Below, in pieces: positions 1 to 64,000 of a DNA stretch of 64,000 nucleotides. The stretch comes from Bacteroidia bacterium. GTDB lineage: Bacteria; Bacteroidota; Bacteroidia; J057. Where the stretch lies: positions 1 to 64,000 of the forward strand of contig JAUIGE010000002.1 of the NCBI GenBank assembly GCA_030430205.1, read 5' to 3'. The translations under genes and the position numbers were made by a program. Below the pieces are notes generated by a model that saw only the letters and a program-made list of their open reading frames with translations, had not been told where the DNA came from and did not search any database. Position 1 is the first letter of the stretch. Every line of letters starts with the position of its first letter.

Positions 1-22
1 ATTTCGAACGGTATCAAGCTAC

Positions 23-109
23 CTATGACAGCTCGGCTTTATCTCTATCCGCTAATGAAGTTAGCCTTTTTTCACTTCTTTTTAGCTTTTTAGGATGCCT
101 CTGCAACAT
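23..109 (-). CDS. Possible 28-residue basic peptide with a strong Shine-Dalgarno
   Basis: A 28-codon frame starts at an ATG that sits 8 bases after AGGAGGT (118-124, minus strand). Such a good ribosome-binding site is uncommon in Bacteroidota. The peptide is rich in Lys and Arg and resembles no family I know. It could be a real small protein, or chance in an otherwise gene-poor edge. Only the Shine-Dalgarno and the open frame support it. Confidence 0.2.
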   Translation of the reverse strand: MLQRHPKKLKRSEKRLTSLADRDKAELS

Positions 110-131
110 ACGATGACACCTCCTGGCGAAA

Positions 132-152
132 AAATAAACTGATAGTTTATTT
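132..152. other. AT-rich hairpin
   Basis: AAATAAACT and AGTTTATTT form a 9-bp stem around a 3-base loop. It lies between the possible small peptide and the alginate-lyase remnant. The stem is A/T only, so a terminator role is uncertain. The rest of the first 180 bases shows nothing else I can support. Confidence 0.3.
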
Positions 153-180
153 CGTCATCGTTCCTGGATAGAAAAATGCA

Positions 181-369
181 TCAGTGGCTAACCACGAGAG
201 AATAGTATCTCACCTTTGCATAAGCGCCATCTGCTTTGAATTGCAGGTAATTGCCTGCTTTGAAGTAGTTTTCAAAAGGCCACTTTTGCATATGGACATC
301 ACCAAAAACCACGGATTCATTGAAATAAAAAGGAACGTCATCCTTCCAAGCACTTCCATGTATCTTTTT
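181..369 (-). pseudogene. C-terminal remnant of a PL7-type alginate lyase
   Basis: Read on the minus strand, this stretch encodes about 62 residues ending in a normal stop. It carries YFKAGNYLQ, close to the YFKAGxYxQ signature of the polysaccharide lyase family 7 (alginate_lyase2) fold, followed by VRYYSLVVSH, a typical end of such enzymes. The frame is closed by a TGA at 370-372, and no N-terminal part (RSELR or QIH motifs) exists upstream because the GntR gene ends at 417. It therefore looks like the tail of a deleted lyase gene. PL7 enzymes cleave alginate by beta-elimination. The short remnant beside a FadR-type repressor suggests that an alginate-use locus was once here. Confidence 0.6.
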
Positions 370-416
370 TCAAAAGAGCATTGCCTTTGGTCTGGCTGTT
401 TTCCATGATTTTCGGA

Positions 417-1127
417 TTAAAATGATTGAGACTGACTGTATTCAAGCACATCTTTGAGGTGCTTTCTCATGGCAGCACTTGCTGCCGCGCCATCCTGCTG
501 GATGATGTATTGGAATATTTCTTTGTGCTCTCCAAAAGCTTTCATTTTGGCTTCCCTGTCACAAACTTTCAGCTTGATGAAGCTACTGACGATATCAGGG
601 ATGATGACCATCATCAGGGATTTTAGCACCGTATTTTTGCTTGCTTCTGCTATTTTGAAGTGAAAGTTCAAATCCTCCTCCACACCGTTGAAGTCATCGG
701 AGATTTTCTCCTCATAAGCGTCCAGCGCCCTCTGCATCTTCACGATATCGCCCTCGGTTCTCCTTTCTGCTGCAAACTTGGCAGCCTGCACTTCGAGTAT
801 CACACGGGTTTCCACCAGAGAGGCGAAATCATTTCTTTCCAATTTTAGCACATCGGAGATGAGTCCTTCCAGCGCCACGATTCCAATACCCGAAACCACT
901 GTCCCACTCTGGGGAAGTGTCTTCAAGATACCGTAAAACTCAAGTTTTCGGATGGCATCGCGTATATGGGTGCGGCTTACACCGAGTTTCTCAGCCAATT
1001 TTCGCTCTGGAGGGAGGCGATCTCCAGGTGCCAACTGCCCGGAGATGATCAGAGATCTGATTTGCTTGATAATGTTGTCTACCGGTGAGTCGATTTTAAT
1101 TTCGTTGAAATTTTCGAGTATGTTCAT
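417..1127 (-). CDS. FadR-type (FCD) GntR transcriptional regulator
   Basis: A 236-residue repressor-type regulator. Residues about 14-82 form the GntR winged helix-turn-helix, including LPPERKLAEKLGVSRTHIRDA. Residues about 95-228 form an FCD ligand-binding domain, with the expected metal-site set D152, H156, H201 and H223 (DxxxH, then two His 22 apart). FCD regulators usually bind sugar acids or other carboxylates. A tandem palindromic operator lies 22 bases upstream of the start, so autoregulation is likely. Just downstream is the tail of an alginate lyase. In Zobellia a GntR-family regulator (AusR) represses alginate catabolism, so an AusR-like role is a reasonable inference but unproven. 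Confidence 0.9.
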   Translation of the reverse strand: MNILENFNEIKIDSPVDNIIKQIRSLIISGQLAPGDRLPPERKLAEKLGVSRTHIRDAIRKLEFYGILKTLPQSGTVVSGIGIVALEGLISDVLKLERNDFASLVETRVILEVQAAKFAAERRTEGDIVKMQRALDAYEEKISDDFNGVEEDLNFHFKIAEASKNTVLKSLMMVIIPDIVSSFIKLKVCDREAKMKAFGEHKEIFQYIIQQDGAAASAAMRKHLKDVLEYSQSQSF

Positions 1128-1148
1128 GAGAACTAGTTTTACAATAAA

Positions 1149-1180
1149 AATTGGTCAACCAATTAATTGGTCAACCAATT
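1149..1180. promoter_or_regulatory. Tandem GntR/FadR operator
   Basis: Two exact, abutting copies of the 16-mer AATTGGTCAACCAATT. Each is palindromic (AATTGGT, 2-base centre, ACCAATT) and closely matches the AATTGGT-N3-ACCAATT site known for PdhR and the TGGT-N-ACCA core of FadR-family regulators. It sits directly upstream of the FCD-GntR gene. The 16-bp centre spacing would place two dimers about one and a half helical turns apart. Confidence 0.8.
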
Positions 1181-1325
1181 TTGTGAAATAAATCCTTATT
1201 TCCAAATTTAAACAAAAAAGTGGGTCTATAATTTGGAAGAGTTTGAAGCAGAAGGTACTGATTTTTATGATTAAAGATGTTTTGCCCATCCATGTTCATC
1301 ATTTAAGCTAGCCTACCTTTCCCCC

Positions 1326-2078
1326 CTAAATCTTATTCAATCGATCCAAAAACTCATCCTTCTTCCTGCGGGAAATCGGTATTTCCGATCCATCTACCAT
1401 CACGGCTATGCCTCCATCTCCTTTTTTGTAGGCACTTAGGTAGGAGAGATTGATGAGGTGGGAGTGGTGTACGCGGAAAAAATTGTAGGATGCGAGCATG
1501 TTTTCAAACTCTTTGAGTTTGCGGGAGGCAAGGATCTCCTTGTGCTCACTGTAGACGATTTTGGTGTAGTTGCCATCGGCTTCGCAGCGGGCGATCTGGT
1601 CTACGGTCAGGAAGACCAGGCCATCATGGGTAGGCAGGGCGATGCGCGGATTGGGGCTGTTGGGGTTTTTGAGGTTAAAGAGAAGTTGCTGGTAACTTTC
1701 TGCATAGACTTCATGCTGAAAGTGTTTTTCGGCTTTGCCTACAGAGGCTATCAATTCTTTGATATGAATGGGTTTGAGCAGGTAGTCCAGGGCGCACATG
1801 CGAATAGCCTTGAGGGCATACTGATCGTAGGCCGTAGTGAAGATCACCTGGAAAGGCGGCCTTTCAAAAGCTTCCAGTAGCTCAAAGCCCGATTTGCCGG
1901 GCATTTCGATATCCAAAAATACCAATTTGACATCTGTATGCTCTCTCAATAGCACAAGGGCTTCATCTACTGAAGCGGCCATGCCTACGACTTTGACATT
2001 GGGGCAATAGCTTTCCAAAAGCTTAAGAAGGCCCAGGCGACTCTTCTGTTCGTCTTCAACAAGAATGGCATGTAACAT
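1326..2078 (-). CDS. LytTR-type response regulator
   Basis: A 250-residue regulator. An N-terminal receiver domain (about 1-120) has acidic residues E8/D9, phospho-acceptor D56 in FLDIEMPG, and K102 in LLKP. A C-terminal LytTR DNA-binding domain (about 145-250) includes the typical HSHLINLSYL segment. It is the expected partner of the LytS-type kinase encoded 44 bases upstream on the same strand. LytTR proteins bind direct repeats as dimers. The likely targets are the TonB receptor unit upstream or genes outside the window; the sequence alone does not say which. Confidence 0.93.
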   Translation of the reverse strand: MLHAILVEDEQKSRLGLLKLLESYCPNVKVVGMAASVDEALVLLREHTDVKLVFLDIEMPGKSGFELLEAFERPPFQVIFTTAYDQYALKAIRMCALDYLLKPIHIKELIASVGKAEKHFQHEVYAESYQQLLFNLKNPNSPNPRIALPTHDGLVFLTVDQIARCEADGNYTKIVYSEHKEILASRKLKEFENMLASYNFFRVHHSHLINLSYLSAYKKGDGGIAVMVDGSEIPISRRKKDEFLDRLNKI

Positions 2079-2122
2079 AAAATCAGAGGTGAAAAAGTGA
2101 AATAAATCCTAACAGAGAATCC

Positions 2123-5100
2123 TTATCTTTTAAGCGAAAATCGAATGAGTATGCGCGTACCGGCAGCTTTTCCTTCAGGGGCAAACAAGTCCATGGTATC
2201 CATTTGAATATCTGCATCTTCCAGTTTACGCAACAAATCCAATTTGTTTTCCAACAATTGCATACCTCTGGACTGATGCTCTTTGTTTGTCTGCATGCGG
2301 ATTTCGTTTGCGGCCTCCCGTCCGATGCCATTGTCTTCTATGGTGCAGAGCAATTCCTCTTCATTGCCTGAAAAGTAGATGCTCAAAAATCCTTTTTCGC
2401 CTTTATACCGCAGACCATGGTTGATGGCATTTTCTACAAATGGCTGTAGCATCATGGAGGGAAGCTCCACCTCGTCGAGGTCAATGGAAGGAGCAATTTT
2501 GATTTCATACTCAAAGTGCTCATCAAAGCGCAGGCGCTCCAGATCAATATACAATTCGAGCAGCTCGATCTCTTCATGAAGAGAAATATAGCGGGCATGA
2601 GATGCCTCAAGGAAGAGGCGCATCAGGCGCGAAAATTTCGCGAGGAAATCATTGGCCGTGACTTCGTCTTTTTGAAGAATAAAATACTGTATGGCGTTGA
2701 GGGCATTGAAGAGGAAGTGCGGGTTGAGCTGGGCTTGTAAAGCCGAGAGCTGCAGATGTGCCATCTGCTGATTGAGCTCATTTTGAGCTGCTGCCCGTTT
2801 GCGGATATTGCTTATCCGGGATCGGATAATGAGAAAAGCGAGGAAAATAAGCAGCAAAAGGCATCCACCCATAAACCACCACTGCTGCCACATAGGAGGC
2901 CGGATTTCAAAAGAGAGATTAATCGCTTTTCCCCAATCACTTTGAGGGCTTCGTGCCCTAAAGCTCAACTGATATGCCTTGGGAGATAAATTGGATAAAG
3001 TCAAAATAGGGACGGATATATCCTGCCAGGGATCGCTGTCCCATAACCGAAACTGGTAGCGGAGCTCTTTGGGGTTTTGAAATTCAATGGCATCAAAGTC
3101 CAGGCTTATATTGCTTCTGGAAGTCACCAGATTTAACAGGCTTGAATCCACCACTTGACCGTCCAGGTTTATCGAGGCAAGGTAAAGTTGGGGCGGATTT
3201 TCTTTTTGTAAAAGTTCAGGTTTTCGAAGCAGCGAAATGCCTTTGCTGGACCCTATCCACATCTGATCCTTTTGATCAAAATAAAGGCGGGTGATATTAT
3301 CGGACACCAGGCCGTTACCCTGTAGGAAGGTATAGGTGACATCTGGCCCCCAATGATGCAGACCCTTGGTGGTCCCCAGCCAGATTTCTCCATTGCGGCC
3401 TACTGCTATTTGGTGAAGGATGCCCAGGCTTTTTTTGTCCAGGGAAAAAGCTTGCACGGGGGCAGAAGGCTTTTTAATGTACAAACTGTCTTCGTTGCCG
3501 AAGATTAGGTCCCCATTGGGAGCTATTGTCGCATCAACTATGTTTGCCAAAGAAAAGGTATCTACTGCTGCCCGGGGCCCCGATGAGGGCTTTAAATAGA
3601 ATAAGCCATGTTTGTTACCCCAATATGTATGATAAGCATGATCTACAAGAAAGAAATAATCACCGATAGATTGAAAATTAGCAAAGAGGGTGTAAAGGCT
3701 CGAATCTTTTCCCGGTGCCTGTAAATAAAGCCCTCTGGCAAGAGAAAGAATAAATTCCCCCGAGGGATGAATGGAAAAATCGGGTACTTTATAGGGGAAG
3801 AGCCTGGTTTTTGTGGGATAAAGCTCCCATATCCCATCTTGTCCTACAATATATAAATTCCCTTTAGGGCCTTTTCGTATGGTATTTACTTCTCTCCGCA
3901 AAAAAGTATCAGGAACCATAAGCTTGTATATGCCCTTAGGGCTTTCCTCCAGTAGCTGCAGGCCTTTTTTATGGGCCACCCAGACCTTGCCTGATTCATC
4001 TACATGGAAGTCGTTTATAAAAAGATTTCTCAAGCCTACATCTATCCCCATATTGTGAAAAAAACTTCTCCGAAATACATAACATCCGTCACCGTCGGTG
4101 CTTACCCATAAGCCCCCCAGGCGATCTGTTTCTATATAACTGATAGCTACAGGTAAATCTACCTGATCACTTAAGACAGAAAAGGTGCCCTGCCTTGTAT
4201 CCAGGCCCCAAATCTGGTTGCGATCTTCATTTATTCCATAAATAAATCCGTCAGCAGTCAGGCGGATCTGAGGAGGGCGGGTAATGTTTTGGGGTAAATG
4301 AAAAGTTTGCAGCACGCCCTGGGCTGAAACCAGGAAGAGTTTATCATCGGAGGCAAATACGGTATTCCCCTCTTCATCAGCATGAAGGGACCAGACAGGA
4401 ATATCCAGCAGAGCGGGATGGAAGGGCGCGGGTTTGTGGTTTTCATTCATGATAAAAGCACCGTGCTCACAACCTACAAGTAATTTTCCCTCTGGATTTC
4501 GACAAAATCGGAGATGAAATATGATATCCGGCTCAGATTCAATGTTGCTCCAAAATTTGAGGCGCTTCGATTCTGACAAGGCGACAACGTTCAAAGGGCT
4601 ATATTGAAGCTGCTTATCCCTAAAGTACCAATAGGCATATTGCTGGCCCAGACCAGCTGAACCGTAGCCCGTAAAAGCAGAATGCAGGTCAGGCCTTATA
4701 TCATGAGAGAAGAAAGTAGTATCAGAGTTGTAGATTATCGTAGGATGATACCAGGCTTCTCTGGTATGTGCGGTAGATAGCTCAAAACGATTTCCTTCCT
4801 GGATATAGACGCCCTTTTCGTACACACTGCACCATATTTTTCCCTGAGGTGTCTCTCCCAGTGTAATGATGCTCAGGCCTTCCAGCCCCTCATCGGTCCC
4901 AAAGTTTGTAAAGTCAGTGCCATTAAATCGCGCCAGACCCAGGTCTGTGCCTAGCCACATATAGCCCTGCTTGTCCTGATGCATGTCATAGCCGACATTA
5001 TGGGGCAGGCCATCATTCACCGTATAATGACGCACCTGCCAGTCCTGGGCCGCTAAGCCCGGGGACAAAAAAATGCATAGAAAGAGACTTCCTATGCATT

Positions 5101-5125
5101 TGAAGACAACGTCAGAAGCTCGCAT
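2123..5125 (-). CDS. Beta-propeller sensor histidine kinase (LytS/YehU type)
   Basis: A 1000-residue membrane sensor. An N-terminal signal segment (about 1-26) is followed by a large periplasmic two-component-regulator propeller (about 27-640, with repeats such as GYMWLGTDLGLARF and QMWIGSSKGISLL). A Y_Y_Y domain (about 650-735) and one membrane helix (about 745-765) come next. The cytoplasmic His_kinase domain has NPHFLFN with the phospho-acceptor His near residue 800, then a HATPase domain with NAINHG and DNGIGR. It lacks the regulator and AraC domains of hybrid systems and pairs instead with the LytTR regulator downstream. It lies 32 bases after the DUF4249 gene, suggesting that it senses a ligand linked to the TonB receptor unit. 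TATCTTTG (5130-5137) lies only 4 bases before the start and is probably chance. Confidence 0.93.
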   Translation of the reverse strand: MRASDVVFKCIGSLFLCIFLSPGLAAQDWQVRHYTVNDGLPHNVGYDMHQDKQGYMWLGTDLGLARFNGTDFTNFGTDEGLEGLSIITLGETPQGKIWCSVYEKGVYIQEGNRFELSTAHTREAWYHPTIIYNSDTTFFSHDIRPDLHSAFTGYGSAGLGQQYAYWYFRDKQLQYSPLNVVALSESKRLKFWSNIESEPDIIFHLRFCRNPEGKLLVGCEHGAFIMNENHKPAPFHPALLDIPVWSLHADEEGNTVFASDDKLFLVSAQGVLQTFHLPQNITRPPQIRLTADGFIYGINEDRNQIWGLDTRQGTFSVLSDQVDLPVAISYIETDRLGGLWVSTDGDGCYVFRRSFFHNMGIDVGLRNLFINDFHVDESGKVWVAHKKGLQLLEESPKGIYKLMVPDTFLRREVNTIRKGPKGNLYIVGQDGIWELYPTKTRLFPYKVPDFSIHPSGEFILSLARGLYLQAPGKDSSLYTLFANFQSIGDYFFLVDHAYHTYWGNKHGLFYLKPSSGPRAAVDTFSLANIVDATIAPNGDLIFGNEDSLYIKKPSAPVQAFSLDKKSLGILHQIAVGRNGEIWLGTTKGLHHWGPDVTYTFLQGNGLVSDNITRLYFDQKDQMWIGSSKGISLLRKPELLQKENPPQLYLASINLDGQVVDSSLLNLVTSRSNISLDFDAIEFQNPKELRYQFRLWDSDPWQDISVPILTLSNLSPKAYQLSFRARSPQSDWGKAINLSFEIRPPMWQQWWFMGGCLLLLIFLAFLIIRSRISNIRKRAAAQNELNQQMAHLQLSALQAQLNPHFLFNALNAIQYFILQKDEVTANDFLAKFSRLMRLFLEASHARYISLHEEIELLELYIDLERLRFDEHFEYEIKIAPSIDLDEVELPSMMLQPFVENAINHGLRYKGEKGFLSIYFSGNEEELLCTIEDNGIGREAANEIRMQTNKEHQSRGMQLLENKLDLLRKLEDADIQMDTMDLFAPEGKAAGTRILIRFSLKR

Positions 5126-5157
5126 AATTCAAAGATAGCAAGCTTTGACACATATCG

Positions 5158-6129
5158 TTAGAATACGACCTTAAATCGAGCCTGGGTAACACCGCCCCAC
5201 ATGCCATAACCATTTTCTACATTGCTGTCTACAATGACAGGCTCTGATGGCAAAAAGCCTATACCGCCCTGGTTGTCTCTTTGCAGTTGAAGTTTCTCGA
5301 TGTAGTTTTTGTAGGCTTCGCCTGAAGCACTTACGATCAATTCCATTTCAAAAATTTCAAAATCGGTCACAGGCTGATTATTGACATAATAATTGGGCAG
5401 TTGACAGAGAAAAGAAATCGTTTTTTCCTGCCCATTAAAGGCTTCATCCGAAACAAATGCTGATTCGGAGGTATAGGCGCCATCGCTCCCCAAAATCGCC
5501 TCTCCTCCCAGGTCATAGGCCCATTGGATCACTGTATCAGTCCCTTGCCAGAAGTCAAGGGTCTTGAACTGGAGGTGCTCCAATTTGTAAAAATTGGAGA
5601 AGGCTGCGGTATCCCGCAGTGTGACGCGGAGCAGAGATTGTATCTCTGTATAGCCGTCTTCATATACTTTGCGGGCTGCTTCTTTTACCAGCTCCGCTGA
5701 GATGATTCGCGGCACGGGCGGTATGGTAGCCGTACTTGTGGCTGTAGGATAGTCAGGATGCGATACCCGCAGGCTGTAGGTCTCACCCGCATGGCCGATG
5801 ATGCCTTCGGCAACAAATTTCCCTAAGGTAATCATACCTCCTCCAAACACATCCTCAGCCGTGGTGTCTCGATACACCAGCGTAGAAATCAGCTGACCAT
5901 CTTTCAACAATTCCACCTTCGCATCGGGAAGCATCACTTCCGAGGCATCCAGGTCCTCCGTAGGACCATAACTCTGCGAGATATATAGCTCTATCTCCTT
6001 CTCTGCCTCCAACTGCCCATTGATCACAATCCGCTTCTCATGCGGCGGCAAAGGTATGTCTACGGTTGTCTGACAGGCCCCCAGGGCCAAAACAAAAACA
6101 AGTATGCTGATAAAATGTATTTTTTTCAT
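5158..6129 (-). CDS. DUF4249 family outer-membrane lipoprotein
   Basis: A 323-residue lipoprotein with a signal peptide and lipobox LGAC (Cys19). The start of the mature part, with IVINGQLEAE and then an ELYISQSYG-type strand, is typical of DUF4249. This family is nearly always encoded next to a TonB-dependent receptor with a carboxypeptidase-like N-terminal domain, as here. By analogy with SusD-type partners it may be the surface lipoprotein that captures a substrate for the receptor, but the substrate class is unknown. The receptor gene lies upstream on the same strand, separated by a 7-bp-period repeat array. Confidence 0.88.
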   Translation of the reverse strand: MKKIHFISILVFVLALGACQTTVDIPLPPHEKRIVINGQLEAEKEIELYISQSYGPTEDLDASEVMLPDAKVELLKDGQLISTLVYRDTTAEDVFGGGMITLGKFVAEGIIGHAGETYSLRVSHPDYPTATSTATIPPVPRIISAELVKEAARKVYEDGYTEIQSLLRVTLRDTAAFSNFYKLEHLQFKTLDFWQGTDTVIQWAYDLGGEAILGSDGAYTSESAFVSDEAFNGQEKTISFLCQLPNYYVNNQPVTDFEIFEMELIVSASGEAYKNYIEKLQLQRDNQGGIGFLPSEPVIVDSNVENGYGMWGGVTQARFKVVF

Positions 6130-6162
6130 CTCAATAATTTTGTTAATAATCCATCAATCTTT

Positions 6163-6204
6163 TTCAGTCTTCAGTCTTCAGTTTTCAGTCTTCAGTCTCC
6201 AGTC
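6163..6204. repeat. Heptamer tandem array (TTCAGTC)x6
   Basis: Six contiguous 7-bp units: TTCAGTC, TTCAGTC, TTCAGTT, TTCAGTC, TTCAGTC, TCCAGTC. The array occupies half of the 82-base gap between the receptor stop and the DUF4249 start. It belongs to the set of 7-bp-period arrays seen throughout the window. Confidence 0.95.
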
Positions 6205-6211
6205 CCGCCTC

Positions 6212-8677
6212 TCACCTAATCTTAAAAATATAACTCACCGAAGGGATAATCGGAAAGAGCGCCAGACGGCGCAGCACCTGGCGCTCAGAACCTGTCTGTG
6301 TCAGGTAATTGTAATCGCGACCGATGAAGTAGGTATAAGGATTCTGTCGGCTGTACACATTGTACACACTGATGTTCCAGGTTCTTTCGCCCCATCGTTT
6401 TTCCTTGGTGAAATTGACGCCAAAGTCCAGGCGGTGGTAGGCTTCCATGCGGAAGTTGTTTCGGCCATTTTCATAGAGCTGCACGCCTCCATTGAACCAG
6501 CCCAGGTCCGTCAGATGGCGGCCAAAGCTGCCATTGTCGCCAAAGAATCCCGATCCGGGATATTGCACGGTGGCGTAGCCACCGCTGGGCAATGTCATGA
6601 CATTGCCGGTGCCATAGACCCAGGTCGCTGAGATATCAATGTGGTCATTGATCTTGTGGCTGAGCACGATACTGACATCATGGCGGCGATCAAATTTGTA
6701 GGGATAGACCTCCCCCTGGTTGAGGTTTTCAAATTGGCGGTTGTTCCAGGCAAGGGTATAGCCTATCCAGCCTGTGGTATTGCCGGTTTTCTTTTGGAGA
6801 AAAAGCTCCAGGCCGTAGGCCTCACCCTGACCGCCGGTCTCTACTATATCCTGCCAGTTTTGGTCCGCTATGCCCAAAAAGAAGTTGGTTCCTTCCTTGT
6901 ACTCGATGAGGTTTTGCATCTTTTTGTAATAGCCTTCCACGCTAAACTCCAGCTTGTCGCCCCACAGGCTACTCGCCAGGCCAAAGGCTGCCTGCCATGA
7001 TTTTTGGGGCGCGATGCGATCAGTAGCAGGTACCCAAATGTCTATCGGGAGCCCTACGGCAGAATTGGCAAGCAAATGGATAAACTGTGTCATCTGCACA
7101 AAAGAGCCTTTTACTGAGACCTGATCTGTCAGCAGAAAGCGGGCAGAGGCGCGGGGCTGGTAGGAAAAATAATTTTTGGTGTTTTCCCGGTAGTGGACGG
7201 CATGCAAACCGAGGTTGGCACTGAAGCGCTTCCCGATCTTAAAATTGTCCTCTATATAGGCAGAGGTTTCCCAGGAATAGGCCATCTGGGCAGCGAGGGT
7301 GGTGTCTATCAGTTCCTGGGATTGCTGACTTATTTTATATCCCAAAAAACCAGGAACAAAACGGTGGCGGGTGGTATTGATCCCAAATTTGATGTCATGT
7401 GAAGGGACCGGGTAAAAGTCAAAATCCAGCTTTCCGCCAAAATCCCGTATGCCCGACTGGTAATCGAGATTGGCGTCTATGCGGTAGACGGAGTCTCCTT
7501 CGCTATAGGCGTCATACAATTCATTGCCGACATTAAAGCGATAATTGGTAAATGTGGCTGTCAGGTTGCTGAAAAGCCTGGGAGACCAGATATGGTTCCA
7601 GCGCAGGGCCGCCAGCTTATTTCCCCAGATGGTATTGTTCTTGATGCCATAGTCATAGTAGTCATTGTCACCAGGCTTGCCGTTGGATTCGGAGACCCGC
7701 ACGCCCAGGTTGTCATCTCCCATGTATGCACTGAAATACAGGCGGTCTTTGTCGGAAATGATGTGGTTGACTTTGGCGTTCAAATCATAAAAATAGTAGC
7801 CAAAAGAAGCCACACCCTGGCTTATGGCATTGGAAAGGGGGCGCGAGAGCAGGTCAAAATAGGTCCTGCGGCCCGATACAATAAAAGACGTTTTGTCTTT
7901 GATGATGGGCCCCTGCACGGATAATTTCGAAGAAATCAGCCCCACACTGCCTTCGGCCTCAAACTTCTTCATGTTTCCCTCTTTCATGCGGATGTCCAGC
8001 ACAGAGGAAAGTCTGCCTCCATAGCGGGCGGGAAATCCGCCCTTGACGAGTTTGACATTGCTCAATGCGTCAGCATTGAAGACGGAGAAGAAGCCACCGA
8101 GGTGGCTGACATAGTATAGGGGCACATCGTCGAGCAGGATCAGGTTTTGATCCGGGCCGCCGCCGCGCACATAGATGCCGGTGGAGCCTTCGCTGCCGGA
8201 CTGCACGCCCGGCAATAGCTGGATGGCTTTGATCACATCGACCTCTCCCATCAGGGCAGGCAGTTTTTTGATCTGGTCTACCGGGATGGTGACGGTACTC
8301 ATCTCCGTTCTTTCCTGTATTTTTTCCACATTTTCGGCGATGATTTCGATTTCATCCAGCGAAAATGGCATCAGCGCAAAGTGCAGCACCGTATCCGAGC
8401 GAAGCTCGAAAACCAGCTCTTTCGACTCATAGCTGCCCTGGGCAGCTATCAGCTTGACAGGCCCGGCCTTCAGGCTGAGGCTGTAAAAGCCAAAGTTGTT
8501 GGTCAGGCTCCCCTGACCGGAATGGAGGTCGTAGACCTTGGCCGAGATAAGCTTTTCGCCATTGCGCTCGTCGGTCAGGTAGCCTGAGATGGTGTAGCGT
8601 TGGGCTTGTAGCGTTTGTTGAAAAAGGGCAAATAGGAAAAAAAGCAATAGTGCTTTCGGAAAGTAATTGGAAGGCAT
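6212..8677 (-). CDS. TonB-dependent receptor with carboxypeptidase-like domain
   Basis: An 821-residue outer-membrane receptor. A signal peptide (1-25) is followed by a CarboxypepD_reg-like beta-sandwich (about 27-115, starting YTISGYLTDERNGEKLISA) and a plug domain (about 135-240, with IQLLPGVQSGSEGSTGIYVRGG and the LILLDDVPLY strand). A 22-strand-type barrel follows and ends in an aromatic/basic strand (SVSYIFKIR). It is not a SusC of the long nutrient type; it is the class that pairs with DUF4249. It probably imports a ligand under TonB power. It is first in a unit with the DUF4249 lipoprotein, sensor kinase and LytTR regulator. Confidence 0.93.
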   Translation of the reverse strand: MPSNYFPKALLLFFLFALFQQTLQAQRYTISGYLTDERNGEKLISAKVYDLHSGQGSLTNNFGFYSLSLKAGPVKLIAAQGSYESKELVFELRSDTVLHFALMPFSLDEIEIIAENVEKIQERTEMSTVTIPVDQIKKLPALMGEVDVIKAIQLLPGVQSGSEGSTGIYVRGGGPDQNLILLDDVPLYYVSHLGGFFSVFNADALSNVKLVKGGFPARYGGRLSSVLDIRMKEGNMKKFEAEGSVGLISSKLSVQGPIIKDKTSFIVSGRRTYFDLLSRPLSNAISQGVASFGYYFYDLNAKVNHIISDKDRLYFSAYMGDDNLGVRVSESNGKPGDNDYYDYGIKNNTIWGNKLAALRWNHIWSPRLFSNLTATFTNYRFNVGNELYDAYSEGDSVYRIDANLDYQSGIRDFGGKLDFDFYPVPSHDIKFGINTTRHRFVPGFLGYKISQQSQELIDTTLAAQMAYSWETSAYIEDNFKIGKRFSANLGLHAVHYRENTKNYFSYQPRASARFLLTDQVSVKGSFVQMTQFIHLLANSAVGLPIDIWVPATDRIAPQKSWQAAFGLASSLWGDKLEFSVEGYYKKMQNLIEYKEGTNFFLGIADQNWQDIVETGGQGEAYGLELFLQKKTGNTTGWIGYTLAWNNRQFENLNQGEVYPYKFDRRHDVSIVLSHKINDHIDISATWVYGTGNVMTLPSGGYATVQYPGSGFFGDNGSFGRHLTDLGWFNGGVQLYENGRNNFRMEAYHRLDFGVNFTKEKRWGERTWNISVYNVYSRQNPYTYFIGRDYNYLTQTGSERQVLRRLALFPIIPSVSYIFKIR

Positions 8678-8740
8678 AAGCGGTTGAAATTAAAAATTTG
8701 CTTTGGAGACAATCGAGGAGTAGTTTTCCCTTACGTAAGC

Positions 8741-9202
8741 ATGAATCCCACAGAATCCAAGATCGAAAAAGGCCGCAAATGGTTGCTTGTCCTGATTGTA
8801 TTGGGGCTTGCCCTGCCGATAGGTCTGGGGCTATATTTTGCCTACTTATCCGCCCGTGAATTTATCCAGGACAACCGCTTTTTGAACCTTTGGGATTACT
8901 TCCTGTGGATTTCTGTGACTTTTCTTGCCATTTTTTTAGTTGGTTTTTGGATAGCCAGGAAGATGTATAAAGGAAAAGTATGGGCCCATTATTCATGGTG
9001 CCTTTCGGGGATTATACTGGGCTTGCTCTTTCTTTTTGGAGGATTTATGGATGCCTCAAACAATTGGGCTTTTGCCATTCCCGGATTTTATACCATGCTG
9101 ATTGGCGTGTTGTCCTCCAGCCCGAAAAGTGTACAGCTCTATCTGGCATCGGTTCAGACCAGCAAAGTACAAGACATGATCGACCAAATAGGAAAAGACT
9201 AA
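8741..9202 (+). CDS. Small membrane protein of unknown function
   Basis: A 153-residue protein with about four hydrophobic segments (about 15-35, 48-72, 82-105, 108-130) and a charged C-terminal tail. I do not recognise a family. I chose the ATG at 8741 because an earlier in-frame ATG would start only 6 bases from the divergent receptor gene and add a non-hydrophobic leader. It ends two bases before a 12-unit heptamer array and converges with the next gene. Confidence 0.7.
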   Translation: MNPTESKIEKGRKWLLVLIVLGLALPIGLGLYFAYLSAREFIQDNRFLNLWDYFLWISVTFLAIFLVGFWIARKMYKGKVWAHYSWCLSGIILGLLFLFGGFMDASNNWAFAIPGFYTMLIGVLSSSPKSVQLYLASVQTSKVQDMIDQIGKD

Positions 9203-9204
9203 CG

Positions 9205-9288
9205 ACTGTCCACTGCCCACTGCCCACTGCCCACTGCCCACTGCCCACTGCCCACTGCCCACTGCTAACTGCCCACTGCTAACTGCCC
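9205..9288. repeat. Heptamer tandem array (ACTGCCC)x12
   Basis: Twelve exact 7-bp units, consensus ACTGCCC with variants ACTGTCC and ACTGCTA (twice). The array fills the whole space between two convergent stop codons: one gene stops at 9202, the other at 9289. With no room for any other signal, the array is the entire intergenic region. Confidence 0.97.
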
Positions 9289-10296
9289 CTACCCCCCCGG
9301 CCTGCTATTCCACATCACACTGCCGATCTTCCATTCCCCTTCAATTCTGACAAGCTGAAAGCTGATCCTGCCCTGATCGATGACTTCACCTTTGGGTTTG
9401 TTGCGCGACTCGAAATGGCTCCATACATGGGCTATGCGGTAATACTGCTCAATCTGACGATGGGCATCCCGCTGAAAAAAGCCATGCTTTTTGATATAGG
9501 GTGTCATGTGCTCTGTAAACTCTTCCAGCGAACCCGGGTGGTAAATATTTTCGCCCTGCTTATTGATCCCCATTACCAGAAACTGCACGTTCGGTACACA
9601 AAGCGATTCCAGCAAATCCCAATTGACCTTTCCCCTGCCAGAAACGGCATGAAAATATTGGTCCAACAAGCTGTCAATTTCGACCTCATAGGCCTGCGCC
9701 TCGGGCCGCAGTTTGCCATCGTCCTCCACAAAAGGCCGAACAACTTCGGCATATTCTGCATTTGTTTTGCCCAAAACAGCTATCTCAGCAATGGAAATGC
9801 CCGCAGGCGCATCAAATAAAAAACGGATTTTCCGGATGTGAAAGAAAGTCTCCGGGAAAGCATAAACAGCTTTGCTTTCAGCCAGGCTGATCGGCCCCAA
9901 AGGCTGAGGCTGAAAATCCTTTTCACCATCAAACTGAAAAGCCATGCTAAAAGACAGCGGTCTTCCTTCCTTGCGCAATTCTATCATGAGCGCATACACA
10001 TCCACTGGCGCTGAGAAGCTCAGCTCTACCGTATGCGGCCCGGCCATCTCTTCGGACAGCCAATAATCATAATTGATTTGATTGATCAGGTTGATGCCTC
10101 CATCAAAGAGGTTGGCTGCGCCATAGTAGCGATTGAGCGCGCCGCGGTCGCCATTGACGCTGCTGACACTTGCCGTCGCCAGGTCGGTGCGGGCGAGGTT
10201 GATCCATTCCTGAAAAGGCAGCTGCGCCATCAGGCAAAAGGGAAAAAGAAAAAACAGAAAAACGATGTTTTTAATGGATTTAGCCATATTTTTCAT
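9289..10296 (-). CDS. Exported discoidin-like plus NTF2-like protein
   Basis: A 335-residue protein with a signal peptide (about 1-24, ending CLMAQ). Residues about 30-175 look like a discoidin/F5-8 type C beta-sandwich (NLFDGGINLINQINYDYWLS, then VELSFSAPVDVYALMIEL). The C-terminal part (about 200-335) looks like an NTF2/SnoaL-like cone fold, with SFQLVRIEGEWKIGSVMWNS typical of its last strands. The combination suggests a secreted binding protein. Exact function is unknown. Its start overlaps the end of the upstream DUF1801 gene by 17 bases, so the two are probably co-transcribed. Confidence 0.75.
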   Translation of the reverse strand: MKNMAKSIKNIVFLFFLFPFCLMAQLPFQEWINLARTDLATASVSSVNGDRGALNRYYGAANLFDGGINLINQINYDYWLSEEMAGPHTVELSFSAPVDVYALMIELRKEGRPLSFSMAFQFDGEKDFQPQPLGPISLAESKAVYAFPETFFHIRKIRFLFDAPAGISIAEIAVLGKTNAEYAEVVRPFVEDDGKLRPEAQAYEVEIDSLLDQYFHAVSGRGKVNWDLLESLCVPNVQFLVMGINKQGENIYHPGSLEEFTEHMTPYIKKHGFFQRDAHRQIEQYYRIAHVWSHFESRNKPKGEVIDQGRISFQLVRIEGEWKIGSVMWNSRPGG

Positions 10297-10696
10297 TCAT
10301 ATAGGTGACAGATTCTGCAATCAATGTTTTCAAAATCTCCCCATCTACATCTTCGAGTTTGTTGATGTACAGGCAGGATTTGCCGGTTTTGAATTTTCCC
10401 AATTGAGCCATCAATTCATCATACCGGCCAAAGCCGTTCATGATATAGAGAGTCAGGCTTTGTTTGCGGGGGGAAAAGCCCACTTTGAAAAAATCGCCTT
10501 CGCGTCCGCTTTCATATTTGTAATGATAATCTCCAAAACCAATGATGGCCCCGCCCCACATTTTGGGTTCCAGGCCTGTAATCTCCTTCATGATTTTGAG
10601 CAGCTGGAAGCTGTCTTCCTTGCGCTTCTCGTTTTCGAGAGAGTGGAGAAATGCCTCGACGGAGGCGTCGTTTTTTTTCGTTTTAAGGTCTGCCAT
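10280..10696 (-). CDS. DUF1801 (YdhG-like) protein
   Basis: A 138-residue protein of the DUF1801 family. The signs are VEAFLHSLENEKRKEDSFQL near the start, PKMWGGAIIGFGDYHYKYESG in the middle and FKVGFSPRKQSLTLYIM after that. Members are small cytoplasmic proteins of unknown biochemical role, related in fold to frataxin-like YdhG/MmcQ-type proteins. It overlaps the exported protein gene downstream. The 259 bases upstream of its start hold no gene I can support. Confidence 0.85.
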   Translation of the reverse strand: MADLKTKKNDASVEAFLHSLENEKRKEDSFQLLKIMKEITGLEPKMWGGAIIGFGDYHYKYESGREGDFFKVGFSPRKQSLTLYIMNGFGRYDELMAQLGKFKTGKSCLYINKLEDVDGEILKTLIAESVTYMNEKYG

Positions 10697-10955
10697 AAGG
10701 GTTGATTTTATGCTAAAAGATACAAGCTAAGGTAGGCAAAATAGCCTTATTTGTCCATGGCGTCTATCACCAACTTCATCACAAGGCCAGCCAGGGTGAT
10801 AGTTTTTGGTCACACTGAAATGCTTTCCTGAGCCGGGAGGGAGAGGCAATAAAAAAAGGAGAAACGAAATGAATCGAATCTCCCTGTTTTGTAATAGAAA
10901 AAAGCTTTGCATAGGTTCATTTTTTAGAAAAATACCCTATCCAAACTTACAAGTT

Positions 10956-11198
10956 CTATTTCTTTTTGGATTTTGTTTTGCCTGCGGTTTTTTTCGCACT
11001 CAATTTGGCTTTTTTGGCTGCTTTCTTTTCCGCTTTAGCTGCCTCTTTCGCTTTTTTCTTTTCTGCTTTAGCCGCTTTATTCGCAATTTTTTTGGCTTTC
11101 TTAGCCTTTTTCAATTTTTTCTTTTTGGCTTTGATAGCTGCTTTTTTCTCTTTTTTCTTGCTGTCTTTCTTTTTGCCGTCTTTTTTCTTTTTGGACAT
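10956..11198 (-). CDS. Lys/Ala-rich histone H1-like protein
   Basis: An 80-residue protein made almost only of Lys and Ala, with repeated KKAKK and AAKAEKKA blocks. This resembles bacterial histone H1-like (Hc1-type) nucleoid proteins and the C-terminal tails of eukaryotic H1. It would bind DNA or RNA through charge; the A-K-rich pattern favours helix formation upon binding. A TAnnTTTG promoter upstream supports real expression. Low complexity makes family assignment weak, and the same bases give open frames on the other strand. The minus-strand reading is preferred for its promoter and clean start. Confidence 0.7.
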   Translation of the reverse strand: MSKKKKDGKKKDSKKKEKKAAIKAKKKKLKKAKKAKKIANKAAKAEKKKAKEAAKAEKKAAKKAKLSAKKTAGKTKSKKK

Positions 11199-11239
11199 AA
11201 TGGACGTTTTTAAAGGTTGATTTTTTCGATTTGATGTTC

Positions 11240-11271
11240 CAAATGTAAGCTTAGCTTAACGCAATCACCAA
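11240..11271 (-). promoter_or_regulatory. Bacteroidota-type promoter of the Lys/Ala-rich gene
   Basis: On the minus strand TACATTTG (11240-11247) matches the -7 consensus TAnnTTTG, and TTG at 11269-11271 is a possible -33 element at 21-base spacing. A transcript would start roughly 35-40 bases before the Lys/Ala-rich gene. Confidence 0.5.
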
Positions 11272-11285
11272 TTTTAGTCAGGAAA

Positions 11286-11699
11286 TCAGGCTTTCATGCG
11301 GATTCCCAACTTCCCGCCCAGCCACGAGGCTGGGATATAGACCAGCAAACTGCTGACCCAAAACCAGGCTGGATGCGGCAACATGAAGAGGTTCATCAGC
11401 CCAAATGCCATCAGGATGGCACCTGTGATAAGCGCTGCGCGCAGGCGCTTTTCAGGCAGTTTTTCGAACCAGGCGGCGGCAAAGCCGCCGGCAAATGCCC
11501 CCAGTAAATAGCCGAGCAGCACCCCCAAAAACATCCCCGCGGAAGCCTGCTCCCGCATAAATGTCTCTATCGCTGCTGTATCCGTGCGATCTATCTCTGC
11601 CGGTAGGGGATGGATCAGCCCGCTGATGCCTTCTGCAAGGACGATCACAATAAAACCGGCCAGCAGGCCCAGGGCTATAGCAAGAAATCGGTAACGCAT
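11286..11699 (-). CDS. Small four-helix membrane protein
   Basis: A 137-residue protein with four hydrophobic helices (about 3-25, 55-77, 86-106, 110-130). Gly-rich helix 2 (LGVLLGYLLGAFAGGF) and the N-terminal IVIVLAEGISGLIHPLP segment are seen in uncharacterised Bacteroidota membrane proteins. No catalytic motif is visible. It lies 12 bases after the universal-stress gene on the same strand and may share its transcript. Confidence 0.75.
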   Translation of the reverse strand: MRYRFLAIALGLLAGFIVIVLAEGISGLIHPLPAEIDRTDTAAIETFMREQASAGMFLGVLLGYLLGAFAGGFAAAWFEKLPEKRLRAALITGAILMAFGLMNLFMLPHPAWFWVSSLLVYIPASWLGGKLGIRMKA

Positions 11700-11711
11700 A
11701 ATGCTAAATAG

Positions 11712-12452
11712 TTAGTGAACAGCAATGATCGGAATCCTTAAGGTTTCTGTCAACTGCTCTGTGATGCTGGGGTGCAGCAGGTTTTCAAAAAAGGAATGTT
11801 GATTGGGCGAAAGCAGGACGGCATCGGCCTCCAGCTCGGCGATGATATCGGCAAGGCGCCCGACTATGTCTTTGCTGCCTTTGGCGCGGATGTGTACATA
11901 GCTGAGCTCTGCCTGCAGTTTTTCTCTTAGCCGCTGTAGCTGCGGGCTGAGGGTATTGCTTTCCTGCGCTGAGGCCGCAGCATAAAACAAAATGCGCAAC
12001 GGCAAAAAGGGCACTTCTTTAGGGATGGTCATGACGGGACAGGGCGCATCGCGCATGATGCGCAAGGCCACACTGCCAAAAATGCGGTCAGAAAAGCCGC
12101 CATCGCCTTTGGAGCCCATGATGATCAGCTCAGCCTCCAGCTGCTCGCAGGTTTCCAGTATCATCTCCCCGGCGAAGCCGGAGGTGAAGACAGGCTCTAT
12201 GCTCAGCTTTTGGAAGCCGATGCTATCGGCTTGCGCCTGATAAAATTGAAACTTTTCGTAAGTCTCTTCTTTTCTGATGCTGTGCAGGTCTTCCAGCACA
12301 TCTACAGGCGCCAGGCGCGCCTCGGCTTCACTGTAATGATAAACATGCAAAACCATGATAGAGGCATCATAATGCTTCGCAAAGGACAGCGCATAGCTAA
12401 AAGCATGGTTAGCCATGGGCGAAAAATCTGTTGGAAAAAGGACCTTTTGCAT
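11712..12452 (-). CDS. Tandem universal stress protein (UspA)
   Basis: A 246-residue cytoplasmic protein of two USP domains. The first (about 1-145) starts KVLFPTDFS and has an intact ATP-binding signature, MGSKGDGGFSDRIFGS (G-2x-G-9x-G-S). The second (about 150-246) has lost that signature but keeps the PIIAVH end strand, so it is probably structural. Such tandem USPs are common stress proteins in Bacteroidota. I chose the ATG at 12452 because the USP fold begins right there; a longer frame would add 15 unrelated residues. Confidence 0.9.
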   Translation of the reverse strand: MQKVLFPTDFSPMANHAFSYALSFAKHYDASIMVLHVYHYSEAEARLAPVDVLEDLHSIRKEETYEKFQFYQAQADSIGFQKLSIEPVFTSGFAGEMILETCEQLEAELIIMGSKGDGGFSDRIFGSVALRIMRDAPCPVMTIPKEVPFLPLRILFYAAASAQESNTLSPQLQRLREKLQAELSYVHIRAKGSKDIVGRLADIIAELEADAVLLSPNQHSFFENLLHPSITEQLTETLRIPIIAVH

Positions 12453-12575
12453 GAAAATGATTTTCGTAAAAGTGGGCCTATTTAGCTGAAATTTCAAAAA
12501 ATCCTCTTGGCCTTAGTGACCTGGCTCTTTTTTTTTACTCTAAACGATGTATTCCAACCAAATTTTAGAAAAATT

Positions 12576-13172
12576 ATGTCACTACTCGAATCACTCACAC
12601 AACAATTAGGAGGTGAAAACCTTTCAGCTCTCAGCAAGCAGCTGGGTCTGAATGAGAACCAAACCTCTTCTGCAATCTCTGCCGCTCTTCCGATGATGAT
12701 CCAGGCTATGAACCGCAATACAAGCTCTGAAGAAGGTGCCGCCTCATTGGCAGGTGCATTGGAAAGAGACCATGATGGCGGTATTTTAGATAACCTGGGA
12801 GGTTTCTTCTCTCAGCAGGATAATGGCGCAGGCCCAGGTATCCTGAATCACCTTTTTGGTGGAAAAAGAAATATGGTAGAGCAAGGTGTCAGCCAGATGT
12901 CTGGCATCAACTCACAGCAAGCCGGCGGCTTGTTGGAAAACCTGGCTCCTGTCCTTATGGGATTTTTGGGCCAGCAAAAACGTCAACAAGGACTTGATAT
13001 AGGGGGCATTGCTTCATTGATAGGGGGTTTTACAGGGCAGGCATCACAGAGCGGCGGAAATTCTTCGGCTGCCATGAGTTTGCTCAATGGGATTTTGGAC
13101 AAAGATGGAGACGGAAGTATGCTGGACGATATCGGCGGCATGCTCGGCGGGCTTTTTGGAGGCCGTCGCTAG
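12576..13172 (+). CDS. DUF937 (YidB-like) protein
   Basis: A 198-residue protein of the DUF937 family: SLLESLTQQLG, SALSKQLGLNENQTSSAISAA, and the Gly/Asp-rich end with DKDGDGSMLDDIGGMLGG. The family is widespread and mostly uncharacterised. The Gly-rich C-terminal part with D/N clusters suggests a flexible or calcium-binding tail, but this is a guess. The start at 12576 matches the family N-terminus; the preceding in-frame codons are hydrophobic junk near the divergent USP promoter. A strong terminator follows. Confidence 0.88.
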   Translation: MSLLESLTQQLGGENLSALSKQLGLNENQTSSAISAALPMMIQAMNRNTSSEEGAASLAGALERDHDGGILDNLGGFFSQQDNGAGPGILNHLFGGKRNMVEQGVSQMSGINSQQAGGLLENLAPVLMGFLGQQKRQQGLDIGGIASLIGGFTGQASQSGGNSSAAMSLLNGILDKDGDGSMLDDIGGMLGGLFGGRR

Positions 13173-13208
13173 GACAACTTACGGAAGGGAAGGTAATTTT
13201 TTTCTGAA

Positions 13209-13245
13209 AAAGGCACCAAAATCTAAGGGTTGGTGCCTTTTTTTT
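13209..13245 (+). terminator. Strong intrinsic terminator (probably bidirectional)
   Basis: AAAGGCACCAA and TTGGTGCCTTT form an 11-bp perfect stem with a 10-base loop, followed by a run of T on the plus strand. On the minus strand the same stem is followed by TTTTTC. It therefore serves both the DUF937 gene and the convergent FKBP gene. Confidence 0.9.
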
Positions 13246-13705
13246 ATTGTACATCTACCAGCTCGATGTCAAAGATCAGGACAGAACTCGGAGGGATTTT
13301 TCCCACTTGCCTTTCCTGATAGCCCATATTGCAGGGAACAAATAGCTTGCCTTTTCCGCCCTCTTTGAATAAGGGAATGCCAACCCGCCAGCCTTCAACC
13401 ACACCCGCCAGGGAAAATTTTCTGGCAGCGCCATTGGAGTCGTCAAAGACGGTGGTGTCTTTGTCCGTCAGGTAGCCTTTGTAAATAACAGACACAGTAG
13501 AAGTCTCGGTCGGGCGAATTCTGCTGCCTGGCTCTTCTATGATGTAGTAAAGCCCGGATTCGTGCTTTTCTGCCACCATATTGTTGTCAGTAAGGTATTG
13601 GAGAATCTCGGACTCCTGTGTGTCATAGTCACAGGGCTTCAGGTCCTCGCAGGCTACAGCCAGTAGCGCAAGCAGGGAAAGAATTACAAAAAAACGATTC
13701 ATCAT
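13244..13705 (-). CDS. FKBP-type peptidyl-prolyl isomerase lipoprotein
   Basis: A 153-residue lipoprotein (lipobox AVAC, Cys19) with a C-terminal FKBP domain (about 60-150): VSVIYKGYLTDKDTTVFDDS, then VVEGWRVGIPLFKEGGKGKLFVP, and the closing SVLIFDIELVDV. It would speed proline cis/trans isomerisation in the periplasm or at the outer membrane and so help fold exported proteins. The usual GYG of FKBP is MGYQ here, a mild deviation. The stop overlaps the shared terminator. Confidence 0.9.
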   Translation of the reverse strand: MMNRFFVILSLLALLAVACEDLKPCDYDTQESEILQYLTDNNMVAEKHESGLYYIIEEPGSRIRPTETSTVSVIYKGYLTDKDTTVFDDSNGAARKFSLAGVVEGWRVGIPLFKEGGKGKLFVPCNMGYQERQVGKIPPSSVLIFDIELVDVQ

Positions 13706-13768
13706 AATCAGGTTTTATTGAGGAAAATAAAAAAGTGTTTTTGGTAACTTGGACAAAAATACGGCTTC

Positions 13769-15130
13769 ATGAGCACAACTAATAAAGATAAAATACTTCC
13801 GGTATTGCCCTCGGTTCACTGGTTTTTGAAAGGTGCGCCTCCCATGCGCGCCAATCCCCCCCTCCACTTGCTGGAAAGCCACCGTAAATATGGCAGCATT
13901 TTCGACATTCATGTTCCTTTTCGCACCTACATCAGCAGTTGGGAACCCGAGCACATCAAGCATATACTTGTCACCAACAACCGGAACTATATCAAAGATC
14001 CCGCAACCCGCAAGCTTTCGCTTTTGCTCGGTAATGGTCTCCTAACGAGCGAAGGAGACTTCTGGCGGCGTCAGCGACGCATTTCGCAACCTGCTTTTCA
14101 CAAAAAAAGGATCGAAATGATGACGGAGCGCATGCTGAGCGAAACAGAGGCTATGCTGGAAAAATGGGGCCGGAAGCCTCCGGGAGAAGTCTTTGATCTT
14201 TCGGATGAAATGACCGTGCTCACTTCGAATATAGCTGCCAAAAGCCTTTTTGGCGCTGATCTTGACAACAATCTGGAGATTGGAAAAGCCCTGCTTGTTT
14301 CCATGCGCTTCATTACTGCCAGCTTTCGCAAAATATTCAAGCTGCCGCTTTGGTTGCCTACAGCCACCAACCGCAAGTTCAGGCAGGCATATAAAATCCT
14401 GGATGACAGCATCCAGGCCATCATCACCCAAAGGCGCAAAGGCGCCGCCGAAGAGGCCGATGACCTGCTTGCGATGCTCATGGAAGCACGGGATGAGGAA
14501 AGCGGTGAAGGCATGACCGACAAGCAATTGCGGGATGAGCTGATCACGCTTTTTTCGGCAGGGCATGAGACCTCTGCCAATGGCCTGAACTGGACTTTTT
14601 ATATGCTGGATAAGCACCCGGAGGTAGCGCAAAAAGTGCTGACAGAAATACAGGAAGTAATCGGAGGCAGGCGGCCTGAGCCTGCGGATCTGATGCGGCT
14701 GACCTACACCCGGCAGGTGCTGATGGAGGTGATGCGGCTATACCCGCCCGCCTGGGCGGTGGGGAGAGAACCCCTCGAAGAGGATGAAATCGATGGCTAC
14801 CTGATCCCGAAGGGAACGGCTTTTCTCATAGCACCTTATGTGGTGCACAGAAATCCGGCCTTTTGGCCGGAGCCGGAGAGATTTGATCCCGACCGCTTTG
14901 AAGCGGAGAAGGTGAAAGAGCGACATAAGTTCGCTTATATGCCTTTTGGGGGAGGGCCTCGCCTGTGTATCGGCAAGGATTTTGCCATCATGGAAATGCT
15001 GGCAGTACTGGCTCTGGTCCTGGACAAATACGAGGTAAAGCTGGAAGCAACTCATCCCATAGAACTGGAGCCTCTGATAACCTTAAGGCCCCTTCATGGC
15101 ATCAGGGTGCAGCTTCATCCTCGGGAGTAG
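13769..15130 (+). CDS. Cytochrome P450
   Basis: A 453-residue soluble P450. The I-helix has AGHETS (264-269, oxygen activation). The K-helix ExxR is E320/R323. The heme loop FGGGPRLCIGKDFA places the Cys ligand at 400. The pattern (no membrane anchor, RQRRISQPAFHKKRI near the C-helix) is like bacterial CYP102/CYP4-type fatty-acid or terpene hydroxylases. No ferredoxin or reductase gene is adjacent, so redox partners must be encoded elsewhere. Substrate cannot be read from sequence. Its last 29 bases overlap a small convergent gene. Confidence 0.96.
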   Translation: MSTTNKDKILPVLPSVHWFLKGAPPMRANPPLHLLESHRKYGSIFDIHVPFRTYISSWEPEHIKHILVTNNRNYIKDPATRKLSLLLGNGLLTSEGDFWRRQRRISQPAFHKKRIEMMTERMLSETEAMLEKWGRKPPGEVFDLSDEMTVLTSNIAAKSLFGADLDNNLEIGKALLVSMRFITASFRKIFKLPLWLPTATNRKFRQAYKILDDSIQAIITQRRKGAAEEADDLLAMLMEARDEESGEGMTDKQLRDELITLFSAGHETSANGLNWTFYMLDKHPEVAQKVLTEIQEVIGGRRPEPADLMRLTYTRQVLMEVMRLYPPAWAVGREPLEEDEIDGYLIPKGTAFLIAPYVVHRNPAFWPEPERFDPDRFEAEKVKERHKFAYMPFGGGPRLCIGKDFAIMEMLAVLALVLDKYEVKLEATHPIELEPLITLRPLHGIRVQLHPRE

Positions 15131-15284
15131 CGGGCGGGTCTTCGGGCGCTGGTGGTACCGAAAACAGCAGCCTATACATATGAGGCATCATTTTCCATGC
15201 GCCCCAAACGACCAGAAAACCCAGTGCAACGCCCAATGCGATGCCGATGATCATGCCCCAGGGACTGCCTGCTTGTTCTTCCAT
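15102..15284 (-). CDS. Small single-span membrane protein
   Basis: A 60-residue protein with one membrane helix (about 10-30, MIIGIALGVALGFLVVWGAW) and a Pro/Glu-rich tail. I do not recognise a family. It overlaps the 3-prime end of the P450 gene in the opposite direction. The clean hydrophobic segment and ATG support it, but it could be a chance frame. Confidence 0.45.
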   Translation of the reverse strand: MEEQAGSPWGMIIGIALGVALGFLVVWGAWKMMPHMYRLLFSVPPAPEDPPATPEDEAAP

Positions 15285-15383
15285 ATTGTTTGCGTTCGAA
15301 TGTAACTCAAAGATAGGAAGATTTGCCTAAAAAGAGATTTTTCGTAATATGCTATTCCATTAACCTAAGCCTATCCATAGCAC

Positions 15384-16670
15384 ATGACAACAAAAAGAAG
15401 ACAATTTCTCAAAACATTTGCCACGCTTTCAGGCGGAGCGCTTCTGTCACCCTGGCTGCAACCGCTGGGAGCCCAAACCTCCAGCCGCCTTGCAGCTTAT
15501 GAGCATTTTTCGCCAGAAGACTTAGCCACAAATGAAGAATTTTGGGGAATTGTGCGGCAGGCATTCAGCTCGTCCCCCAATATAATCAACCTCAACAGCG
15601 GAGGCGTCAGCCCCCATCCCCGGCAGGTACAGGAGGCCGTGACGGCCTATAATCGCCATGCCAATGAGGTGCCCGCCTATTATATGTGGCGGGAGATGGG
15701 GCGACAGCGCATCCACATGATCGAAAAGCTGGCCGCTCTGGCCGGGACTACCGATGAGGAAATAGCGCTGGTGCGCAATACCACAGAAGCGATCAATACC
15801 GTCCTGCTGGGCATGGACTGGCAAAAAGGCGATGAAATCGTCACCTCAGACCAGGTCTACCCCGCCATGGAGCATGCGCTCCTGCAGTTGGAAAACCGCC
15901 ACGGGATACGGGTAGTCAAGCTTCCGCTTCCGGTACCCGCCTCCGATCAGGCTAGCCTGATCGCGCCTTTTGAAAAGGCCATCAGCCGCAAGACGCGGCT
16001 CGTCCTGATCTGCCATGTGATCAATCTCTCCGGGCAGATCATGCCCGTGAAGGAAGTGGCGGAAATCGCGCATCAGCGCGGGGCGGAAGTGCTGGTAGAC
16101 GGAGCGCATAGCTTTGCACATATTGATTTTAAGATCCCTGAGCTGGGCGTGGATTATTTTGCCAGCAGCCTGCACAAATGGCTATGTGCGCCTTTTGGGA
16201 CAGGTCTTTTGTATGTCAAAAAGGAAAAAATACCCCAAATATGGCCCCTCTACGCCGCGCCCCATGGGCAGGAAGATTCTATCAGGAAGTTCGAGCATCT
16301 CGGCACCCGCTCGGTGCCGATAGAACTGGCGGTAAGCCATGCCATAGACTTTCATAAGTGGATAGGGGCGGAGCGCAAGCAGGCAAGGTTGCATCACCTC
16401 AAAAACCTCTGGGCAGAAAAAGCACAGGAACTGCCGCGCATTTTTCTTTCCACCAACCTCGCTCCCGACCATTCCTGCGCTATCGCCAATTTTTCCATAG
16501 AAGGTGAGGACATGACAAAAATGGGCAATACTTTTCTCAGAGAACATTCTCTCTACACCACAGTCACCAACCACAAGGATGTAAAAGGCATCAGGATTTC
16601 TCCCAATGTATTTACCCTTGCAGAAGAAATGGAATATTTGCTGGAGGTGATAGAGAAGTATGCAAAGTAG
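15384..16670 (+). CDS. Exported class V aminotransferase-like PLP enzyme
   Basis: A 428-residue PLP-fold type I protein of the class V (isopenicillin N epimerase-like/cysteine desulfurase-like) family. The N-terminus has a twin-arginine-type signal, RRQFLKTFA then a hydrophobic stretch ending LGAQ, which implies export folded with its cofactor. Later motifs are NLNSGGVSPHP, RNTTEAINTVLLGM, VDGAHSFAHID (PLP Asp/His) and the Schiff-base Lys at 265 in SSLHKWLCAPFGTG. The likely reaction is amino-acid epimerisation, desulfuration or elimination; which one cannot be told. It is a stand-alone gene behind the P450. Confidence 0.9.
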   Translation: MTTKRRQFLKTFATLSGGALLSPWLQPLGAQTSSRLAAYEHFSPEDLATNEEFWGIVRQAFSSSPNIINLNSGGVSPHPRQVQEAVTAYNRHANEVPAYYMWREMGRQRIHMIEKLAALAGTTDEEIALVRNTTEAINTVLLGMDWQKGDEIVTSDQVYPAMEHALLQLENRHGIRVVKLPLPVPASDQASLIAPFEKAISRKTRLVLICHVINLSGQIMPVKEVAEIAHQRGAEVLVDGAHSFAHIDFKIPELGVDYFASSLHKWLCAPFGTGLLYVKKEKIPQIWPLYAAPHGQEDSIRKFEHLGTRSVPIELAVSHAIDFHKWIGAERKQARLHHLKNLWAEKAQELPRIFLSTNLAPDHSCAIANFSIEGEDMTKMGNTFLREHSLYTTVTNHKDVKGIRISPNVFTLAEEMEYLLEVIEKYAK

Positions 16671-16728
16671 GCATGAATCGTCATATCTGCGACCTTCATC
16701 TCCCCAATATTTTGTTACTTGCGCCCCG

Positions 16729-17433
16729 ATGAAACAATCGGTCAAGAAAATATATGTAGTCATTCCGGCATTCAATGAGGAGGAGTCCATTCCCAAAGTA
16801 GTGGGGGATATTCCCGCAGGACTTGTGGAAGAGGTGGTGGTCGTGAGCAATGGCTCCACGGATCGCACCGAGGAAAAAGCGCGGGCAGCAGGAGCGACTG
16901 TATTATGTGAAGATCGCAAGGGCTATGGGGCTGCCTGTCTGAAAGGCCTGGCATATTTGGCAGAAAAAAAAGGGGCAGATCGCCCGGATATAGTGGTATT
17001 TGTCGATGGGGATTATTCAGACTATCCGGAGGAGATGCCTTTGTTGTTGAAACCTATTATAGAAGATGGCTTTGATTTGGTAATTGGTTCAAGGGATTTG
17101 GGAGAACGGGAAAAAGGGGCGATGCAGCCTCAGCAAATTTTCGGCAATTGGTTGGCAACGACTTTGATTCGTTGGCTCTACGGTGTCCGTTTCACGGATT
17201 TGGGGCCCTTTCGGGCAGTTAGCTATGACAAACTGCTGGAAATCAATATGCAGGACACCAATTTTGGGTGGACGGTAGAGATGCAGGTAAAAGCTGCAAA
17301 GCTCCGAATGGCATGTACGGAAGTAGCAGTAAATTACCGTCGCCGGATAGGGGTATCCAAAGTGACAGGCACTATCAGGGGGTCTATCATGGCGGGTTAC
17401 AAAATCCTATGGACGATCTTCAAATTACTTTAA
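16729..17433 (+). CDS. Family 2 glycosyltransferase (polyprenyl-phosphate mannosyl/glucosyltransferase-like)
   Basis: A 234-residue GT-A enzyme: YVVIPAFNEEESIPKVV, then the donor DxD region VFVDGDYSDYPEEM, then GSRDLGEREKGAMQPQQIFGN. This resembles dolichyl/polyprenyl-phosphate hexose synthases such as DPM1. It has no membrane helices. With the cellulose-synthase-like and GT-C genes downstream it could load a polyprenyl-phosphate sugar that the GT-C enzyme uses. The start at 16729 is where the fold begins; earlier codons overlap the aminotransferase gene. Confidence 0.88.
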   Translation: MKQSVKKIYVVIPAFNEEESIPKVVGDIPAGLVEEVVVVSNGSTDRTEEKARAAGATVLCEDRKGYGAACLKGLAYLAEKKGADRPDIVVFVDGDYSDYPEEMPLLLKPIIEDGFDLVIGSRDLGEREKGAMQPQQIFGNWLATTLIRWLYGVRFTDLGPFRAVSYDKLLEINMQDTNFGWTVEMQVKAAKLRMACTEVAVNYRRRIGVSKVTGTIRGSIMAGYKILWTIFKLL

Positions 17434-17440
17434 CACGGAC

Positions 17441-17473
17441 TTGATTTTACAACGGATAAAAGGTGTATATTTG
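17441..17473 (+). promoter_or_regulatory. Promoter of the cellulose-synthase-like gene
   Basis: TATATTTG (17466-17473) matches the Bacteroidota -7 consensus. A TTG at 17441-17443 is a possible -33 element, though at a long 22-base spacing. It lies about 45 bases before the start codon. Confidence 0.5.
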
Positions 17474-17517
17474 CAGCCTGAAAGCCAGGCGATTGCAAAA
17501 AAATAAAGTGCTCACAC

Positions 17518-19008
17518 ATGTTGATTTTGATTTTTCAATACCTGGTGGTAGGTATTTACTTGGTTTGCCTCTTGCTGATTGTTTTATATAGCATCGGTCA
17601 GCTCCATCTGGTTTTTACCTTTTACAAACATCGCAAAAACTATATTCCTGAGCCTCCATTAACTGGAGACAAAGGACTCCCATTTGTCACGATTCAGCTT
17701 CCTATATACAATGAATTGTATGTAGTAGACCGCCTGCTGGAGGCGACTGCCGGGCAAGACTATCCCAAAGATAGTTTTGAGATCCAGGTGCTGGATGATT
17801 CGGATGATGAGACAGTGGAGATGATCGCCCAAAAAGTAGCGGAGCTACAGGCAAGAGGAATCCAGATCCATCATGTACGCCGCCCCGAGCGCACAGGCTA
17901 CAAGGCTGGCGCCCTGGGCTATGGCCTGGACTTCGCCAAAGGCGAGTATATCGCCATCTTTGACGCGGACTTTTTGCCGCGCCCCAACTACCTGCGGTCT
18001 GCCATGGCGCAGTTTATTTCCGATGATATCGGCGTGGTGCAGGCTCGTTGGGAGCATATCAACCAGCATTACTCTCTCTTCACAGAGATTCAGGCTTTTC
18101 ACCTCGATGCGCACTTCACCATCGAGCAATTTGGTCGCTGCGCTGGCGGCTATTACCTCAATTTCAATGGCACTGCCGGTGTCTGGCGCAAAGAAACCAT
18201 TTACGACGCAGGCGGCTGGCATGCAGATACGCTGACTGAGGACCTCGACCTGAGCTACCGCGCTCAGATGAAGGGGTGGAAGTTTCGCTATGTAGATGAA
18301 ATCGGCGCGCCGGCAGAATTGCCGGCTGAGATGGGCGCTATCAAAAGCCAGCAATATCGCTGGATGAAAGGCGGGGCCGAGGTCGCCCGCAAGATGCTGC
18401 GCAAAGTCTGGAAATCTGACGCCCCTCTGGGGCGTAAGCTGCATGCTACCATGCACCTGATGAGCAGCTCGGTCTTTACCGTTGTATTGATACTCGGGGC
18501 CTGTAGCGTGCCTTTGCTCTATGTCAAGCATAGTTTGCTGGAAGGCCAAATGGGCTTGCTGGTATTTCCTATCGCTCTGCTGATCGCAGCTTTTATCATC
18601 CTGGCGATCTTCTATCTCGCTACCATGCTCAATCGCGAAAAGAGCCTGGGCGCTTCGCTCAAGCGACTTTTTCTGCATTATATCCCTTTTCTGGCCCTCT
18701 CCATGGGCCTTTCGCTCCATAACTCCATTGCCGTTATCCAGGGGTTTAGGGGCAAAAAGACACCTTTTATCCGTACGCCCAAGTTCAATATCATCGCCAA
18801 AGGGGATAAGTGGAAAAGCGTTGATTACCGGAGCAGGAAGGTAAAACCCAGTGTGTATGGCGAATTGCTCATGGCACTTTACTTTTGCGGAGGCATTTGT
18901 CTCGCTTTGTATTTTAACGATATGGCCATCCTGCCTTTTCTCATCATGCAATGTGTCGGCTTTGGGGTAATTGGATTTTTTAGCTTTAAACATGCGATGA
19001 GCAAGTGA
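17518..19008 (+). CDS. Cellulose-synthase-like processive family 2 glycosyltransferase
   Basis: A 496-residue membrane glycosyltransferase. An N-terminal helix (about 3-25) is followed by a cytoplasmic GT-A domain with D149/D151 in DADFLP, catalytic TEDLDL (E241/D242) and QQYRW at 278-282. Several C-terminal helices follow (about 315-335, 345-370, 400-415, 440-490). The D,D,D,Q(Q/R)xRW set marks processive GT2 enzymes, including cellulose, hyaluronan and glucomannan synthases. No PilZ domain or BcsB partner is adjacent, so bacterial cellulose is unlikely. It shares a 4-base overlap with the GT-C gene downstream. Confidence 0.92.
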   Translation: MLILIFQYLVVGIYLVCLLLIVLYSIGQLHLVFTFYKHRKNYIPEPPLTGDKGLPFVTIQLPIYNELYVVDRLLEATAGQDYPKDSFEIQVLDDSDDETVEMIAQKVAELQARGIQIHHVRRPERTGYKAGALGYGLDFAKGEYIAIFDADFLPRPNYLRSAMAQFISDDIGVVQARWEHINQHYSLFTEIQAFHLDAHFTIEQFGRCAGGYYLNFNGTAGVWRKETIYDAGGWHADTLTEDLDLSYRAQMKGWKFRYVDEIGAPAELPAEMGAIKSQQYRWMKGGAEVARKMLRKVWKSDAPLGRKLHATMHLMSSSVFTVVLILGACSVPLLYVKHSLLEGQMGLLVFPIALLIAAFIILAIFYLATMLNREKSLGASLKRLFLHYIPFLALSMGLSLHNSIAVIQGFRGKKTPFIRTPKFNIIAKGDKWKSVDYRSRKVKPSVYGELLMALYFCGGICLALYFNDMAILPFLIMQCVGFGVIGFFSFKHAMSK

Positions 19009-20339
19009 GGAAGGTAGTATTCTTCCTTTCAGCCCTCCTTTATTTTCTCCTTCTATTCGAAACTCCCCGAGAAAATTTCTGGCAGACCAGTCTGCTCTGG
19101 GGATTACTATTTATAGGGTATTTTTGGGTTTTAAGGTATTTTTTTCTGGAAAGAAAAATCAAGTATACCTGCCTACTGCCCACTGCCAACTGGAAACTCG
19201 CCCTCCTCGCTGCTGTAGCTTTTCGCATCATAGCCTGGCTGGCTTTGCCGGAATTGTCGGATGACTACTTCCGCTTTTTGTGGGACGGACAATTGCTGGC
19301 GCATGGAGACAATCCTTTCAGCAGACTGCCTTCGGCATATACCGCCGCCGAATATGCAGGCCTGGGCCTCAGTCAGACGCTATTTGAGGGACTCAACTCG
19401 CCGGATTACCACAGCATCTATCCCCCTGTCTGTCAGGGTGTTTTTTACCTGGCGGCAAGCATTTTCCCAGACAATATCTATGCTTCCGTTTTGCTGATGA
19501 AAGGCATTTTCTTCCTCGCAGAAGTGGGCAGCATTTTCCTCATCATCCAATTGCTCAGGCATTGGAAGCAAGACATCAACAAGGTTTTTCTCTACGCCCT
19601 CAATCCACTTGTCATCGTAGAGCTGGTCGGCAATTTGCACTTTGAGTGCCTGATGATTTTCTTTTTGCTTCTCAGCCTGTGGCTGCTGCTGAAAGTCAAC
19701 TGGCAGTTTTCTGCCATCGCTTTTGGGCTGGCTGTCAGCAGCAAACTGATCCCGCTGATGTTCCTGCCTTTGCTGATACGGCGGATTGGGTTTTGGCAGA
19801 CGATGGCCTATGGCAGCATCGTGATGCTCATCCTGCTGCTGGGATTTTTACCCATCTTTGATGTCGAGACCTTCCTGCATTTGCTGGAAAGTGTACAATT
19901 GTACTTTCAGCAATTTGAGTTTAATGCAGGCATCTACTACCTGCTCAGGGCCGTGGGCAAATGGCTGACAGGCTATAACCTGATTTTATATTTAGGGCCT
20001 GCTCTGTCTCTGCTCAGTTTTGCCGGAATCATGTGGATCGCTTTTCGCAGAAAAAAAGTGACAGTCGATTCGCTCCCCCTCAGCATGCTGGCCGTTTTGC
20101 TGCTGTACCTGCTGCTTGCGACCACCGTTCATCCCTGGTATGTGATCCCATTGGTCGCGCTGGCTACTTTTTGTGATTTCAGGTTTCCCTACATTTGGAG
20201 CGCATTGCTTATCCTGACCTATGCGACTTATCAGACCGCTGCCTATGAAGAGAATATGTACCTGATGGCGTTGGAATATGCAGCGCTTTTTGCGTTATTA
20301 TATCTTGAAAGAGGGAAGTGGAAGTTGTTGTATCGATAA
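19005..20339 (+). CDS. GT-C type membrane mannosyltransferase-like protein
   Basis: A 444-residue integral membrane protein with about ten helices. The LPELSDDYFRFLWDGQLLAHGDNPF loop after the second helix carries the acidic DD pair expected for GT-C enzymes that use polyprenyl-phosphate sugars. HPWYVIPLVAL near the end is typical of GT87/MptA-like mannosyltransferases. It starts with GTG and overlaps the stop of the previous gene (GTGA), showing translational coupling. A short 7-bp-period run lies inside the gene near codons 56-63. Confidence 0.82.
   Translation: MRKVVFFLSALLYFLLLFETPRENFWQTSLLWGLLFIGYFWVLRYFFLERKIKYTCLLPTANWKLALLAAVAFRIIAWLALPELSDDYFRFLWDGQLLAHGDNPFSRLPSAYTAAEYAGLGLSQTLFEGLNSPDYHSIYPPVCQGVFYLAASIFPDNIYASVLLMKGIFFLAEVGSIFLIIQLLRHWKQDINKVFLYALNPLVIVELVGNLHFECLMIFFLLLSLWLLLKVNWQFSAIAFGLAVSSKLIPLMFLPLLIRRIGFWQTMAYGSIVMLILLLGFLPIFDVETFLHLLESVQLYFQQFEFNAGIYYLLRAVGKWLTGYNLILYLGPALSLLSFAGIMWIAFRRKKVTVDSLPLSMLAVLLLYLLLATTVHPWYVIPLVALATFCDFRFPYIWSALLILTYATYQTAAYEENMYLMALEYAALFALLYLERGKWKLLYR
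19172..19192. repeat. Three heptamer units inside a coding sequence
   Basis: CCTACTG, CCCACTG and CCAACTG lie back to back, followed by a degenerate GAAACTC. Three units equal 21 bases, so the reading frame is kept. The unit is nearly the same as that of the intergenic array at 9205-9288. Confidence 0.75.
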
Positions 20340-20424
20340 GGAAAAAGGAGAAAAAAAAACTAAATGCTACCTAAACCGTTATGCACGGTGTTAGCTTAAT
20401 TTCTGTCTGAAAAGTGCTTTCTAC

Positions 20425-21684
20425 ATGTCTACAAAAACACTTAGTTGTCCGGCCCTTGTCCTTTGTCCCCAAAAATCAAAAGAAGCCCTGGTCGTCTCTT
20501 CCGACCATCGGACTTTTTCTGCTATCGCTGAGGTTCCCTGGTCCGAGCTTTGGTCGCTCATTCCCCCTAACCGCTTGTTATTGCGTTATGACTACCTGAG
20601 AGCCATAGAGCAGGCCAATCCGGACATGGACTTTCGCTATGTGATTTTGTACAAAAACAACAAAGCCGCAGGCTTTATCTATTTTCAAATCCTCCCACTG
20701 GAGTGGGATCGGCTGCAGGCTTACAGCAGCAACAGTTCCAACAAATTTGTCAATTGGCTGGGCCAGCACCTCGCCCGGCGCATATTGCGCAAGGATGCTT
20801 CCCTGCTTATCTGCGGCAACGCCTTTATCTCTGGAGATTATGGTTTTCACTATGAAAACATGACGCGCATAGAAGCCTTGAAAAGGCTTATGAATGTAGC
20901 GGAAAACATCCGCTCCAATGAGAAAAACATCACAGGTATTTTGCTCAAAGACCTCGAGCTGGAAGACGATTTGATCCTCAGTCCCTTTGCCTATAACCGC
21001 TTTTCTGCCGACCCCAATATGGTCCTGCAGATTTCTCCTTCATGGAAAAATATATCGGATTATACCGCTGCCATGAGCAGCAAATACCGCCAAAGAGCAA
21101 AGTCTGCCTACAAAAAAAGCGCAAAGCTGGAAGTCCGCGAATTGGACGTGGAAGGCTTGAAAACATACCAGGAAGAAACGATGCTGCTTTTTGAGCAGAT
21201 GATACAGGAGGAGACTTTCAACCTGAAAAACATTTCGCCTGACTATTTCATTAAGCTAAAGGCTGAGTTGGGGAAAGAGTTGCGGGTGCGGGCATATTTT
21301 CTGGAAGGGAAAATGCTGTCATTTTTTACTTCCCTGACGCATGGAAGGCGCATGGAAGCCCACTATGTAGGCTTTGATCTGGCTTCTAACAGAGAGCTGA
21401 AACTCTATCAGCGCATGCTGTATGACCTGGTAGAAATTGCAATCGCGCAGGAAGCGCGGGAGCTTTCTTTTGGCAGGACAGCTCTTGAGATCAAGAGCTG
21501 CTTAGGGGCGCAGCCCGAGGAGTTGAGCCTTTTTCTCAAAGTTTCCAACCCCTTTGTCAACAAATTGGTGGGTCCCAATATCCGCAAGATCGCGCCAGAA
21601 GCCTGGCAGCAGCGAAATCCTTTCAAAGAGGATTATGAGCCTGCGATTTCCTCAAAAAAACACTCCCTGCAACGGGGTTCGTAG
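20425..21684 (+). CDS. GNAT-fold N-acyltransferase (FemAB/peptidogalycan-like)
   Basis: A 419-residue protein. Residues about 190-370 look like a GNAT/FemAB-type acyltransferase: [34 protein letters not shown], then [25 protein letters not shown] and [19 protein letters not shown], a pattern seen in peptidogalycan biosynthesis proteins. It may aminoacylate or acylate a cell-surface glycan or lipid. It follows the glycan genes by 85 bases. Its last 52 bases overlap the convergent thymidine kinase gene. Confidence 0.75.
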
Positions 21685-22229
21685 GACTCCTTTTCTCCGA
21701 GCATCACCTGGCTTTCGCCGGCTTTCAATCTATAGGAATAGTTGGCCAGTCGGCCGCAGCGCTGGCAGATGGCGTGCACCTTGGTGACAAACTCAGCCCG
21801 CGCCAGCAGGCGGGGCATAGGGCCAAAAGGCTCTCCCATATAATCCATATCGAGGCCCGCCACGATCACCCTGCAACCTTTGTTGCAGAGGCTGCGCACC
21901 ACATCTACGATGCCTGCATCAAAAAACTGAGCTTCATCTACGCCCACCACCTGGGTGCCGGCGGAGAGCAGCAGGATCTGCTGGGAGGAGGAGACAGGCG
22001 TGGAAGGGATAGCCCGGCTATCATGTGAGACGATTTTGTCCTCGCTGTAGCGCGTATCCATCTGCGGTTTGAAGATCATTACCTTCTGGTTGGCGATCTG
22101 TGCCCGCCGCAGGCGGCGGATGAGTTCTTCCGTTTTCCCCGAAAACATGCCGCCACAAATCACCTCCAGCCAGCCCATCTGGTGATCGGGAGAATTCCTT
22201 TTTATAAACATCGCCTTATCGTGCTCCAT
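21633..22229 (-). CDS. tdk: Thymidine kinase
   Basis: A 198-residue type II thymidine kinase, phosphorylating thymidine with ATP in nucleotide salvage. Visible motifs are the P-loop [16 protein letters not shown], the VDEAQFF Walker B/lasso region, zinc ligands CQRCG and CREC, and the nucleoside-binding YEPRCR segment. The start at 22229 (MEHDK) gives the usual family length; an ATG at 22211 is the alternative. A longer frame would run into the divergent gene. Its 3-prime end overlaps the acyltransferase gene by 52 bases tail to tail. Confidence 0.95.
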
Positions 22230-22330
22230 TTGCTTCTTTTTCAATAAGCCACGAAATTCCTTGAAATGCAGGAACTTTGCAAGCGGGCCCCGGAGTTTAA
22301 TCCAATCAAAAATTTGTATATTTTTGAGCC

Positions 22331-22921
22331 ATGCCTGGTATTGTCCTTCACAGCAACACCTCCACGACACACGCCACAAATTTAGCTGAAAGCCTCTCTT
22401 TTCAGGCCATTGAACTGCCTTATGGGCAGCCGTCATTTCCTGATCTCCAAAATACAGACATCGCAGTCCTCATACTGGAGCCCAATTTTTTGAAAAAAGA
22501 AATTGAAAACGATCCTTTTTTGGATGAAATTCTTTCCAAAAGCCTGGAAGAGGACTTCCATTTGGTGCCTGTTTTACTTGCCGAATGCGCATGGGAAGAG
22601 TCCATCTATAGCGGCCTGGCTTTTTTGCCCGCCGACAAAGTGCCTGTGCTTTCTCATACAGATGTGGGGAAACATCTGCGTGTGATGGAGGCATTTTCCC
22701 GCCAAATCAAAGAGATAGAGCATAATATGTATCTCAAAAAGGAGAAACCCCATGCCTACCTCCGCCACCAAAAAAAGCTCGCTAAAAAGGAAAAAGGCTC
22801 AAGCTTTTGGGTCGTAGCGACCAGACTGGGCTGGAAACTGTTGCCACCCGGAGTCAGGTGGCTCGTCCGAATCGGCCTCGGCGGCATAGTTGCCGCGATC
22901 ACTTACCTCCTTTTTGGCTAA
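22331..22921 (+). CDS. TIR-like domain protein with C-terminal membrane anchor
   Basis: A 196-residue protein. Residues about 40-130 look like the middle and end of a bacterial TIR-like domain: [19 protein letters not shown], then [31 protein letters not shown] and a closing helix. Glu66, in the helix after EPNFLKKE, is a possible match for the NADase Glu. The first strand is short and lacks the usual FISY motif, so the fold may be divergent. A basic linker (KKLAKKEKG) leads to a C-terminal membrane helix (about 175-195). Bacterial TIR proteins often consume NAD+ in defence, but this one could be inactive. I am moderately sure of the TIR relation. Confidence 0.55.
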
Positions 22922-22984
22922 ATAAATTTCAGCAAAAGCTTACGGCTCTGCTACAAAATAGCTAATTTCGCGCCCTTAAAGAGT

Positions 22985-23065
22985 GGACGCAGATCACACT
23001 GATTGTTATGATTAACACAGTATTTTCAGCATGCTGTATCATAAAAATCTGCATTAACAGCGTCC
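22985..23065. repeat. 81-bp imperfect inverted-repeat element, copy 1
   Basis: GGACGC at the left end pairs with GCGTCC at the right end. Inside, CTGATTGTTATGAT on the left mirrors ATCATAAAAATCTGC on the right, and the centre holds CAGCATGCTG. The same plan and length recur at 54881-54961. It lies in the 5-prime leader of aspS and could fold as RNA. Confidence 0.7.
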
Positions 23066-23079
23066 CCTCCAACTTCCAA

Positions 23080-23100
23080 AACGAAGAACGAAAAACGAAA
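23080..23100. repeat. Short heptamer run (AACGAAA)x3
   Basis: AACGAAG, AACGAAA and AACGAAA lie in tandem and end 9 bases before the aspS start codon. This is the shortest intergenic member of the 7-bp-period set. Confidence 0.6.
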
Positions 23101-23109
23101 AAACGAAAC

Positions 23110-24879
23110 ATGCTACGATCACATACCTGTGGAGAATTACGCCCTGCTCATATCGGACAAGAAGTCACCCTTTGCGGGTGGGTACAAAAAACCCGCGATT
23201 TAGGATATATACTGTTTTTGGACTTGCGTGACCGCTATGGCATCACCCAGGTTTCCATCAAGTCAGATGAGCAGGCAGATTTGTATGAAAAAGCACAAGA
23301 TGTGGGGCGGGAGTATGTGCTGGAAGTAAAAGGAAAAGTGGTGGAGCGCGAAAGCAAAAACGACAAAATGCCGACAGGCCATATAGAGATCATCCCTGAT
23401 TCTATCCGGGTACTGAATGAAGCGAAGCTTCCTCCTTTCAAAATCGAAGATGAGACAGACGGAGGCGAAGAGCTGCGCATGGAGTATCGCTATCTCGATA
23501 TTCGCCGGCCCAAAGTGGCCCGCAACCTGATGATTCGCGCCAAAATGATGAGCGCTATCCGCTCCTATCTCGATGGTCAGAGCTTTGTGGAAGTCGAAAC
23601 GCCTTTCCTCATCAAGTCTACACCGGAAGGTGCGCGTGACTTCATCGTGCCTTCGCGCCTGCATCACGGCACTTTTTACGCTTTGCCGCAGTCTCCGCAG
23701 ATCCTGAAGCAATTGCTCATGGTAGCGGGCATGGACCGCTACTACCAGATCGTGAAATGCTTTCGCGATGAGGACTTCCGCGGAGACCGCCAGCCGGAAT
23801 TTACGCAGGTAGACTGCGAGATGTCTTTTGTCAATCAGGATGACATCTTCAGCATGTTTGAAGGCATGACAAAGCATGTCTTCAAGCAGGTAATCGGCTA
23901 TGATCTACCCGATTTTGATCGGCTCAGATATGCAGACGCCATGCGTCTCTATGGCAGCGATAAGCCTGACCGCCGCTTCGGCGCGGAGATCGTTGAACTC
24001 AACGAAGTACTCGGAGGCACCGACTTCAGCGTCTTCAACAGCATCATCGAAAGCGATGGCCTCATCGCAGGCATCGTTTGTAAGGGCTGTGCGGGCTACA
24101 GCCGCAAGCAAACAGACAAACTCATCAATTGGGTCAAAGACCCGCAGATCGGCGGTACGGGCCTTGTATTTATCAAATACAATGAAGACGGCACCTACAA
24201 ATCCTCTGTAGATAAATTTTATAGCGAGGAGCATCTGGCGCGCATCTGCGCACATGCCGGCGCACAGCCAGGTGACATGATCCTGGTGGTAGCTGACAAG
24301 CTCAAAGGCAAAACCCGCAAAGTGCTCGGCAAGCTTCGCCTGCACATGGCACAGGAAGAAGGCTGGATCAACAAAAACGACTGGTCCGTTTTCTGGGTGG
24401 TTGACTTCCCGCTCTTCGAAGAAGACGAAGAAACCGGCAAGCTGACCTTTGCGCACCACCCCTTCTGTATGCCTCGTGAAGGGGACGTCGATTACCTTGA
24501 AAGCGACCCGCAGCGCGTGATCGCCCAAAGCTATGACCTCGTCATGAACGGCAACGAGATCGTCTCGGGCTCCATTCGTATCCACGACCGCAAGGTCCAG
24601 GGGAAGATATTTGACATCCTCGGTCTCTCCGAGGAGGAGAAAGAAGCCAAATTTGGCTTCATGTTGCGTGCCTTCGAATACGGCGCGCCGCCACACGGAG
24701 GCTGTGCATTTGGCCTCGACCGCTGGGCGATGTTGCTGGCTGGCGAAAACAGCATAAGGGATGTCATCCCTTTCCCTAAGACGGCCGGTGGCCGTGACCT
24801 GATGATGGACGCGCCGGCAGGCGTGGCAGGAGAGGCGTTGACGGATCTGGGGATCCGACTTGTTGAAGGGAAGAAGTAG
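23110..24879 (+). CDS. aspS: Aspartyl-tRNA synthetase
   Basis: A 589-residue class IIb synthetase charging tRNA-Asp, close to the usual bacterial length of about 590. The N-terminal OB-fold anticodon-binding domain (about 1-110) includes LCGWVQKTRDLGYILFLDLRD. Class II motifs follow: motif 1 near FVEVETPFLIKSTPEGARDF, motif 2 with CFRDEDFRGDRQPEFTQVD, and motif 3 with GGCAFGLDRWAMLL. The bacterial GAD insertion lies between motifs 2 and 3. I chose the ATG at 23110 because family members begin MLRSHTCGEL; an upstream ATG at 23008 would translate the repeat element. Confidence 0.98.
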   Translation: MLRSHTCGELRPAHIGQEVTLCGWVQKTRDLGYILFLDLRDRYGITQVSIKSDEQADLYEKAQDVGREYVLEVKGKVVERESKNDKMPTGHIEIIPDSIRVLNEAKLPPFKIEDETDGGEELRMEYRYLDIRRPKVARNLMIRAKMMSAIRSYLDGQSFVEVETPFLIKSTPEGARDFIVPSRLHHGTFYALPQSPQILKQLLMVAGMDRYYQIVKCFRDEDFRGDRQPEFTQVDCEMSFVNQDDIFSMFEGMTKHVFKQVIGYDLPDFDRLRYADAMRLYGSDKPDRRFGAEIVELNEVLGGTDFSVFNSIIESDGLIAGIVCKGCAGYSRKQTDKLINWVKDPQIGGTGLVFIKYNEDGTYKSSVDKFYSEEHLARICAHAGAQPGDMILVVADKLKGKTRKVLGKLRLHMAQEEGWINKNDWSVFWVVDFPLFEEDEETGKLTFAHHPFCMPREGDVDYLESDPQRVIAQSYDLVMNGNEIVSGSIRIHDRKVQGKIFDILGLSEEEKEAKFGFMLRAFEYGAPPHGGCAFGLDRWAMLLAGENSIRDVIPFPKTAGGRDLMMDAPAGVAGEALTDLGIRLVEGKK

Positions 24880-24902
24880 GAAAATTTCATAACTTGCCCA
24901 TT

Positions 24903-26093
24903 ATGAAAACCGCAATCTTTTCCCTCCTTGCTCTTTGTTTGCTCCTTTCAGCATGCGAAGGCTTTTTCGGCAAAAAAACAGACTCCACTTTTCTGGATGT
25001 GCCGGTCTATGACCAACGTCAGGTGGCCTATGTGCCTATTCAGCCTGTGATAGACGATTTGGTGCGTCCGGTGGACGTGATTGCGGGTTGGGATGAGTTG
25101 ATCTATGTGGCTGATGGAGGGACAGAGGAAATCATTTCCTACGATCAGGCAGGCAATGAGCTAGGGAGATTTACGGTACCAGGACTGCATGCGATCGCTC
25201 AGGATCGCCGCCTGGACATACTCGCGCTGGGCCGCAAGGACACCAATATCAACGGTACGGATTTTTCCCTGCCTGCCATATACCGTATTGATTTAAACAA
25301 AAATGGCGATTATGGTCTGCAAAATGCTTTTATCAAACGGACCATCGTTCATCCTTTTTACTATAAATCCAGTACGCCCAGTGGCAATGAGGTCCAATCC
25401 CGCTTCGGCGGGATAGATGTGAGGGCGGATAACCGCTACTATGTCAGCCGAAATGGCCCATCCAATTCTACCACCCAATTTGGGGGGCCTGATGATGCGG
25501 TTTTGCTTTTTGACGATAAGGATGTGTATATCACACCGGTGGTAGTGAGCACCTCTATTGGGTTGTTTAACAACTATTTTCAAAAACCTCAGGGCATAGC
25601 GACCTTTGCCAAGCCGCCCCAATCTCCTGCTGTCAACAGGGATGGTGGGTTTCTTTTTACCTCTACCTCTCCGGTAGCCGCGCTGAAAGTCCAGTGGATA
25701 GATTTTATCTCTACCGACTTTGGCGCCAGCTACGAAGCCCGCCAGCTCAATGCCGGCGATACCAGCAAAGCCAGTGGCTTTTTGTATGAAGCGGGACGCT
25801 TTGACAGTCCCCTCGACATCACCATCGCTGGCGATGGTAGCAACTACATCTTTGTGGTCGATGCGGAGAAAGATTCTCTTTATCAATTTAATGGCCTCGG
25901 TTACGAGGGCGTGAATCCGCCTGCGGGTGCCAAATCCAATAAGGCGATTCTTGCCTCCTTTGGAGGCACAGGTGAGGGACTCAGCCAGTTTAGAGAGCCA
26001 AGTGGCGTAGCCTATTTGCGGGAGATCGTATATGTGGCTGATGCCGGAAATGGCCGCCTGCTTCGCTTCAAACTGACCACAGACTTCGATTAA
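24903..26093 (+). CDS. NHL-repeat-like lipoprotein
   Basis: A 396-residue lipoprotein (lipobox LSAC, Cys18) whose body looks like a six-bladed NHL-type propeller: LVRPVDVIAGWDELIYVADGG, then SPLDITIAGDGSNYIFVVDAEKDSLYQF, then FREPSGVAYLREIVYVADAGNGRLLRF. Such propellers bind ligands or proteins at the cell surface. Function unknown. It follows aspS by 23 bases and may share its transcript. I chose the start at 24903 over one three codons earlier because of the MK-type signal peptide. Confidence 0.8.
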   Translation: MKTAIFSLLALCLLLSACEGFFGKKTDSTFLDVPVYDQRQVAYVPIQPVIDDLVRPVDVIAGWDELIYVADGGTEEIISYDQAGNELGRFTVPGLHAIAQDRRLDILALGRKDTNINGTDFSLPAIYRIDLNKNGDYGLQNAFIKRTIVHPFYYKSSTPSGNEVQSRFGGIDVRADNRYYVSRNGPSNSTTQFGGPDDAVLLFDDKDVYITPVVVSTSIGLFNNYFQKPQGIATFAKPPQSPAVNRDGGFLFTSTSPVAALKVQWIDFISTDFGASYEARQLNAGDTSKASGFLYEAGRFDSPLDITIAGDGSNYIFVVDAEKDSLYQFNGLGYEGVNPPAGAKSNKAILASFGGTGEGLSQFREPSGVAYLREIVYVADAGNGRLLRFKLTTDFD

Positions 26094-26118
26094 ATTTTGT
26101 AACTTCAGCTTATGCCTG

Positions 26119-26181
26119 TAGTTGGCAGTAAGCAGTTGGCAGTAAGCAGTAAGCAGTTGGCAGTTGGCAGTAAGCAGTTGT
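26119..26181. repeat. Heptamer tandem array (CAGTTGG/CAGTAAG)x9
   Basis: Nine 7-bp units in which CAGTTGG and CAGTAAG alternate irregularly, with first and last units slightly changed. The array lies between two genes of the same direction, right after the stop of the NHL lipoprotein gene. Confidence 0.95.
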
Positions 26182-26263
26182 TTACTGAACTACTCACTTA
26201 TGTAGGGAACTCTGCATAAGGGAGAAGGTAAATTAAAGATATATTAGCCATAAAGCTGAAGTT

Positions 26264-27493
26264 ATGACAAGATTGATTGTAGCATTCCTTATGCTGGGGG
26301 CATGGAGCTTTTCTTCCCTGGTTGCCCAAACTTCCAAAGGCTTTCACATAAAAAACTCTTATGTGAACTCAGTGAGGATTCCTATTGAGGTCTTCAATAA
26401 CCTGATTTTGGTTCAAGTACAGGTCAACAACTCTTTTCCCATGTATTTCATCGTGGATACGGGGGTAAAAACAACTTTACTGACAGAGCCCATTATCCTT
26501 GCCCTGGTTAATATGCAACCGATGACGCCCATCAAAGTGCGCGGGCTGGGGGCTGGTGAACTGATAGAAGCAGATCTTGCAAGAGGCTTGCGGATGGAGC
26601 TGCCCAATGGCATAGTAGGAGATAATATGCGGATGATCGTCTTGCCCGAAAACGCGGTGAATTATTCCGCCATGTTTGGCAGACCAGTGGTGGGGATTTT
26701 GGGCGCAGATTTATTCAAAAATTTTGTGGTTGAGGTCAATTATTTTCGGGGATACATCCGCCTCACGCGCCCGGAAAAATTCAAGCCCAAGAAAAAAGAT
26801 GTCATGTTTCCCATTGAAATGAGGAAGTCCAAGCCTTACCTGAAAGCTACTCTTATAGGAGAAGCACAAGATACTTTGACAACATATTGGCTGTTGGATA
26901 CAGGTTCCAGCCAGGCGGTATCTGTATTTAACGACAAGCTGCAAGTTCCCGAAAAATCCCTGGATGCCTTTATCGGTCAGGGGATCAGTGGGAGTATGTT
27001 TGGGAAAATCGGCCGTATGAAAGACTTGAATATAGGCCCTTTTTCTTTTGAAAATTTAGTTGTCAGTTTTCCGGATTCTACCTATTTGCGTTGGGTGAAA
27101 AAAGGGCAGGATCATTATTCCAATATCGGTTCAGGTGTTTTGTCGCGCTTGTCTGTCACTTTTGATTACCAAAATGAGCGGATTTATCTGCGCAAAAACC
27201 CCCACTATAAACGCACTTTTGACTACAATACCTGTGGATTGGAGACTGTTGCAGTGGGAGCGCTGTATGACAGCTACATCATTTCCTATGTCAGGCCCAA
27301 CTCACCGGCTGAAGAAGCCGGTGTCAAGGTAGGAGACCAACTCCTCAGTATCAATGGCTATGAAGTGAACGGCCTTGACGTGGGCGAAGTCAATGCCCGC
27401 CTCAACCGGCGGGAAGGCCATCGGCTCTGTATTCGCCTTGCACGCAAGGGCGAAAGGTTTAAAGCCTGCTTTACCCTGCAATCCGGGATTTGA
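26264..27493 (+). CDS. Two-lobed retropepsin-like aspartyl protease with PDZ domain
   Basis: A 409-residue exported protein (signal peptide about 1-21). Two aspartyl-protease lobes carry FIVDTG (D65) and WLLDTGSS (D212), so both halves of a pepsin-like active site may sit in one chain. A C-terminal PDZ domain (about 320-405) has VRPNSPAEEAGVKVGDQLLSINGYEV. Such proteins are widespread in Bacteroidota and probably cleave or bind periplasmic proteins. Substrates are unknown. The gene stands alone after a heptamer array. Confidence 0.87.
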   Translation: MTRLIVAFLMLGAWSFSSLVAQTSKGFHIKNSYVNSVRIPIEVFNNLILVQVQVNNSFPMYFIVDTGVKTTLLTEPIILALVNMQPMTPIKVRGLGAGELIEADLARGLRMELPNGIVGDNMRMIVLPENAVNYSAMFGRPVVGILGADLFKNFVVEVNYFRGYIRLTRPEKFKPKKKDVMFPIEMRKSKPYLKATLIGEAQDTLTTYWLLDTGSSQAVSVFNDKLQVPEKSLDAFIGQGISGSMFGKIGRMKDLNIGPFSFENLVVSFPDSTYLRWVKKGQDHYSNIGSGVLSRLSVTFDYQNERIYLRKNPHYKRTFDYNTCGLETVAVGALYDSYIISYVRPNSPAEEAGVKVGDQLLSINGYEVNGLDVGEVNARLNRREGHRLCIRLARKGERFKACFTLQSGI

Positions 27494-27605
27494 GCTGATT
27501 TTCAGGTTCACACCGCAATCATGCAACCTCAGGGAGATTTATTTCTTCTTCTGAAGGAGGAAAGCGTATTTCCGGTGTTTTTAAACCACATTAGCTCATC
27601 CCATT

Positions 27606-30047
27606 ATGTTCAGAAATTTTTTCACTGTTGCCCTGCGAAATTTATGGAAACATAAATTTTACTCTATTATCAACATCAGTGGCCTGGCTGTAGGCCTGAG
27701 TTGTTGTCTGCTCATCCTGCTTTTTGTGATGGATGATCTGTCCTACGACAAACATCATGAAAAATCAAACCGCACTTTTCGTGTCTATGCAGACTTAAAG
27801 TTTGGCGAAATGGACGGCAAGATGAGTTACCTGCCAGCGCCGCTGGCGGCGACACTTACCCGGGATTTTCCCGAGGTGAAAATCGCAGCCCGATTGCGGC
27901 AGCGAGGAGGATACCTCGTCAGAAAAATAGAAGAAAAAGACAACATACAGGAAGAAAACTTCATCATGGCTGATGCGGACTTTTTCCGCATTTTTGATTT
28001 TTCCATCCTCAGCGGAGAGCCAGCCGAAGGATTGAAAGAGCCAAATACCATGGTGGTCAGCAAGCGGGTAGCGGAAAAGTATTTTCCGGCTGAGCCTGCC
28101 GTAGGCAAGAGCCTGATGCTGGACAACCGCTGGGAATACCGCATCGTCGCTGTGGTAGACCATGAGCCGACGAAGAGTGAATTCGAATACGACTTTTACC
28201 TTTCTATGGAAGGGTTGGAGGAAGCCAAAAATCCCATTTGGCTGAGCCATAATTTTCATACCTTTTTTGTTTTGGACGAAAAGGCGGATGCGGCAGCCCT
28301 GGAGGCGAAATTTCCAGCTATGCTGGAGCAGTATGCGGGCCCGCAAGTGAAGCAGTTTTTGGGAAAAAACCTGGAAGAATGGGCCGGAGACGGCAACCGA
28401 TTGGGCTATTATATCCAACCGCTTCAGGACATCCGGCTTTATTCTGCGGATATAGATGGCATAGGTGGTGGCGGTAATGCAGATACCGTGATGCTTTTTA
28501 TTATCATTGCCCTGGTCATCATGACCATTGCCTGCATCAATTTTATGAACCTCTCCACGGCCCGCTCAGCAGAGCGCGCACGTGAAGTAGGAGTGAGGAA
28601 AGTCCTCGGCTCTCATCGCAATCAGCTGATCTGGCAATTTATGCTTGAATCTATCCTGATCTGCGTTTTTGCTGTGCTATTGTCCATCGGTATTTCCTAT
28701 TTGTTGCTCCCCGCCTTCAATGGCCTTTCCGGCAAAGAGCTGTCATTACCCTGGGGTTCGCCATTTTTTGTCCCCATGCTGCTGCTAAGTGCTGCCGGTA
28801 TAGGCCTTATTGCAGGCACGTATCCCTCCTTCTTTTTGTCTTCTTTCCAGCCTGTCTCGGTTTTGAAAAGTCGTTTCACAGCAAAAAAAGGCAGCAAGAG
28901 CCTCAGGAGCATCCTGGTTGTACTCCAGTTTGCCGCCTCAATCACGCTGATCATCTTTACGATTGTCGTACAGCAGCAAATGAGTTTTGTCAAAAACAAG
29001 CAGCTAGGCTTTCAGAAAGAGCAAATTTTGATTCTTGATGAGGCCTATACATTGGGCGAAAAATGCCAGTCCTTCAAAAGTGAAATGCTGCAACTGCCCG
29101 AGATCGTCTCGGTGAGTATGTCTAATTATCTGCCGACCTGGTCGAGCAGAAACAACAATGCATTTTGGCGAAATGGAACTTTGCAGGAAGACCAGATCAT
29201 CATGCAAAACTGGGCGGTGGATCACGATTATGTTAAAACCCTGGATATGAAGATCATTGAGGGGAGAGATTTTGATGTCGATCTGGCCACAGACTCTCAG
29301 GCTGTGATCCTGAATGAAAGTGCGGTCCTTCAGTTTGGGTTTGAAGGAAGCCCCATCGGCCAATCTATCTCCACTTTTACAGATATCGACAACGAGACCG
29401 GAGCAACGACGACGGCTGACTTCACAGTCATAGGTGTCGTTCAAAACTTTCATTTTGAAAGTATGAAAAGCAATATATCGTCTTTGGGGCTCTTTATTTC
29501 TGACAGCAGAGATTATTACTTTATTTTCAAAACGAAAAGCGGCAGGCTGACAGAGACGCTGGCTACTATGGAAAGCAAGTGGAAAGAGTTTAGCCCGGGT
29601 CAACCCTTTAATTATTCTTTTTTGGATGAGCGTTTTAACAAAATGTACCAAAGTGTGGAGAAAGAAGGGGAGGTGTTCGCGGCCTTTGCCTTTCTGGCGA
29701 TCTTGGTGGCCTGTCTGGGCCTCTTTGCCTTAGCTGCTTTTATGGCTGAGACCCGCACCAAGGAGATTGGCATCCGCAAAGTATTGGGCGCCACGGTTTC
29801 CAATATCATGGTTTTGTTATCCAGGGATTTTATCATCCTGGTAGGCATTTCGATAGTGATCGCAAGCGGGCTTGCGGGTTGGCTTGCGCACAGCTGGTTG
29901 CAGGATTTTGCTTATCGCACCTCCATCAATGTATGGACATTTCTGATACCGGCTATCATGGCGATTGCCATCGCCCTGGGGACAGTCAGCTACCATGCCG
30001 CCAAAGCGGCATGGGGCAATCCGGCCAAGGCCTTGAAGGACGAATAA
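27606..30047 (+). CDS. FtsX/MacB-type ABC transporter permease
   Basis: An 813-residue permease with two MacB_PCD-FtsX units. An N-terminal helix (about 20-42) is followed by a periplasmic core (about 50-280) and three helices (about 290-440, with NLSTARSAERAREVGVRKVLG). A further helix, a second periplasmic core and three closing helices (about 685-800, with ETRTKEIGIRKVLGATVSNI) complete it. These proteins move lipoproteins, peptides or lipids, or work as mechanotransmitters. No ATPase gene is adjacent, as is common for this Bacteroidota paralogue group, so the partner ATPase must be elsewhere. Confidence 0.93.
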   Translation: MFRNFFTVALRNLWKHKFYSIINISGLAVGLSCCLLILLFVMDDLSYDKHHEKSNRTFRVYADLKFGEMDGKMSYLPAPLAATLTRDFPEVKIAARLRQRGGYLVRKIEEKDNIQEENFIMADADFFRIFDFSILSGEPAEGLKEPNTMVVSKRVAEKYFPAEPAVGKSLMLDNRWEYRIVAVVDHEPTKSEFEYDFYLSMEGLEEAKNPIWLSHNFHTFFVLDEKADAAALEAKFPAMLEQYAGPQVKQFLGKNLEEWAGDGNRLGYYIQPLQDIRLYSADIDGIGGGGNADTVMLFIIIALVIMTIACINFMNLSTARSAERAREVGVRKVLGSHRNQLIWQFMLESILICVFAVLLSIGISYLLLPAFNGLSGKELSLPWGSPFFVPMLLLSAAGIGLIAGTYPSFFLSSFQPVSVLKSRFTAKKGSKSLRSILVVLQFAASITLIIFTIVVQQQMSFVKNKQLGFQKEQILILDEAYTLGEKCQSFKSEMLQLPEIVSVSMSNYLPTWSSRNNNAFWRNGTLQEDQIIMQNWAVDHDYVKTLDMKIIEGRDFDVDLATDSQAVILNESAVLQFGFEGSPIGQSISTFTDIDNETGATTTADFTVIGVVQNFHFESMKSNISSLGLFISDSRDYYFIFKTKSGRLTETLATMESKWKEFSPGQPFNYSFLDERFNKMYQSVEKEGEVFAAFAFLAILVACLGLFALAAFMAETRTKEIGIRKVLGATVSNIMVLLSRDFIILVGISIVIASGLAGWLAHSWLQDFAYRTSINVWTFLIPAIMAIAIALGTVSYHAAKAAWGNPAKALKDE

Positions 30048-30052
30048 GGAAA

Positions 30053-30067
30053 AGGAGTTTTACTCCT
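30053..30067 (-). terminator. Small hairpin at the rnc stop codon
   Basis: AGGAGT and ACTCCT form a 6-bp stem around a 3-base loop, followed on the minus strand by TTTTCC. The rnc stop codon lies in the loop and stem. It is a plausible short terminator between convergent genes. Confidence 0.4.
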
Positions 30068-30851
30068 CGGGTTCAAAGACGGGAAGTGCGCTGAGTTTGA
30101 TCAGGGCATCTTCCGATGCCCGTTGTTCAGCTGTCTTTTTGTTTTTGCCTTCGCCAAAACCGAGTACCCGGTTGCCGACCATAGACTGGACCCGAAAGGT
30201 TTTGTTGGGGCCTTCTCCTATCTCATCCAAAACCTCAAACTCAAGTATGCCCAATTTTTTCTTTTGGACGTACTCAATCAGTTTGTTTTTGTAACTGATG
30301 ATCTGTCTTTCGACCAGATTCATCTGGATGTGGGGATCGAGGATACGGCGAAGGATAAATCTGCGGGCTTTATGGTAGCCCAGGTCGAGATAGATCGCTC
30401 CGATAAATGCCTCCAGGGCATCTCCATACATGGAGCGGTTGACCGAGCCGTTTTGGTTGTGCTGGATGAGCTCACTGAGGCCAATTTTATCACAAATGGC
30501 ATTCAGAGACTTGCGATTCACTATTTTGGATCGCATCTCTGTCAGAAAGCCTTCATCTTTGGTGGGGTAAATTTTAAAGAGAAACTCTGCAACAACAGAG
30601 TCCAGGACAGAATCTCCCAAAAATTCAAGTCTTTCGTTGCATTCTCTGGCAGGCTCAGCCTCGCCGCCATTGCGGCGGACGAGTGAGCTATGTGTCATAG
30701 AAAGCCGGTAAAGAAATACTTCTTTGGGAGTATAACCGGAAATGCCCCGAATTTCTTTTACAAAATCGCGATTTCCAGAGATAAATAAATTGTAAATCTG
30801 CCGCGACGTTAGCACATTATTCCTCCAATGATTTGAAGAGTAACGAAGCAT
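30060..30851 (-). CDS. rnc: Ribonuclease III
   Basis: A 263-residue double-strand-specific endoribonuclease that processes rRNA and structured RNAs. The catalytic domain has the signature ERLEFLGDSVLD and the second acidic site GDALEAFIGAIYLD. A double-stranded RNA binding domain (about 185-255) follows, with YKNKLIEYVQKKK and the GKNKKTAEQRASEDAL helix. The start is uncertain: ATG at 30851 is used, with another ATG 18 bases earlier. Either overlaps the end of fabF. The acpP-fabF-rnc order is standard in Bacteroidota. Confidence 0.95.
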   Translation of the reverse strand: MLRYSSNHWRNNVLTSRQIYNLFISGNRDFVKEIRGISGYTPKEVFLYRLSMTHSSLVRRNGGEAEPARECNERLEFLGDSVLDSVVAEFLFKIYPTKDEGFLTEMRSKIVNRKSLNAICDKIGLSELIQHNQNGSVNRSMYGDALEAFIGAIYLDLGYHKARRFILRRILDPHIQMNLVERQIISYKNKLIEYVQKKKLGILEFEVLDEIGEGPNKTFRVQSMVGNRVLGFGEGKNKKTAEQRASEDALIKLSALPVFEPEE

Positions 30852-32061
30852 TATGCCCTCCAAAGCCAAAGGTATTGCTGATGGCTACCCTTACGTTTCT
30901 TGCTTGTGCTTTATTGAAAGTGTAGTTCAAATCACATTCAGGATCATCAACGGAGTGGTTGATGGTAGGGGGAATCAGTTGATGCTCTATCGCCAGGATA
31001 GAGGCAATAGCTTCAACTGCACCGGCAGCTCCTAAGAGGTGGCCGGTCATAGATTTGGTGGAGCTGATATTGAGTTTATAGGCATGCTCACCAAATACAT
31101 CTTTGATGGCGTCAGACTCAGCGATATCGCCCACAGGAGTAGATGTGCCATGCACATTGATGTAGTCTACTTCCTCTTTGCTGACACCAGCATCGTCCAA
31201 CAGGTTGCGCATGGCGCGTGAGGCACCTTCACCGCTGGGCGCAGTGATATGGTAGGCATCTGCTGTCATGGCAATACCTGCCAGTTCTGCGTAGATTTTA
31301 GCGCCCCTTTTAACGGCATGCTCATAGGTTTCAAGGATGAGACATCCTCCTCCCTCTCCCATGACAAAACCATCGCGCTTCAGGTCAAAAGGACGGCTGG
31401 CGGTAAGGTACTCATCATTGTTTTCAGAGAGGGCTTTCATGGCATTGAAGCCACCAATCCCCACTTCCAAAATAGCTGCTTCGCTTCCTCCTGCAACCAT
31501 CACATCGGCATAGCCCATTTTGAGGAGCATATATGCATCAGCGATGCAGTTGGATGAAGTCGCGCATGCGGAAACGGTAGAGTAATTGGGCCCTTTGAGG
31601 CCGTGCTTTATTGAAATATTGCCTGAGTTCAGGTCAATAATCATCTTCGGGATGAAGAATGGATTGAAGCGTGGGGTTCCGTCTCCGCTCACAAACTCGT
31701 TTACCTGGTCATAAAAGACTTTCATGCCACCAATACCAGAGCCTACTACGACTCCGATGCGGTTGAGGTCTTCTTTTGCCAGGTTTAAGCCTGAATCAGC
31801 AATTGCTTCGTCCGCAGCAATCATTCCAAATTGACAAAAAGGATCCAGTTTCCGGACTTCCTTTCTGTCAAAATATTGATGCGGATCAAAACCTTTCAGT
31901 TCGCAAGCGAACTTGGTTTTAAAATGAGTGGTGTCGAAATTGGTAATCATATTCGCACCACTCACACCATTTTTTAATCCATCCCAAAAAGAAGGCACAT
32001 CGAGTCCAAGGGGAGTAACTGCTCCCAAGCCTGTGACTACTATCCTTTTTTCTGGTTGCAT
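30817..32061 (-). CDS. fabF: 3-oxoacyl-ACP synthase II (KAS II)
   Basis: A 414-residue condensing enzyme that extends acyl-ACP with malonyl-ACP in fatty-acid synthesis. Catalytic triad: Cys166 in STVSACATSS, His304 in NVHGTSTPVGD and His341 in MTGHLLGAAGA. The N-terminal RIVVTGLGAVTPLG is typical. The gene follows acpP by 5 bases and overlaps rnc at its end, so all three are one operon. Confidence 0.98.
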   Translation of the reverse strand: MQPEKRIVVTGLGAVTPLGLDVPSFWDGLKNGVSGANMITNFDTTHFKTKFACELKGFDPHQYFDRKEVRKLDPFCQFGMIAADEAIADSGLNLAKEDLNRIGVVVGSGIGGMKVFYDQVNEFVSGDGTPRFNPFFIPKMIIDLNSGNISIKHGLKGPNYSTVSACATSSNCIADAYMLLKMGYADVMVAGGSEAAILEVGIGGFNAMKALSENNDEYLTASRPFDLKRDGFVMGEGGGCLILETYEHAVKRGAKIYAELAGIAMTADAYHITAPSGEGASRAMRNLLDDAGVSKEEVDYINVHGTSTPVGDIAESDAIKDVFGEHAYKLNISSTKSMTGHLLGAAGAVEAIASILAIEHQLIPPTINHSVDDPECDLNYTFNKAQARNVRVAISNTFGFGGHNASLLFKSLEE

Positions 32062-32066
32062 GGGGT

Positions 32067-32315
32067 TTACTTTTGGTTTTCAGAGATATATTTGATCGCA
32101 TCACCAACATTGACAATGCTTTCAGCAGCTTCATCAGGAATACTGATTTTGAATTCTTTTTCAAATTCCATGATAAGCTCTACGGTATCCAAAGAATCCG
32201 CGCCGAGGTCGTTAGCAAAGCTAGCCTCATGAGTTACTTCAGATTTTTCAACGCCCAATTTGTCAACGATGATGTCAACGACTTTGGATTCGACCTCTTT
32301 TTTAATATCAGACAT
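32067..32315 (-). CDS. acpP: Acyl carrier protein
   Basis: An 82-residue acidic four-helix protein carrying growing acyl chains in fatty-acid synthesis. The 4-phosphopantetheine attachment is Ser41 in the classic [16 protein letters not shown] motif. It is first gene of acpP-fabF-rnc and has a clear Bacteroidota promoter about 70 bases upstream. Confidence 0.98.
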
Positions 32316-32385
32316 ATTAAGTTATTTTTTAAATTAATAATTGCTTTTCCAAGCGAAAGCTAAAAGACCGTTTTTAAATTCGTGG

Positions 32386-32414
32386 CAAATATAATACTTT
32401 TTACTTTTTTACAA
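32386..32414 (-). promoter_or_regulatory. Promoter of acpP-fabF-rnc
   Basis: On the minus strand TATATTTG (32386-32393) fits the -7 consensus TAnnTTTG and TTG (32412-32414) fits the -33 element, 18 bases apart. Transcription would start near 32380, giving a leader of about 65 bases before acpP. Confidence 0.75.
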
Positions 32415-32462
32415 CTTAACCCACCATTTATTTACTTAAACCCAACAATTGTGAAGCGAATA

Positions 32463-32912
32463 ATGCTAGAAGAACCAGCTGAATATCAGCAACTTATTAT
32501 CGGCATAGCCTCTGACGAGCCGATTTTTAAACTATGTTGGGAAATGAACGAATCACATGGCTGGGGACTGAAAAAGATTGATTTAGCCCTTGATGAACCG
32601 GCGCAATCTACTCATTCATTGGCTGAAAAGATACGACCTTTGCTATTTAATCCTGATAATTTTCAAAATGATGTATCTGTTTGTTATGAAGATCATGATA
32701 GCTTTCCACGGGTAGATATGGTTTTATTTGAAGCTTTTTCCCAAAAAATCCCCAAAGAAATTCGCGCTTTCCGATATATTCTGCTTTTTCGTTCGGATGA
32801 AGGAAGCTTGCCTGAGACTGTTTCTCTTATACAAAAATTAAATGCACTTTCTTTTGTAATTTCGGCCATTGACATCACACATCTGAAAAACATAAAACAA
32901 ATTCTACCTTGA
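32463..32912 (+). CDS. IPExxxVDY family protein
   Basis: A 149-residue protein of the small IPExxxVDY family named after a short motif, seen here as KIPKEIRAFRYILLF. Members are found in Bacteroidota right before pyruvate kinase, as here. Role unknown. The start at 32463 is preferred; a GTG at 32451 is possible. It ends in a 4-base overlap (TTGA) with pyk, so the two are translationally coupled. Confidence 0.82.
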   Translation: MLEEPAEYQQLIIGIASDEPIFKLCWEMNESHGWGLKKIDLALDEPAQSTHSLAEKIRPLLFNPDNFQNDVSVCYEDHDSFPRVDMVLFEAFSQKIPKEIRAFRYILLFRSDEGSLPETVSLIQKLNALSFVISAIDITHLKNIKQILP

Positions 32913-34354
32913 AAGATTTGAAATTTAGTCGTACCAAAATAGTAGCTACGCTCGGCCCAGCTACAGATAGCCCTAAAGTGCTCGAAGCCATGATACGGGA
33001 AGGTGTCAATGTTGCCCGCCTGAATTTTTCCCATGGAAGCCATGAGGACCATGCCCGGAGGTTGAAGGCGGTTCGTGACATCAATAAAAAATTGGGGAGC
33101 CAGGTGGCCATCCTCCAGGACCTGCAAGGTCCCAAAATCCGCATCGGACTTCTCAAAGCGCCACTCCCGATCAATGAAGGAGACATCGTCACTTTTCGGA
33201 CCGACGTCAAGGAGCAGACCGACGAATACCTGCCGATCCAATATGCTACTTTTGCAAAGGATGTGAATGTGGGAGATCCTGTGCTCGCAGATGATGGCAA
33301 AGTGGAAATGACGGTAGTGGCTACCAACAAAAGCAATGAGGTAAAGCTCCGAATCGATTTTGGAAGTGAGCTCAATAGCAAAAAAGGCATCAATCTGCCT
33401 CGCACGGAGATTTCCATGCCCTCTATTACGGACAAAGATTACCGCGATATTGATTTTGCCATTGAGCATAATGTGGAATGGCTTGCCCTTTCCTTTGTGC
33501 GGTCTGCAGACGAAATACGGACCCTGCGGGAGTTGATCCGCCTCAAAAAAGGCAACAGCAAGATCATCGCAAAACTGGAAAAACCAGAAGCGATTGAGCG
33601 CCTCGATGAGATCATCGAGTACTCAGATGCCGTGATGGTCGCCCGTGGTGACCTCGGGGTAGAAATCCCGATGGAAGAAGTGCCTGCGGTGCAGAAGCGG
33701 ATCATCCGCAAGGCCAATAAGGCTGCCAAGCCGGTGATCGTGGCTACCCAGATGATGGAGTCTATGATTGAAAACCGCCGCCCCACACGGGCCGAGGCCA
33801 GTGATGTCGCCAATGCCGTCGTGGACGGCGCAGACGCCGTCATGCTCAGCGGAGAAACCTCCGTAGGCGCACATCCCGTGCAGGTCGTTTCCAGCATGAA
33901 ACGCATCCTCCAGAGTGTAGAAAGTGAAGGCGGCCCCTTCTTCAACACTTACATGAACGCTATCGAAGACTTTGATCCCAAAGTAGACATCATGCTGAGC
34001 CAGGCTTTGACCACTACTGCCTGCCAGTTAGCAAGGCAAACAGAAGCAAAAGCCGTTGTGGGGATGACTCGCTCGGGCTTCACTGCCTATCAGTTATCCC
34101 GCTGTCGCCCCGAAGCGCATATTTTCGCCTTTACCAACGATCCCCATATCGTTACCACACTCAGCCTTGTCTGGGGCGTTCGGGCCTTTTATTTTGACGG
34201 TACCGACAATACCGATGAAACGGTGCAAAATGTACAGGAAATCCTTAGAGATGCCGGTTTTGTCAAGATCGGAGATGTCGTGATCAATACCGCAAGTATG
34301 CCCCGCCATCGCGTCGGATTGACCAATATGCTCAAGATTGGGCGGATCAGGTAG
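32909..34354 (+). CDS. pyk: Pyruvate kinase
   Basis: A 481-residue glycolytic enzyme that makes ATP and pyruvate from phosphoenolpyruvate and ADP. Visible are RTKIVATLGPATDSP at the start, VNVARLNFSHGSHEDH, LQDLQGPKIRIG, the active-site region KIIAKLEKPEAIERLDEI and MVARGDLGVEIP, and TQMMESMIENRRPTRAEASDVANAV. The C-terminal allosteric domain is complete. It starts with TTG that overlaps the previous stop. Confidence 0.98.
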   Translation: MKDLKFSRTKIVATLGPATDSPKVLEAMIREGVNVARLNFSHGSHEDHARRLKAVRDINKKLGSQVAILQDLQGPKIRIGLLKAPLPINEGDIVTFRTDVKEQTDEYLPIQYATFAKDVNVGDPVLADDGKVEMTVVATNKSNEVKLRIDFGSELNSKKGINLPRTEISMPSITDKDYRDIDFAIEHNVEWLALSFVRSADEIRTLRELIRLKKGNSKIIAKLEKPEAIERLDEIIEYSDAVMVARGDLGVEIPMEEVPAVQKRIIRKANKAAKPVIVATQMMESMIENRRPTRAEASDVANAVVDGADAVMLSGETSVGAHPVQVVSSMKRILQSVESEGGPFFNTYMNAIEDFDPKVDIMLSQALTTTACQLARQTEAKAVVGMTRSGFTAYQLSRCRPEAHIFAFTNDPHIVTTLSLVWGVRAFYFDGTDNTDETVQNVQEILRDAGFVKIGDVVINTASMPRHRVGLTNMLKIGRIR

Positions 34355-34379
34355 AATCGTTTTTTGTTAAAACGAATCC

Positions 34380-35147
34380 ATGATTTCAGCACTCATCATT
34401 TGCAAAAATGAGGAAAAACAGATCGCAGCCTGCATCACCTCGGTGATGGAGGTTGCGGATGAAATCATCGTATTGGACTCTGGCAGTGAAGACAAAACAA
34501 AAGAAATCGCCCTCTCTTTGGGGGCAAAGGTGCAGGAAGTAAGCTGGAAAGGCTATGCTGCAACCAAAAATGAGGGCCATGCCCTCGTTTCCCACGAATA
34601 CATCTTGTCAATAGATGCCGATGAGCGGCTGAGTGAAGCGCTTCAGCAAGCCATACTTGCTGAAAAAAAGCGCCTCTCAGGCGCTTATGCGATGGCTCGC
34701 CGCACCCATTATTGCGGCAGGTGGATCCGCTTTGCCGGATGGTATCCGGATGTCAAAGTCAGGCTTTTTCCCAAAAGCACGCGCTGGGAAGGCGACTTTG
34801 TGCATGAAAAAGTAAAATTGCCGGAGGCATGTCATATAACCCGCCTGAAAGGCGATCTCCTGCATTACTCCATCGAGAGTCTCGATGACCATCTGGCGCG
34901 CGTAGCGCGCTATTCTCAGCTGAAAGCGGAGGCATATTTTGCAGCCGGAAAGCCTTTCCGCCGGTACAAATTGTGGCTCAGTCCGGCCTTTGTTTTTGTG
35001 AAAATGTATTTTTTGAAAGGGGGCTTTCTGGAAGGCCGGCTCGGCTTTCAACTATGCCGCGTTTCAGCCTATTCCGCTTACCTCAGGTATAAAAAACTGG
35101 CTAATATATATAGGGGGGACTTTCCCTCAAGTCCCCCCCTTGAGTGA
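34380..35147 (+). CDS. Family 2 glycosyltransferase (WaaE-like)
   Basis: A 255-residue GT-A enzyme with ISALIICKNEEKQIAACI, the nucleotide-sugar DSGSEDKTKEIA loop and the DxD-type SIDADERLSE. The VKVRLFPKSTRWEGDFVHEKV segment is typical of WaaE/KdtX-like lipopolysaccharide-core beta-glucosyltransferases. It is probably a sugar transferase for LPS core or exopolysaccharide. A GC-rich hairpin lies inside its last codons. It is convergent with the GT-C gene of the exopolysaccharide locus. Confidence 0.87.
   Translation: MISALIICKNEEKQIAACITSVMEVADEIIVLDSGSEDKTKEIALSLGAKVQEVSWKGYAATKNEGHALVSHEYILSIDADERLSEALQQAILAEKKRLSGAYAMARRTHYCGRWIRFAGWYPDVKVRLFPKSTRWEGDFVHEKVKLPEACHITRLKGDLLHYSIESLDDHLARVARYSQLKAEAYFAAGKPFRRYKLWLSPAFVFVKMYFLKGGFLEGRLGFQLCRVSAYSAYLRYKKLANIYRGDFPSSPPLE
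35113..35138. terminator. GC-rich perfect hairpin inside the end of a gene
   Basis: GGGGGGACTT and AAGTCCCCCC form a perfect 10-bp stem with a 6-base loop. It overlaps the last codons of the glycosyltransferase gene, whose stop is at 35145-35147. No T run follows, so it may act as a rho-independent-like pause, a 3-prime end protector or a repeat relic. Confidence 0.55.
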
Positions 35148-35171
35148 AGCATTCACAATTGCCCTCTTAGG

Positions 35172-37040
35172 CTAATTCTCAGAAATATTCCTTTCACTTA
35201 TATTCCCCTTATCGGAGGTATCCCGACTGGGCCTGACAACCCGCTCGGGTTGTTGATAGTGAATTTGCAATTCTCTGTAATAGGAGACATCCGGCTCTTG
35301 CTGGTAATAAAACCCGCTGGCCAGGCCTTTCTTTTTGTCCCTCACAGCCACCCCCAAATCATAAAAAGGCGTGCAGGGGAGGGGATTATCCCAGCACTGA
35401 TCGTTCCAGGTCGCTTTGTAGATCCGCAAGCCTTCGGGTGTAGTGAAGATGTCCGGTGCATGCACCGGCGCCTGGCCGGGCCGTAAGACAAAATCCCTTT
35501 GTCCCGCTTTCACCATATAATAAGCATCGGTACCGATGATCTGCAAGGGTCGGAGGTAAAAGAGGGCTATCAGCCCCATGAGACCCAGGATGGCATACTT
35601 GCCATAGCGGTAGGAAGCCAGCATTTTAACCAGCAAAAAACTGAATCCCAGCAAATATAAAATCACCGTGAAGGCATAGCCAAAACGAAAATCGGGTGCT
35701 TTTACAAACCAAAAGGCAATGCCTGCATAAATGGCTGCATAGAGCCACAAATAGCCCCGTGATTTTTGCAAAAACGCTTTGCCCTGGGTGCTGACACTCA
35801 GCAAAAAGGCAAAAAGGAGATAGAGGCTGATGCCACAGATCAGGAAGAAGATGCCTTTATTCGCTGTGCGGAGGTCCTGGTACCATTGGGGAAACCATGC
35901 GGCGAAATCCAATTGCTGGAGTTCGGGATAGGGAATTTTTTTCACCAAAGTCTCTCCTGCCGCAAATGCCTCTATATAGCGCACTTCTTCCTGCACCAGC
36001 GCGGTCGGAACCTTCCAGTCCACGGAAAACAAATCGATCTGGTAAAAAGGGAAAAAGAGGTAGCCAGAGAGCATGACATTGCGTCCCATCCAGGGAAGGG
36101 CAAGTATCAGGGCTACGCTAGCCAGGATTGCGATATGCCTTAGGCGACGGGCTCGCAGCTCTTGTAGCATCAGGAATAAAGGCAGGATGGCGATGGGAAA
36201 GGCAGATAGCTTAATGGTGCAAACCCATGCACTGAAAAGCATAATGAAGACCGTCTTCAGGTCAAATTGCCTGAGTTCTTCTTTTTCTGTCTTTTGTACA
36301 AAAAGGATGACCACCATCCAGATCAGGTAGATGACAGCGACATCTGCGGAAGGGCCGTTGAAGTAGCCGACGATCAGGTGCGTCGGAATCAGCAAAACAG
36401 CGCGTAGCGCATTGCTGACGGTATATTCTTTGGCTATCAGGCCTTTCAATCCTGTCAGGCCAAAGAGGGCCATGAGCAGGTGCAGGAAGCCATTCAGGTC
36501 ATTGAAAGTGCCCATGCCCAAAAAGGGGAAACTGAATACACCAGAGAGTAAATGCCAATTGGAATTGAAAGCCAGGCGGGGATGCAAATTGCCGAGGCCG
36601 GGGACCACCGCATAGGTGTTGATCCACTTCATGAAGGGCAAATAATAAAGCCCGTCATCATAATATGCCGGTGGCATGGCTGTCGCAAGCAGGCTCAGAA
36701 GCAGCACCACTGCCAGCATGATCGGGATAAACAAACTGTTTGCCCGAAGACCACGGCGGTAGTAGGAAATGTATTGCCGGATGCTTTTTCGTGCTGTCAA
36801 GGCATGCACAAAGCCGATGAGGAGCAGCAGTATGTGTATCTCCCAATTGATGCGGGCAAAAAAGGAAAATACTGCCGCAAGGCAGCTGATCGCGCCCAGC
36901 CCTACAAGGGCCAAAATCGAAATATGGGGAGGCTCATCGCCGGGGCGATGGATAAATCGTGAAAGGATACTGACACTTAAATGACCAAAGAGCAATGATA
37001 GCAGAAAGGCATATAGCCAGGTAAATAATATGGTCAACAT
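35172..37040 (-). CDS. Large GT-C-like membrane protein
   Basis: A 622-residue integral membrane protein with about 12 helices and a C-terminal soluble domain (about 520-622). The loop PPAYYDDGLYYLPFMKWIN after the third helix has the DD pair expected of GT-C glycosyltransferases. It resembles uncharacterised membrane proteins in surface polysaccharide loci, of the LIC_10190 kind. It would act on polyprenyl-linked sugars or modify LPS/EPS. It is the last gene of the minus-strand exopolysaccharide cluster. Confidence 0.72.
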   Translation of the reverse strand: MLTILFTWLYAFLLSLLFGHLSVSILSRFIHRPGDEPPHISILALVGLGAISCLAAVFSFFARINWEIHILLLLIGFVHALTARKSIRQYISYYRRGLRANSLFIPIMLAVVLLLSLLATAMPPAYYDDGLYYLPFMKWINTYAVVPGLGNLHPRLAFNSNWHLLSGVFSFPFLGMGTFNDLNGFLHLLMALFGLTGLKGLIAKEYTVSNALRAVLLIPTHLIVGYFNGPSADVAVIYLIWMVVILFVQKTEKEELRQFDLKTVFIMLFSAWVCTIKLSAFPIAILPLFLMLQELRARRLRHIAILASVALILALPWMGRNVMLSGYLFFPFYQIDLFSVDWKVPTALVQEEVRYIEAFAAGETLVKKIPYPELQQLDFAAWFPQWYQDLRTANKGIFFLICGISLYLLFAFLLSVSTQGKAFLQKSRGYLWLYAAIYAGIAFWFVKAPDFRFGYAFTVILYLLGFSFLLVKMLASYRYGKYAILGLMGLIALFYLRPLQIIGTDAYYMVKAGQRDFVLRPGQAPVHAPDIFTTPEGLRIYKATWNDQCWDNPLPCTPFYDLGVAVRDKKKGLASGFYYQQEPDVSYYRELQIHYQQPERVVRPSRDTSDKGNISERNISEN

Positions 37041-37088
37041 AAAACCAGGGAATGAACAAAGTGAGTTTCAGAAAAAGCTGCCAGCCTG

Positions 37089-37892
37089 CTAGGAAATCGC
37101 TCTTACTTTGGGTGCAGCAATTTGCTGCGTCATAGTAGAGGCATAAGTCTCCACGGCTTTTTGCTTCTTCGGGAAGATGTTGTATTTCAAAATACAATAG
37201 ATCGCACGAAAGCCATCCCTCCAACCGATATGCTTGCCTTCTTCGAAGGTTCTGCCATAGTAGGAGATGCCTACTTCATAGACCCGAATTTTGGGGATAC
37301 GGGCGATTTTGGCGGTCACTTCGGGCTCAAAGCCAAAGCGTTTTTCTTTCAGGCTGATGCTCTGGATGATGCGTCTGTCAAACAATTTATAGCAGGTTTC
37401 CATATCCGTCAGGTTCAGGTTGGTGAACATATTGGAGAGGAAAGTCAGAAATTTATTTCCGAGGGAATGCCAGAAGAAGAGAATGCGGTGCGCATTGCCT
37501 CCCATAAAACGAGAGCCATAGACCACATCGGCATGCCCATCTACGATGGGTTTGAGCAGCACGTTGAACTCTTCCGGGTCATACTCCAGGTCAGCATCCT
37601 GGATGACGAGGTACTCGCCTGTGGCTTTGTTGATGCCGGTATGCAGTGCTGCGCCTTTTCCCATATTTACCTCATGCTTATGGTACTGCATGTTAAAATC
37701 AGGATAAGCATCCATATAGCCGAGGATGGCCTCTTCGGTATTGTCTTTGGAGCAGTCGTTGACAATGATGACTTCTTTCTGGATATTATTGAGCAAGGTA
37801 ACGTTCCGGACTTTATCCAGAATCAAGTGAATAGTTTTTCCCTCATTGTAGGCAGGAATAACAATTGATAGCTTATTCACATTAACGGTCAT
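37089..37892 (-). CDS. Family 2 glycosyltransferase (DPM1-like)
   Basis: A 267-residue soluble GT-A enzyme: [42 protein letters not shown] and [15 protein letters not shown]. This pattern matches polyprenyl-phosphate hexosyltransferases that load a lipid carrier with mannose or glucose. Together with the downstream GT-C gene it could form a donor/transferase pair. A double heptamer array separates it from the GT4 gene upstream. Confidence 0.9.
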
Positions 37893-37914
37893 GATTCAAT
37901 ACTGCGGTTAAGGA

Positions 37915-38000
37915 AGTTGGCAGGGTTAAGTTGGCAGTTGGCAGGGTAGCTTATCTCTAAGCTGTCGATGCGCTGCAAACTGAAGACTGCAAACTAAAGT
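37915..38000. repeat. Two heptamer runs (AGTTGGC-type and CTGCAAA-type)
   Basis: The first run (37915-37949) has AGTTGGC, AGGGTTA, AGTTGGC, AGTTGGC, AGGGTAG. After a 23-base spacer the second run (37973-38000) has CTGCAAA, CTGAAGA, CTGCAAA, CTAAAGT. Both keep the 7-bp period and together fill most of the gap between two glycosyltransferase genes of the same direction. Confidence 0.88.
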
Positions 38001-38019
38001 TACTTAATATAATTGTGGC

Positions 38020-39174
38020 TTAAGTTCCAACAAATGTGCCAAAAGCCTTTTGTAAAACCTCTTCATAGATCGCCAGAACTTCCCTGGCCATTTTTTCCCA
38101 ACTGAAAGCTTTGACGCGCTCAAAGCCCATTTCGACCTTTTGCTTACGCAAATCTTCATCCTCCAGCAGGCGGCCGATGGCCGCGGCCATCTCATCCAGA
38201 TCCTCCGGATCTACCAGCAAAGCTGCCTCGCCGGCGACCTCCGGCATGGAGGAAGTATTGGCGGTGATCACCGCTGTGCCGCAGCCAAAGGCTTCCAGGA
38301 TCGGAAGGCCAAAGCCTTCCCTCAGGCTGGGATACATATACACTGTCGCCAGGGTGTAAAGGGCTGGAAGCCATTCGAAGGGCGCAAAACCCGGCAGGAT
38401 AATCCTGCTGCTGAGCTCCTCCCTGCCCAGCTCTGTGAGTATTTCGCCCATCACTTCTTCGCTGATCGCCGTCACCACCAGCGGAACCTCCGCATGCTTT
38501 TCCGCAAAGCGACCGAAAGCCTCGATCACCCCTTTCATGTTTTTCTTGGGATCTTTATTTCCTAAAAAAAGAACGAACTGATCGGGCAGATGGTAAGCCT
38601 CTCTCACTTCCTGAAGAAGTTGCTGATCCCTCACGGGTTGAAATTCAGGCCCTACGCCATTGTGTACGGCCTGCACCCGGGAAGCTGGCAGACGAAAACG
38701 GCTCAAAATACGGCTTTTTTCCTGATGAGAAACCGTGATGATCTTTTTACATTTCCCTACAATCCTCGGAACCAGCAATTTACGGTAAATTTTTCCCAAC
38801 TGCTGGTAGCGGGTTCCCTTGTCTTTGATCGCCAGTTTTTCCAGAAAAATGATGTCGTGAAGCGTCAGGACAAGTGGCACCGGACAAAAATAGGGCGCTG
38901 TATTGCTGGTGCAATGAAGCAGCTCCACGCCTGCGGCTTTCACCGCTTTGGGCAGATGCAGTTGCTCCCAGCTCATATAATTGCCGCCGGGCACTTCCAC
39001 GATGCGGAAATTTGCTGTTTCCTCCAGACAAGGATCTTCATCCGGCTTTACAAAAACGACATAGTCGTTCACCTTGTCGATCCGCTGCAAATGGCGGATC
39101 AACTCCAGGACAACGATATCCATGCCTGCTTTTTTCTTTCGGTATAGCCTTTGGGCTTCTATGCCTATGGTCAT
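38020..39174 (-). CDS. Family 4 (GT-B) glycosyltransferase
   Basis: A 384-residue GT-B enzyme. The N-terminal acceptor domain (about 1-190) ends in ITVSHQEKSRIL. The C-terminal donor domain has FVLFLGNKDPKKNMKGVI and the signature YPSLREGFGLPILEAFGCGTAVITA, with the EGFGLPILE glutamates that bind the nucleotide sugar. It is a retaining transferase likely adding one sugar to an exopolysaccharide repeat unit in the cytoplasm. Confidence 0.94.
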   Translation of the reverse strand: MTIGIEAQRLYRKKKAGMDIVVLELIRHLQRIDKVNDYVVFVKPDEDPCLEETANFRIVEVPGGNYMSWEQLHLPKAVKAAGVELLHCTSNTAPYFCPVPLVLTLHDIIFLEKLAIKDKGTRYQQLGKIYRKLLVPRIVGKCKKIITVSHQEKSRILSRFRLPASRVQAVHNGVGPEFQPVRDQQLLQEVREAYHLPDQFVLFLGNKDPKKNMKGVIEAFGRFAEKHAEVPLVVTAISEEVMGEILTELGREELSSRIILPGFAPFEWLPALYTLATVYMYPSLREGFGLPILEAFGCGTAVITANTSSMPEVAGEAALLVDPEDLDEMAAAIGRLLEDEDLRKQKVEMGFERVKAFSWEKMAREVLAIYEEVLQKAFGTFVGT

Positions 39175-39180
39175 GGGGGA

Positions 39181-39229
39181 GGTTTTGGGTTTTGAGTTTC
39201 GGGTTTCGTGTTTCGTGTTTCGGGATTTG
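39181..39229. repeat. Heptamer tandem array (GGTTTCG-type)x7
   Basis: Seven units: GGTTTTG twice, AGTTTCG, GGTTTCG, TGTTTCG twice, GGATTTG. They fill nearly all of the 63-base gap between two glycosyltransferase genes of the same direction. The unit is the same family as at 48489-48616. Confidence 0.93.
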
Positions 39230-39237
39230 GGTGGAAG

Positions 39238-40452
39238 TTATTTTGTGATTTCCTCTATGTCTACGGCATTTTTATGGGTGGTATGGAGAAAATCGTTTTT
39301 GGATTTTTTGAGGTTGAGGAGGGCTTTGATCTGCCGGCTGATGAAAGCGGGGATTCCCCAGAGGGAGCGCCAGATTTCGGGCGGTGCCTGGCCTATTTTG
39401 AGGACGAGGAAGAAGTTGAGGACAAATAAGATGCCTCCTCCCATCAGGGCAAACATGAGCCATAAATAGCGCAATTCGCCTGTGATCAGCCATGCGATCA
39501 GGTCTGTCAGGCCGAAGAGGCCACTGGCTGCGACCATGAGAAACATGGGTAGCAAAGAGATAAACAGCCCAAACAAAAATTGGTTGAAGTTGAAGCGGCT
39601 CAGGCCGCGCCAGACCAATCCCAGCGCTGCCGGGAGGTGCTGAAAGTAGGATTTGATCCAGCGGGTGCGCTGGCGCTCCACCTGCTGACCTTCGGTCACC
39701 TTTTCATCATACAGCAAAGCCTGCTTTGCGTAGGCGATGCGCGTCCTGCGCCGGATGAGGTCTATCTGCAATATTTTGTCCTCCGCCAAAATCACCTCCT
39801 GCGACTCCGTATCCATGCTGTCTATCTTCAGATAGGATTCAAACAGAGCAGTCTCTATGGCCATGCCTGAGCCCGAGATGGTGGATGATCCACCGATCCG
39901 CCAGGGCACATAGCGCACGCTATAATTGTAGTACAATTCGCCCGTAGCATCCAGACAGGCATAGAGCGTGTCCAGGTTTTTGGCGGTACGCACGCCCTGC
40001 ACGGCTTTGTAGCCGGCTTGTATGTAGCGATTCATTTCCGTCAGGAAAGTGGGCGGAGCCAGGTTGTCCGGATCGAAGATCAGGATGTACTCATGCTTTC
40101 GGGCAAAATGCCGGATCGCATGTTTGATCGATTTGACTTTCGAATTCAGGTCCTGCTCAGGCCTGAGCAGATGTACGCGCTCATCTTCCCAACTGATGCC
40201 TTCCACCTCACAGCCATCGGCTACCAGGTAGATATGGAAGTTTTTGTATTGCTGCCTGAGCAATGAAGTCACCAGCGGCAAGGCGATGTCAATGGACTTA
40301 TAGGCCGTGATAACGCATGCGATATCCGCTTCCTTCTCCGCCGGAGGCGGCACTTCTTCCTTGCGCAACTGCGCAAGCAGTACCGTCGCGAAAGGGAAAA
40401 GCAGGAAATACAGAAGCGCAAGGTGAACAATCAGTAAGGGGGCAAACAGCAT
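39238..40452 (-). CDS. Membrane-bound family 2 glycosyltransferase
   Basis: A 404-residue protein with an N-terminal helix (about 5-25), a GT-A domain (IACVITAYKSIDIALPLV, ILIFDPDNLAPPTFL with the DxD, and the QQVERQRTRW segment like the Q..RW of processive enzymes) and three C-terminal helices (about 295-375). It may polymerise or extend a surface polysaccharide. It abuts the Wzc-like gene with no gap, so both are translated from one transcript. Confidence 0.89.
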   Translation of the reverse strand: MLFAPLLIVHLALLYFLLFPFATVLLAQLRKEEVPPPAEKEADIACVITAYKSIDIALPLVTSLLRQQYKNFHIYLVADGCEVEGISWEDERVHLLRPEQDLNSKVKSIKHAIRHFARKHEYILIFDPDNLAPPTFLTEMNRYIQAGYKAVQGVRTAKNLDTLYACLDATGELYYNYSVRYVPWRIGGSSTISGSGMAIETALFESYLKIDSMDTESQEVILAEDKILQIDLIRRRTRIAYAKQALLYDEKVTEGQQVERQRTRWIKSYFQHLPAALGLVWRGLSRFNFNQFLFGLFISLLPMFLMVAASGLFGLTDLIAWLITGELRYLWLMFALMGGGILFVLNFFLVLKIGQAPPEIWRSLWGIPAFISRQIKALLNLKKSKNDFLHTTHKNAVDIEEITK

Positions 40453-42603
40453 TTACAGTTCGAGATTTTGCACCTCCACATCATTGAGGATGGCTCCCAA
40501 AAAGCCTTCATCCAGGCTTTGAAGATAGGAGATGGTCTCCTTGTCAGATTGCTTCAGCACGCTCTTGGCGGAGAAAATGGCTACCACTTTGTCCACAAAG
40601 TGGACCAGTTCTTTTGCGTCAGCAAAATTGTTGAGTGGCGCACCTTCCAGGAAGATGTAGTCATAATTGTGGGACAATTCCTGCAGCATGCTTTGAAACT
40701 TTTGGTCATACAAAACCTCTGCCGGGGAGTAGTCGCCTCCACGGCAACCGATCACATCTATGCCTGTAAATTCAGAGCGGGAGATGGCTTTGGCGCTATC
40801 TTCGTCCTGACGGATCACCTCTTCGAGCACAGGCTTTGCCTGGAGCATGCCTGTTAGGGAAGGGCTTTTGAAATTGGTATCTATCAGGAGGATTTTCTTG
40901 TCATTCAGGCTGAGCGAATAGGCCAGAGAGAGCAGCGCGAGGGTTTTTCCCTCGCCGGGTCTGGCACTCGTAAAGAGCACGCTCTTTGCGTCTGTATTGA
41001 GCAGTTCATAGCGCAATTTGCGCAGGAGTTGCTTGAATCGCTCCAGGCTGGGATTATTGCTTTTCTCACTGAAAAGCGACTCCAACTTGAGGCTGGCTGT
41101 CGTCAGGTGGTTCAGTGAACCCAGCAACGGCAGGCCTGAAAGGCGGGTGAAGTTGGAAGGCGTGCGCACGCTGAGGTCTACATATTCCAACAGGAATAGC
41201 AGTACCACACAGAGGGCAAGACTTGCCAGACCTGAAAAAGCAATCAAAAGCGGCGCTTTGGAGGGCTCTGGCTTATCAGCTGCGCGGCCGCGCTCAAAGA
41301 TCTGTAGGTATTTGCCTACATCCTGTCTTTTGTCCTGAGCGTTATTATAGTCGGTTTGAGCCGCGAGGTATTCTTTTTGAGCCTGATCAAAATTGGTGAC
41401 GGCACGGTTCACTTCAGGATTGCCAGCGACCATGTTATATTTTTGGCTGTTAGCGCGGGCAAGGTTGTTTTCCAAAGCCCCAAGCTTTGCTTTGGCATTG
41501 CTCAATTCAATCTCTTTTTCTTGTTTTTTCTTTAGGAGACTTGCCCGTGGGTCATCTGAAGTGCCATAATTCGAATTGGTATTTCGGATAAGCTCATCTT
41601 TTTGATGCTGGAAAACATCAATAGAGTCCTGCAGGCTGGCGCTGGGATTTAAGCTTTGGCGAATTTTCAGGTTGGAAAGCATTTGCGTTAACCGATTGAT
41701 TTCCGCTCTGTTGGCGCGATCCTCATTCGCTTCGCTATTGGCTTGTGGGCTTTGCAGCTGGCGATTGATTTCTTCCAATTCTGCTTGCAAAGCAGCTACC
41801 CTGGAGCGTTCCTGATCCCTGACACGGGTATATTCGCTGGAAGTGCTGACAATATCTTTCTGAGCGTCTATCAGACTTGCAATGCCATATTTTTTAGTCA
41901 AAACAGACAATTCTGCGCTTCTCGCTTCCATGCTGTCCCGCTTAATCTCCATGATTCTCCGCAGGTTTTCGATGGTCTGATTGGAGCCCGTGCCTACCCG
42001 ACTTTGGTTGTAGCGGATAAACTCTTCTGAAAAAGTATTCACGGCAAATTCTGAGAGGAAAGGATCGTCTGACTTAAACGTGACAGAAATATAATCCGAC
42101 TCATCCTTGCGGGATACATCCAGGCTTTCCAGCAGACTCTTGTAGTCATAGTCAGATCGCTTGAGGATCTCGAGCGGAAGTTCGTCGCTCTCCCGTGTGG
42201 GATAAAGCGTCTCGATGTCATCATACTTGGTCTGGTAGACCCTTTGGGCCTGGTTGAGCTCATCTCCGGCATAATATGCCTTCAACTTGGAGAGATCCCG
42301 ATAAGGCTGGGCTGAATTCAAATCATGCTGTATCAGCCGATAAGATAGCAGGCTGACTGACTGCCGGGAGTTCATCGATTCGATGAGGTTGTTGAAGTCG
42401 TTTACCGCCTTCTCCCACTGATAATACTTCTGGTCATCCAGTTCATTGGTATTGGTGATCCCCGTAGAGATCAGCGCGGTAGATTTGTATACTTCGGGGG
42501 CGTTTCTGGTGACAAGCCAGGTTACCAATACAGCTAATGCGGTGACACCTAAAATCAACCAAATACGTCGAGCAAGAACCCGCAGGAAATTAATAAGATC
42601 CAT
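40453..42603 (-). CDS. Wzc-like polysaccharide co-polymerase with BY-kinase ATPase domain
   Basis: A 716-residue inner-membrane protein. A Wzz-type domain (about 1-90) starts with a membrane helix (about 14-36), followed by a long coiled-coil periplasmic region (about 200-430) and a second helix (about 455-480). The cytoplasmic ATPase domain has Walker A SARPGEGKT (about 545-555) and the A-prime motif ILLIDTNF. Such proteins set chain length and export of exopolysaccharides. The usual C-terminal Tyr cluster is missing: the chain ends NLEL, so autophosphorylation may be absent. No Wza export gene lies in the window. It is first of the minus-strand EPS cluster. Confidence 0.92.
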   Translation of the reverse strand: MDLINFLRVLARRIWLILGVTALAVLVTWLVTRNAPEVYKSTALISTGITNTNELDDQKYYQWEKAVNDFNNLIESMNSRQSVSLLSYRLIQHDLNSAQPYRDLSKLKAYYAGDELNQAQRVYQTKYDDIETLYPTRESDELPLEILKRSDYDYKSLLESLDVSRKDESDYISVTFKSDDPFLSEFAVNTFSEEFIRYNQSRVGTGSNQTIENLRRIMEIKRDSMEARSAELSVLTKKYGIASLIDAQKDIVSTSSEYTRVRDQERSRVAALQAELEEINRQLQSPQANSEANEDRANRAEINRLTQMLSNLKIRQSLNPSASLQDSIDVFQHQKDELIRNTNSNYGTSDDPRASLLKKKQEKEIELSNAKAKLGALENNLARANSQKYNMVAGNPEVNRAVTNFDQAQKEYLAAQTDYNNAQDKRQDVGKYLQIFERGRAADKPEPSKAPLLIAFSGLASLALCVVLLFLLEYVDLSVRTPSNFTRLSGLPLLGSLNHLTTASLKLESLFSEKSNNPSLERFKQLLRKLRYELLNTDAKSVLFTSARPGEGKTLALLSLAYSLSLNDKKILLIDTNFKSPSLTGMLQAKPVLEEVIRQDEDSAKAISRSEFTGIDVIGCRGGDYSPAEVLYDQKFQSMLQELSHNYDYIFLEGAPLNNFADAKELVHFVDKVVAIFSAKSVLKQSDKETISYLQSLDEGFLGAILNDVEVQNLEL

Positions 42604-43139
42604 AAATCAATCTGAAAAGTAAATTAGGAATAAGTGGCTAGTGGATTTTAAGAGGCAAAATGGGTGCCAGTCCATTTGCAGAATAAATAAGCTGAAAATA
42701 AATAGCCTTTGCTTCACTCTATATAGTGAGAAAGATGGCTGCAAATTTACTTTTTTCTATGGAAAAAATCCGGCCAGAAAGCAGTCATGAAGCGAAACTT
42801 CATTAAAATTTAATGAAGCGAACTTACATAATAGTGCCTGCGTAATTGTGGGGGGATTTAAATTTTTCATCCGATAAAAAATAGAAAATATATTTTGTTT
42901 TAAGCCTTGATGGCCTTTTTGTTGATTTTTTTATCCCGATAAAATAGCCTTTTTGTTAATTTAAATTTTTTTCCGATAAAAAATTATATTTCTCTATTCA
43001 TACTACTTTTTTGGGCAAATAATCAGTTGGTTAACAAATTTTTTGATCGATAATTCAACGATTGCGTGATTTTTTTAGCAGAGGGAAGCCTGCTCCTTTG
43101 TAGCGATAAGAAAACCCACAAACAAAACGCTACAAGATT
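42604..43139. promoter_or_regulatory. AT-rich control region between divergent EPS and T9SS genes
   Basis: This 536-base gap holds no gene. It contains a 21-bp palindrome (CTTCATTAAA, centre A, TTTAATGAAG, 42798-42818) flanked by direct copies of ATGAAGCGAA (42787 and 42813). It also has two near-identical 26-27-bp blocks, 42856-42882 and 42959-42984, each ATTTAAATTTTT plus 2-3 bases plus CCGATAAAAAAT. A third CCGATAAAA lies between them near 42937. These look like binding sites for one or two regulators controlling the exopolysaccharide operon, the T9SS gene or both. Confidence 0.6.
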
Positions 43140-45533
43140 ATGAAAAAGTCAATCACCCTCTTTGTCCTCCTTTTGGCTCTTTTAGTGAGCAATGCACAGG
43201 ACGTTTTTGTTGATGCTTACAGCAGCAACATCTTTGGCCGCAGCCTGATCGGCACGCCTCAGGGCAATCTCCTCGTGGCAGGCGTCCGCCCTGTCAACAA
43301 CCTCCAGCCTTCTACGGCTACCAATTTCAGCGATTTTGGGATCATGCAGATGGACACCGACGGTAGCCCGCTGATGGCGCGCGTCTATCACTACCAGGCA
43401 CATGACGAATGGCTCTACGCTCAGAATGCCGTTGGTGGCTTTGTCCTCGGCGGAGAGTCCCGCCCAGGCCACAACAGCCGCGAAAATTCCGCTGTGGTCA
43501 TTTCCCGAACCGATTATAGGGGAAATATTAGCTGGGCAAAAGCTTTTTATGCCGTAAACAAGCAGGGAATCCTGCTGACGGGTATCAGCACCAATCGCAA
43601 GCAGGAGACCGTTTTTGCCTGCCTCACCCGCCAGGCCCGCAATTCCAGCTCTCCCAGGACAGTTCTGGGGCATCTGGTCAAACTGGACTCCGCCGGTAAT
43701 ATGACCTGGCAGAGGACCTATATCCTGGGGGATCAATTCCCCTTTTCAGCCACGATGCGCGGCAGCGTGCATTTTACGGCTCATGGCGGCATCGCCGCCG
43801 GATGGCAGGTCAGCCTGCCAGCGGCATCTACCGCTGCGACTCCGAGACAGAAAGGCATCGCCTTTCAAAGTTTTGATCCCGCAGGTAACCTGCGCTGGAC
43901 CCGCGCTTTCCGCGCCAATGCCCTGCTGGGCATGACATATACGCCACAAGACAGCGGCGTAGCCGTGTATGCACTCGATAGCCTGAACCGTTCAGGCATG
44001 ATCAAATTAGGCAAAGGCGGCGCCTTGACATACGCCTTCCTCGATGACCTGCCCAACAACAGCAACGTCAATGCCGTCCCTCGTGGAGCCAATCTGAAAA
44101 GTGAAGACGGCAGAGTTCCCTACCTCTTTGCGGATCAACTGACCATGTCTCACGGCCTGCGCAGCCTTTCACCCACGACGCCTGTTCCGCCGCGGCCTTT
44201 TGCTTTTCCCGCAATAGCGAATAAGCCTCATGCCCGCTTTTTTGACTTCGTCACCCATAAGCGAGCCGCTTTTATCACAGGAGAAGTATACTCTCCACAG
44301 CATCAGAAAAGCTTTCCTGTTTTGTTTAAAAGCAGTTTTGCAGGGGATGTAGACAATTGCTTTACCCAATCTGCGAAAACCCAAATTCGCCAGAAATTCC
44401 CTCTGCGCAGGCTCAGGCTGAACCTGGCTTCTCCACCGCTGACGGTGCTGATCATCAATGACTCTATGCTGCGCCTGCGCAATGCGGCTATCCCGGTGGC
44501 GGATTCACTGGCCTGTGTGGGCAATGGGGATGTATGGCCCGGCGATGCCAATTCAGATGGTTATGCAGAAGTGAAAGACATCATGACTGTGGGATTGAGC
44601 TGGGGAAATCAGGGCCCTGCCCGCCCCAATGCCAGCCCTCGCTGGATAGGACAGCCTGCCCGCAACTGGCGCGGCCAGTTTATCAATGGCGCCAACCACA
44701 AGCATGCTGATTGTGATGGCAACGGACGCGTAGGCGTCGTAGATCTGGCCGTCATTCTGGCCAACTATGGCCGTCGTCATAACAAGACCGCGACCAATGG
44801 TCAGCAGGGAGATGCACCGATTTTTCTCCAAGAACCCACTGCTATCGTATTGCCTGGCAAAACCGTTGACATTCCCGTTTTTCTGGGTGATGCCAGCGCT
44901 CAGGGAGCCTTGCATGGATTGAGTTTTGCGGTCAATTATGACCCCGCCTGGGTAGGAGAAGACCTGCGGTTTATCGTCCAGGATTCCTGGTTGGGAGATG
45001 CCGAAAATGAGCTGATTTCTATTCAGAAAAACTTCCCCGCCGATGGCGTGATGGAGATCGGCATCAGCCGCACACAGCGGGCCGATGCATCTGGCCATGG
45101 ACAGATAGGCGTGCTGCGCTTTACGCCTAAAACACAGTTACCCACATCTGTGGCGCTGTTTTTTGAGATCAACGAAACGGAAGGCATCAATGCTGCGGAG
45201 GAAAAAATCGACTTGTTTGGTCATACAGATTTGCTGCAAATCGAAATAAGCAAGCCCCTTGAAATCGTCCTGCAAGGCGTGCCGCAAGCTCCTCAGCTGA
45301 TAGCTGATGTGACCCTACACCCCAATCCGACCCGCGACCAGCTTAACATCGGCACGCTAGACAAGCCTATGCAAAAAATCGAAATCCTGAACGGCTATGG
45401 TCAGCTGGTGCTGACAAAGCAGCCTGAGCAAGCTCAGGCGACGCTTTCGCTGAGCCATTTGCCGGAAGGTTTGTATTTCGTCAGGATATATACTGCTGAT
45501 GGAATCGTCGTCAAAAGGATAGTAAAAGAATAG
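43140..45533 (+). CDS. Secreted T9SS protein with dockerin-like and cohesin-like regions
   Basis: A 797-residue exported protein (signal peptide 1-19). The N-terminal 430 residues look like a beta-propeller-type delivery region. Two dockerin-like calcium loops follow: GDANSDGYAEVKDIM (about 467) and DCDGNGRVGVVDLAVIL (about 522). Residues about 555-680 look like a cohesin-type beta-sandwich, with VDIPVFLGDASAQG and LSFAVNYDP. A type IX secretion C-terminal sorting domain (about 715-797) has LHPNPTRDQLNIGT and GLYFVRIYTADG. It would be exported to the surface. Having dockerin-like and cohesin-like parts in one chain suggests self-association; no cellulosome is implied. Confidence 0.8.
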   Translation: MKKSITLFVLLLALLVSNAQDVFVDAYSSNIFGRSLIGTPQGNLLVAGVRPVNNLQPSTATNFSDFGIMQMDTDGSPLMARVYHYQAHDEWLYAQNAVGGFVLGGESRPGHNSRENSAVVISRTDYRGNISWAKAFYAVNKQGILLTGISTNRKQETVFACLTRQARNSSSPRTVLGHLVKLDSAGNMTWQRTYILGDQFPFSATMRGSVHFTAHGGIAAGWQVSLPAASTAATPRQKGIAFQSFDPAGNLRWTRAFRANALLGMTYTPQDSGVAVYALDSLNRSGMIKLGKGGALTYAFLDDLPNNSNVNAVPRGANLKSEDGRVPYLFADQLTMSHGLRSLSPTTPVPPRPFAFPAIANKPHARFFDFVTHKRAAFITGEVYSPQHQKSFPVLFKSSFAGDVDNCFTQSAKTQIRQKFPLRRLRLNLASPPLTVLIINDSMLRLRNAAIPVADSLACVGNGDVWPGDANSDGYAEVKDIMTVGLSWGNQGPARPNASPRWIGQPARNWRGQFINGANHKHADCDGNGRVGVVDLAVILANYGRRHNKTATNGQQGDAPIFLQEPTAIVLPGKTVDIPVFLGDASAQGALHGLSFAVNYDPAWVGEDLRFIVQDSWLGDAENELISIQKNFPADGVMEIGISRTQRADASGHGQIGVLRFTPKTQLPTSVALFFEINETEGINAAEEKIDLFGHTDLLQIEISKPLEIVLQGVPQAPQLIADVTLHPNPTRDQLNIGTLDKPMQKIEILNGYGQLVLTKQPEQAQATLSLSHLPEGLYFVRIYTADGIVVKRIVKE

Positions 45534-45536
45534 GTT

Positions 45537-45673
45537 AGTATGCAGTATGCAGTGGGCAGTGGGCAGTATGTAGTAGGCAGTCGATTACTCCTGTCCACTG
45601 CATACTGCCCACTGTTTACTGCCCACTGTTTACTGCCCACTGTTTACTGCCCACTGTTTACTGCCCACTGCTA
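45537..45673. repeat. Inverted pair of heptamer arrays (AGTATGC / ACTGCCC-ACTGTTT)
   Basis: Left arm (45537-45578): six units of AGTATGC, AGTGGGC, AGTATGT and AGTAGGC. Right arm (45597-45673): eleven units, mainly ACTGCCC alternating with ACTGTTT. The right arm carries the reverse complement of the left-arm core (CAGT versus ACTG), with an 18-base centre. It fills the whole gap between convergent genes; its last unit ACTGCTA contains the stop codon of the minus-strand gene. Confidence 0.95.
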
Positions 45674-47095
45674 CTTGAGCCATAACTTTTTGCGCCAGAG
45701 GCCTTTTTCGCTTGAAATCTCAACAAGGTAAATCCCACTCGCCCTTTCGCCCAAATCTATCTGCTGCCTGAAGGCGAGTTTCACGGATTGTTCCAATATC
45801 ACTTTGCCCTGCATGTCAAGCATGCGAAACATTCCCTGCCCGGCAGAGGCATCAGCGAGCTGAAAATCGAAACGATTTTCGTCCACATGCCAAAACACAG
45901 ACAGCAGTTTTTCGCTTTCTATCGCAGTCAAAGGCACAAACCCATTGAAAAAGAAAATGCTGTTTAAGGTTGCAGGAACGACACAATCGACATGATTGAG
46001 GGTCTCGCCCACGCTGCGGGCCTTCACATCGGCTGCGCCGCGCCTATTCATCACCGAATCGGTGAAGATGCTGTTGGTGTAAAACACCTGGTCATCCCCC
46101 TCGCAGTAAAAAATGCGCGTAGGCGCCTGGGGTGTCCAATCGTAGACATCGTTGAGTCGCATGGCGACATTGAAGGGGTGCGTGCTGTCATGCTGGATCA
46201 GCAGCTGTACGCTGTCTTTGAACATCATGCGCGGTATAGACGCGCCAAAATCCTGGCTCAATTTGTTGATCAGGCGGGTATTCAGAGACCCCAAAGAAAT
46301 TTTTCTATCCAAAAAATCCTGTACCAGGCTATCGTATCCCGGGCGATAGAGATCGCTCAGTTCGGTATAGATATTTCCATAAGCCATCTGAAAAGAATTG
46401 AGGGTATAGGGCAGATAGGAGGGATAAAAATAGGGCGTGTTCAAAAAGAGGTTCCTTTTCATTTCACCCGAAATGCTGTAAGGACCGGACATAGGCGCGG
46501 CCGCTGTCACAGGCAAAGTCTGTGTGTGCCTGGCTTCCAGCTCGCGAAAAAGAGCCATGGCTCCATGGCCACCCTGTGAGTATCCTGAAATGAATAGCTG
46601 TCCGCTCAGGCTGAGTGAAATGCTGGGCGCAAAGCTTTGGGTAGCATACAGCAGATCTATCGCCGCAGAGGCTTCTGTCTGGGCATGTACATAGGGGTGA
46701 AAGCCACGGGAGTCGCCCAGGCCCAGATAGTCTGGGGCTACAACGGCATATCCCATGCTGCCAAAGGCCATCGCCAGCAGGGCTTCGCCCACGAGATTGG
46801 AAGGCACATCGGCCTTGTTGCCAATGGTGCCATGCTGATAGCATATCAGCGGGAGCTGGCCCGGGATATCGGGCACGACGAGGAGGCCCGAGGCGGTATC
46901 GGTGATACCGTGGAGATCGGGCGTCTCGTACTGTATTTTATACAGAAAGACGTCATTGGGCATGGGAATGCCGATTTCGGCAGTGAGCTGGGCAGCGCTG
47001 CGCTGCCCGAGGGGTTGTCCACTTACCAGGCGTTGCGCCTGGAGGGATTGTCCTCCCAGGACAATCAGGAGGAGTAAGCATTTCCAAATTTTCAT
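45671..47095 (-). CDS. Secreted alpha/beta-hydrolase (lipase-like) with T9SS domain
   Basis: A 474-residue exported enzyme (signal peptide 1-20). It has an alpha/beta-hydrolase core: [10 protein letters not shown] near the oxyanion strand, then [10 protein letters not shown] with nucleophile Ser173, and a late acid-His region ([12 protein letters not shown], then LNHVDCV). It looks like bacterial secretory lipases/feruloyl-esterase-like enzymes. The C-terminal 85 residues ([24 protein letters not shown]) form a T9SS sorting domain. It would act outside the cell on esters or lipids. I chose the ATG at 47095 because a signal peptide follows at once. Confidence 0.85.
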
Positions 47096-47108
47096 ATTTT
47101 CATTTCGT

Positions 47109-48482
47109 TTATTCCCCACGCCGCTCCAGCGGCGGAGGATCAAGTAATTTTTTGACATCTTCTCTTTCTTTCCCTTCAAGATTTGCTTTTCCAAAAACGG
47201 CCCAATAGGCTGCTTTCGTCATGGAATCATCATCTATATAGCCCCGCTTCATCTGGTAAGTCTGAAAGACATTCAGCAGCACGAGCAGGCCGGCGAGGCC
47301 TCCGATCAGCCATCGGGGCATGCCAGCTTTGCTGACGAAATGGCCCCAGGAGGCCAGCGCCAGCGCCAGGGGCGCGAGAAGCTCGACCATAGGTCGAAGG
47401 CTGAAACCGCCACCATACCACCAGCTCCACCAGCAGGAGATCACATAGAGGTGCAGCAGAAAATAAAAAGGCAGGGCGATGCTGGCCTCGGGTATCTTTC
47501 GCTTTAAGGTAAAAAGCCCCAGGCACAGAAATATCGCCAAAGGCGTATAGACAAACCAGCCTTTCCGATAACTGATCAGTACCTCCACGATGGCGGCTTT
47601 GCTCCATAAAAAGCCTTCCCCTTCATAGGAAAAAAAGAACCAACTGCCCGTGAGCAGCTTCCATGTAAGCAATTGCAGGAAAATAACGGCCAGACCCAGG
47701 CAGGCCGCGCCTGCGAGCTGTCGCCATGTCTTCAAAAAAAGTTTTTTCTTCTTCGCCCAACCGTATTTTTCCCCTAAACCCCAGAGCAGAAAAAAGCTGA
47801 CAAAGAGGATGTTGACAGGTCTGATAAGGAAAATCATCCCGCAGCAGGCTGCGAGCAACAGTAGCTGTTGGCGTTTGCCATCGCGATGCCAGGCGATGGT
47901 ATAAAAGGTGGCCACGGCCATGAGGCAAAAAGAATAAACATGACTCATCATGCTATCGTGCAGGCTGTAGTAGAGCAGATTTGTTCCCAGGGCCAGGCAA
48001 AAAAGCACGGCTGCGATGGTTTTTTCCGCGAAAAAAAACTGCAAAAATCGCCTCACAAAGAGCAAGCCTATAAATTGGTAGACAAGCGCGCCTATCATCA
48101 GCCAGAGGCGATAGGGTATCGAAAAGCCATCTGCCGGCGCAGCCGTGAGCCGGGCATGAAGCTCTCCCAGGCCATAAAATGGCAACTGCATCAGCGCCAC
48201 CCCAATGGGGTATTTGTTTACTTTATAGCCTGTTTTGGGCGAATTGACATTGAAAAAATCCTGGCTTCCGCTGATTTCCCCGGGCACAAAGGCATAGGAA
48301 AAATCCTGATACTTCAGGGCCGCCGGCAGATACACATAATAGCCCAAACCATCACTTGTGATGGGCCATCGCGAAGCATTGGGGCTTTTGTAAGCCTGAT
48401 GCAGCTGCAGCTGCCATAGCTCAAAAAGTGCTACCAACAGGAGCACCCAAAAACTGGCAGAACGACGGCGAAGGTTAAGCAT
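47109..48482 (-). CDS. GT-C-like membrane protein
   Basis: A 457-residue integral membrane protein with about 11 helices. The first outer loop (SRWPITSDGLGYYVYLPAAL) has an Asp before the aromatic run, typical of GT-C glycosyltransferases or mannosyltransferase-like proteins. Sugar and acceptor are unknown. I chose ATG 48482 (MLNLRRRS) since the longer open frame upstream only translates the heptamer repeats. It ends 13 bases before the lipase gene in the same direction. Confidence 0.75.
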   Translation of the reverse strand: MLNLRRRSASFWVLLLVALFELWQLQLHQAYKSPNASRWPITSDGLGYYVYLPAALKYQDFSYAFVPGEISGSQDFFNVNSPKTGYKVNKYPIGVALMQLPFYGLGELHARLTAAPADGFSIPYRLWLMIGALVYQFIGLLFVRRFLQFFFAEKTIAAVLFCLALGTNLLYYSLHDSMMSHVYSFCLMAVATFYTIAWHRDGKRQQLLLLAACCGMIFLIRPVNILFVSFFLLWGLGEKYGWAKKKKLFLKTWRQLAGAACLGLAVIFLQLLTWKLLTGSWFFFSYEGEGFLWSKAAIVEVLISYRKGWFVYTPLAIFLCLGLFTLKRKIPEASIALPFYFLLHLYVISCWWSWWYGGGFSLRPMVELLAPLALALASWGHFVSKAGMPRWLIGGLAGLLVLLNVFQTYQMKRGYIDDDSMTKAAYWAVFGKANLEGKEREDVKKLLDPPPLERRGE

Positions 48483-48488
48483 GAGGGA

Positions 48489-48616
48489 AGTTTTGAGTTT
48501 CGAGTTTTGAGTTTTGAGTTTCGAGTTTTGGGTTTCGAGTTTCGCATTGTGGCTCGGATCCCGAAACCCGGATCCCGAAACCCGAAACCCGGAACCCGAA
48601 ACCCGAAACCCGAAAC
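48489..48616. repeat. Inverted pair of heptamer arrays in a divergent promoter region
   Basis: Left arm (48489-48544): eight units of AGTTTTG, AGTTTCG and GGTTTCG. Right arm (48561-48616): eight units of CCGAAAC, CCGGATC and CCGGAAC. The right arm is the complement of the left-arm core, separated by a 16-base centre. It lies between the starts of two divergent genes, the only array in such a place besides the one at 55014. Confidence 0.96.
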
Positions 48617-48704
48617 CCAACGTCTTCCCAAGTTAAGGCTTGGGCTTTATTTTGAGAAATTATTTCTCAACAGGCGAATTCTGTATATTCGATCTACCAA
48701 TCGA

Positions 48705-51422
48705 ATGAAAAAGGCAATCATCATCTGGATGGCGGGCAGCATGCTGCTTACTGTGGCTGCTGCGCAGGGCGACTGCGGCGATTTCTCCGCCTCTATCACA
48801 CAAGCCACAGCCTTGTACAAGCAACAGCAATACGAGCCAGGCATTCGCCTGATGGAGAAGGCGGTGGCCGCCTATGGGGAAGAGGGATTTCTGGCAGATT
48901 CCTGCCGATATAAGGCTTATCGCCTGCTGGGCGTCATGTATCAGCGAAAAGGCCGGGATGAATGGGCGCTGAAAGCCTATAAGAAAAGCATAGAATCTGC
49001 AGGCAAATCTTTGGGCGAAACGCATTACAGAATTGCCTTTTTGCTGGGGGCCATCAGCGGCATTTATGAACGGATGGCTGATTTTGAATCTGCCCGAAAC
49101 TATTTGGAAAAAGAGGTCAACCTATTGACCCAAAACCCGCCTCCCGAAATCAAAGACCTTTCCATCGCCCAATACAACCTTGCCCGCATGTATTACAACT
49201 TAGGGATGTATGAGGAGTCAGAAAGCTATTTTCTGAAAGCATTGCCGATCTGGATGGAGAGTTTTGGGGAAAATGACCCCAGACTCAAATGGATTTACAA
49301 CAGCCTGGGAGGCATTTATTGGGAAAGGGAAATGCAGGAAGAGGCGCTCTTTTATTACCAAAAAGCTTTGCAGATAGACCTGGCAAACAACGAAGATGTC
49401 ACGCCTGTGAGTTGGACAAAAGGGGAAGAAGCTCTTAGCAGTGGCAGCTATGAGCAGGCGCTTACCTACTACCAGCAGGAGCTGGAGAGCCGCAACCGCA
49501 CTTTCGGCAGGCAACATCCGCTGACAGCTGGCTGCTACAACTATATCGCAAATACCTTGCGCCACCAGCAAAAGTACGAGCAGGCGCTCGATAATTATCA
49601 GCAGGCCATCACACGCTATCTGCCTGATTTTCAGGATGAAAATATCTATGCTTTGCCACAAAGCTTTATCGGTTGCAGTTCGGAGCAGTGGCTGCTGGAT
49701 GCCTTAAAAGGCAAGGCCGAATTGTTTTTTCTTCGCTTCCAGAAAAAAGCGGAAAAGAAAGACCTGGAGGCGGCATTCAGGCATTGCGAATTTGCGTCGC
49801 AAGTCATAGACGCCCTGCGCCTGCGGATGCAGGGGGAGCAATCTCACAGCTTTTGGACGCGCAAGGTGCGGCCCATATATCAGCTCGGCATGGCCGTGAC
49901 CTATGAGCTGTATGCGCTTTCGCAGGATGCTGCATACCTGCAGGCGGCCTTTCATTTCTCCGAAAAAAGCAAAGCTTTTTTGCTGCTTCAGGCGCTTCGC
50001 GAAGACGAAGCCCGCCGCTATGCGGGGGTGCCCGACTCTGTCCTGAGACAGGAAAAAGCCCTGATCAAAGAACTCGCTGACAATGAGCGCTTTTTGATGC
50101 TGGAGCAAAAAAACTGTGAGGCTTCAGACACCATCAAAATTCAATTGCTGCAAGCCCAGATTTTTTCGCTAAAAGAAAAACTCTACGACTGGACCGGGCA
50201 GCTTGCCCGCCGCTACCCGGCCTACCACCAATTGAAATATGAAACCCAAAAGCCTGATCTGAAAGCCTGGCAGGCTGCTTTTTCCCATCCTCAAACAGCT
50301 GTGCTGAATTTTATGGAGACCGATAGCGCCATGTTTGTGCTGGTGATGACAAAGGAAAAAGCGCATTTGCTGAAGGCAATTTGGGGAGATGGCGCGCGCG
50401 CCATGCTTCAGCATTGGCGGAGCTCTCTCTATGATATAGAGAAAGCCCAAACTGATCCTCAGGGCAGCTTTGCTGCTATAACTGAAGAGGGCTATGCCCT
50501 CTATCGGAAACTCATCCAGCCAGCTCATGACTGGCTGCAAAGTCAAGGCGAGACGCATCGTCTGATCATCATCCCCGATGGACAGCTGAGCTATGTGCCT
50601 TTTGAAGCTTTGCTTCAGGAGGAGGTTGGGACCAGGCAGCGTGCTTATGCAGACTTGCCTTTTTTACTCAAAAAATACAGCATCAGCTATGCCTACACCG
50701 CCTTGGGGATGATGGCAAAACAGGCCGCTCCGCCGGGCAGGAGCTATCTGGGATTTGCGCCTGATTATCCTGCGAATGAGGGAGAATCATTGGCTTTCAA
50801 CCGGGAAGAGGTGGAAGCAGCCTCTTCTATCTGGCCAGGGAAAACGTTCTTGAATGAAGCTGCGACCCAGGCACATTTTAATGAAAAAGCATCCCGGGCC
50901 GGTATCCTGCACCTGGCGATGCATGCCGTCCTCAACGACAGCAGTCCGCAATATTCTTACCTGAAATTTTCGGACGAAGTCCTGTATACCTATGAGCTGT
51001 ATAGCCTATCGCTATCGGCGCAGTTGGCGGTCCTGAGCGCCTGCAATACAGGCAGCGGAAAGCTGATAGAAGGGGAAGGCGTGATCAGCCTGGCGCGTGC
51101 ATTTCGATATGCGGGTTGTCCGGCGGTGGCGATGAGCCTGTGGCCCGTAGATGACCAGGCGACTGCTCGCCTGACGACGGCTTTCTTTCACGGCCTGGCC
51201 GAAGGCCGGGCGAAAGATATCGCCCTTCAGCAAGCCAAGTTGGCTTATCTGGCGGAGGCGGAGCCTGCTTTTGCCCATCCTTTTTATTGGGCGGGGATCA
51301 ATTTGATCGGTGAGCGCAGCGCGCTGGAAAAGGGAGGAACTCCCTGGTGGGTATGGGGCATCATCCTGGTCAGTGCCTCCGCACTGGCTCTAATCATTCG
51401 AAGAATGCGGACGAATCGCTAA
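48705..51422 (+). CDS. TPR-CHAT caspase-like protease, membrane anchored
   Basis: A 905-residue protein with signal peptide (about 1-20), about eight TPR-like helical repeats (about 30-400), a linker, and a C-terminal CHAT domain (about 600-865). The CHAT dyad is intact: His740 in HLAMHA and Cys780 in LSACNTG, 40 residues apart. A final membrane helix (about 878-898) is followed by RRMRTNR, so the protease faces the periplasm with a short cytoplasmic tail. CHAT proteins are caspase/separase-type Cys proteases acting after TPR sensing. It is convergent with a locus encoding an outer-membrane-type protein, a TPR anti-sigma and an ECF sigma factor, so that anti-sigma is a natural candidate substrate. 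Confidence 0.9.
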   Translation: MKKAIIIWMAGSMLLTVAAAQGDCGDFSASITQATALYKQQQYEPGIRLMEKAVAAYGEEGFLADSCRYKAYRLLGVMYQRKGRDEWALKAYKKSIESAGKSLGETHYRIAFLLGAISGIYERMADFESARNYLEKEVNLLTQNPPPEIKDLSIAQYNLARMYYNLGMYEESESYFLKALPIWMESFGENDPRLKWIYNSLGGIYWEREMQEEALFYYQKALQIDLANNEDVTPVSWTKGEEALSSGSYEQALTYYQQELESRNRTFGRQHPLTAGCYNYIANTLRHQQKYEQALDNYQQAITRYLPDFQDENIYALPQSFIGCSSEQWLLDALKGKAELFFLRFQKKAEKKDLEAAFRHCEFASQVIDALRLRMQGEQSHSFWTRKVRPIYQLGMAVTYELYALSQDAAYLQAAFHFSEKSKAFLLLQALREDEARRYAGVPDSVLRQEKALIKELADNERFLMLEQKNCEASDTIKIQLLQAQIFSLKEKLYDWTGQLARRYPAYHQLKYETQKPDLKAWQAAFSHPQTAVLNFMETDSAMFVLVMTKEKAHLLKAIWGDGARAMLQHWRSSLYDIEKAQTDPQGSFAAITEEGYALYRKLIQPAHDWLQSQGETHRLIIIPDGQLSYVPFEALLQEEVGTRQRAYADLPFLLKKYSISYAYTALGMMAKQAAPPGRSYLGFAPDYPANEGESLAFNREEVEAASSIWPGKTFLNEAATQAHFNEKASRAGILHLAMHAVLNDSSPQYSYLKFSDEVLYTYELYSLSLSAQLAVLSACNTGSGKLIEGEGVISLARAFRYAGCPAVAMSLWPVDDQATARLTTAFFHGLAEGRAKDIALQQAKLAYLAEAEPAFAHPFYWAGINLIGERSALEKGGTPWWVWGIILVSASALALIIRRMRTNR

Positions 51423-51430
51423 TCCCCTCG

Positions 51431-51477
51431 CTCTCACACTCTTACTCGCTCTGGCGTGGTGAAAGTGAGTGTGAGAG
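51431..51477. terminator. Bidirectional hairpin between convergent genes
   Basis: CTCTCACACTC (51431-51441) and GAGTGTGAGAG (51467-51477) are perfect 11-base inverted repeats with a 25-base loop. It sits between the TPR-CHAT gene and the convergent outer-membrane-type gene and can stop transcription from both sides, though it has no strong T run. Confidence 0.6.
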
Positions 51478-51488
51478 GGTATTGTGCG

Positions 51489-52148
51489 CTAAAATGCAAA
51501 ACCGGCATAAATGCCAAAACCAATCATATCGAGCGGCTTACTTGCCCTGGGGTCAGGTGTTGGGTTGGTGTTCTTCCACCAGGGATAGGTATAATAACGC
51601 ACAGAAGGCATAATGAGCCAGTGTTTGAAAGGGCGAAATTGATAGTCGATACTTGCGAGAAACCCCCAGTCCCTGCCTATTCTACCGTAATAGTATTCGT
51701 GGGTAGTTCCTCCCCAATTTATTTCTAAGTCCCAATAAATTTCTGTAGCATCCCTAAAAGATGGTCCCAAACCAACGAAAAAGTTATGCTTCCAATTTTT
51801 CCTTTGGATTAAATTATATGAAACATACAAATTGACAATGTTTCTATAATCAATCCCTGTCAAATCCCCAGTTCTATAGGGCCTCCCATTGAATGCAAGA
51901 TGGTTAAAAAAATATCCGGCTTCCCGTCCTCCTGCAATCATTATTTTACCCTGAAAAAGAATCCTGGCCAGGTAAGCGGTACCATACTCTGTATCCAGGT
52001 TATTTATGACAGGAATATTGTTCCTGGAGGGTAAGCGGAACGTATTTTTTCCAATGAGAATGATATTGTTGGATAAATTATACTCCTGGGAATAAATGGA
52101 AACGGAAAGGAAGAAAAGGAGAAGGAGGGCTAATATTTTTCTGGTCAT
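51489..52148 (-). CDS. Predicted outer-membrane beta-barrel protein
   Basis: A 219-residue exported protein (signal peptide about 1-20, ending SIYSQ). The rest is rich in alternating aromatic strands, such as NIVNLYVSYNLIQRKNWKHNFFVGLGP and WLIMPSVRYYTY, and ends GFGIYAGFAF with a C-terminal Phe, as in outer-membrane barrels. I do not recognise the family. It lies between the TPR-CHAT gene and the anti-sigma/sigma pair and has the same direction as the latter, so it may be a regulon member or a sensor partner. A 260-base AT-rich gap precedes it; no gene is visible there. Confidence 0.72.
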   Translation of the reverse strand: MTRKILALLLLFFLSVSIYSQEYNLSNNIILIGKNTFRLPSRNNIPVINNLDTEYGTAYLARILFQGKIMIAGGREAGYFFNHLAFNGRPYRTGDLTGIDYRNIVNLYVSYNLIQRKNWKHNFFVGLGPSFRDATEIYWDLEINWGGTTHEYYYGRIGRDWGFLASIDYQFRPFKHWLIMPSVRYYTYPWWKNTNPTPDPRASKPLDMIGFGIYAGFAF

Positions 52149-52408
52149 GAGTTGTACCATATAAGGCATTTAAGGGTATATAAGGTCAAAAAAGGCGATT
52201 TTCTTCTATGTTCTTATACAAACTATATGGTTTTATTTACAAGACATTTCACCCAGTCTAAAGTACAAACAAACCTTTAACCATTTGATTTTTCTAAAAC
52301 CTAATCTATCGTTTCTCTCACATAATCATTTCCCGTCCATATCTGTTTTTTCAAGGAAAGGTTTCGTTTTCTTTCGCTCTGAATAAAAGGGGAACCTGAT
52401 GCCCCTCT

Positions 52409-53176
52409 TCAAGGCGATTCCTGAAAGCCGCCCAACTCCTCCAAAAGCGCATCAACCGCCTTTTTTCGGTAACTGCTTTCTTCAGAAATTTTTTCAAGTA
52501 AAGCCTTCGCTTTCTGCGGCTCACCATTTTTCAAAAAGGCGAGGGCGAGGTACCATTGTGCGGGATGGAAGTAATCGCTGTCCATAGCTGTCACGAAGAG
52601 CAGGTGGCGGATGGCATCTGCAAGCCTGGGGGGATGCTGGGCCAGCTGGCTGACGCCAGCATAAAAATGCACCAGGTAGAGCGGGTGCTGGGTCTGACCT
52701 TGCGCCAGCAAGGATTCAAACTGGCTTGCAGCCAGGCTATAGTTTTCTTCCAGGTAAGCGCTGCGTGCGCTTTCCCAGAGCTGGTCCTGCCCGGCTTGCC
52801 CCCGCAATTTTGCGGGAGGGGGATAGGCCTGGAAGTTTTCTGCGAAAAGGGTATCGGAAGCGGAGGAAGCTGGTTGAAAGAGCCAGAGTCCTGCGAGCAG
52901 TAGGAGAATCGCTGCTGCGATTCCGATAGCGCCCCGCAAAAAGGCGGGGCGACGCCATAGCGGGCGAATCCCGGGCGCATCGAGCTCTTCTTCTATCTCG
53001 CGCAGCGAGTCGATGAAGGCGGCATCGCCGGCGATGTGGATGATATGCTGTGCATCTTCGAAAGCCGCGACCTCGGCTGCCAGGGCCTCATTGGAGGCCA
53101 TTTCCTGCTCAAATGCCTGCCTTAACGGGGCATCCATCTGCTTTCGAACATATTTTTCAATCTTTTCCAACTCCAT
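52409..53176 (-). CDS. Membrane anti-sigma-like protein with periplasmic TPR region
   Basis: A 255-residue protein. The N-terminal 80 residues (MDAPLRQAFEQEMASNEALAAEV) resemble the cytoplasmic anti-sigma start common in Bacteroidota. One membrane helix (82-100) is preceded by RPLWRRPAFLRG, placing the N-terminus inside. The C-terminal half (about 130-250) is TPR-like (WESARSAYLEENYSLAASQF, then WYLALAFLKNGEPQKAKALLEKI). No zinc-binding anti-sigma motif is seen. It starts 11 bases after the sigma gene, the standard arrangement for a sigma factor and its inhibitor. Confidence 0.78.
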   Translation of the reverse strand: MELEKIEKYVRKQMDAPLRQAFEQEMASNEALAAEVAAFEDAQHIIHIAGDAAFIDSLREIEEELDAPGIRPLWRRPAFLRGAIGIAAAILLLLAGLWLFQPASSASDTLFAENFQAYPPPAKLRGQAGQDQLWESARSAYLEENYSLAASQFESLLAQGQTQHPLYLVHFYAGVSQLAQHPPRLADAIRHLLFVTAMDSDYFHPAQWYLALAFLKNGEPQKAKALLEKISEESSYRKKAVDALLEELGGFQESP

Positions 53177-53187
53177 GCTTTCTCGAA

Positions 53188-53784
53188 TTATCGGAGTTCG
53201 CGCAAACTGGCGCGAAGCCCCGGCTGTTGGTCGAGCAAGGCCTGCAAACGCTTCAGGCACTTGTATTTTTTGTTGCGAGCGATTTGCTCATTTTTAAAGC
53301 CCATCTGTTGGGCTATCTCGTCCATGGCTTTGTCGTCATATAAGGAAGCCAGCAATATCTCCTTGCAGCTTTCGCCCAACTCCTCCAGCAAAGCCAGCAC
53401 CATCTGCTGTTTTTCGGAATCTATCATTGGTCGATAGGGATCTATCTGCTGGGGCTCCCATTCGTGATTTTCCAACAATTCGGCCCTGCGGTTTTCCTTT
53501 TTTAATTTTTGGAACCACAGATATTTACAGATGGAAAAAAGATAGGTGCCCAACTGGCTTTCGCCGCGAAATTTCTCAGCGCGAACCTGCTTGTAAAAGA
53601 CAAGCACACCTTCCTGGAAAATATCTTTTCCCTCTGCTTCTGAACCCGTATTTTCTATGATGAAGCGCAGCACACGCTGTTGATGCACCCGATACAATTG
53701 TTTCAGGCACTGGCGTTCTGCCCGGCCTCCCTGACGGAGTCCGGCAATGATTTCCTGATCAGAAAAGTGATGATCGATTGCCAC
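53188..53784 (-). CDS. ECF sigma-70 family sigma factor
   Basis: A 198-residue alternative sigma factor. Region 2 (about 30-105) includes VLRFIIENTGSEAEGKDIFQEGVLVFYKQ and GTYLFSICKYLWFQKLKKEN. Region 4 (about 130-190) includes EILLASLYDDKAMDEIAQQMGFKNEQIARNKKYKCLKRL, a helix-turn-helix for the -35-like element. It directs RNA polymerase to a stress or surface regulon. It precedes the TPR anti-sigma gene. A TPR-CHAT protease gene lies 2.4 kb away, convergent. Confidence 0.93.
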   Translation of the reverse strand: MAIDHHFSDQEIIAGLRQGGRAERQCLKQLYRVHQQRVLRFIIENTGSEAEGKDIFQEGVLVFYKQVRAEKFRGESQLGTYLFSICKYLWFQKLKKENRRAELLENHEWEPQQIDPYRPMIDSEKQQMVLALLEELGESCKEILLASLYDDKAMDEIAQQMGFKNEQIARNKKYKCLKRLQALLDQQPGLRASLRELR

Positions 53785-53871
53785 GGATAGCGATTTGCCA
53801 GGCTTATCATAGGTTAGGTCTTTTCTCTTGGTGGATGCCAGAGCAGAAAACGTAACCGCTGAAAAGCGATT

Positions 53872-54861
53872 TTATACTTTTAGTACAAGTTTACCCATTT
53901 TTTCTCCCGAAAAAAGACGTAAGAGGGTTTCCGGGAAATTTTCAATTCCTTCTTCTACCTGCTCCTTTGTTTTGAGCTGACCCGTAGCCAGCCATTTTCC
54001 CAGGTCAGCATAAGCCTCCATAAAGCGGTCTTTGTAGTCAAAGATGACCAGACCTTCCATGCGTGCCCGGCTTACGAGCAGGGAGAGATAGTTTTTGGGG
54101 CCCTGTATAGATGATTCATTGTATTGAGAAATGGCGCCACAGATGACCACGCGCGCGCGCAGGTTGAGGTTGGCGAGGGCATGGTCGAGGATCTCGCCGC
54201 CTACATTGTCGAAATAGACATCTACCCGATCGGGGCAGGCCTTGCGGATGGCTTTGCGCACATCTTCATTTTTGTAGTCAATGGCAGCGTCAAAACCGAG
54301 TTCCTCGGTGAGGTAGCGGCATTTTTCCGCTCCACCCGCTATGCCGACGACGCGGCAGCCTTTTATTTTGGCGATCTGTCCCACCACGCTGCCTACGGCA
54401 CCGGAAGCTGCTGACACCAGCACCGTCTCTCCGGCTTTAGGCTGGCCGACGTCCAGCAGCCCGAAGTAGGCCGTCAGGCCCGGGCCACCCAAAGCGCCCA
54501 GATAGGTCTGAAGCGGCGCGAGCTTCGTCGATACTTTGCTCAGGCCTTTGCCATTGGAAAGCCCATAGCTTTGCACACCCTGCATGCCCACGACATGATC
54601 GCCCACCTTGAATTGAGGATTTTTGCTCTCGATGACCTCGCCTACGGTACTGGCGCGCATGACTTCGCCGATCTCTACAGGTCGGATGTAGGAACGGGAA
54701 TCGTTCATCCAGCCGCGCATGGCGGGATCGAGGGAGATGAAGTGTATTTTGACTACGAGTTCGCCATCGCCCGCTGTAGGGATGGGAGCTTCTTCATAGC
54801 TGAAGTCGGAGCGTTTGGGGAGGCCCTGTGGGCGGGAGGCTAATTTGAATATTTTATTCAT
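53872..54861 (-). CDS. NADP-dependent MDR oxidoreductase
   Basis: A 329-residue zinc-free medium-chain reductase of the leukotriene B4 dehydrogenase/CurA type. It has SLDPAMRGWMND near the start, GGPGLTAYFGLLDVGQPKAGETVLVSAASGAVGSVVGQIAKIKGCRVVGIAGG with the nucleotide-binding AASGAVGS loop, and the closing KLVLKV. It would reduce alkenals or other conjugated carbonyls with NADPH for detoxification. Its upstream side carries an 81-bp inverted-repeat element. Confidence 0.93.
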   Translation of the reverse strand: MNKIFKLASRPQGLPKRSDFSYEEAPIPTAGDGELVVKIHFISLDPAMRGWMNDSRSYIRPVEIGEVMRASTVGEVIESKNPQFKVGDHVVGMQGVQSYGLSNGKGLSKVSTKLAPLQTYLGALGGPGLTAYFGLLDVGQPKAGETVLVSAASGAVGSVVGQIAKIKGCRVVGIAGGAEKCRYLTEELGFDAAIDYKNEDVRKAIRKACPDRVDVYFDNVGGEILDHALANLNLRARVVICGAISQYNESSIQGPKNYLSLLVSRARMEGLVIFDYKDRFMEAYADLGKWLATGQLKTKEQVEEGIENFPETLLRLFSGEKMGKLVLKV

Positions 54862-54880
54862 GTTGAGAGTTTTAAGAGGA

Positions 54881-54961
54881 GACGCAGATTTACGCAGATT
54901 TTTATGATAAGATTAGGTGAAAAAACGGTGAAAATCATACTGATCGAAAAAAATCTGTGTC
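54881..54961. repeat. 81-bp imperfect inverted-repeat element, copy 2
   Basis: GACGCAGATTT with a second CGCAGATTTTTATGAT on the left mirrors ATCATAC and AAAAAATCTGTGTC on the right. Length and plan equal copy 1 at 22985-23065. It lies upstream of the oxidoreductase gene. Confidence 0.7.
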
Positions 54962-55013
54962 AAAAGTCTTTTTAATTTGGGAACAAGTTAGGGGAAAAAT
55001 GCTAGTTTGGAAG

Positions 55014-55104
55014 GGGGGCAGAGAGCAGAGATAAGAGAGCAGAGATAAGAGAGCAGAGATAAGAGAGCAGAGATAAGAGAGCAGAGATAAGAGATTGGAG
55101 AATG
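55014..55104. repeat. Heptamer tandem array (GAGAGCA/GAGATAA)x13 ending in a start codon
   Basis: Thirteen 7-bp units: GGGGGCA, then five exact GAGAGCA/GAGATAA pairs (a 14-bp higher-order unit), then GAGATTG and GAGAATG. The ATG of the last unit is the start codon of the GSCFA gene, and GGAGA from the array is its only Shine-Dalgarno. Confidence 0.97.
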
Positions 55105-56058
55105 AAATTTAGGACTGAGATAGAGAAACAGGATTTTCCGTGGGAAATTGGCCATGGGGACCATGTGCTGTCGCTGGGCTCCTGCTTTGCGGAGCGGATG
55201 GGCGCCCGCCTGGCGGGCGCGAAGATTCCCACGACGATCAATCCCCTGGGGATTGCTTACCAGCCGATGGCTATATCCCGCCAGCTGGCGCTGGCGCTTT
55301 CCGATAGCGCGCCGGAGGCGCGGGAGTTGAATGGCCTCTGGCATGCCTTTGAGCTGCACAGCAGCTTTAACCATCCCGATGAAGCCGTTTTTACCCATGA
55401 GGTAAAAAAAGCCCTGAATAGCCTGAAAACCGCCTGGCATCAGGCAAATGTGGTCATGTTGACTTTTGGTACGGCCTGGGTTTATCGCCGCAAAGACAAT
55501 GACGAATGGGTGTGCAATTGCCATAAGTATCCGGCAGCTTTTTTTGAAAAAGAGTTGCTTTCGGTGGATGGGATCGTGGAGGAGTGGAAAAAGCTTTTCG
55601 AAGCATTTCCCTCCAAAAATTTCCTGCTGACGGTCAGCCCGGTGCGCCATACCAAAGACAGCCTTCGGCTGAATAGCCTCAGTAAATCCTGCCTGCGCCT
55701 GGCGGCGCATCAGCTCTCGGCAGCCTTGCCGAATGTGGCCTATTTTCCATCCTATGAGATCATGATGGATGATCTGCGGGATTATCGCTTTTATGAAAGC
55801 GACCTCATTCATCCCAATGAGATGGCGGAGCAATACATCTGGGATTTCTTTTCCAAATCTTTCTTTTCCACAAAAACCCAACAGCTTATCCACAGCTGGG
55901 GAAAAGTACAGCAGTCCCTTCAACATCGGCCATTTCAGCAAGAGAGCGATGCTTATCAGCATTTTTTGCAAAAACTGGAGCAGCAGTTGCGGGATTTATC
56001 CACAGAATTGGATGTAAAAAAAGAATTGGCAGAAGTGTTACTAAAAATAAAAAAATGA
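55102..56058 (+). CDS. GSCFA-domain protein
   Basis: A 318-residue protein of the GSCFA family, named after the GSCFA motif seen here at 26-30. Other conserved parts are LTFGTAWVYRRKDNDEWVCNCHK and LTVSPVRHTKDSLRLNSLSKS and a late YFPSYEIMMDDLRDYRFYESDLIHPN, a set resembling SGNH-type hydrolases (Gly-Ser start, late Asp/His). It may be an esterase or glycan-acting enzyme; the function is not established. The start codon is formed by the last heptamer of the upstream array. Confidence 0.9.
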   Translation: MKFRTEIEKQDFPWEIGHGDHVLSLGSCFAERMGARLAGAKIPTTINPLGIAYQPMAISRQLALALSDSAPEARELNGLWHAFELHSSFNHPDEAVFTHEVKKALNSLKTAWHQANVVMLTFGTAWVYRRKDNDEWVCNCHKYPAAFFEKELLSVDGIVEEWKKLFEAFPSKNFLLTVSPVRHTKDSLRLNSLSKSCLRLAAHQLSAALPNVAYFPSYEIMMDDLRDYRFYESDLIHPNEMAEQYIWDFFSKSFFSTKTQQLIHSWGKVQQSLQHRPFQQESDAYQHFLQKLEQQLRDLSTELDVKKELAEVLLKIKK

Positions 56059-56143
56059 GTCTCAATCCCGCTTATAATTCACTGGATGCTAATAAATTGC
56101 ATCTGCTTTGTGTATCTTTGTGGCGAAAATTTCCTCCATCTTC

Positions 56144-56947
56144 ATGCGGTATGTAAGCTTTCTCTTGTTTTCAGTCCTCCTCCCTTCTATATGCTTTTCC
56201 CAGGCTCATGATAGCCTCAAGAGCAAAAAGGCAACTCTGGACCTGGAAATATTCCAGCAAAATGTAGAAATCGCCTGGTGGCTATACCAGTACGATATGG
56301 TCGCATGGCGCACTTCGGATTCGCTTCTGGCGCTGACTGATCCGGCTGTGATGAACCTCACCAAAGAATGGTTTTGTTACCAGGATAGCGCAGAGCAATG
56401 GCATGCTATCTATGGCCGCTATGAGACCGGTGCCTACCAGCCAGTCTTTCACTATGTGATGGATTCGACTCAAAAAGTCCGGCGTACAAAGGAGCAGGTG
56501 GATACTTCGCTCAGCCAGGCTTACGCCCGCGCGCTTAGGCTGGGCTACCAGAAACTCGCCACGGTCATGGCAAATTATGACATCCGATTCAATGCCTATC
56601 TGCGCCGCCTTCCCAATAAGTGCATAGAGCTATGGTTTTTGCCCGCATGGCAGCCCGATGGCCGCACGATCTATGGCGTAGAACTGAAATATGTCTATGA
56701 TCCCTTAGGCAAGCGCCTGCTTAGCAAAATCGAAAAAATCGATAAAATACGCGCCCTGACCCCCAGTCGCACGACCATCGTGCAACTCGACTACCAAAAT
56801 CATAAAATCCCGCCGGTAAGCGGTATCTTCTTTCTCTGGTCCTACAACCGCTATTTCGGAAAAATTTCCATCAAGCATTTTTATGGAAAAACGAGCCTTT
56901 CCAAGATGGGTGATGAATGGATCTGGATCCATGAAGAAGGCGGCTGA
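56144..56947 (+). CDS. Exported protein of unknown function
   Basis: A 267-residue protein with a signal peptide (about 1-20, ending CFSQA). I do not recognise the family. The mature part has VEIAWWLYQYDMVAWRTSD, then LGYQKLATVMANYDIRFNAYLRRLPNKCIELWFLPAWQPDG and a late YNRYFGKISIKHFYGK, a mixed alpha/beta profile. It lies 85 bases after the GSCFA gene in the same direction. The start at 56144 is chosen for its signal peptide. Confidence 0.7.
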   Translation: MRYVSFLLFSVLLPSICFSQAHDSLKSKKATLDLEIFQQNVEIAWWLYQYDMVAWRTSDSLLALTDPAVMNLTKEWFCYQDSAEQWHAIYGRYETGAYQPVFHYVMDSTQKVRRTKEQVDTSLSQAYARALRLGYQKLATVMANYDIRFNAYLRRLPNKCIELWFLPAWQPDGRTIYGVELKYVYDPLGKRLLSKIEKIDKIRALTPSRTTIVQLDYQNHKIPPVSGIFFLWSYNRYFGKISIKHFYGKTSLSKMGDEWIWIHEEGG

Positions 56948-56950
56948 GAG

Positions 56951-56974
56951 AGTTTGAGTTTGAGTACAAGTTTG
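56951..56974. repeat. Short 6-bp run (AGTTTG)x4
   Basis: AGTTTG, AGTTTG, AGTACA, AGTTTG right after the stop codon of the exported protein gene. Its 6-bp period sets it apart from the heptamer arrays. Confidence 0.6.
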
Positions 56975-56995
56975 AATTAAGGTCGGGAGCACCTC

Positions 56996-58039
56996 CTACT
57001 CCATCTTGCTGATCCATTCCCTGATCAGCGCTACCCCCTCTTCGTGCACAAGTGCACGACCCAGTTCTGGCATCATGATGCCGGGGTCCTGGGAGACGAT
57101 CCTGTAATATAGGATGGACTTGTTGGGTTTGCCGGGCTCGATGTCGTAATCGAGCTCGCCTGCGCCGCGGCCTGCGGCTACGGGTACTTTCATCACGCCC
57201 AGGACATTGGGGTCGGTCTGGTGGATATCGAGGAAAAAGCCGCTGGTGCTGGCGGGGCCTTCGGCGCGGTGGCAATGCGCGCAGTTGATGTCGAGCCAGG
57301 CTCGGGCGCGGCTATCCAGCGACTCGCTGGGATCGTCCCAGCGCGCGATGCGCGGGATAGCGCTGTGATCCGCTGGCAGGCCTGTCAGCAGGCCTTTTAC
57401 CTGCCAGCGATCGAGCTGGTGGGCGCTGCCATCGGCATAGGCGAAGTCGCCATGGAGCTGTCGGGCCGAAGGCCCGATGGGACGCATCGCGCCATTGAAG
57501 CTATGGCAACCTTTGCACTGGTTGGTATTGGGAACGGTATATGTAAATTTTTTCTTTTTGCCGTTGCTATGTACAAAACTGATGGCGATATCTTCGCCGG
57601 CCACTTCAAGATAAGCCTCGCTTTGGTCTTCATTCCAGACGTAAGCAAGCGCCTGCCAGCCGTCTTTCTCATGGCTCAAAACACGCGTTTCTATCAGTCT
57701 GCGGCCTTTTTCGGGCTTGCGGGCATCGCGGTAGTAAAAAAAGGTTTTTACGATATGTGTACCCAGAGGGAAGTCAAAGACTTCTTTTTCATTATAAGGA
57801 ACGGTCGTTCCTTCGGGCAGGCGCACAAAGCGCAATTTCTCAGCGTAGTCTGAAAATAAAGGCGTATTCAGATCATAAGGCATCACGCCATCGGCGGGTT
57901 TCTGATCTGCCATTTTCCCTTCAAAAAAACCATACTCAGAAAGCGTCATCAATGGTTTTTCCCCCTCAGCCTTTCTCACAAAAGCCGACATACAAGCCAA
58001 ACTCAAAATAGCCCCAACAAAAAAAATCTTCTTTTTCAT
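56996..58039 (-). CDS. SO2930-type diheme c-type cytochrome
   Basis: A 347-residue exported protein (signal peptide about 1-22) with two heme c motifs: CKGCH (175-179) and CAHCH (253-257). The N-terminal part (MTLSEYGFFEGKMADQKPADGVMPYDLNTPLFSDYAEKLRF) and the closing MMPELGRALVHEEGVALIREWI match the family described as SO2930-type. It would transfer electrons in the periplasm. The beta-helix protein gene often next to such cytochromes is not seen here. Its promoter region upstream is filled by a heptamer array. Confidence 0.9.
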   Translation of the reverse strand: MKKKIFFVGAILSLACMSAFVRKAEGEKPLMTLSEYGFFEGKMADQKPADGVMPYDLNTPLFSDYAEKLRFVRLPEGTTVPYNEKEVFDFPLGTHIVKTFFYYRDARKPEKGRRLIETRVLSHEKDGWQALAYVWNEDQSEAYLEVAGEDIAISFVHSNGKKKKFTYTVPNTNQCKGCHSFNGAMRPIGPSARQLHGDFAYADGSAHQLDRWQVKGLLTGLPADHSAIPRIARWDDPSESLDSRARAWLDINCAHCHRAEGPASTSGFFLDIHQTDPNVLGVMKVPVAAGRGAGELDYDIEPGKPNKSILYYRIVSQDPGIMMPELGRALVHEEGVALIREWISKME

Positions 58040-58069
58040 ATCCTAAATTCTTCTAGTTTCACCTCCCGC

Positions 58070-58146
58070 CTCTCTACTCTCTATTCTCTACTCTCTATTC
58101 TCTACTCTCTACTCTCTACTCTCTACTCTCTACTCTCTACTCTCGC
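58070..58146. repeat. Heptamer tandem array (CTCTCTA)x11
   Basis: Eleven units, CTCTCTA with TTCTCTA variants at positions 3 and 5 and a diverged last unit CTCTCGC. The stop codon of the SnoaL-like gene (58137-58139) lies inside the array. It separates that gene from the cytochrome gene downstream in the same direction. Confidence 0.96.
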
Positions 58147-58595
58147 ACCTCCACCCGATTCCAAATGTCCAAATAAATCTTCCATTCGCCCTCTACCTTT
58201 TTCCAAACGATGACATACTTGCCCTGCCAGCTCACTTCTGAGCCGTCTTCACGGCGGGTTTTGCCTTCATAATAGCCATAGTCATAGGCTTTGTCGCCTT
58301 CTACGGTGATCTCTTCTGGCAGAACTTTGTGGTAGACCGTCTGGCTGCTGCCTGAAGGCGTCCAGTATTGCCGGAGGGCTTCAGGCCCTTCGAGGATACG
58401 GGTATTATTGGGGAAAATTTTCCCATCGCTGGTATATGCCTGGACGATTTTTTCGCTTTCGCCTGCCATAAGATGCTTCGAGAAGCTTTGGATATTGGCA
58501 AGGATTTGCTCGATATCTTCTTCGGGACCCTTCAGATTTTGGCTGAAAAGAAAAGCTGGCAGAAGCAGCAGAAAGAGGATGTATGGGGTTTTCAT
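58137..58595 (-). CDS. Exported SnoaL/DUF4440-like protein
   Basis: A 152-residue exported protein (signal peptide about 1-18, ending LFSQ). The rest is an NTF2-like (SnoaL/DUF4440) cone fold: EDIEQILANIQSFSKHLMAGESEKIVQAY near the start, NTRILEGPEALRQYW in the middle, and VIVWKKVEGEWKIYLDIWN at the end. Such proteins bind small molecules or are enzymes; no catalytic pair is obvious. The ATG at 58595 is used because it opens a clear signal peptide. Its stop lies in a heptamer array. Confidence 0.85.
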   Translation of the reverse strand: MKTPYILFLLLLPAFLFSQNLKGPEEDIEQILANIQSFSKHLMAGESEKIVQAYTSDGKIFPNNTRILEGPEALRQYWTPSGSSQTVYHKVLPEEITVEGDKAYDYGYYEGKTRREDGSEVSWQGKYVIVWKKVEGEWKIYLDIWNRVEVRE

Positions 58596-58705
58596 AATTG
58601 GAAAATGCTTGATGATAGAAAGTGCTAAAAAAAGAAAGATCGAAGGATAAAAAAAGCCCTGGCCGAATTCTTGCGACAGTTTAGCTGTCATACAAAAATC
58701 TATTT

Positions 58706-59281
58706 ATGAAAAAGCCTTGCTTCCTTAGCCTGCTCATTTTGAGCCTTTTAGCGCTCCTGGGTTGTTTTCAATCCGAAAACCTTGTTTTTGAGCAATTTGA
58801 GTTGCCCATAAAGATTTCGGCTCCTGGCATGCAGATGGAAGAGAGTTTCGGGCTGGAGGAGATGACACAATCGCCCGCCCTGAAGCCCATTGAAGAAAAC
58901 CGAATGCATAAATTTTTATTGCCTGCTGAAATAGAGCAAGCCCTCGGTTTGTATAAGAAAAGCCGCTCCCCGGAGCTTCCCGATATGGAAATGCGTGTGA
59001 GCGAAGTCGGCCATGTAAACATGCCCAATTACCGCCTGGTAATCGTCATGAAAGAAGCCCTGAAGCAGGATAAAAGGTGGATTTCTGTGATCGTTCGCAC
59101 CTTTTGCTTTGATGGAATGATGATGGGAAGCAAGCGCCTTGCCTATTGGAATGAAGCGGATGGAACGCTCATTTCCGGGAGCCTGAGTCCGGACATGGAG
59201 CTGACACTTTATATGCCCGATCATTCTCCGGGCAAGTACCAAATAGATGAATTTGGCAAAATACTCCCGTTAAAGCCTTGA
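58706..59281 (+). CDS. Lipoprotein of unknown function
   Basis: A 191-residue lipoprotein (lipobox LLGC, Cys20). The mature part includes ELPIKISAPGMQMEESFGLEE and WISVIVRTFCFDGMMMGSKRLAYWNE. I know no family. It is divergent from the SnoaL-like gene and followed by a separate LRR gene. Confidence 0.72.
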   Translation: MKKPCFLSLLILSLLALLGCFQSENLVFEQFELPIKISAPGMQMEESFGLEEMTQSPALKPIEENRMHKFLLPAEIEQALGLYKKSRSPELPDMEMRVSEVGHVNMPNYRLVIVMKEALKQDKRWISVIVRTFCFDGMMMGSKRLAYWNEADGTLISGSLSPDMELTLYMPDHSPGKYQIDEFGKILPLKP

Positions 59282-59393
59282 TGCTGCTCAAAATTTTTAT
59301 ATTTGCTTCATGCCATTTCGCTTAGGGCCGATTTCCAGCCATGGAATTTCAATGGCATAGTTTCCCATTTGTATTCCTCCAAACAACAAGATC

Positions 59394-59942
59394 ATGAGCC
59401 GCAGCGCATTTCTACAGATTAGCTTTGTTTTTTTCTTCTTTACCTTATTCTTTGTTCAGGACAGTTTCGCACAGGTTCCCAATCCTGATCTGGTGAAAAA
59501 TGACACCGAATTAGGCCGCGAAGTGTGGTACTACAGCATAGATGAGGCGATGAAGCAGCCAGAGAAGGTCTATAAACTGAATCTCAGTGGACAAAAACTC
59601 AAGGAATTTCCCTCAGAATTATACAATCTCCCCAACCTGCACATGCTCGATCTGAGCAAAAACAAAATCGACGAGATTCCCGCCGATATCAACCAACTTC
59701 CCTATCTCACGATGTTGAATTTGTATGACAACAAGATCCGCATTTTGCATCCCAATATGCAGTACCTCGGGGAGTTGCGTCACTTGTTTTTGGGGAGAAA
59801 TAAGCTGGTAGCTGCTCCTGCCTTCGTCGGTGGCCTCGGCAAACTCCAGAGGCTGGATGTCAGCCGCAATTATATCACATCCTATGAACTGGCCAATTTG
59901 CAGTACCAACTGCCAAATTGTAACATCACGCCAAAGCCGTAA
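59394..59942 (+). CDS. Exported leucine-rich-repeat protein
   Basis: A 182-residue exported protein (signal peptide about 1-25, ending DSFAQ). About five leucine-rich repeats (about 58-170) have the LxxLxLxxNxI pattern, such as LHMLDLSKNKIDEIPADINQ and LTMLNLYDNKIRILHPNM. LRR proteins bind other proteins through a curved surface. The partner is unknown. It converges with the membrane-protein operon, 8 bases away. Confidence 0.88.
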   Translation: MSRSAFLQISFVFFFFTLFFVQDSFAQVPNPDLVKNDTELGREVWYYSIDEAMKQPEKVYKLNLSGQKLKEFPSELYNLPNLHMLDLSKNKIDEIPADINQLPYLTMLNLYDNKIRILHPNMQYLGELRHLFLGRNKLVAAPAFVGGLGKLQRLDVSRNYITSYELANLQYQLPNCNITPKP

Positions 59943-59950
59943 GGCTTGTG

Positions 59951-60343
59951 TTAGAGATACACACGCCAGAAGGCCCATGTCACATATATCCAAAAGATGG
60001 TGAACAGAATATGTACCACCGTCTCAAAGGCTTTGCCTTTCCACAATTTTGGCGAGTAGCCAAAGAGTTGAACCAGCAGGCGAATGCCCCAAAAGATGCC
60101 CAAACCCAGAGAAACCCTGCGTCCGAGCGCTGTTTGGATCAATTCTTCCGCAGAAGTCACACACAAAATGCCCATCAGCAATACGACCAGGGCAATGAAA
60201 AAAGTATGCACTACCATCATCTGCCTGTTGATCAGACTGAGGGGGGCGAGTTCTTTTTTCCATTGAAAATAAGGCGGAAATATCGCATGAACGCCCGCCA
60301 GGGCGATGAAAAACCAGCCGATGATTTTAAGGTGAAGTTCCAT
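59951..60343 (-). CDS. Four-helix membrane protein
   Basis: A 130-residue integral membrane protein with four helices (about 4-22, 38-62, 70-90, 106-126). I know no specific family. It overlaps the methyltransferase gene upstream by 17 bases and ends the four-gene minus-strand operon that starts with the DoxX-like gene. Confidence 0.75.
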   Translation of the reverse strand: MELHLKIIGWFFIALAGVHAIFPPYFQWKKELAPLSLINRQMMVVHTFFIALVVLLMGILCVTSAEELIQTALGRRVSLGLGIFWGIRLLVQLFGYSPKLWKGKAFETVVHILFTIFWIYVTWAFWRVYL

Positions 60344-61091
60344 TTTTTGATAAAATAAAAGTGCTGATAAAAGGAGTGATTTTTAGCTCTTTCTCCACCT
60401 GAAGTCCTGCGGACTCAAATGTCCGCAACCAGTTTTTCCTCGAATGAAAATGAAAGAAGCCGATATTGAAAGCCAAAAAATTGGCTGCATCGCGCAGATG
60501 TTCGGTGACGACAAGCTTGCCGTCGGCCTTGAGCGCTCGTTTCAACTCACTGAAAAAGCGGATGCGCTCCTCATCATCCCGGACCTCATGCGCGGAGAGC
60601 AGGGTGAAAATGCTATTCAGAGAAGCGGCTTCCAGAGGAAGACTTTCGGTGCTCACCGCCTGGGTACCCGGATAAGGCGGATAAGCCTTGCGCGCCCGCC
60701 TGATGGAAAGCTCGGTATGTTTTTGGGGATCGTAAAAATCAAAAACGCGGAGGTTGGCTCGCGGATATTTTTGCGCGAGCAGCGCACTGGTTTCGTCGAA
60801 GCCTGCATGTATATTCAGCATGTTTTGGGGAGCAGCCATGCCTGCTTCATCCAGCCAATGGAGTTGGTACAGACCCGAGCGATCATAGATCAGGTGAGAG
60901 ACGGCCAGTGAAAGCAGGGTGCTACCCAACGCCAGAAGCAAGGCGATACTTCCCCAAAGTGCATAAGGCGCTGGCAAAAAGCCCACTCCCACGGCCAAAG
61001 CGGCCAACACAGCAAAGGCCAGCACATAAAAGTGCCAGTTGAAGCGCACGATATTCCACAGGCCGATATAGGGTTTTCTTAGGCTTTCCAT
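60327..61091 (-). CDS. Membrane-anchored SAM-dependent methyltransferase
   Basis: A 254-residue protein. Two N-terminal helices (about 15-33 and 36-58) anchor a class I methyltransferase fold (about 70-254). MLNIHAGFDETSALLA replaces the usual glycine loop; VFDFYDPQKHTE is the acidic strand-2 end and LIVTEH-like KLVVTEHLRD closes the core. The absence of a GxGxG loop is odd and may mean weak or altered SAM binding. It overlaps the DUF2071 gene by 13 bases and the last gene by 17, so translation is coupled. Confidence 0.8.
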   Translation of the reverse strand: MESLRKPYIGLWNIVRFNWHFYVLAFAVLAALAVGVGFLPAPYALWGSIALLLALGSTLLSLAVSHLIYDRSGLYQLHWLDEAGMAAPQNMLNIHAGFDETSALLAQKYPRANLRVFDFYDPQKHTELSIRRARKAYPPYPGTQAVSTESLPLEAASLNSIFTLLSAHEVRDDEERIRFFSELKRALKADGKLVVTEHLRDAANFLAFNIGFFHFHSRKNWLRTFESAGLQVEKELKITPFISTFILSKNGTSP

Positions 61092-61819
61092 GGCTCTTTC
61101 TTTCCTTTTTTCCAGTGGTAAGGGATATTTTGAATGATAAAGGCACTCGCCAGCACCGCGCCTTCAAAGGCGAAATTGTCCAGCCATGCTACCCGATGCG
61201 AAATGACTTCCACGGGCCGTGGCGTCCAGTTTTGCCTGACGCCCTGTATGATAAGCACTTCCTGCTTTTGAGGCTGGTAGGTAAAGGTAAAAGGCAAGGG
61301 CCCCGCAAAGCGCCGAGCGGCTTTCCAATCCTGAAAGGGCGAATCCGCCGGCAAAGCCGCCGCTTCATCTGAAAGTTTTACTTTCACTTCGAAGTCCGAT
61401 TTTCGCGAGCTGACGCGATAGAAATCTCCTTCTTTTTCCTGTTGGATGTCTGTGGTGGAGTATTGATAATGGGTAAAAATATTTCCCAAAAGCTCCATCT
61501 TCTTTTTGTCAGTCTCTGACTTGAGGATGTACAGCCCGCGCAGCCGTTTGCCGGCTTCATTGGTATAGCGGACAAAAATCCGGTAGCCGATCAGGAAAAA
61601 ATCATTTCCCATGAAGGCGGGAAAACCTTTGGGACGAAGTCCCTCTGTCTGCACCATAGCGACTGCCAGGAAGGCCCATTTGTCTTCAAATGTGTCCAGC
61701 GTCACGCAGGGAGGGAGCAGCGCCTCCAGCTGTTCTTTGGGAACAGCAAAAGTCAGCACCAGAGAGCTTTCGAAGAAAGCCTCAACGGCGAAGGGGTGGT
61801 TTTTGAGAAAAGATAACAT
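61079..61819 (-). CDS. DUF2071 (YqjF-like) protein
   Basis: A 246-residue protein of the DUF2071/YqjF type, an acetoacetate-decarboxylase-like beta-barrel: FAVPKEQLEALLPPCVTLDTFEDKWAFLAVAMVQTEGLRPKGFP at the start, then GYRIFVRYTNEAGKRLRGLYILKSETD. The family acts on small ketones or is uncharacterised. Operon with the DoxX-like gene upstream (5 bases) and the methyltransferase downstream. Confidence 0.87.
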   Translation of the reverse strand: MLSFLKNHPFAVEAFFESSLVLTFAVPKEQLEALLPPCVTLDTFEDKWAFLAVAMVQTEGLRPKGFPAFMGNDFFLIGYRIFVRYTNEAGKRLRGLYILKSETDKKKMELLGNIFTHYQYSTTDIQQEKEGDFYRVSSRKSDFEVKVKLSDEAAALPADSPFQDWKAARRFAGPLPFTFTYQPQKQEVLIIQGVRQNWTPRPVEVISHRVAWLDNFAFEGAVLASAFIIQNIPYHWKKGKKEPWKA

Positions 61820-61824
61820 AGGGT

Positions 61825-62190
61825 TTATTTCTTCTTCAAAACAAATTCAACATAGTAAACCAACCCGATAAACATCAGCGCAAAAAGCGCATTCATCCTG
61901 CCCCAAAGCAGCAGCTCCGGCACCAGGATAGCCTCCAGCGTATTCATGACCGCCACCAGGGCGATCTGCACGATGGCATTGAGGCGGGATCTGAATCCCC
62001 AGATGATCCAAATCGCCATGGCGACTTCCGATAAGCCGATCAGGAAGGTGAGTTCGCTTGCATAGGCATCGCCCAGGATTACCGATACGATCTCCTGGTG
62101 CCTCGGCACCAAATTTAGCACTTTGCAAAAAAGGCCATTGGCGAGCCAGACAAACGCTATGAAATAGCGGAGGAGGATGCGGAGGTTCAT
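61825..62190 (-). CDS. DoxX-like membrane protein
   Basis: A 121-residue protein with four helices: LLRYFIAFVWLANGLFCKVLNL, then LTFLIGLSEVAMAIWIIWG, AIVQIALVAVMNTLEAI and LLLWGRMNALFALMFIGLVYY. This is the DoxX-like fold found in small redox-linked membrane proteins. I chose ATG 62190, where the first helix begins; a longer frame would add 24 unrelated residues. First gene of the four-gene operon. Confidence 0.85.
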   Translation of the reverse strand: MNLRILLRYFIAFVWLANGLFCKVLNLVPRHQEIVSVILGDAYASELTFLIGLSEVAMAIWIIWGFRSRLNAIVQIALVAVMNTLEAILVPELLLWGRMNALFALMFIGLVYYVEFVLKKK

Positions 62191-62303
62191 GTAGGCATTT
62201 TTATAGAAAAGGATGAAATAAAGTGGGCGAAATGTAAGTGTTTTGCACCACATTTCGCCCATGATAAATTTAGGAATCAGCCTCGGCTATCTTTTCGCTT
62301 AAC

Positions 62304-64000
62304 TCACTCCACCACGATTTTTCCAAAAAATGTCTTTCCCTCTACCTGCCAATTCAGCAAGTAAACGCCTGACGGCAGTTCGGAGACATCCAGCCGAAAG
62401 GAAGCGCGCCGGGCGCTTTCCTGCTGAATCAATTTCCCCTGGAAATCCATCAGGCGGAGGCTTCCGCCTTTCAACCCCAGCCCTTCGGGCAGGCTGATTT
62501 CACAGACCGCTTTCGCTGGATTGGGCTGCGTGCGCAGTGCCTGGGCAGAGTCGATTTTGAACAATTCGTTCAGGCCGCTGCCGACATTCGATTGGGTGAT
62601 CGAATAGATAGAATCTACTGCGAGATTGAGCAGGTAATCGGTATCGCCGGACGGCCAGTTGATTTTGACGGAGTCAATGCTGGTATTTTGTGCCAGGCCT
62701 ACATGCACCCGCAGGGCGTTGTGGCCCATAAAGGTATTTTGGGCCGATATCTCCCGCTGCAACCAGCGGTCGATGCCGCCGATATGGGCCTTCACCCAGA
62801 TCCGCGCGCCGATGGCGGAGGTATTGGAAGGCAATTTGCCTGTGAGATCAAACTGCACCCAGTGGTTGCCATTGCTCAGGTCATTTTGAAAAAGACCCCG
62901 GTAGCCACTGCCGGAGGGATTGCTGTTGTTGCCGCCTACGGCAAAGAAATCGAGATCGCCATCTTCATCATAATCACCCAGTGTCAAGCCCGAAACCTGC
63001 CCGCCGGCATTGAGGAAAGGGCTGGCAATTTTTTGAAATTGGTGGTTGCCATTATTTTTAAAAATGCCCGCAGAGCTCAGCGTGCCCCCGGTGATGACGA
63101 CATCCTCATAGCCGTCATTGTCCAGATCGCCCCAACCATTGGAGAGCATGCTGTTGCCTGGGCCCATGATGAGGGCATTTTGCCGGGCGATAAAGGTGTC
63201 TTTGTCGCGCTCGTAGTAGCGGTTGAGCGCGGCTGACCAGTTGGTCAGGTACATGTCACGATCGCCGTCGAGATCGGTATCGATGAAGTTGTAGCATTGA
63301 CCATCTTGTGGTTCATTGAAAAAGGGAAGCTGGGTGTTTTTGATAAATCGCGGATAGCCCAGCTCTGCGAGCAGGTTGCGGTAAAAATGATCCGGACGCG
63401 CTGCTACTCCTCCAGGTCCACTGGCAAAAAAGAGGTCCTGATCGCCATCGTCATCATAATCTATCCAATGGCCCACCGTATAGTCTGCTGTTTCCGTGGA
63501 GAAATCAAAAGAGTCAATTTTGGTAAAAGTACCATCCCCATTATTTCCATAAAAAAGATTGCCGGTAGTGAAGCCATAATTGACAGGAACGGACCAGAGG
63601 GCGTCCATGTAGCCGTCATTGTTCCAATCTCCCAGTGAGGCCGACCAGGCGCGCAGGCTGCCGCTGGGCTCTGGATCAAAGGAAGTAAAATTGCCGTTGC
63701 CGTCGTTGAAGTAGATGCGGCTATCCAGGTTGTAACTGTGCAGACAGTCAACGGTGCCATCGGCATTTATATCCGCCCAGCTGAGGCTGGTCTGGTTTCC
63801 CTGAAACATGCCGGGGGTGCCTTTGCTGGTGAAATTGCCCTTGCCATCATTTAAAAAAATGACCCCGGCACCTGCCACTGTCAGGTCGAGATCGCCGTCG
63901 GCGTCCACATCTATCCAGGCACAGCCCCGATAGTGGCCGCTCATGTTGCGGGTGTTGATGGGATTGGTCGCATCTGTGATGCGTGTGAAAGTCTGGGCAC
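62304..64000 (-). CDS. T9SS-secreted FG-GAP/ASPIC protein, N-terminus outside the window
   Basis: The visible 565 residues are open to the right edge: the frame continues before the ATG at 63944 with TRITDATNPIN, so the gene starts outside. Repeats of the FG-GAP/VCBS type (WIDVDADGDLDLTVAG, GDLDNDGYEDVVITG, GDYDEDGDLDFFAVGG) carry calcium-binding DxDxDG loops. An ASPIC/UnbV domain (VHVGLAQNTSIDSVKINWPSGD) and a T9SS sorting domain (TQPNPAKAVCEISLPEG, SGVYLLNWQVEGK) follow. It is a surface adhesion or carbohydrate-binding-type protein. Confidence 0.9.
   Translation of the reverse strand, partial: AQTFTRITDATNPINTRNMSGHYRGCAWIDVDADGDLDLTVAGAGVIFLNDGKGNFTSKGTPGMFQGNQTSLSWADINADGTVDCLHSYNLDSRIYFNDGNGNFTSFDPEPSGSLRAWSASLGDWNNDGYMDALWSVPVNYGFTTGNLFYGNNGDGTFTKIDSFDFSTETADYTVGHWIDYDDDGDQDLFFASGPGGVAARPDHFYRNLLAELGYPRFIKNTQLPFFNEPQDGQCYNFIDTDLDGDRDMYLTNWSAALNRYYERDKDTFIARQNALIMGPGNSMLSNGWGDLDNDGYEDVVITGGTLSSAGIFKNNGNHQFQKIASPFLNAGGQVSGLTLGDYDEDGDLDFFAVGGNNSNPSGSGYRGLFQNDLSNGNHWVQFDLTGKLPSNTSAIGARIWVKAHIGGIDRWLQREISAQNTFMGHNALRVHVGLAQNTSIDSVKINWPSGDTDYLLNLAVDSIYSITQSNVGSGLNELFKIDSAQALRTQPNPAKAVCEISLPEGLGLKGGSLRLMDFQGKLIQQESARRASFRLDVSELPSGVYLLNWQVEGKTFFGKIVVE

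Follow-up and report, generated by a model that had tools for sequence, protein, structure and literature searches.

A candidate periplasmic TPR-CHAT site-1 protease encoded beside an ECF sigma factor and its TPR anti-sigma in Bacteroidota

A membrane-anchored TPR-CHAT protein encoded beside an ECF sigma factor and its TPR-containing anti-sigma in a Bacteroidia bacterium (GCA_030430205.1) is very probably the dedicated site-1 protease of that anti-sigma, in a protease-controlled ECF sigma system. This reading is built on the sequences and positions of the genes in the window, the whole stretch of 64,000 nucleotides of contig JAUIGE010000002.1 that was analysed, and on their counterparts in other genomes (Table 1). 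The cassette, with a predicted enzyme pocket matching a candidate cut site, is spread across much of the phylum Bacteroidota. Searches of the openly readable literature gave no description of it.

Results and discussion

Table 1. Positions of the genes, residues and signals of the locus within the window
Feature	Position	Strand	Basis or remark
TPR-CHAT cysteine protease, predicted periplasmic, C-terminal TM anchor	48705..51422	+	905 aa; Pfam, AlphaFold2
Predicted CHAT signal peptide, residues 1-20, MKKAIIIWMAGSMLLTVAAA followed by Q	48705..48764	+	read from sequence
Glu702, predicted S1-pocket acid matching P1 Arg	50808..50810	+	covariation with anti-sigma position 125
Catalytic His740	50922..50924	+	kept across CHAT alignment
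Ser778 (covaries with cut-site type) to catalytic Cys780	51036..51044	+	covariation scan, alignment
Asp817, weaker covarying residue, helix start after Cys780	51153..51155	+	covariation scan, model
C-terminal TM anchor of CHAT, residues 881-904, basic tail inside	51345..51416	+	sequence, model
Outer-membrane-like orphan between anti-sigma and CHAT	51489..52169	-	no family match
Anti-sigma, 255 aa: cytoplasmic helical domain, one TM, linker, periplasmic TPR	52409..53176	-	sequence, AlphaFold2
Arg125 of anti-sigma, predicted cut site (P1), TM-TPR linker	52802..52804	-	conservation
Single TM of anti-sigma, about residues 77-99	52880-52948	-	prediction
ECF sigma factor, 198 aa, GTG start	53188..53784	-	TIGR02937 E=2e-18
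Predicted autoregulated sigma-operon promoter, GGTTAC-N17-CCACCAAG	53827..53860	-	motif match

The protease, the sigma factor and the anti-sigma

A sequence-only reading of this DNA had described a membrane-anchored TPR-CHAT protease with intact His740 and Cys780, and this description was borne out. The protein matches the Pfam CHAT family (E=2e-56) and carries several TPRs, and both catalytic residues are present; the 54 CHAT proteins of the window genome and its relatives that could be aligned all keep them, as do 62 of the 63 CHAT proteins of a wider set. The top PDB fold match of its AlphaFold2 model (pLDDT 88) is Csx29 (Z 32.6), with further matches to separase (Z about 27) and DdvA (Z 22). 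A PDB search with the CHAT domain alone as a single sequence gave no match; a search with a CHAT profile recovered DdvA (best, E=6e-9) and Csx29. As modelled, the protein combines a TPR superhelix with a separase/Csx29 fold and an intact His-Cys dyad, and is a member of a clan CD family and a predicted protease. Since a signal peptide is predicted at its N-terminus and the C-terminal TM is followed by RRMRTNR, the TPRs and the CHAT domain are placed in the periplasm, and the same two hydrophobic ends are seen in nearly every sigma-linked CHAT homologue.

The neighbouring pair had been named an ECF sigma factor and a TPR anti-sigma, and both names stand. Sigma-70 regions 2 and 4 are matched in the short sigma factor, and the ATG of the anti-sigma lies immediately past the sigma stop codon. 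The sigma-adjacent gene, an N-terminal helical domain and a single TM mark the second protein as a one-TM anti-sigma; its TPR falls under the Pfam cut-off in sequence, yet is clear in the AlphaFold2 model (pLDDT 90.5; Z 16.1 against the YbgF TPR). The predicted topology agrees with the earlier proposal that the CHAT domain lies in the periplasm together with the anti-sigma's TPR part. Several M50 site-2 proteases were matched in the window genome (best E=2e-58).

Linkage of CHAT genes with the sigma clade

A gene-neighbourhood survey for linked sigma/anti-sigma pairs had been suggested, and the linkage was found to be kept far beyond the related genomes. In the window genome, 9 of the 14 sigma factors of the clade of the window sigma have a CHAT gene within 9 kb, as against 1 of the 31 other sigma factors (Fisher p=2e-5), and 39 of the 81 matches to this clade in the window genome and its relatives lie at most 9 kb from a CHAT gene. 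A CHAT gene is also present at 67 of the 75 named Bacteroidota loci that were retrieved with the single window sigma sequence as the sole query, usually in the layout of the window. On these counts, the linkage is not due to chance. At one locus (L089), only 5 bp separate the anti-sigma and CHAT genes in one operon. CHAT proteins and anti-sigmas of the same locus co-diversify within genomes (r=0.34) no less strongly than sigma factors and anti-sigmas do (r=0.32), with 0 of 2000 shuffles. Against the site-1 reading, no CHAT gene lies within 9 kb of 5 of the 14 clade members of the window genome, about half of the CHAT genes are without a clade sigma nearby, and the sister genome carries its orthologues of the sigma and CHAT genes on separate contigs.

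Candidate cut site and S1 pocket

Position 125 of the anti-sigma is Arg or Lys in all 72 homologues outside the family (71 of 72 in the joint alignment), and within the family it is either Arg/Lys or, in paralogues, Met/Leu. Although it lies in an unstructured periplasmic linker, Arg125 ranks in the top three anti-sigma positions for conservation, and is a candidate cut-site residue. All well-filled columns of the C-terminal 360 residues of CHAT were scanned for covariation with this position, and Glu702 ranked first (p=6e-8). Glu is found at 702 in 25 of the 25 Arg/Lys pairs and in 59 of the 59 outside pairs, and is absent in 11 of the 13 Met/Leu pairs; in pairs at most 3 kb apart it is found in 20 of the 20 Arg/Lys pairs as against none of the 8 Met/Leu pairs.

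In the model, Glu702 lies near the start of the helix after strand 680-685, at the place corresponding to gingipain Asp163 and separase Glu917, the acid for P1 Arg (PMC4626109). The region of Asp817 is the second P1-contact region in separase (PMC4626109, PMC9729208), and the two residues fall in the two P1-Arg-binding regions of gingipain, MALT1 and separase (PMC4626109). The suggestion, already made from the sequence, that CHAT cuts the anti-sigma thus gains independent support from the covariation of the putative cut-site residue with residues of the predicted S1 pocket.

Promoters, neighbouring genes and alternative readings

A promoter common to the sigma and CHAT operons, GGTTAC-N17-TTACnAAT, was identified, of which a variant lies upstream of the window sigma. 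The sister-genome orthologue of this sigma (L075) is preceded by the same two boxes at the same spacing. De novo promoter searching among the Saprospiria sigmas revealed no shared motif.

These promoters bear on a first alternative, in which CHAT is the output of the system: the sigma factor would switch on CHAT, which would process exported neighbours, T9SS cargo in Saprospiria and lipoproteins elsewhere. The sigma-type promoter stands before the lipoprotein-CHAT operon as an exact match in 14 of 49 cases against 0.02 expected, and a T9SS-sorted protein is encoded directly upstream of CHAT in 15 of the 41 sigma-linked cases against a background of 10% (and in 3 of 8 cases without sigma), both of which favour an output role. 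However, this alternative leaves the invariant linker Arg and its covariation with the CHAT S1 residues unaccounted for, and the window CHAT has neither a T9SS or lipoprotein partner gene beside it nor such a promoter upstream, so that we regard it as unlikely. The co-transcribed lipoprotein of most families carries an invariant R-P-P-(C/F/Y)-hydrophobic tail. No locus examined in the window genome or its relatives has this tail, and it therefore cannot explain the protease of the window.

The outer-membrane-like protein between the anti-sigma and CHAT had been put forward as the sensor or first target of the system, a role that was not sustained. It is a lineage-specific orphan with no homologue among 30 related genomes, unrelated both to the lipoprotein usually filling that place and to the gene that comes third in the sigma operon of the sister genome, and probably does not belong to the system. 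Scanning the window for Rfam families and tRNAs gave no match.

A second alternative, to which we give very little credence, accepts the linkage and assigns the enzyme another substrate, position 125 and Glu702 covarying only because a few paralogue lineages have common ancestors. The P1/S1 type has switched about three times on the CHAT tree, where the deep forks are weak and the well-supported branches alone force one switch; since the switches are so few, the power of a tree-corrected comparison is low. Shared ancestry would, however, favour many columns, whereas Glu702 ranks first and lies in a region known to set P1 specificity, the second-ranked column is two residues from the catalytic Cys, and none of 300 within-genome permutations was as good. 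The two rule-breaking pairs (L073 and L074) look likely to be mispairings, although this is argued after the fact: the CHAT of L073 is orthologous to the window CHAT, and the orthologue of the window anti-sigma in L075 carries Arg; at L074, the sigma next to CHAT has its anti-sigma past the contig end. Least probable is control without proteolysis, in which the TPRs of CHAT and anti-sigma bind and contact alone alters sigma release, as the periplasmic TPR domains of both partners and the co-diversification of the CHAT TPRs with the periplasmic part of the anti-sigma would allow, since the catalytic His and Cys are retained in every linked CHAT and the strongest covariation in the C-terminal 360 residues scanned is at the substrate pocket.

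Proposed mechanism and its meaning

With CHAT as the site-1 protease, the cytoplasmic domain of the anti-sigma would hold the sigma factor at the inner membrane, leaving the linker and TPR exposed in the periplasm, and TPR-CHAT, a separate protein anchored in the same membrane, would face that compartment. Activated CHAT would cleave after Arg125, a linker position about 25 residues out from the membrane, and an RseP-type intramembrane protease would then remove the stump and free the sigma factor. The freed sigma would switch on its own operon; in most other Bacteroidota, though not visibly in the window, it would switch on the CHAT operon as well, giving feedback. Linkage, topology, fold, catalytic dyad, linker residue, P1/S1 covariation and promoter were computed; both cuts and the sigma release are steps that we infer.

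The balance tips slightly towards a joint reading, in which Bacteroidota would use an undescribed class of anti-sigma site-1 proteases, namely separase-like TPR-CHAT enzymes that are exported and belong to a single sigma/TPR-anti-sigma couple each, with specificity set by co-evolution of the cut-site residue and the S1 pocket and with up to about ten insulated pathways per cell; the R-P-P-(C/F/Y)-hydrophobic lipoprotein tail could then be an uncleavable, securin-like pseudo-substrate for an Arg-specific protease. A class I anti-sigma domain is near only 6% of the Bacteroidetes ECF sigma factors, so most of them may have other control (PMC7406223). If the proposed control by CHAT is real, the system supplies a mode of ECF control found across five orders of Bacteroidota, the CHAT domain gains a common role outside CRISPR, Craspase and DdvA become tied to a widespread family of proteases that control sigma factors, and nature provides protease/cut-site pairs, switched between Arg and Met/Leu specificity, that are directly testable.

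Comparison with known systems

Among known systems, Craspase and the anti-sigma DdvA come nearest to the proposed one. The proposed system also resembles DegS-RseA-sigmaE in having a periplasmic site-1 protease and a one-TM anti-sigma. There, the membrane-anchored periplasmic site-1 protease cuts the anti-sigma, which is then cut by a site-2 protease. DegS is, however, a PDZ serine protease, whereas the window enzyme is of the caspase/separase cysteine type with a TPR superhelix. DdvA, a transmembrane anti-sigma of Myxococcus xanthus (PDB 8rot), likewise has a TPR-CHAT in an ECF anti-sigma system and, by sequence comparison, is closer than Csx29 to the window CHAT. DdvA has its TPR-CHAT in the periplasm, the active site is described as incomplete, and the protein governs a defence island. 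DdvA unites anti-sigma and TPR-CHAT in one polypeptide, whereas the window has two genes and an anti-sigma with its own TPR. In the EACC2-caspase systems, a caspase-type domain, an ECF sigma and a TPR protein also share one neighbourhood, but the caspase family and domain layout are other, and no TPR-CHAT or TPR anti-sigma is described (PMC8195603).

A CRISPR link of the locus was considered and rejected: RAMP domains of the window genome, of type III, occur only on another contig (C31), which has no CHAT gene. The earlier observation that the three parts occur here without CRISPR was upheld, and the window locus, unlike Craspase (type III-E CASP; Csx29, Csx30, CASP-sigma), has no Cas7-11 (gRAMP), crRNA or CRISPR. 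Both systems have the TPR-CHAT fold and encode protease, sigma inhibitor and ECF sigma together; in Craspase cleavage relieves sigma inhibition (PMC10028731), and in the window system a cut is proposed. The window protease differs in being exported and membrane-anchored, and its presumed target is a one-TM TPR protein. The predicted S1 pocket of the window CHAT is of the Arg type. Csx29 instead carries Lys where separase has its acid, and its reported cuts in Csx30 fall after Leu407 or near Met427 (PMC9729208, PMC10028731), sites that resemble the Met/Leu class of CHAT/anti-sigma pairs.

Organisation of the locus and its proteins

Regulated proteolysis of the anti-sigma by CHAT, releasing the ECF sigma factor as the sequence-only reading had proposed, is the best-supported reading of the locus, and the positions assigned there to the CHAT, anti-sigma and sigma genes were confirmed (see table). 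Behind its signal peptide the CHAT protein carries TPRs and a CHAT domain (His740, Cys780), and it ends with a transmembrane segment and a basic tail. The anti-sigma, whose AlphaFold2 model is confident (pLDDT 90.5), has an N-terminal helical domain, a single transmembrane segment and a periplasmic TPR domain, the last matching the YbgF TPR in a fold search (Z 16.1). An inverted repeat (CTCTCACACTC...GAGTGTGAGAG) separates the converging CHAT and outer-membrane-like genes and is perhaps a two-way terminator. Short tandem arrays with units of 7 or 14 bases occur near gene boundaries.

Features of the window discussed in the text
Feature	Position	Strand
Tandem array	45577-45684	
Tandem array, just upstream of CHAT start	48489-48618	
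CHAT gene	48705-51422	+
Inverted repeat	within 51422-51489	
Outer-membrane-like gene (226 aa), between anti-sigma and CHAT	51489-52169	-
Anti-sigma gene	52409-53176	-
ECF sigma gene	53188-53784	-
Relaxed promoter match, before sigma	53857	-
Tandem array	55006-55115	

Linkage of CHAT and sigma genes

Searches of the window's genome (7.24 Mb) gave 41 matches to sigma region 2 and 29 to CHAT; of the latter, about 22 are strong and cover the full domain. The sigma of the window is one of a clade of paralogues in which a TPR anti-sigma follows nearly every member; a CHAT gene lies within 9 kb of 9 of the 14 clade sigmas versus 1 of the 31 other sigmas (Fisher p=2e-5), a linkage exceeding chance. 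Across 31 genomes, the window's included, 39 of 81 sigma-clade hits have CHAT within 9 kb, the layouts being divergent, convergent or single-operon. For 40 linked loci, distance matrices of CHAT and anti-sigma (r=0.34) and of sigma and anti-sigma (r=0.32) are correlated, values reached in 0 of 2000 within-genome shuffles each; as co-duplication alone could produce this pattern, it is evidence of a unit and not of contact.

A phylum-wide cassette

When named genomes were searched with the window's sigma alone, a TPR-CHAT gene was present in 67 of 75 loci, several of the remainder being cut by contig ends. These cassettes span Chitinophagales, Sphingobacteriales, Cytophagales, Flavobacteriales and Saprospirales, usually in the order sigma, anti-sigma, lipoprotein (the first of the cassette, which can carry DUF4382) and opposing CHAT, with a second exported protein upstream of CHAT. 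The window follows this order, except that the orphan outer-membrane-like gene replaces the lipoprotein. The tail R-P-P-(C/F/Y)-hydrophobic forms the last residues of 49 of 50 second proteins examined; the R-P-P motif occurs in 55 of 1077 proteins of the named-genome loci, always (55/55) within the last 14 residues. At loci L093-L167, the product of the gene upstream of CHAT is exported and in many cases has a lipobox; its nearly invariant C-terminal end has the consensus (K/R)-x-R-P-P-(C/F/Y)-(I/V)-hydrophobic.

The candidate promoter pattern GTTAC-N17-TTAC lies upstream of sigma genes (29 of 71), lipoprotein-CHAT operons (14 of 49) and third genes (9 of 55); other spacings from 10 to 21 occur at most twice each (shuffled expectation at most 0.06 for sigma and CHAT operons). 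When ten whole genomes were searched for the pattern, 21 sites came up, many of which lie at the same cassette genes. The window holds a single relaxed match, GGTTACGTTTTCTGCTCTGGCATCCACCAA, before its sigma, and both boxes recur with identical spacing before the orthologous sigma in the sister genome; since scores as high arise by chance 0-3 times per 64 kb, the site is supported by its position and its orthologue and not by its score.

Candidate cut site and its co-variation with the CHAT pocket

Position 125 of the anti-sigma has the look of a P1 residue. Among the 72 anti-sigmas of other families, 70 have Arg and 2 have Lys at the position aligned with Arg125 (Arg 69, Lys 2 and Val 1 in the joint alignment), and the Tyr118 position is Tyr or Phe in 71. 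The AlphaFold2 model places Arg125 in an unstructured stretch between the transmembrane segment and the TPR domain. Within the window's family the position holds Arg/Lys or otherwise Met/Leu, followed in most by a small residue.

All well-filled columns in the C-terminal 360 residues of CHAT were scanned for association with the class of the linked anti-sigma (Arg/Lys or Met/Leu). The top column was Glu702, present in 25 of 25 Arg/Lys pairs versus 2 of 13 Met/Leu pairs (p=6e-8), and 0 of 300 within-genome permutations were as strong; Ser778, two residues before the catalytic Cys, ranked second and Asp817 was among the next. Pairs at most 3 kb apart show Glu702 in 20 of 20 Arg/Lys versus 0 of 8 Met/Leu cases, and it is present in 59 of 59 outside pairs. 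The two exceptions, L073 and L074, are distant pairs and probably mispairings: at L073 the CHAT is orthologous to that of the window, and the orthologue of the window's anti-sigma lies at L075 in the same genome and has Arg; the L074 CHAT adjoins a sigma whose anti-sigma falls beyond the contig end. A CHAT tree built without the top scanned columns indicates about three losses of Glu702, each with an Arg to Met/Leu switch, its weak deep forks limiting a formal test.

The P1-recognition literature was compared only after the scan. In this clan the acids that recognise P1 (gingipain Asp163, MALT1 Asp365, C. elegans separase Glu917) come after strand one, at helix 1 or close to it, and a later helix contributes another acid (PMC4626109). 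The AlphaFold2 model has Glu702 close to the beginning of helix 699-709, which follows strand 680-685; helix 817-832 begins with Asp817. Csx29 has Lys where separase has the acid, and Csx30 cleavage is reported after Leu407 or near Met427 (PMC9729208, PMC10028731), in keeping with the Met/Leu class of the window's family.

Proposed mechanism and known relatives

CHAT would cut the linker of the anti-sigma behind Arg125, the proteolysis would be finished by an M50 protease (present in the window's genome), and the freed sigma would turn on its own operon. Securin keeps separase silent; by speculative analogy, the co-transcribed lipoprotein with the R-P-P tail in other families might be an uncleavable pseudo-substrate silencing an Arg-specific CHAT. 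A motif search of the locus proteins found no such tail in the window, to which this idea therefore cannot apply.

The nearest relatives of the window's CHAT are Csx29 and separase by fold and DdvA by sequence profile, so that control of an ECF sigma by a CHAT protein through its inhibitor is a known principle. Myxococcus DdvA is a transmembrane anti-sigma carrying its own TPR-CHAT, whereas protease and anti-sigma are separate proteins in the window. What is new is this split, predicted periplasmic form, the co-evolution of P1 and S1, and the wide distribution in Bacteroidota, where the sets of paralogues are large; no description of the cassette was found in the open-access literature searched. 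Elsewhere in the window's genome (contig C31:32691-35286), two RAMP-domain genes (type III CRISPR-like) have no CHAT gene near.

Other genes beside CHAT

Upstream of CHAT, loci of the window's family often have a gene for a T9SS-sorted protein instead of the second exported protein described above (15 of 41 cases, against a background of 10%). Por_Secre_tail (T9SS-sorted) genes lie directly upstream of CHAT, or between CHAT and sigma, at 12 loci (L034, L046, L048, L066, L077, L079, L081, L084, L086, L087, L090 and L092); their products are possibly cargo or signal. Four CHAT loci of the window's genome (L038, L039, L043 and L044) form a group with no sigma nearby; at three of them a small exported protein is encoded directly upstream. 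This group probably has a different substrate, since its S1 residues are Gln/Ala/Gly and not Glu/Ser/Asp.
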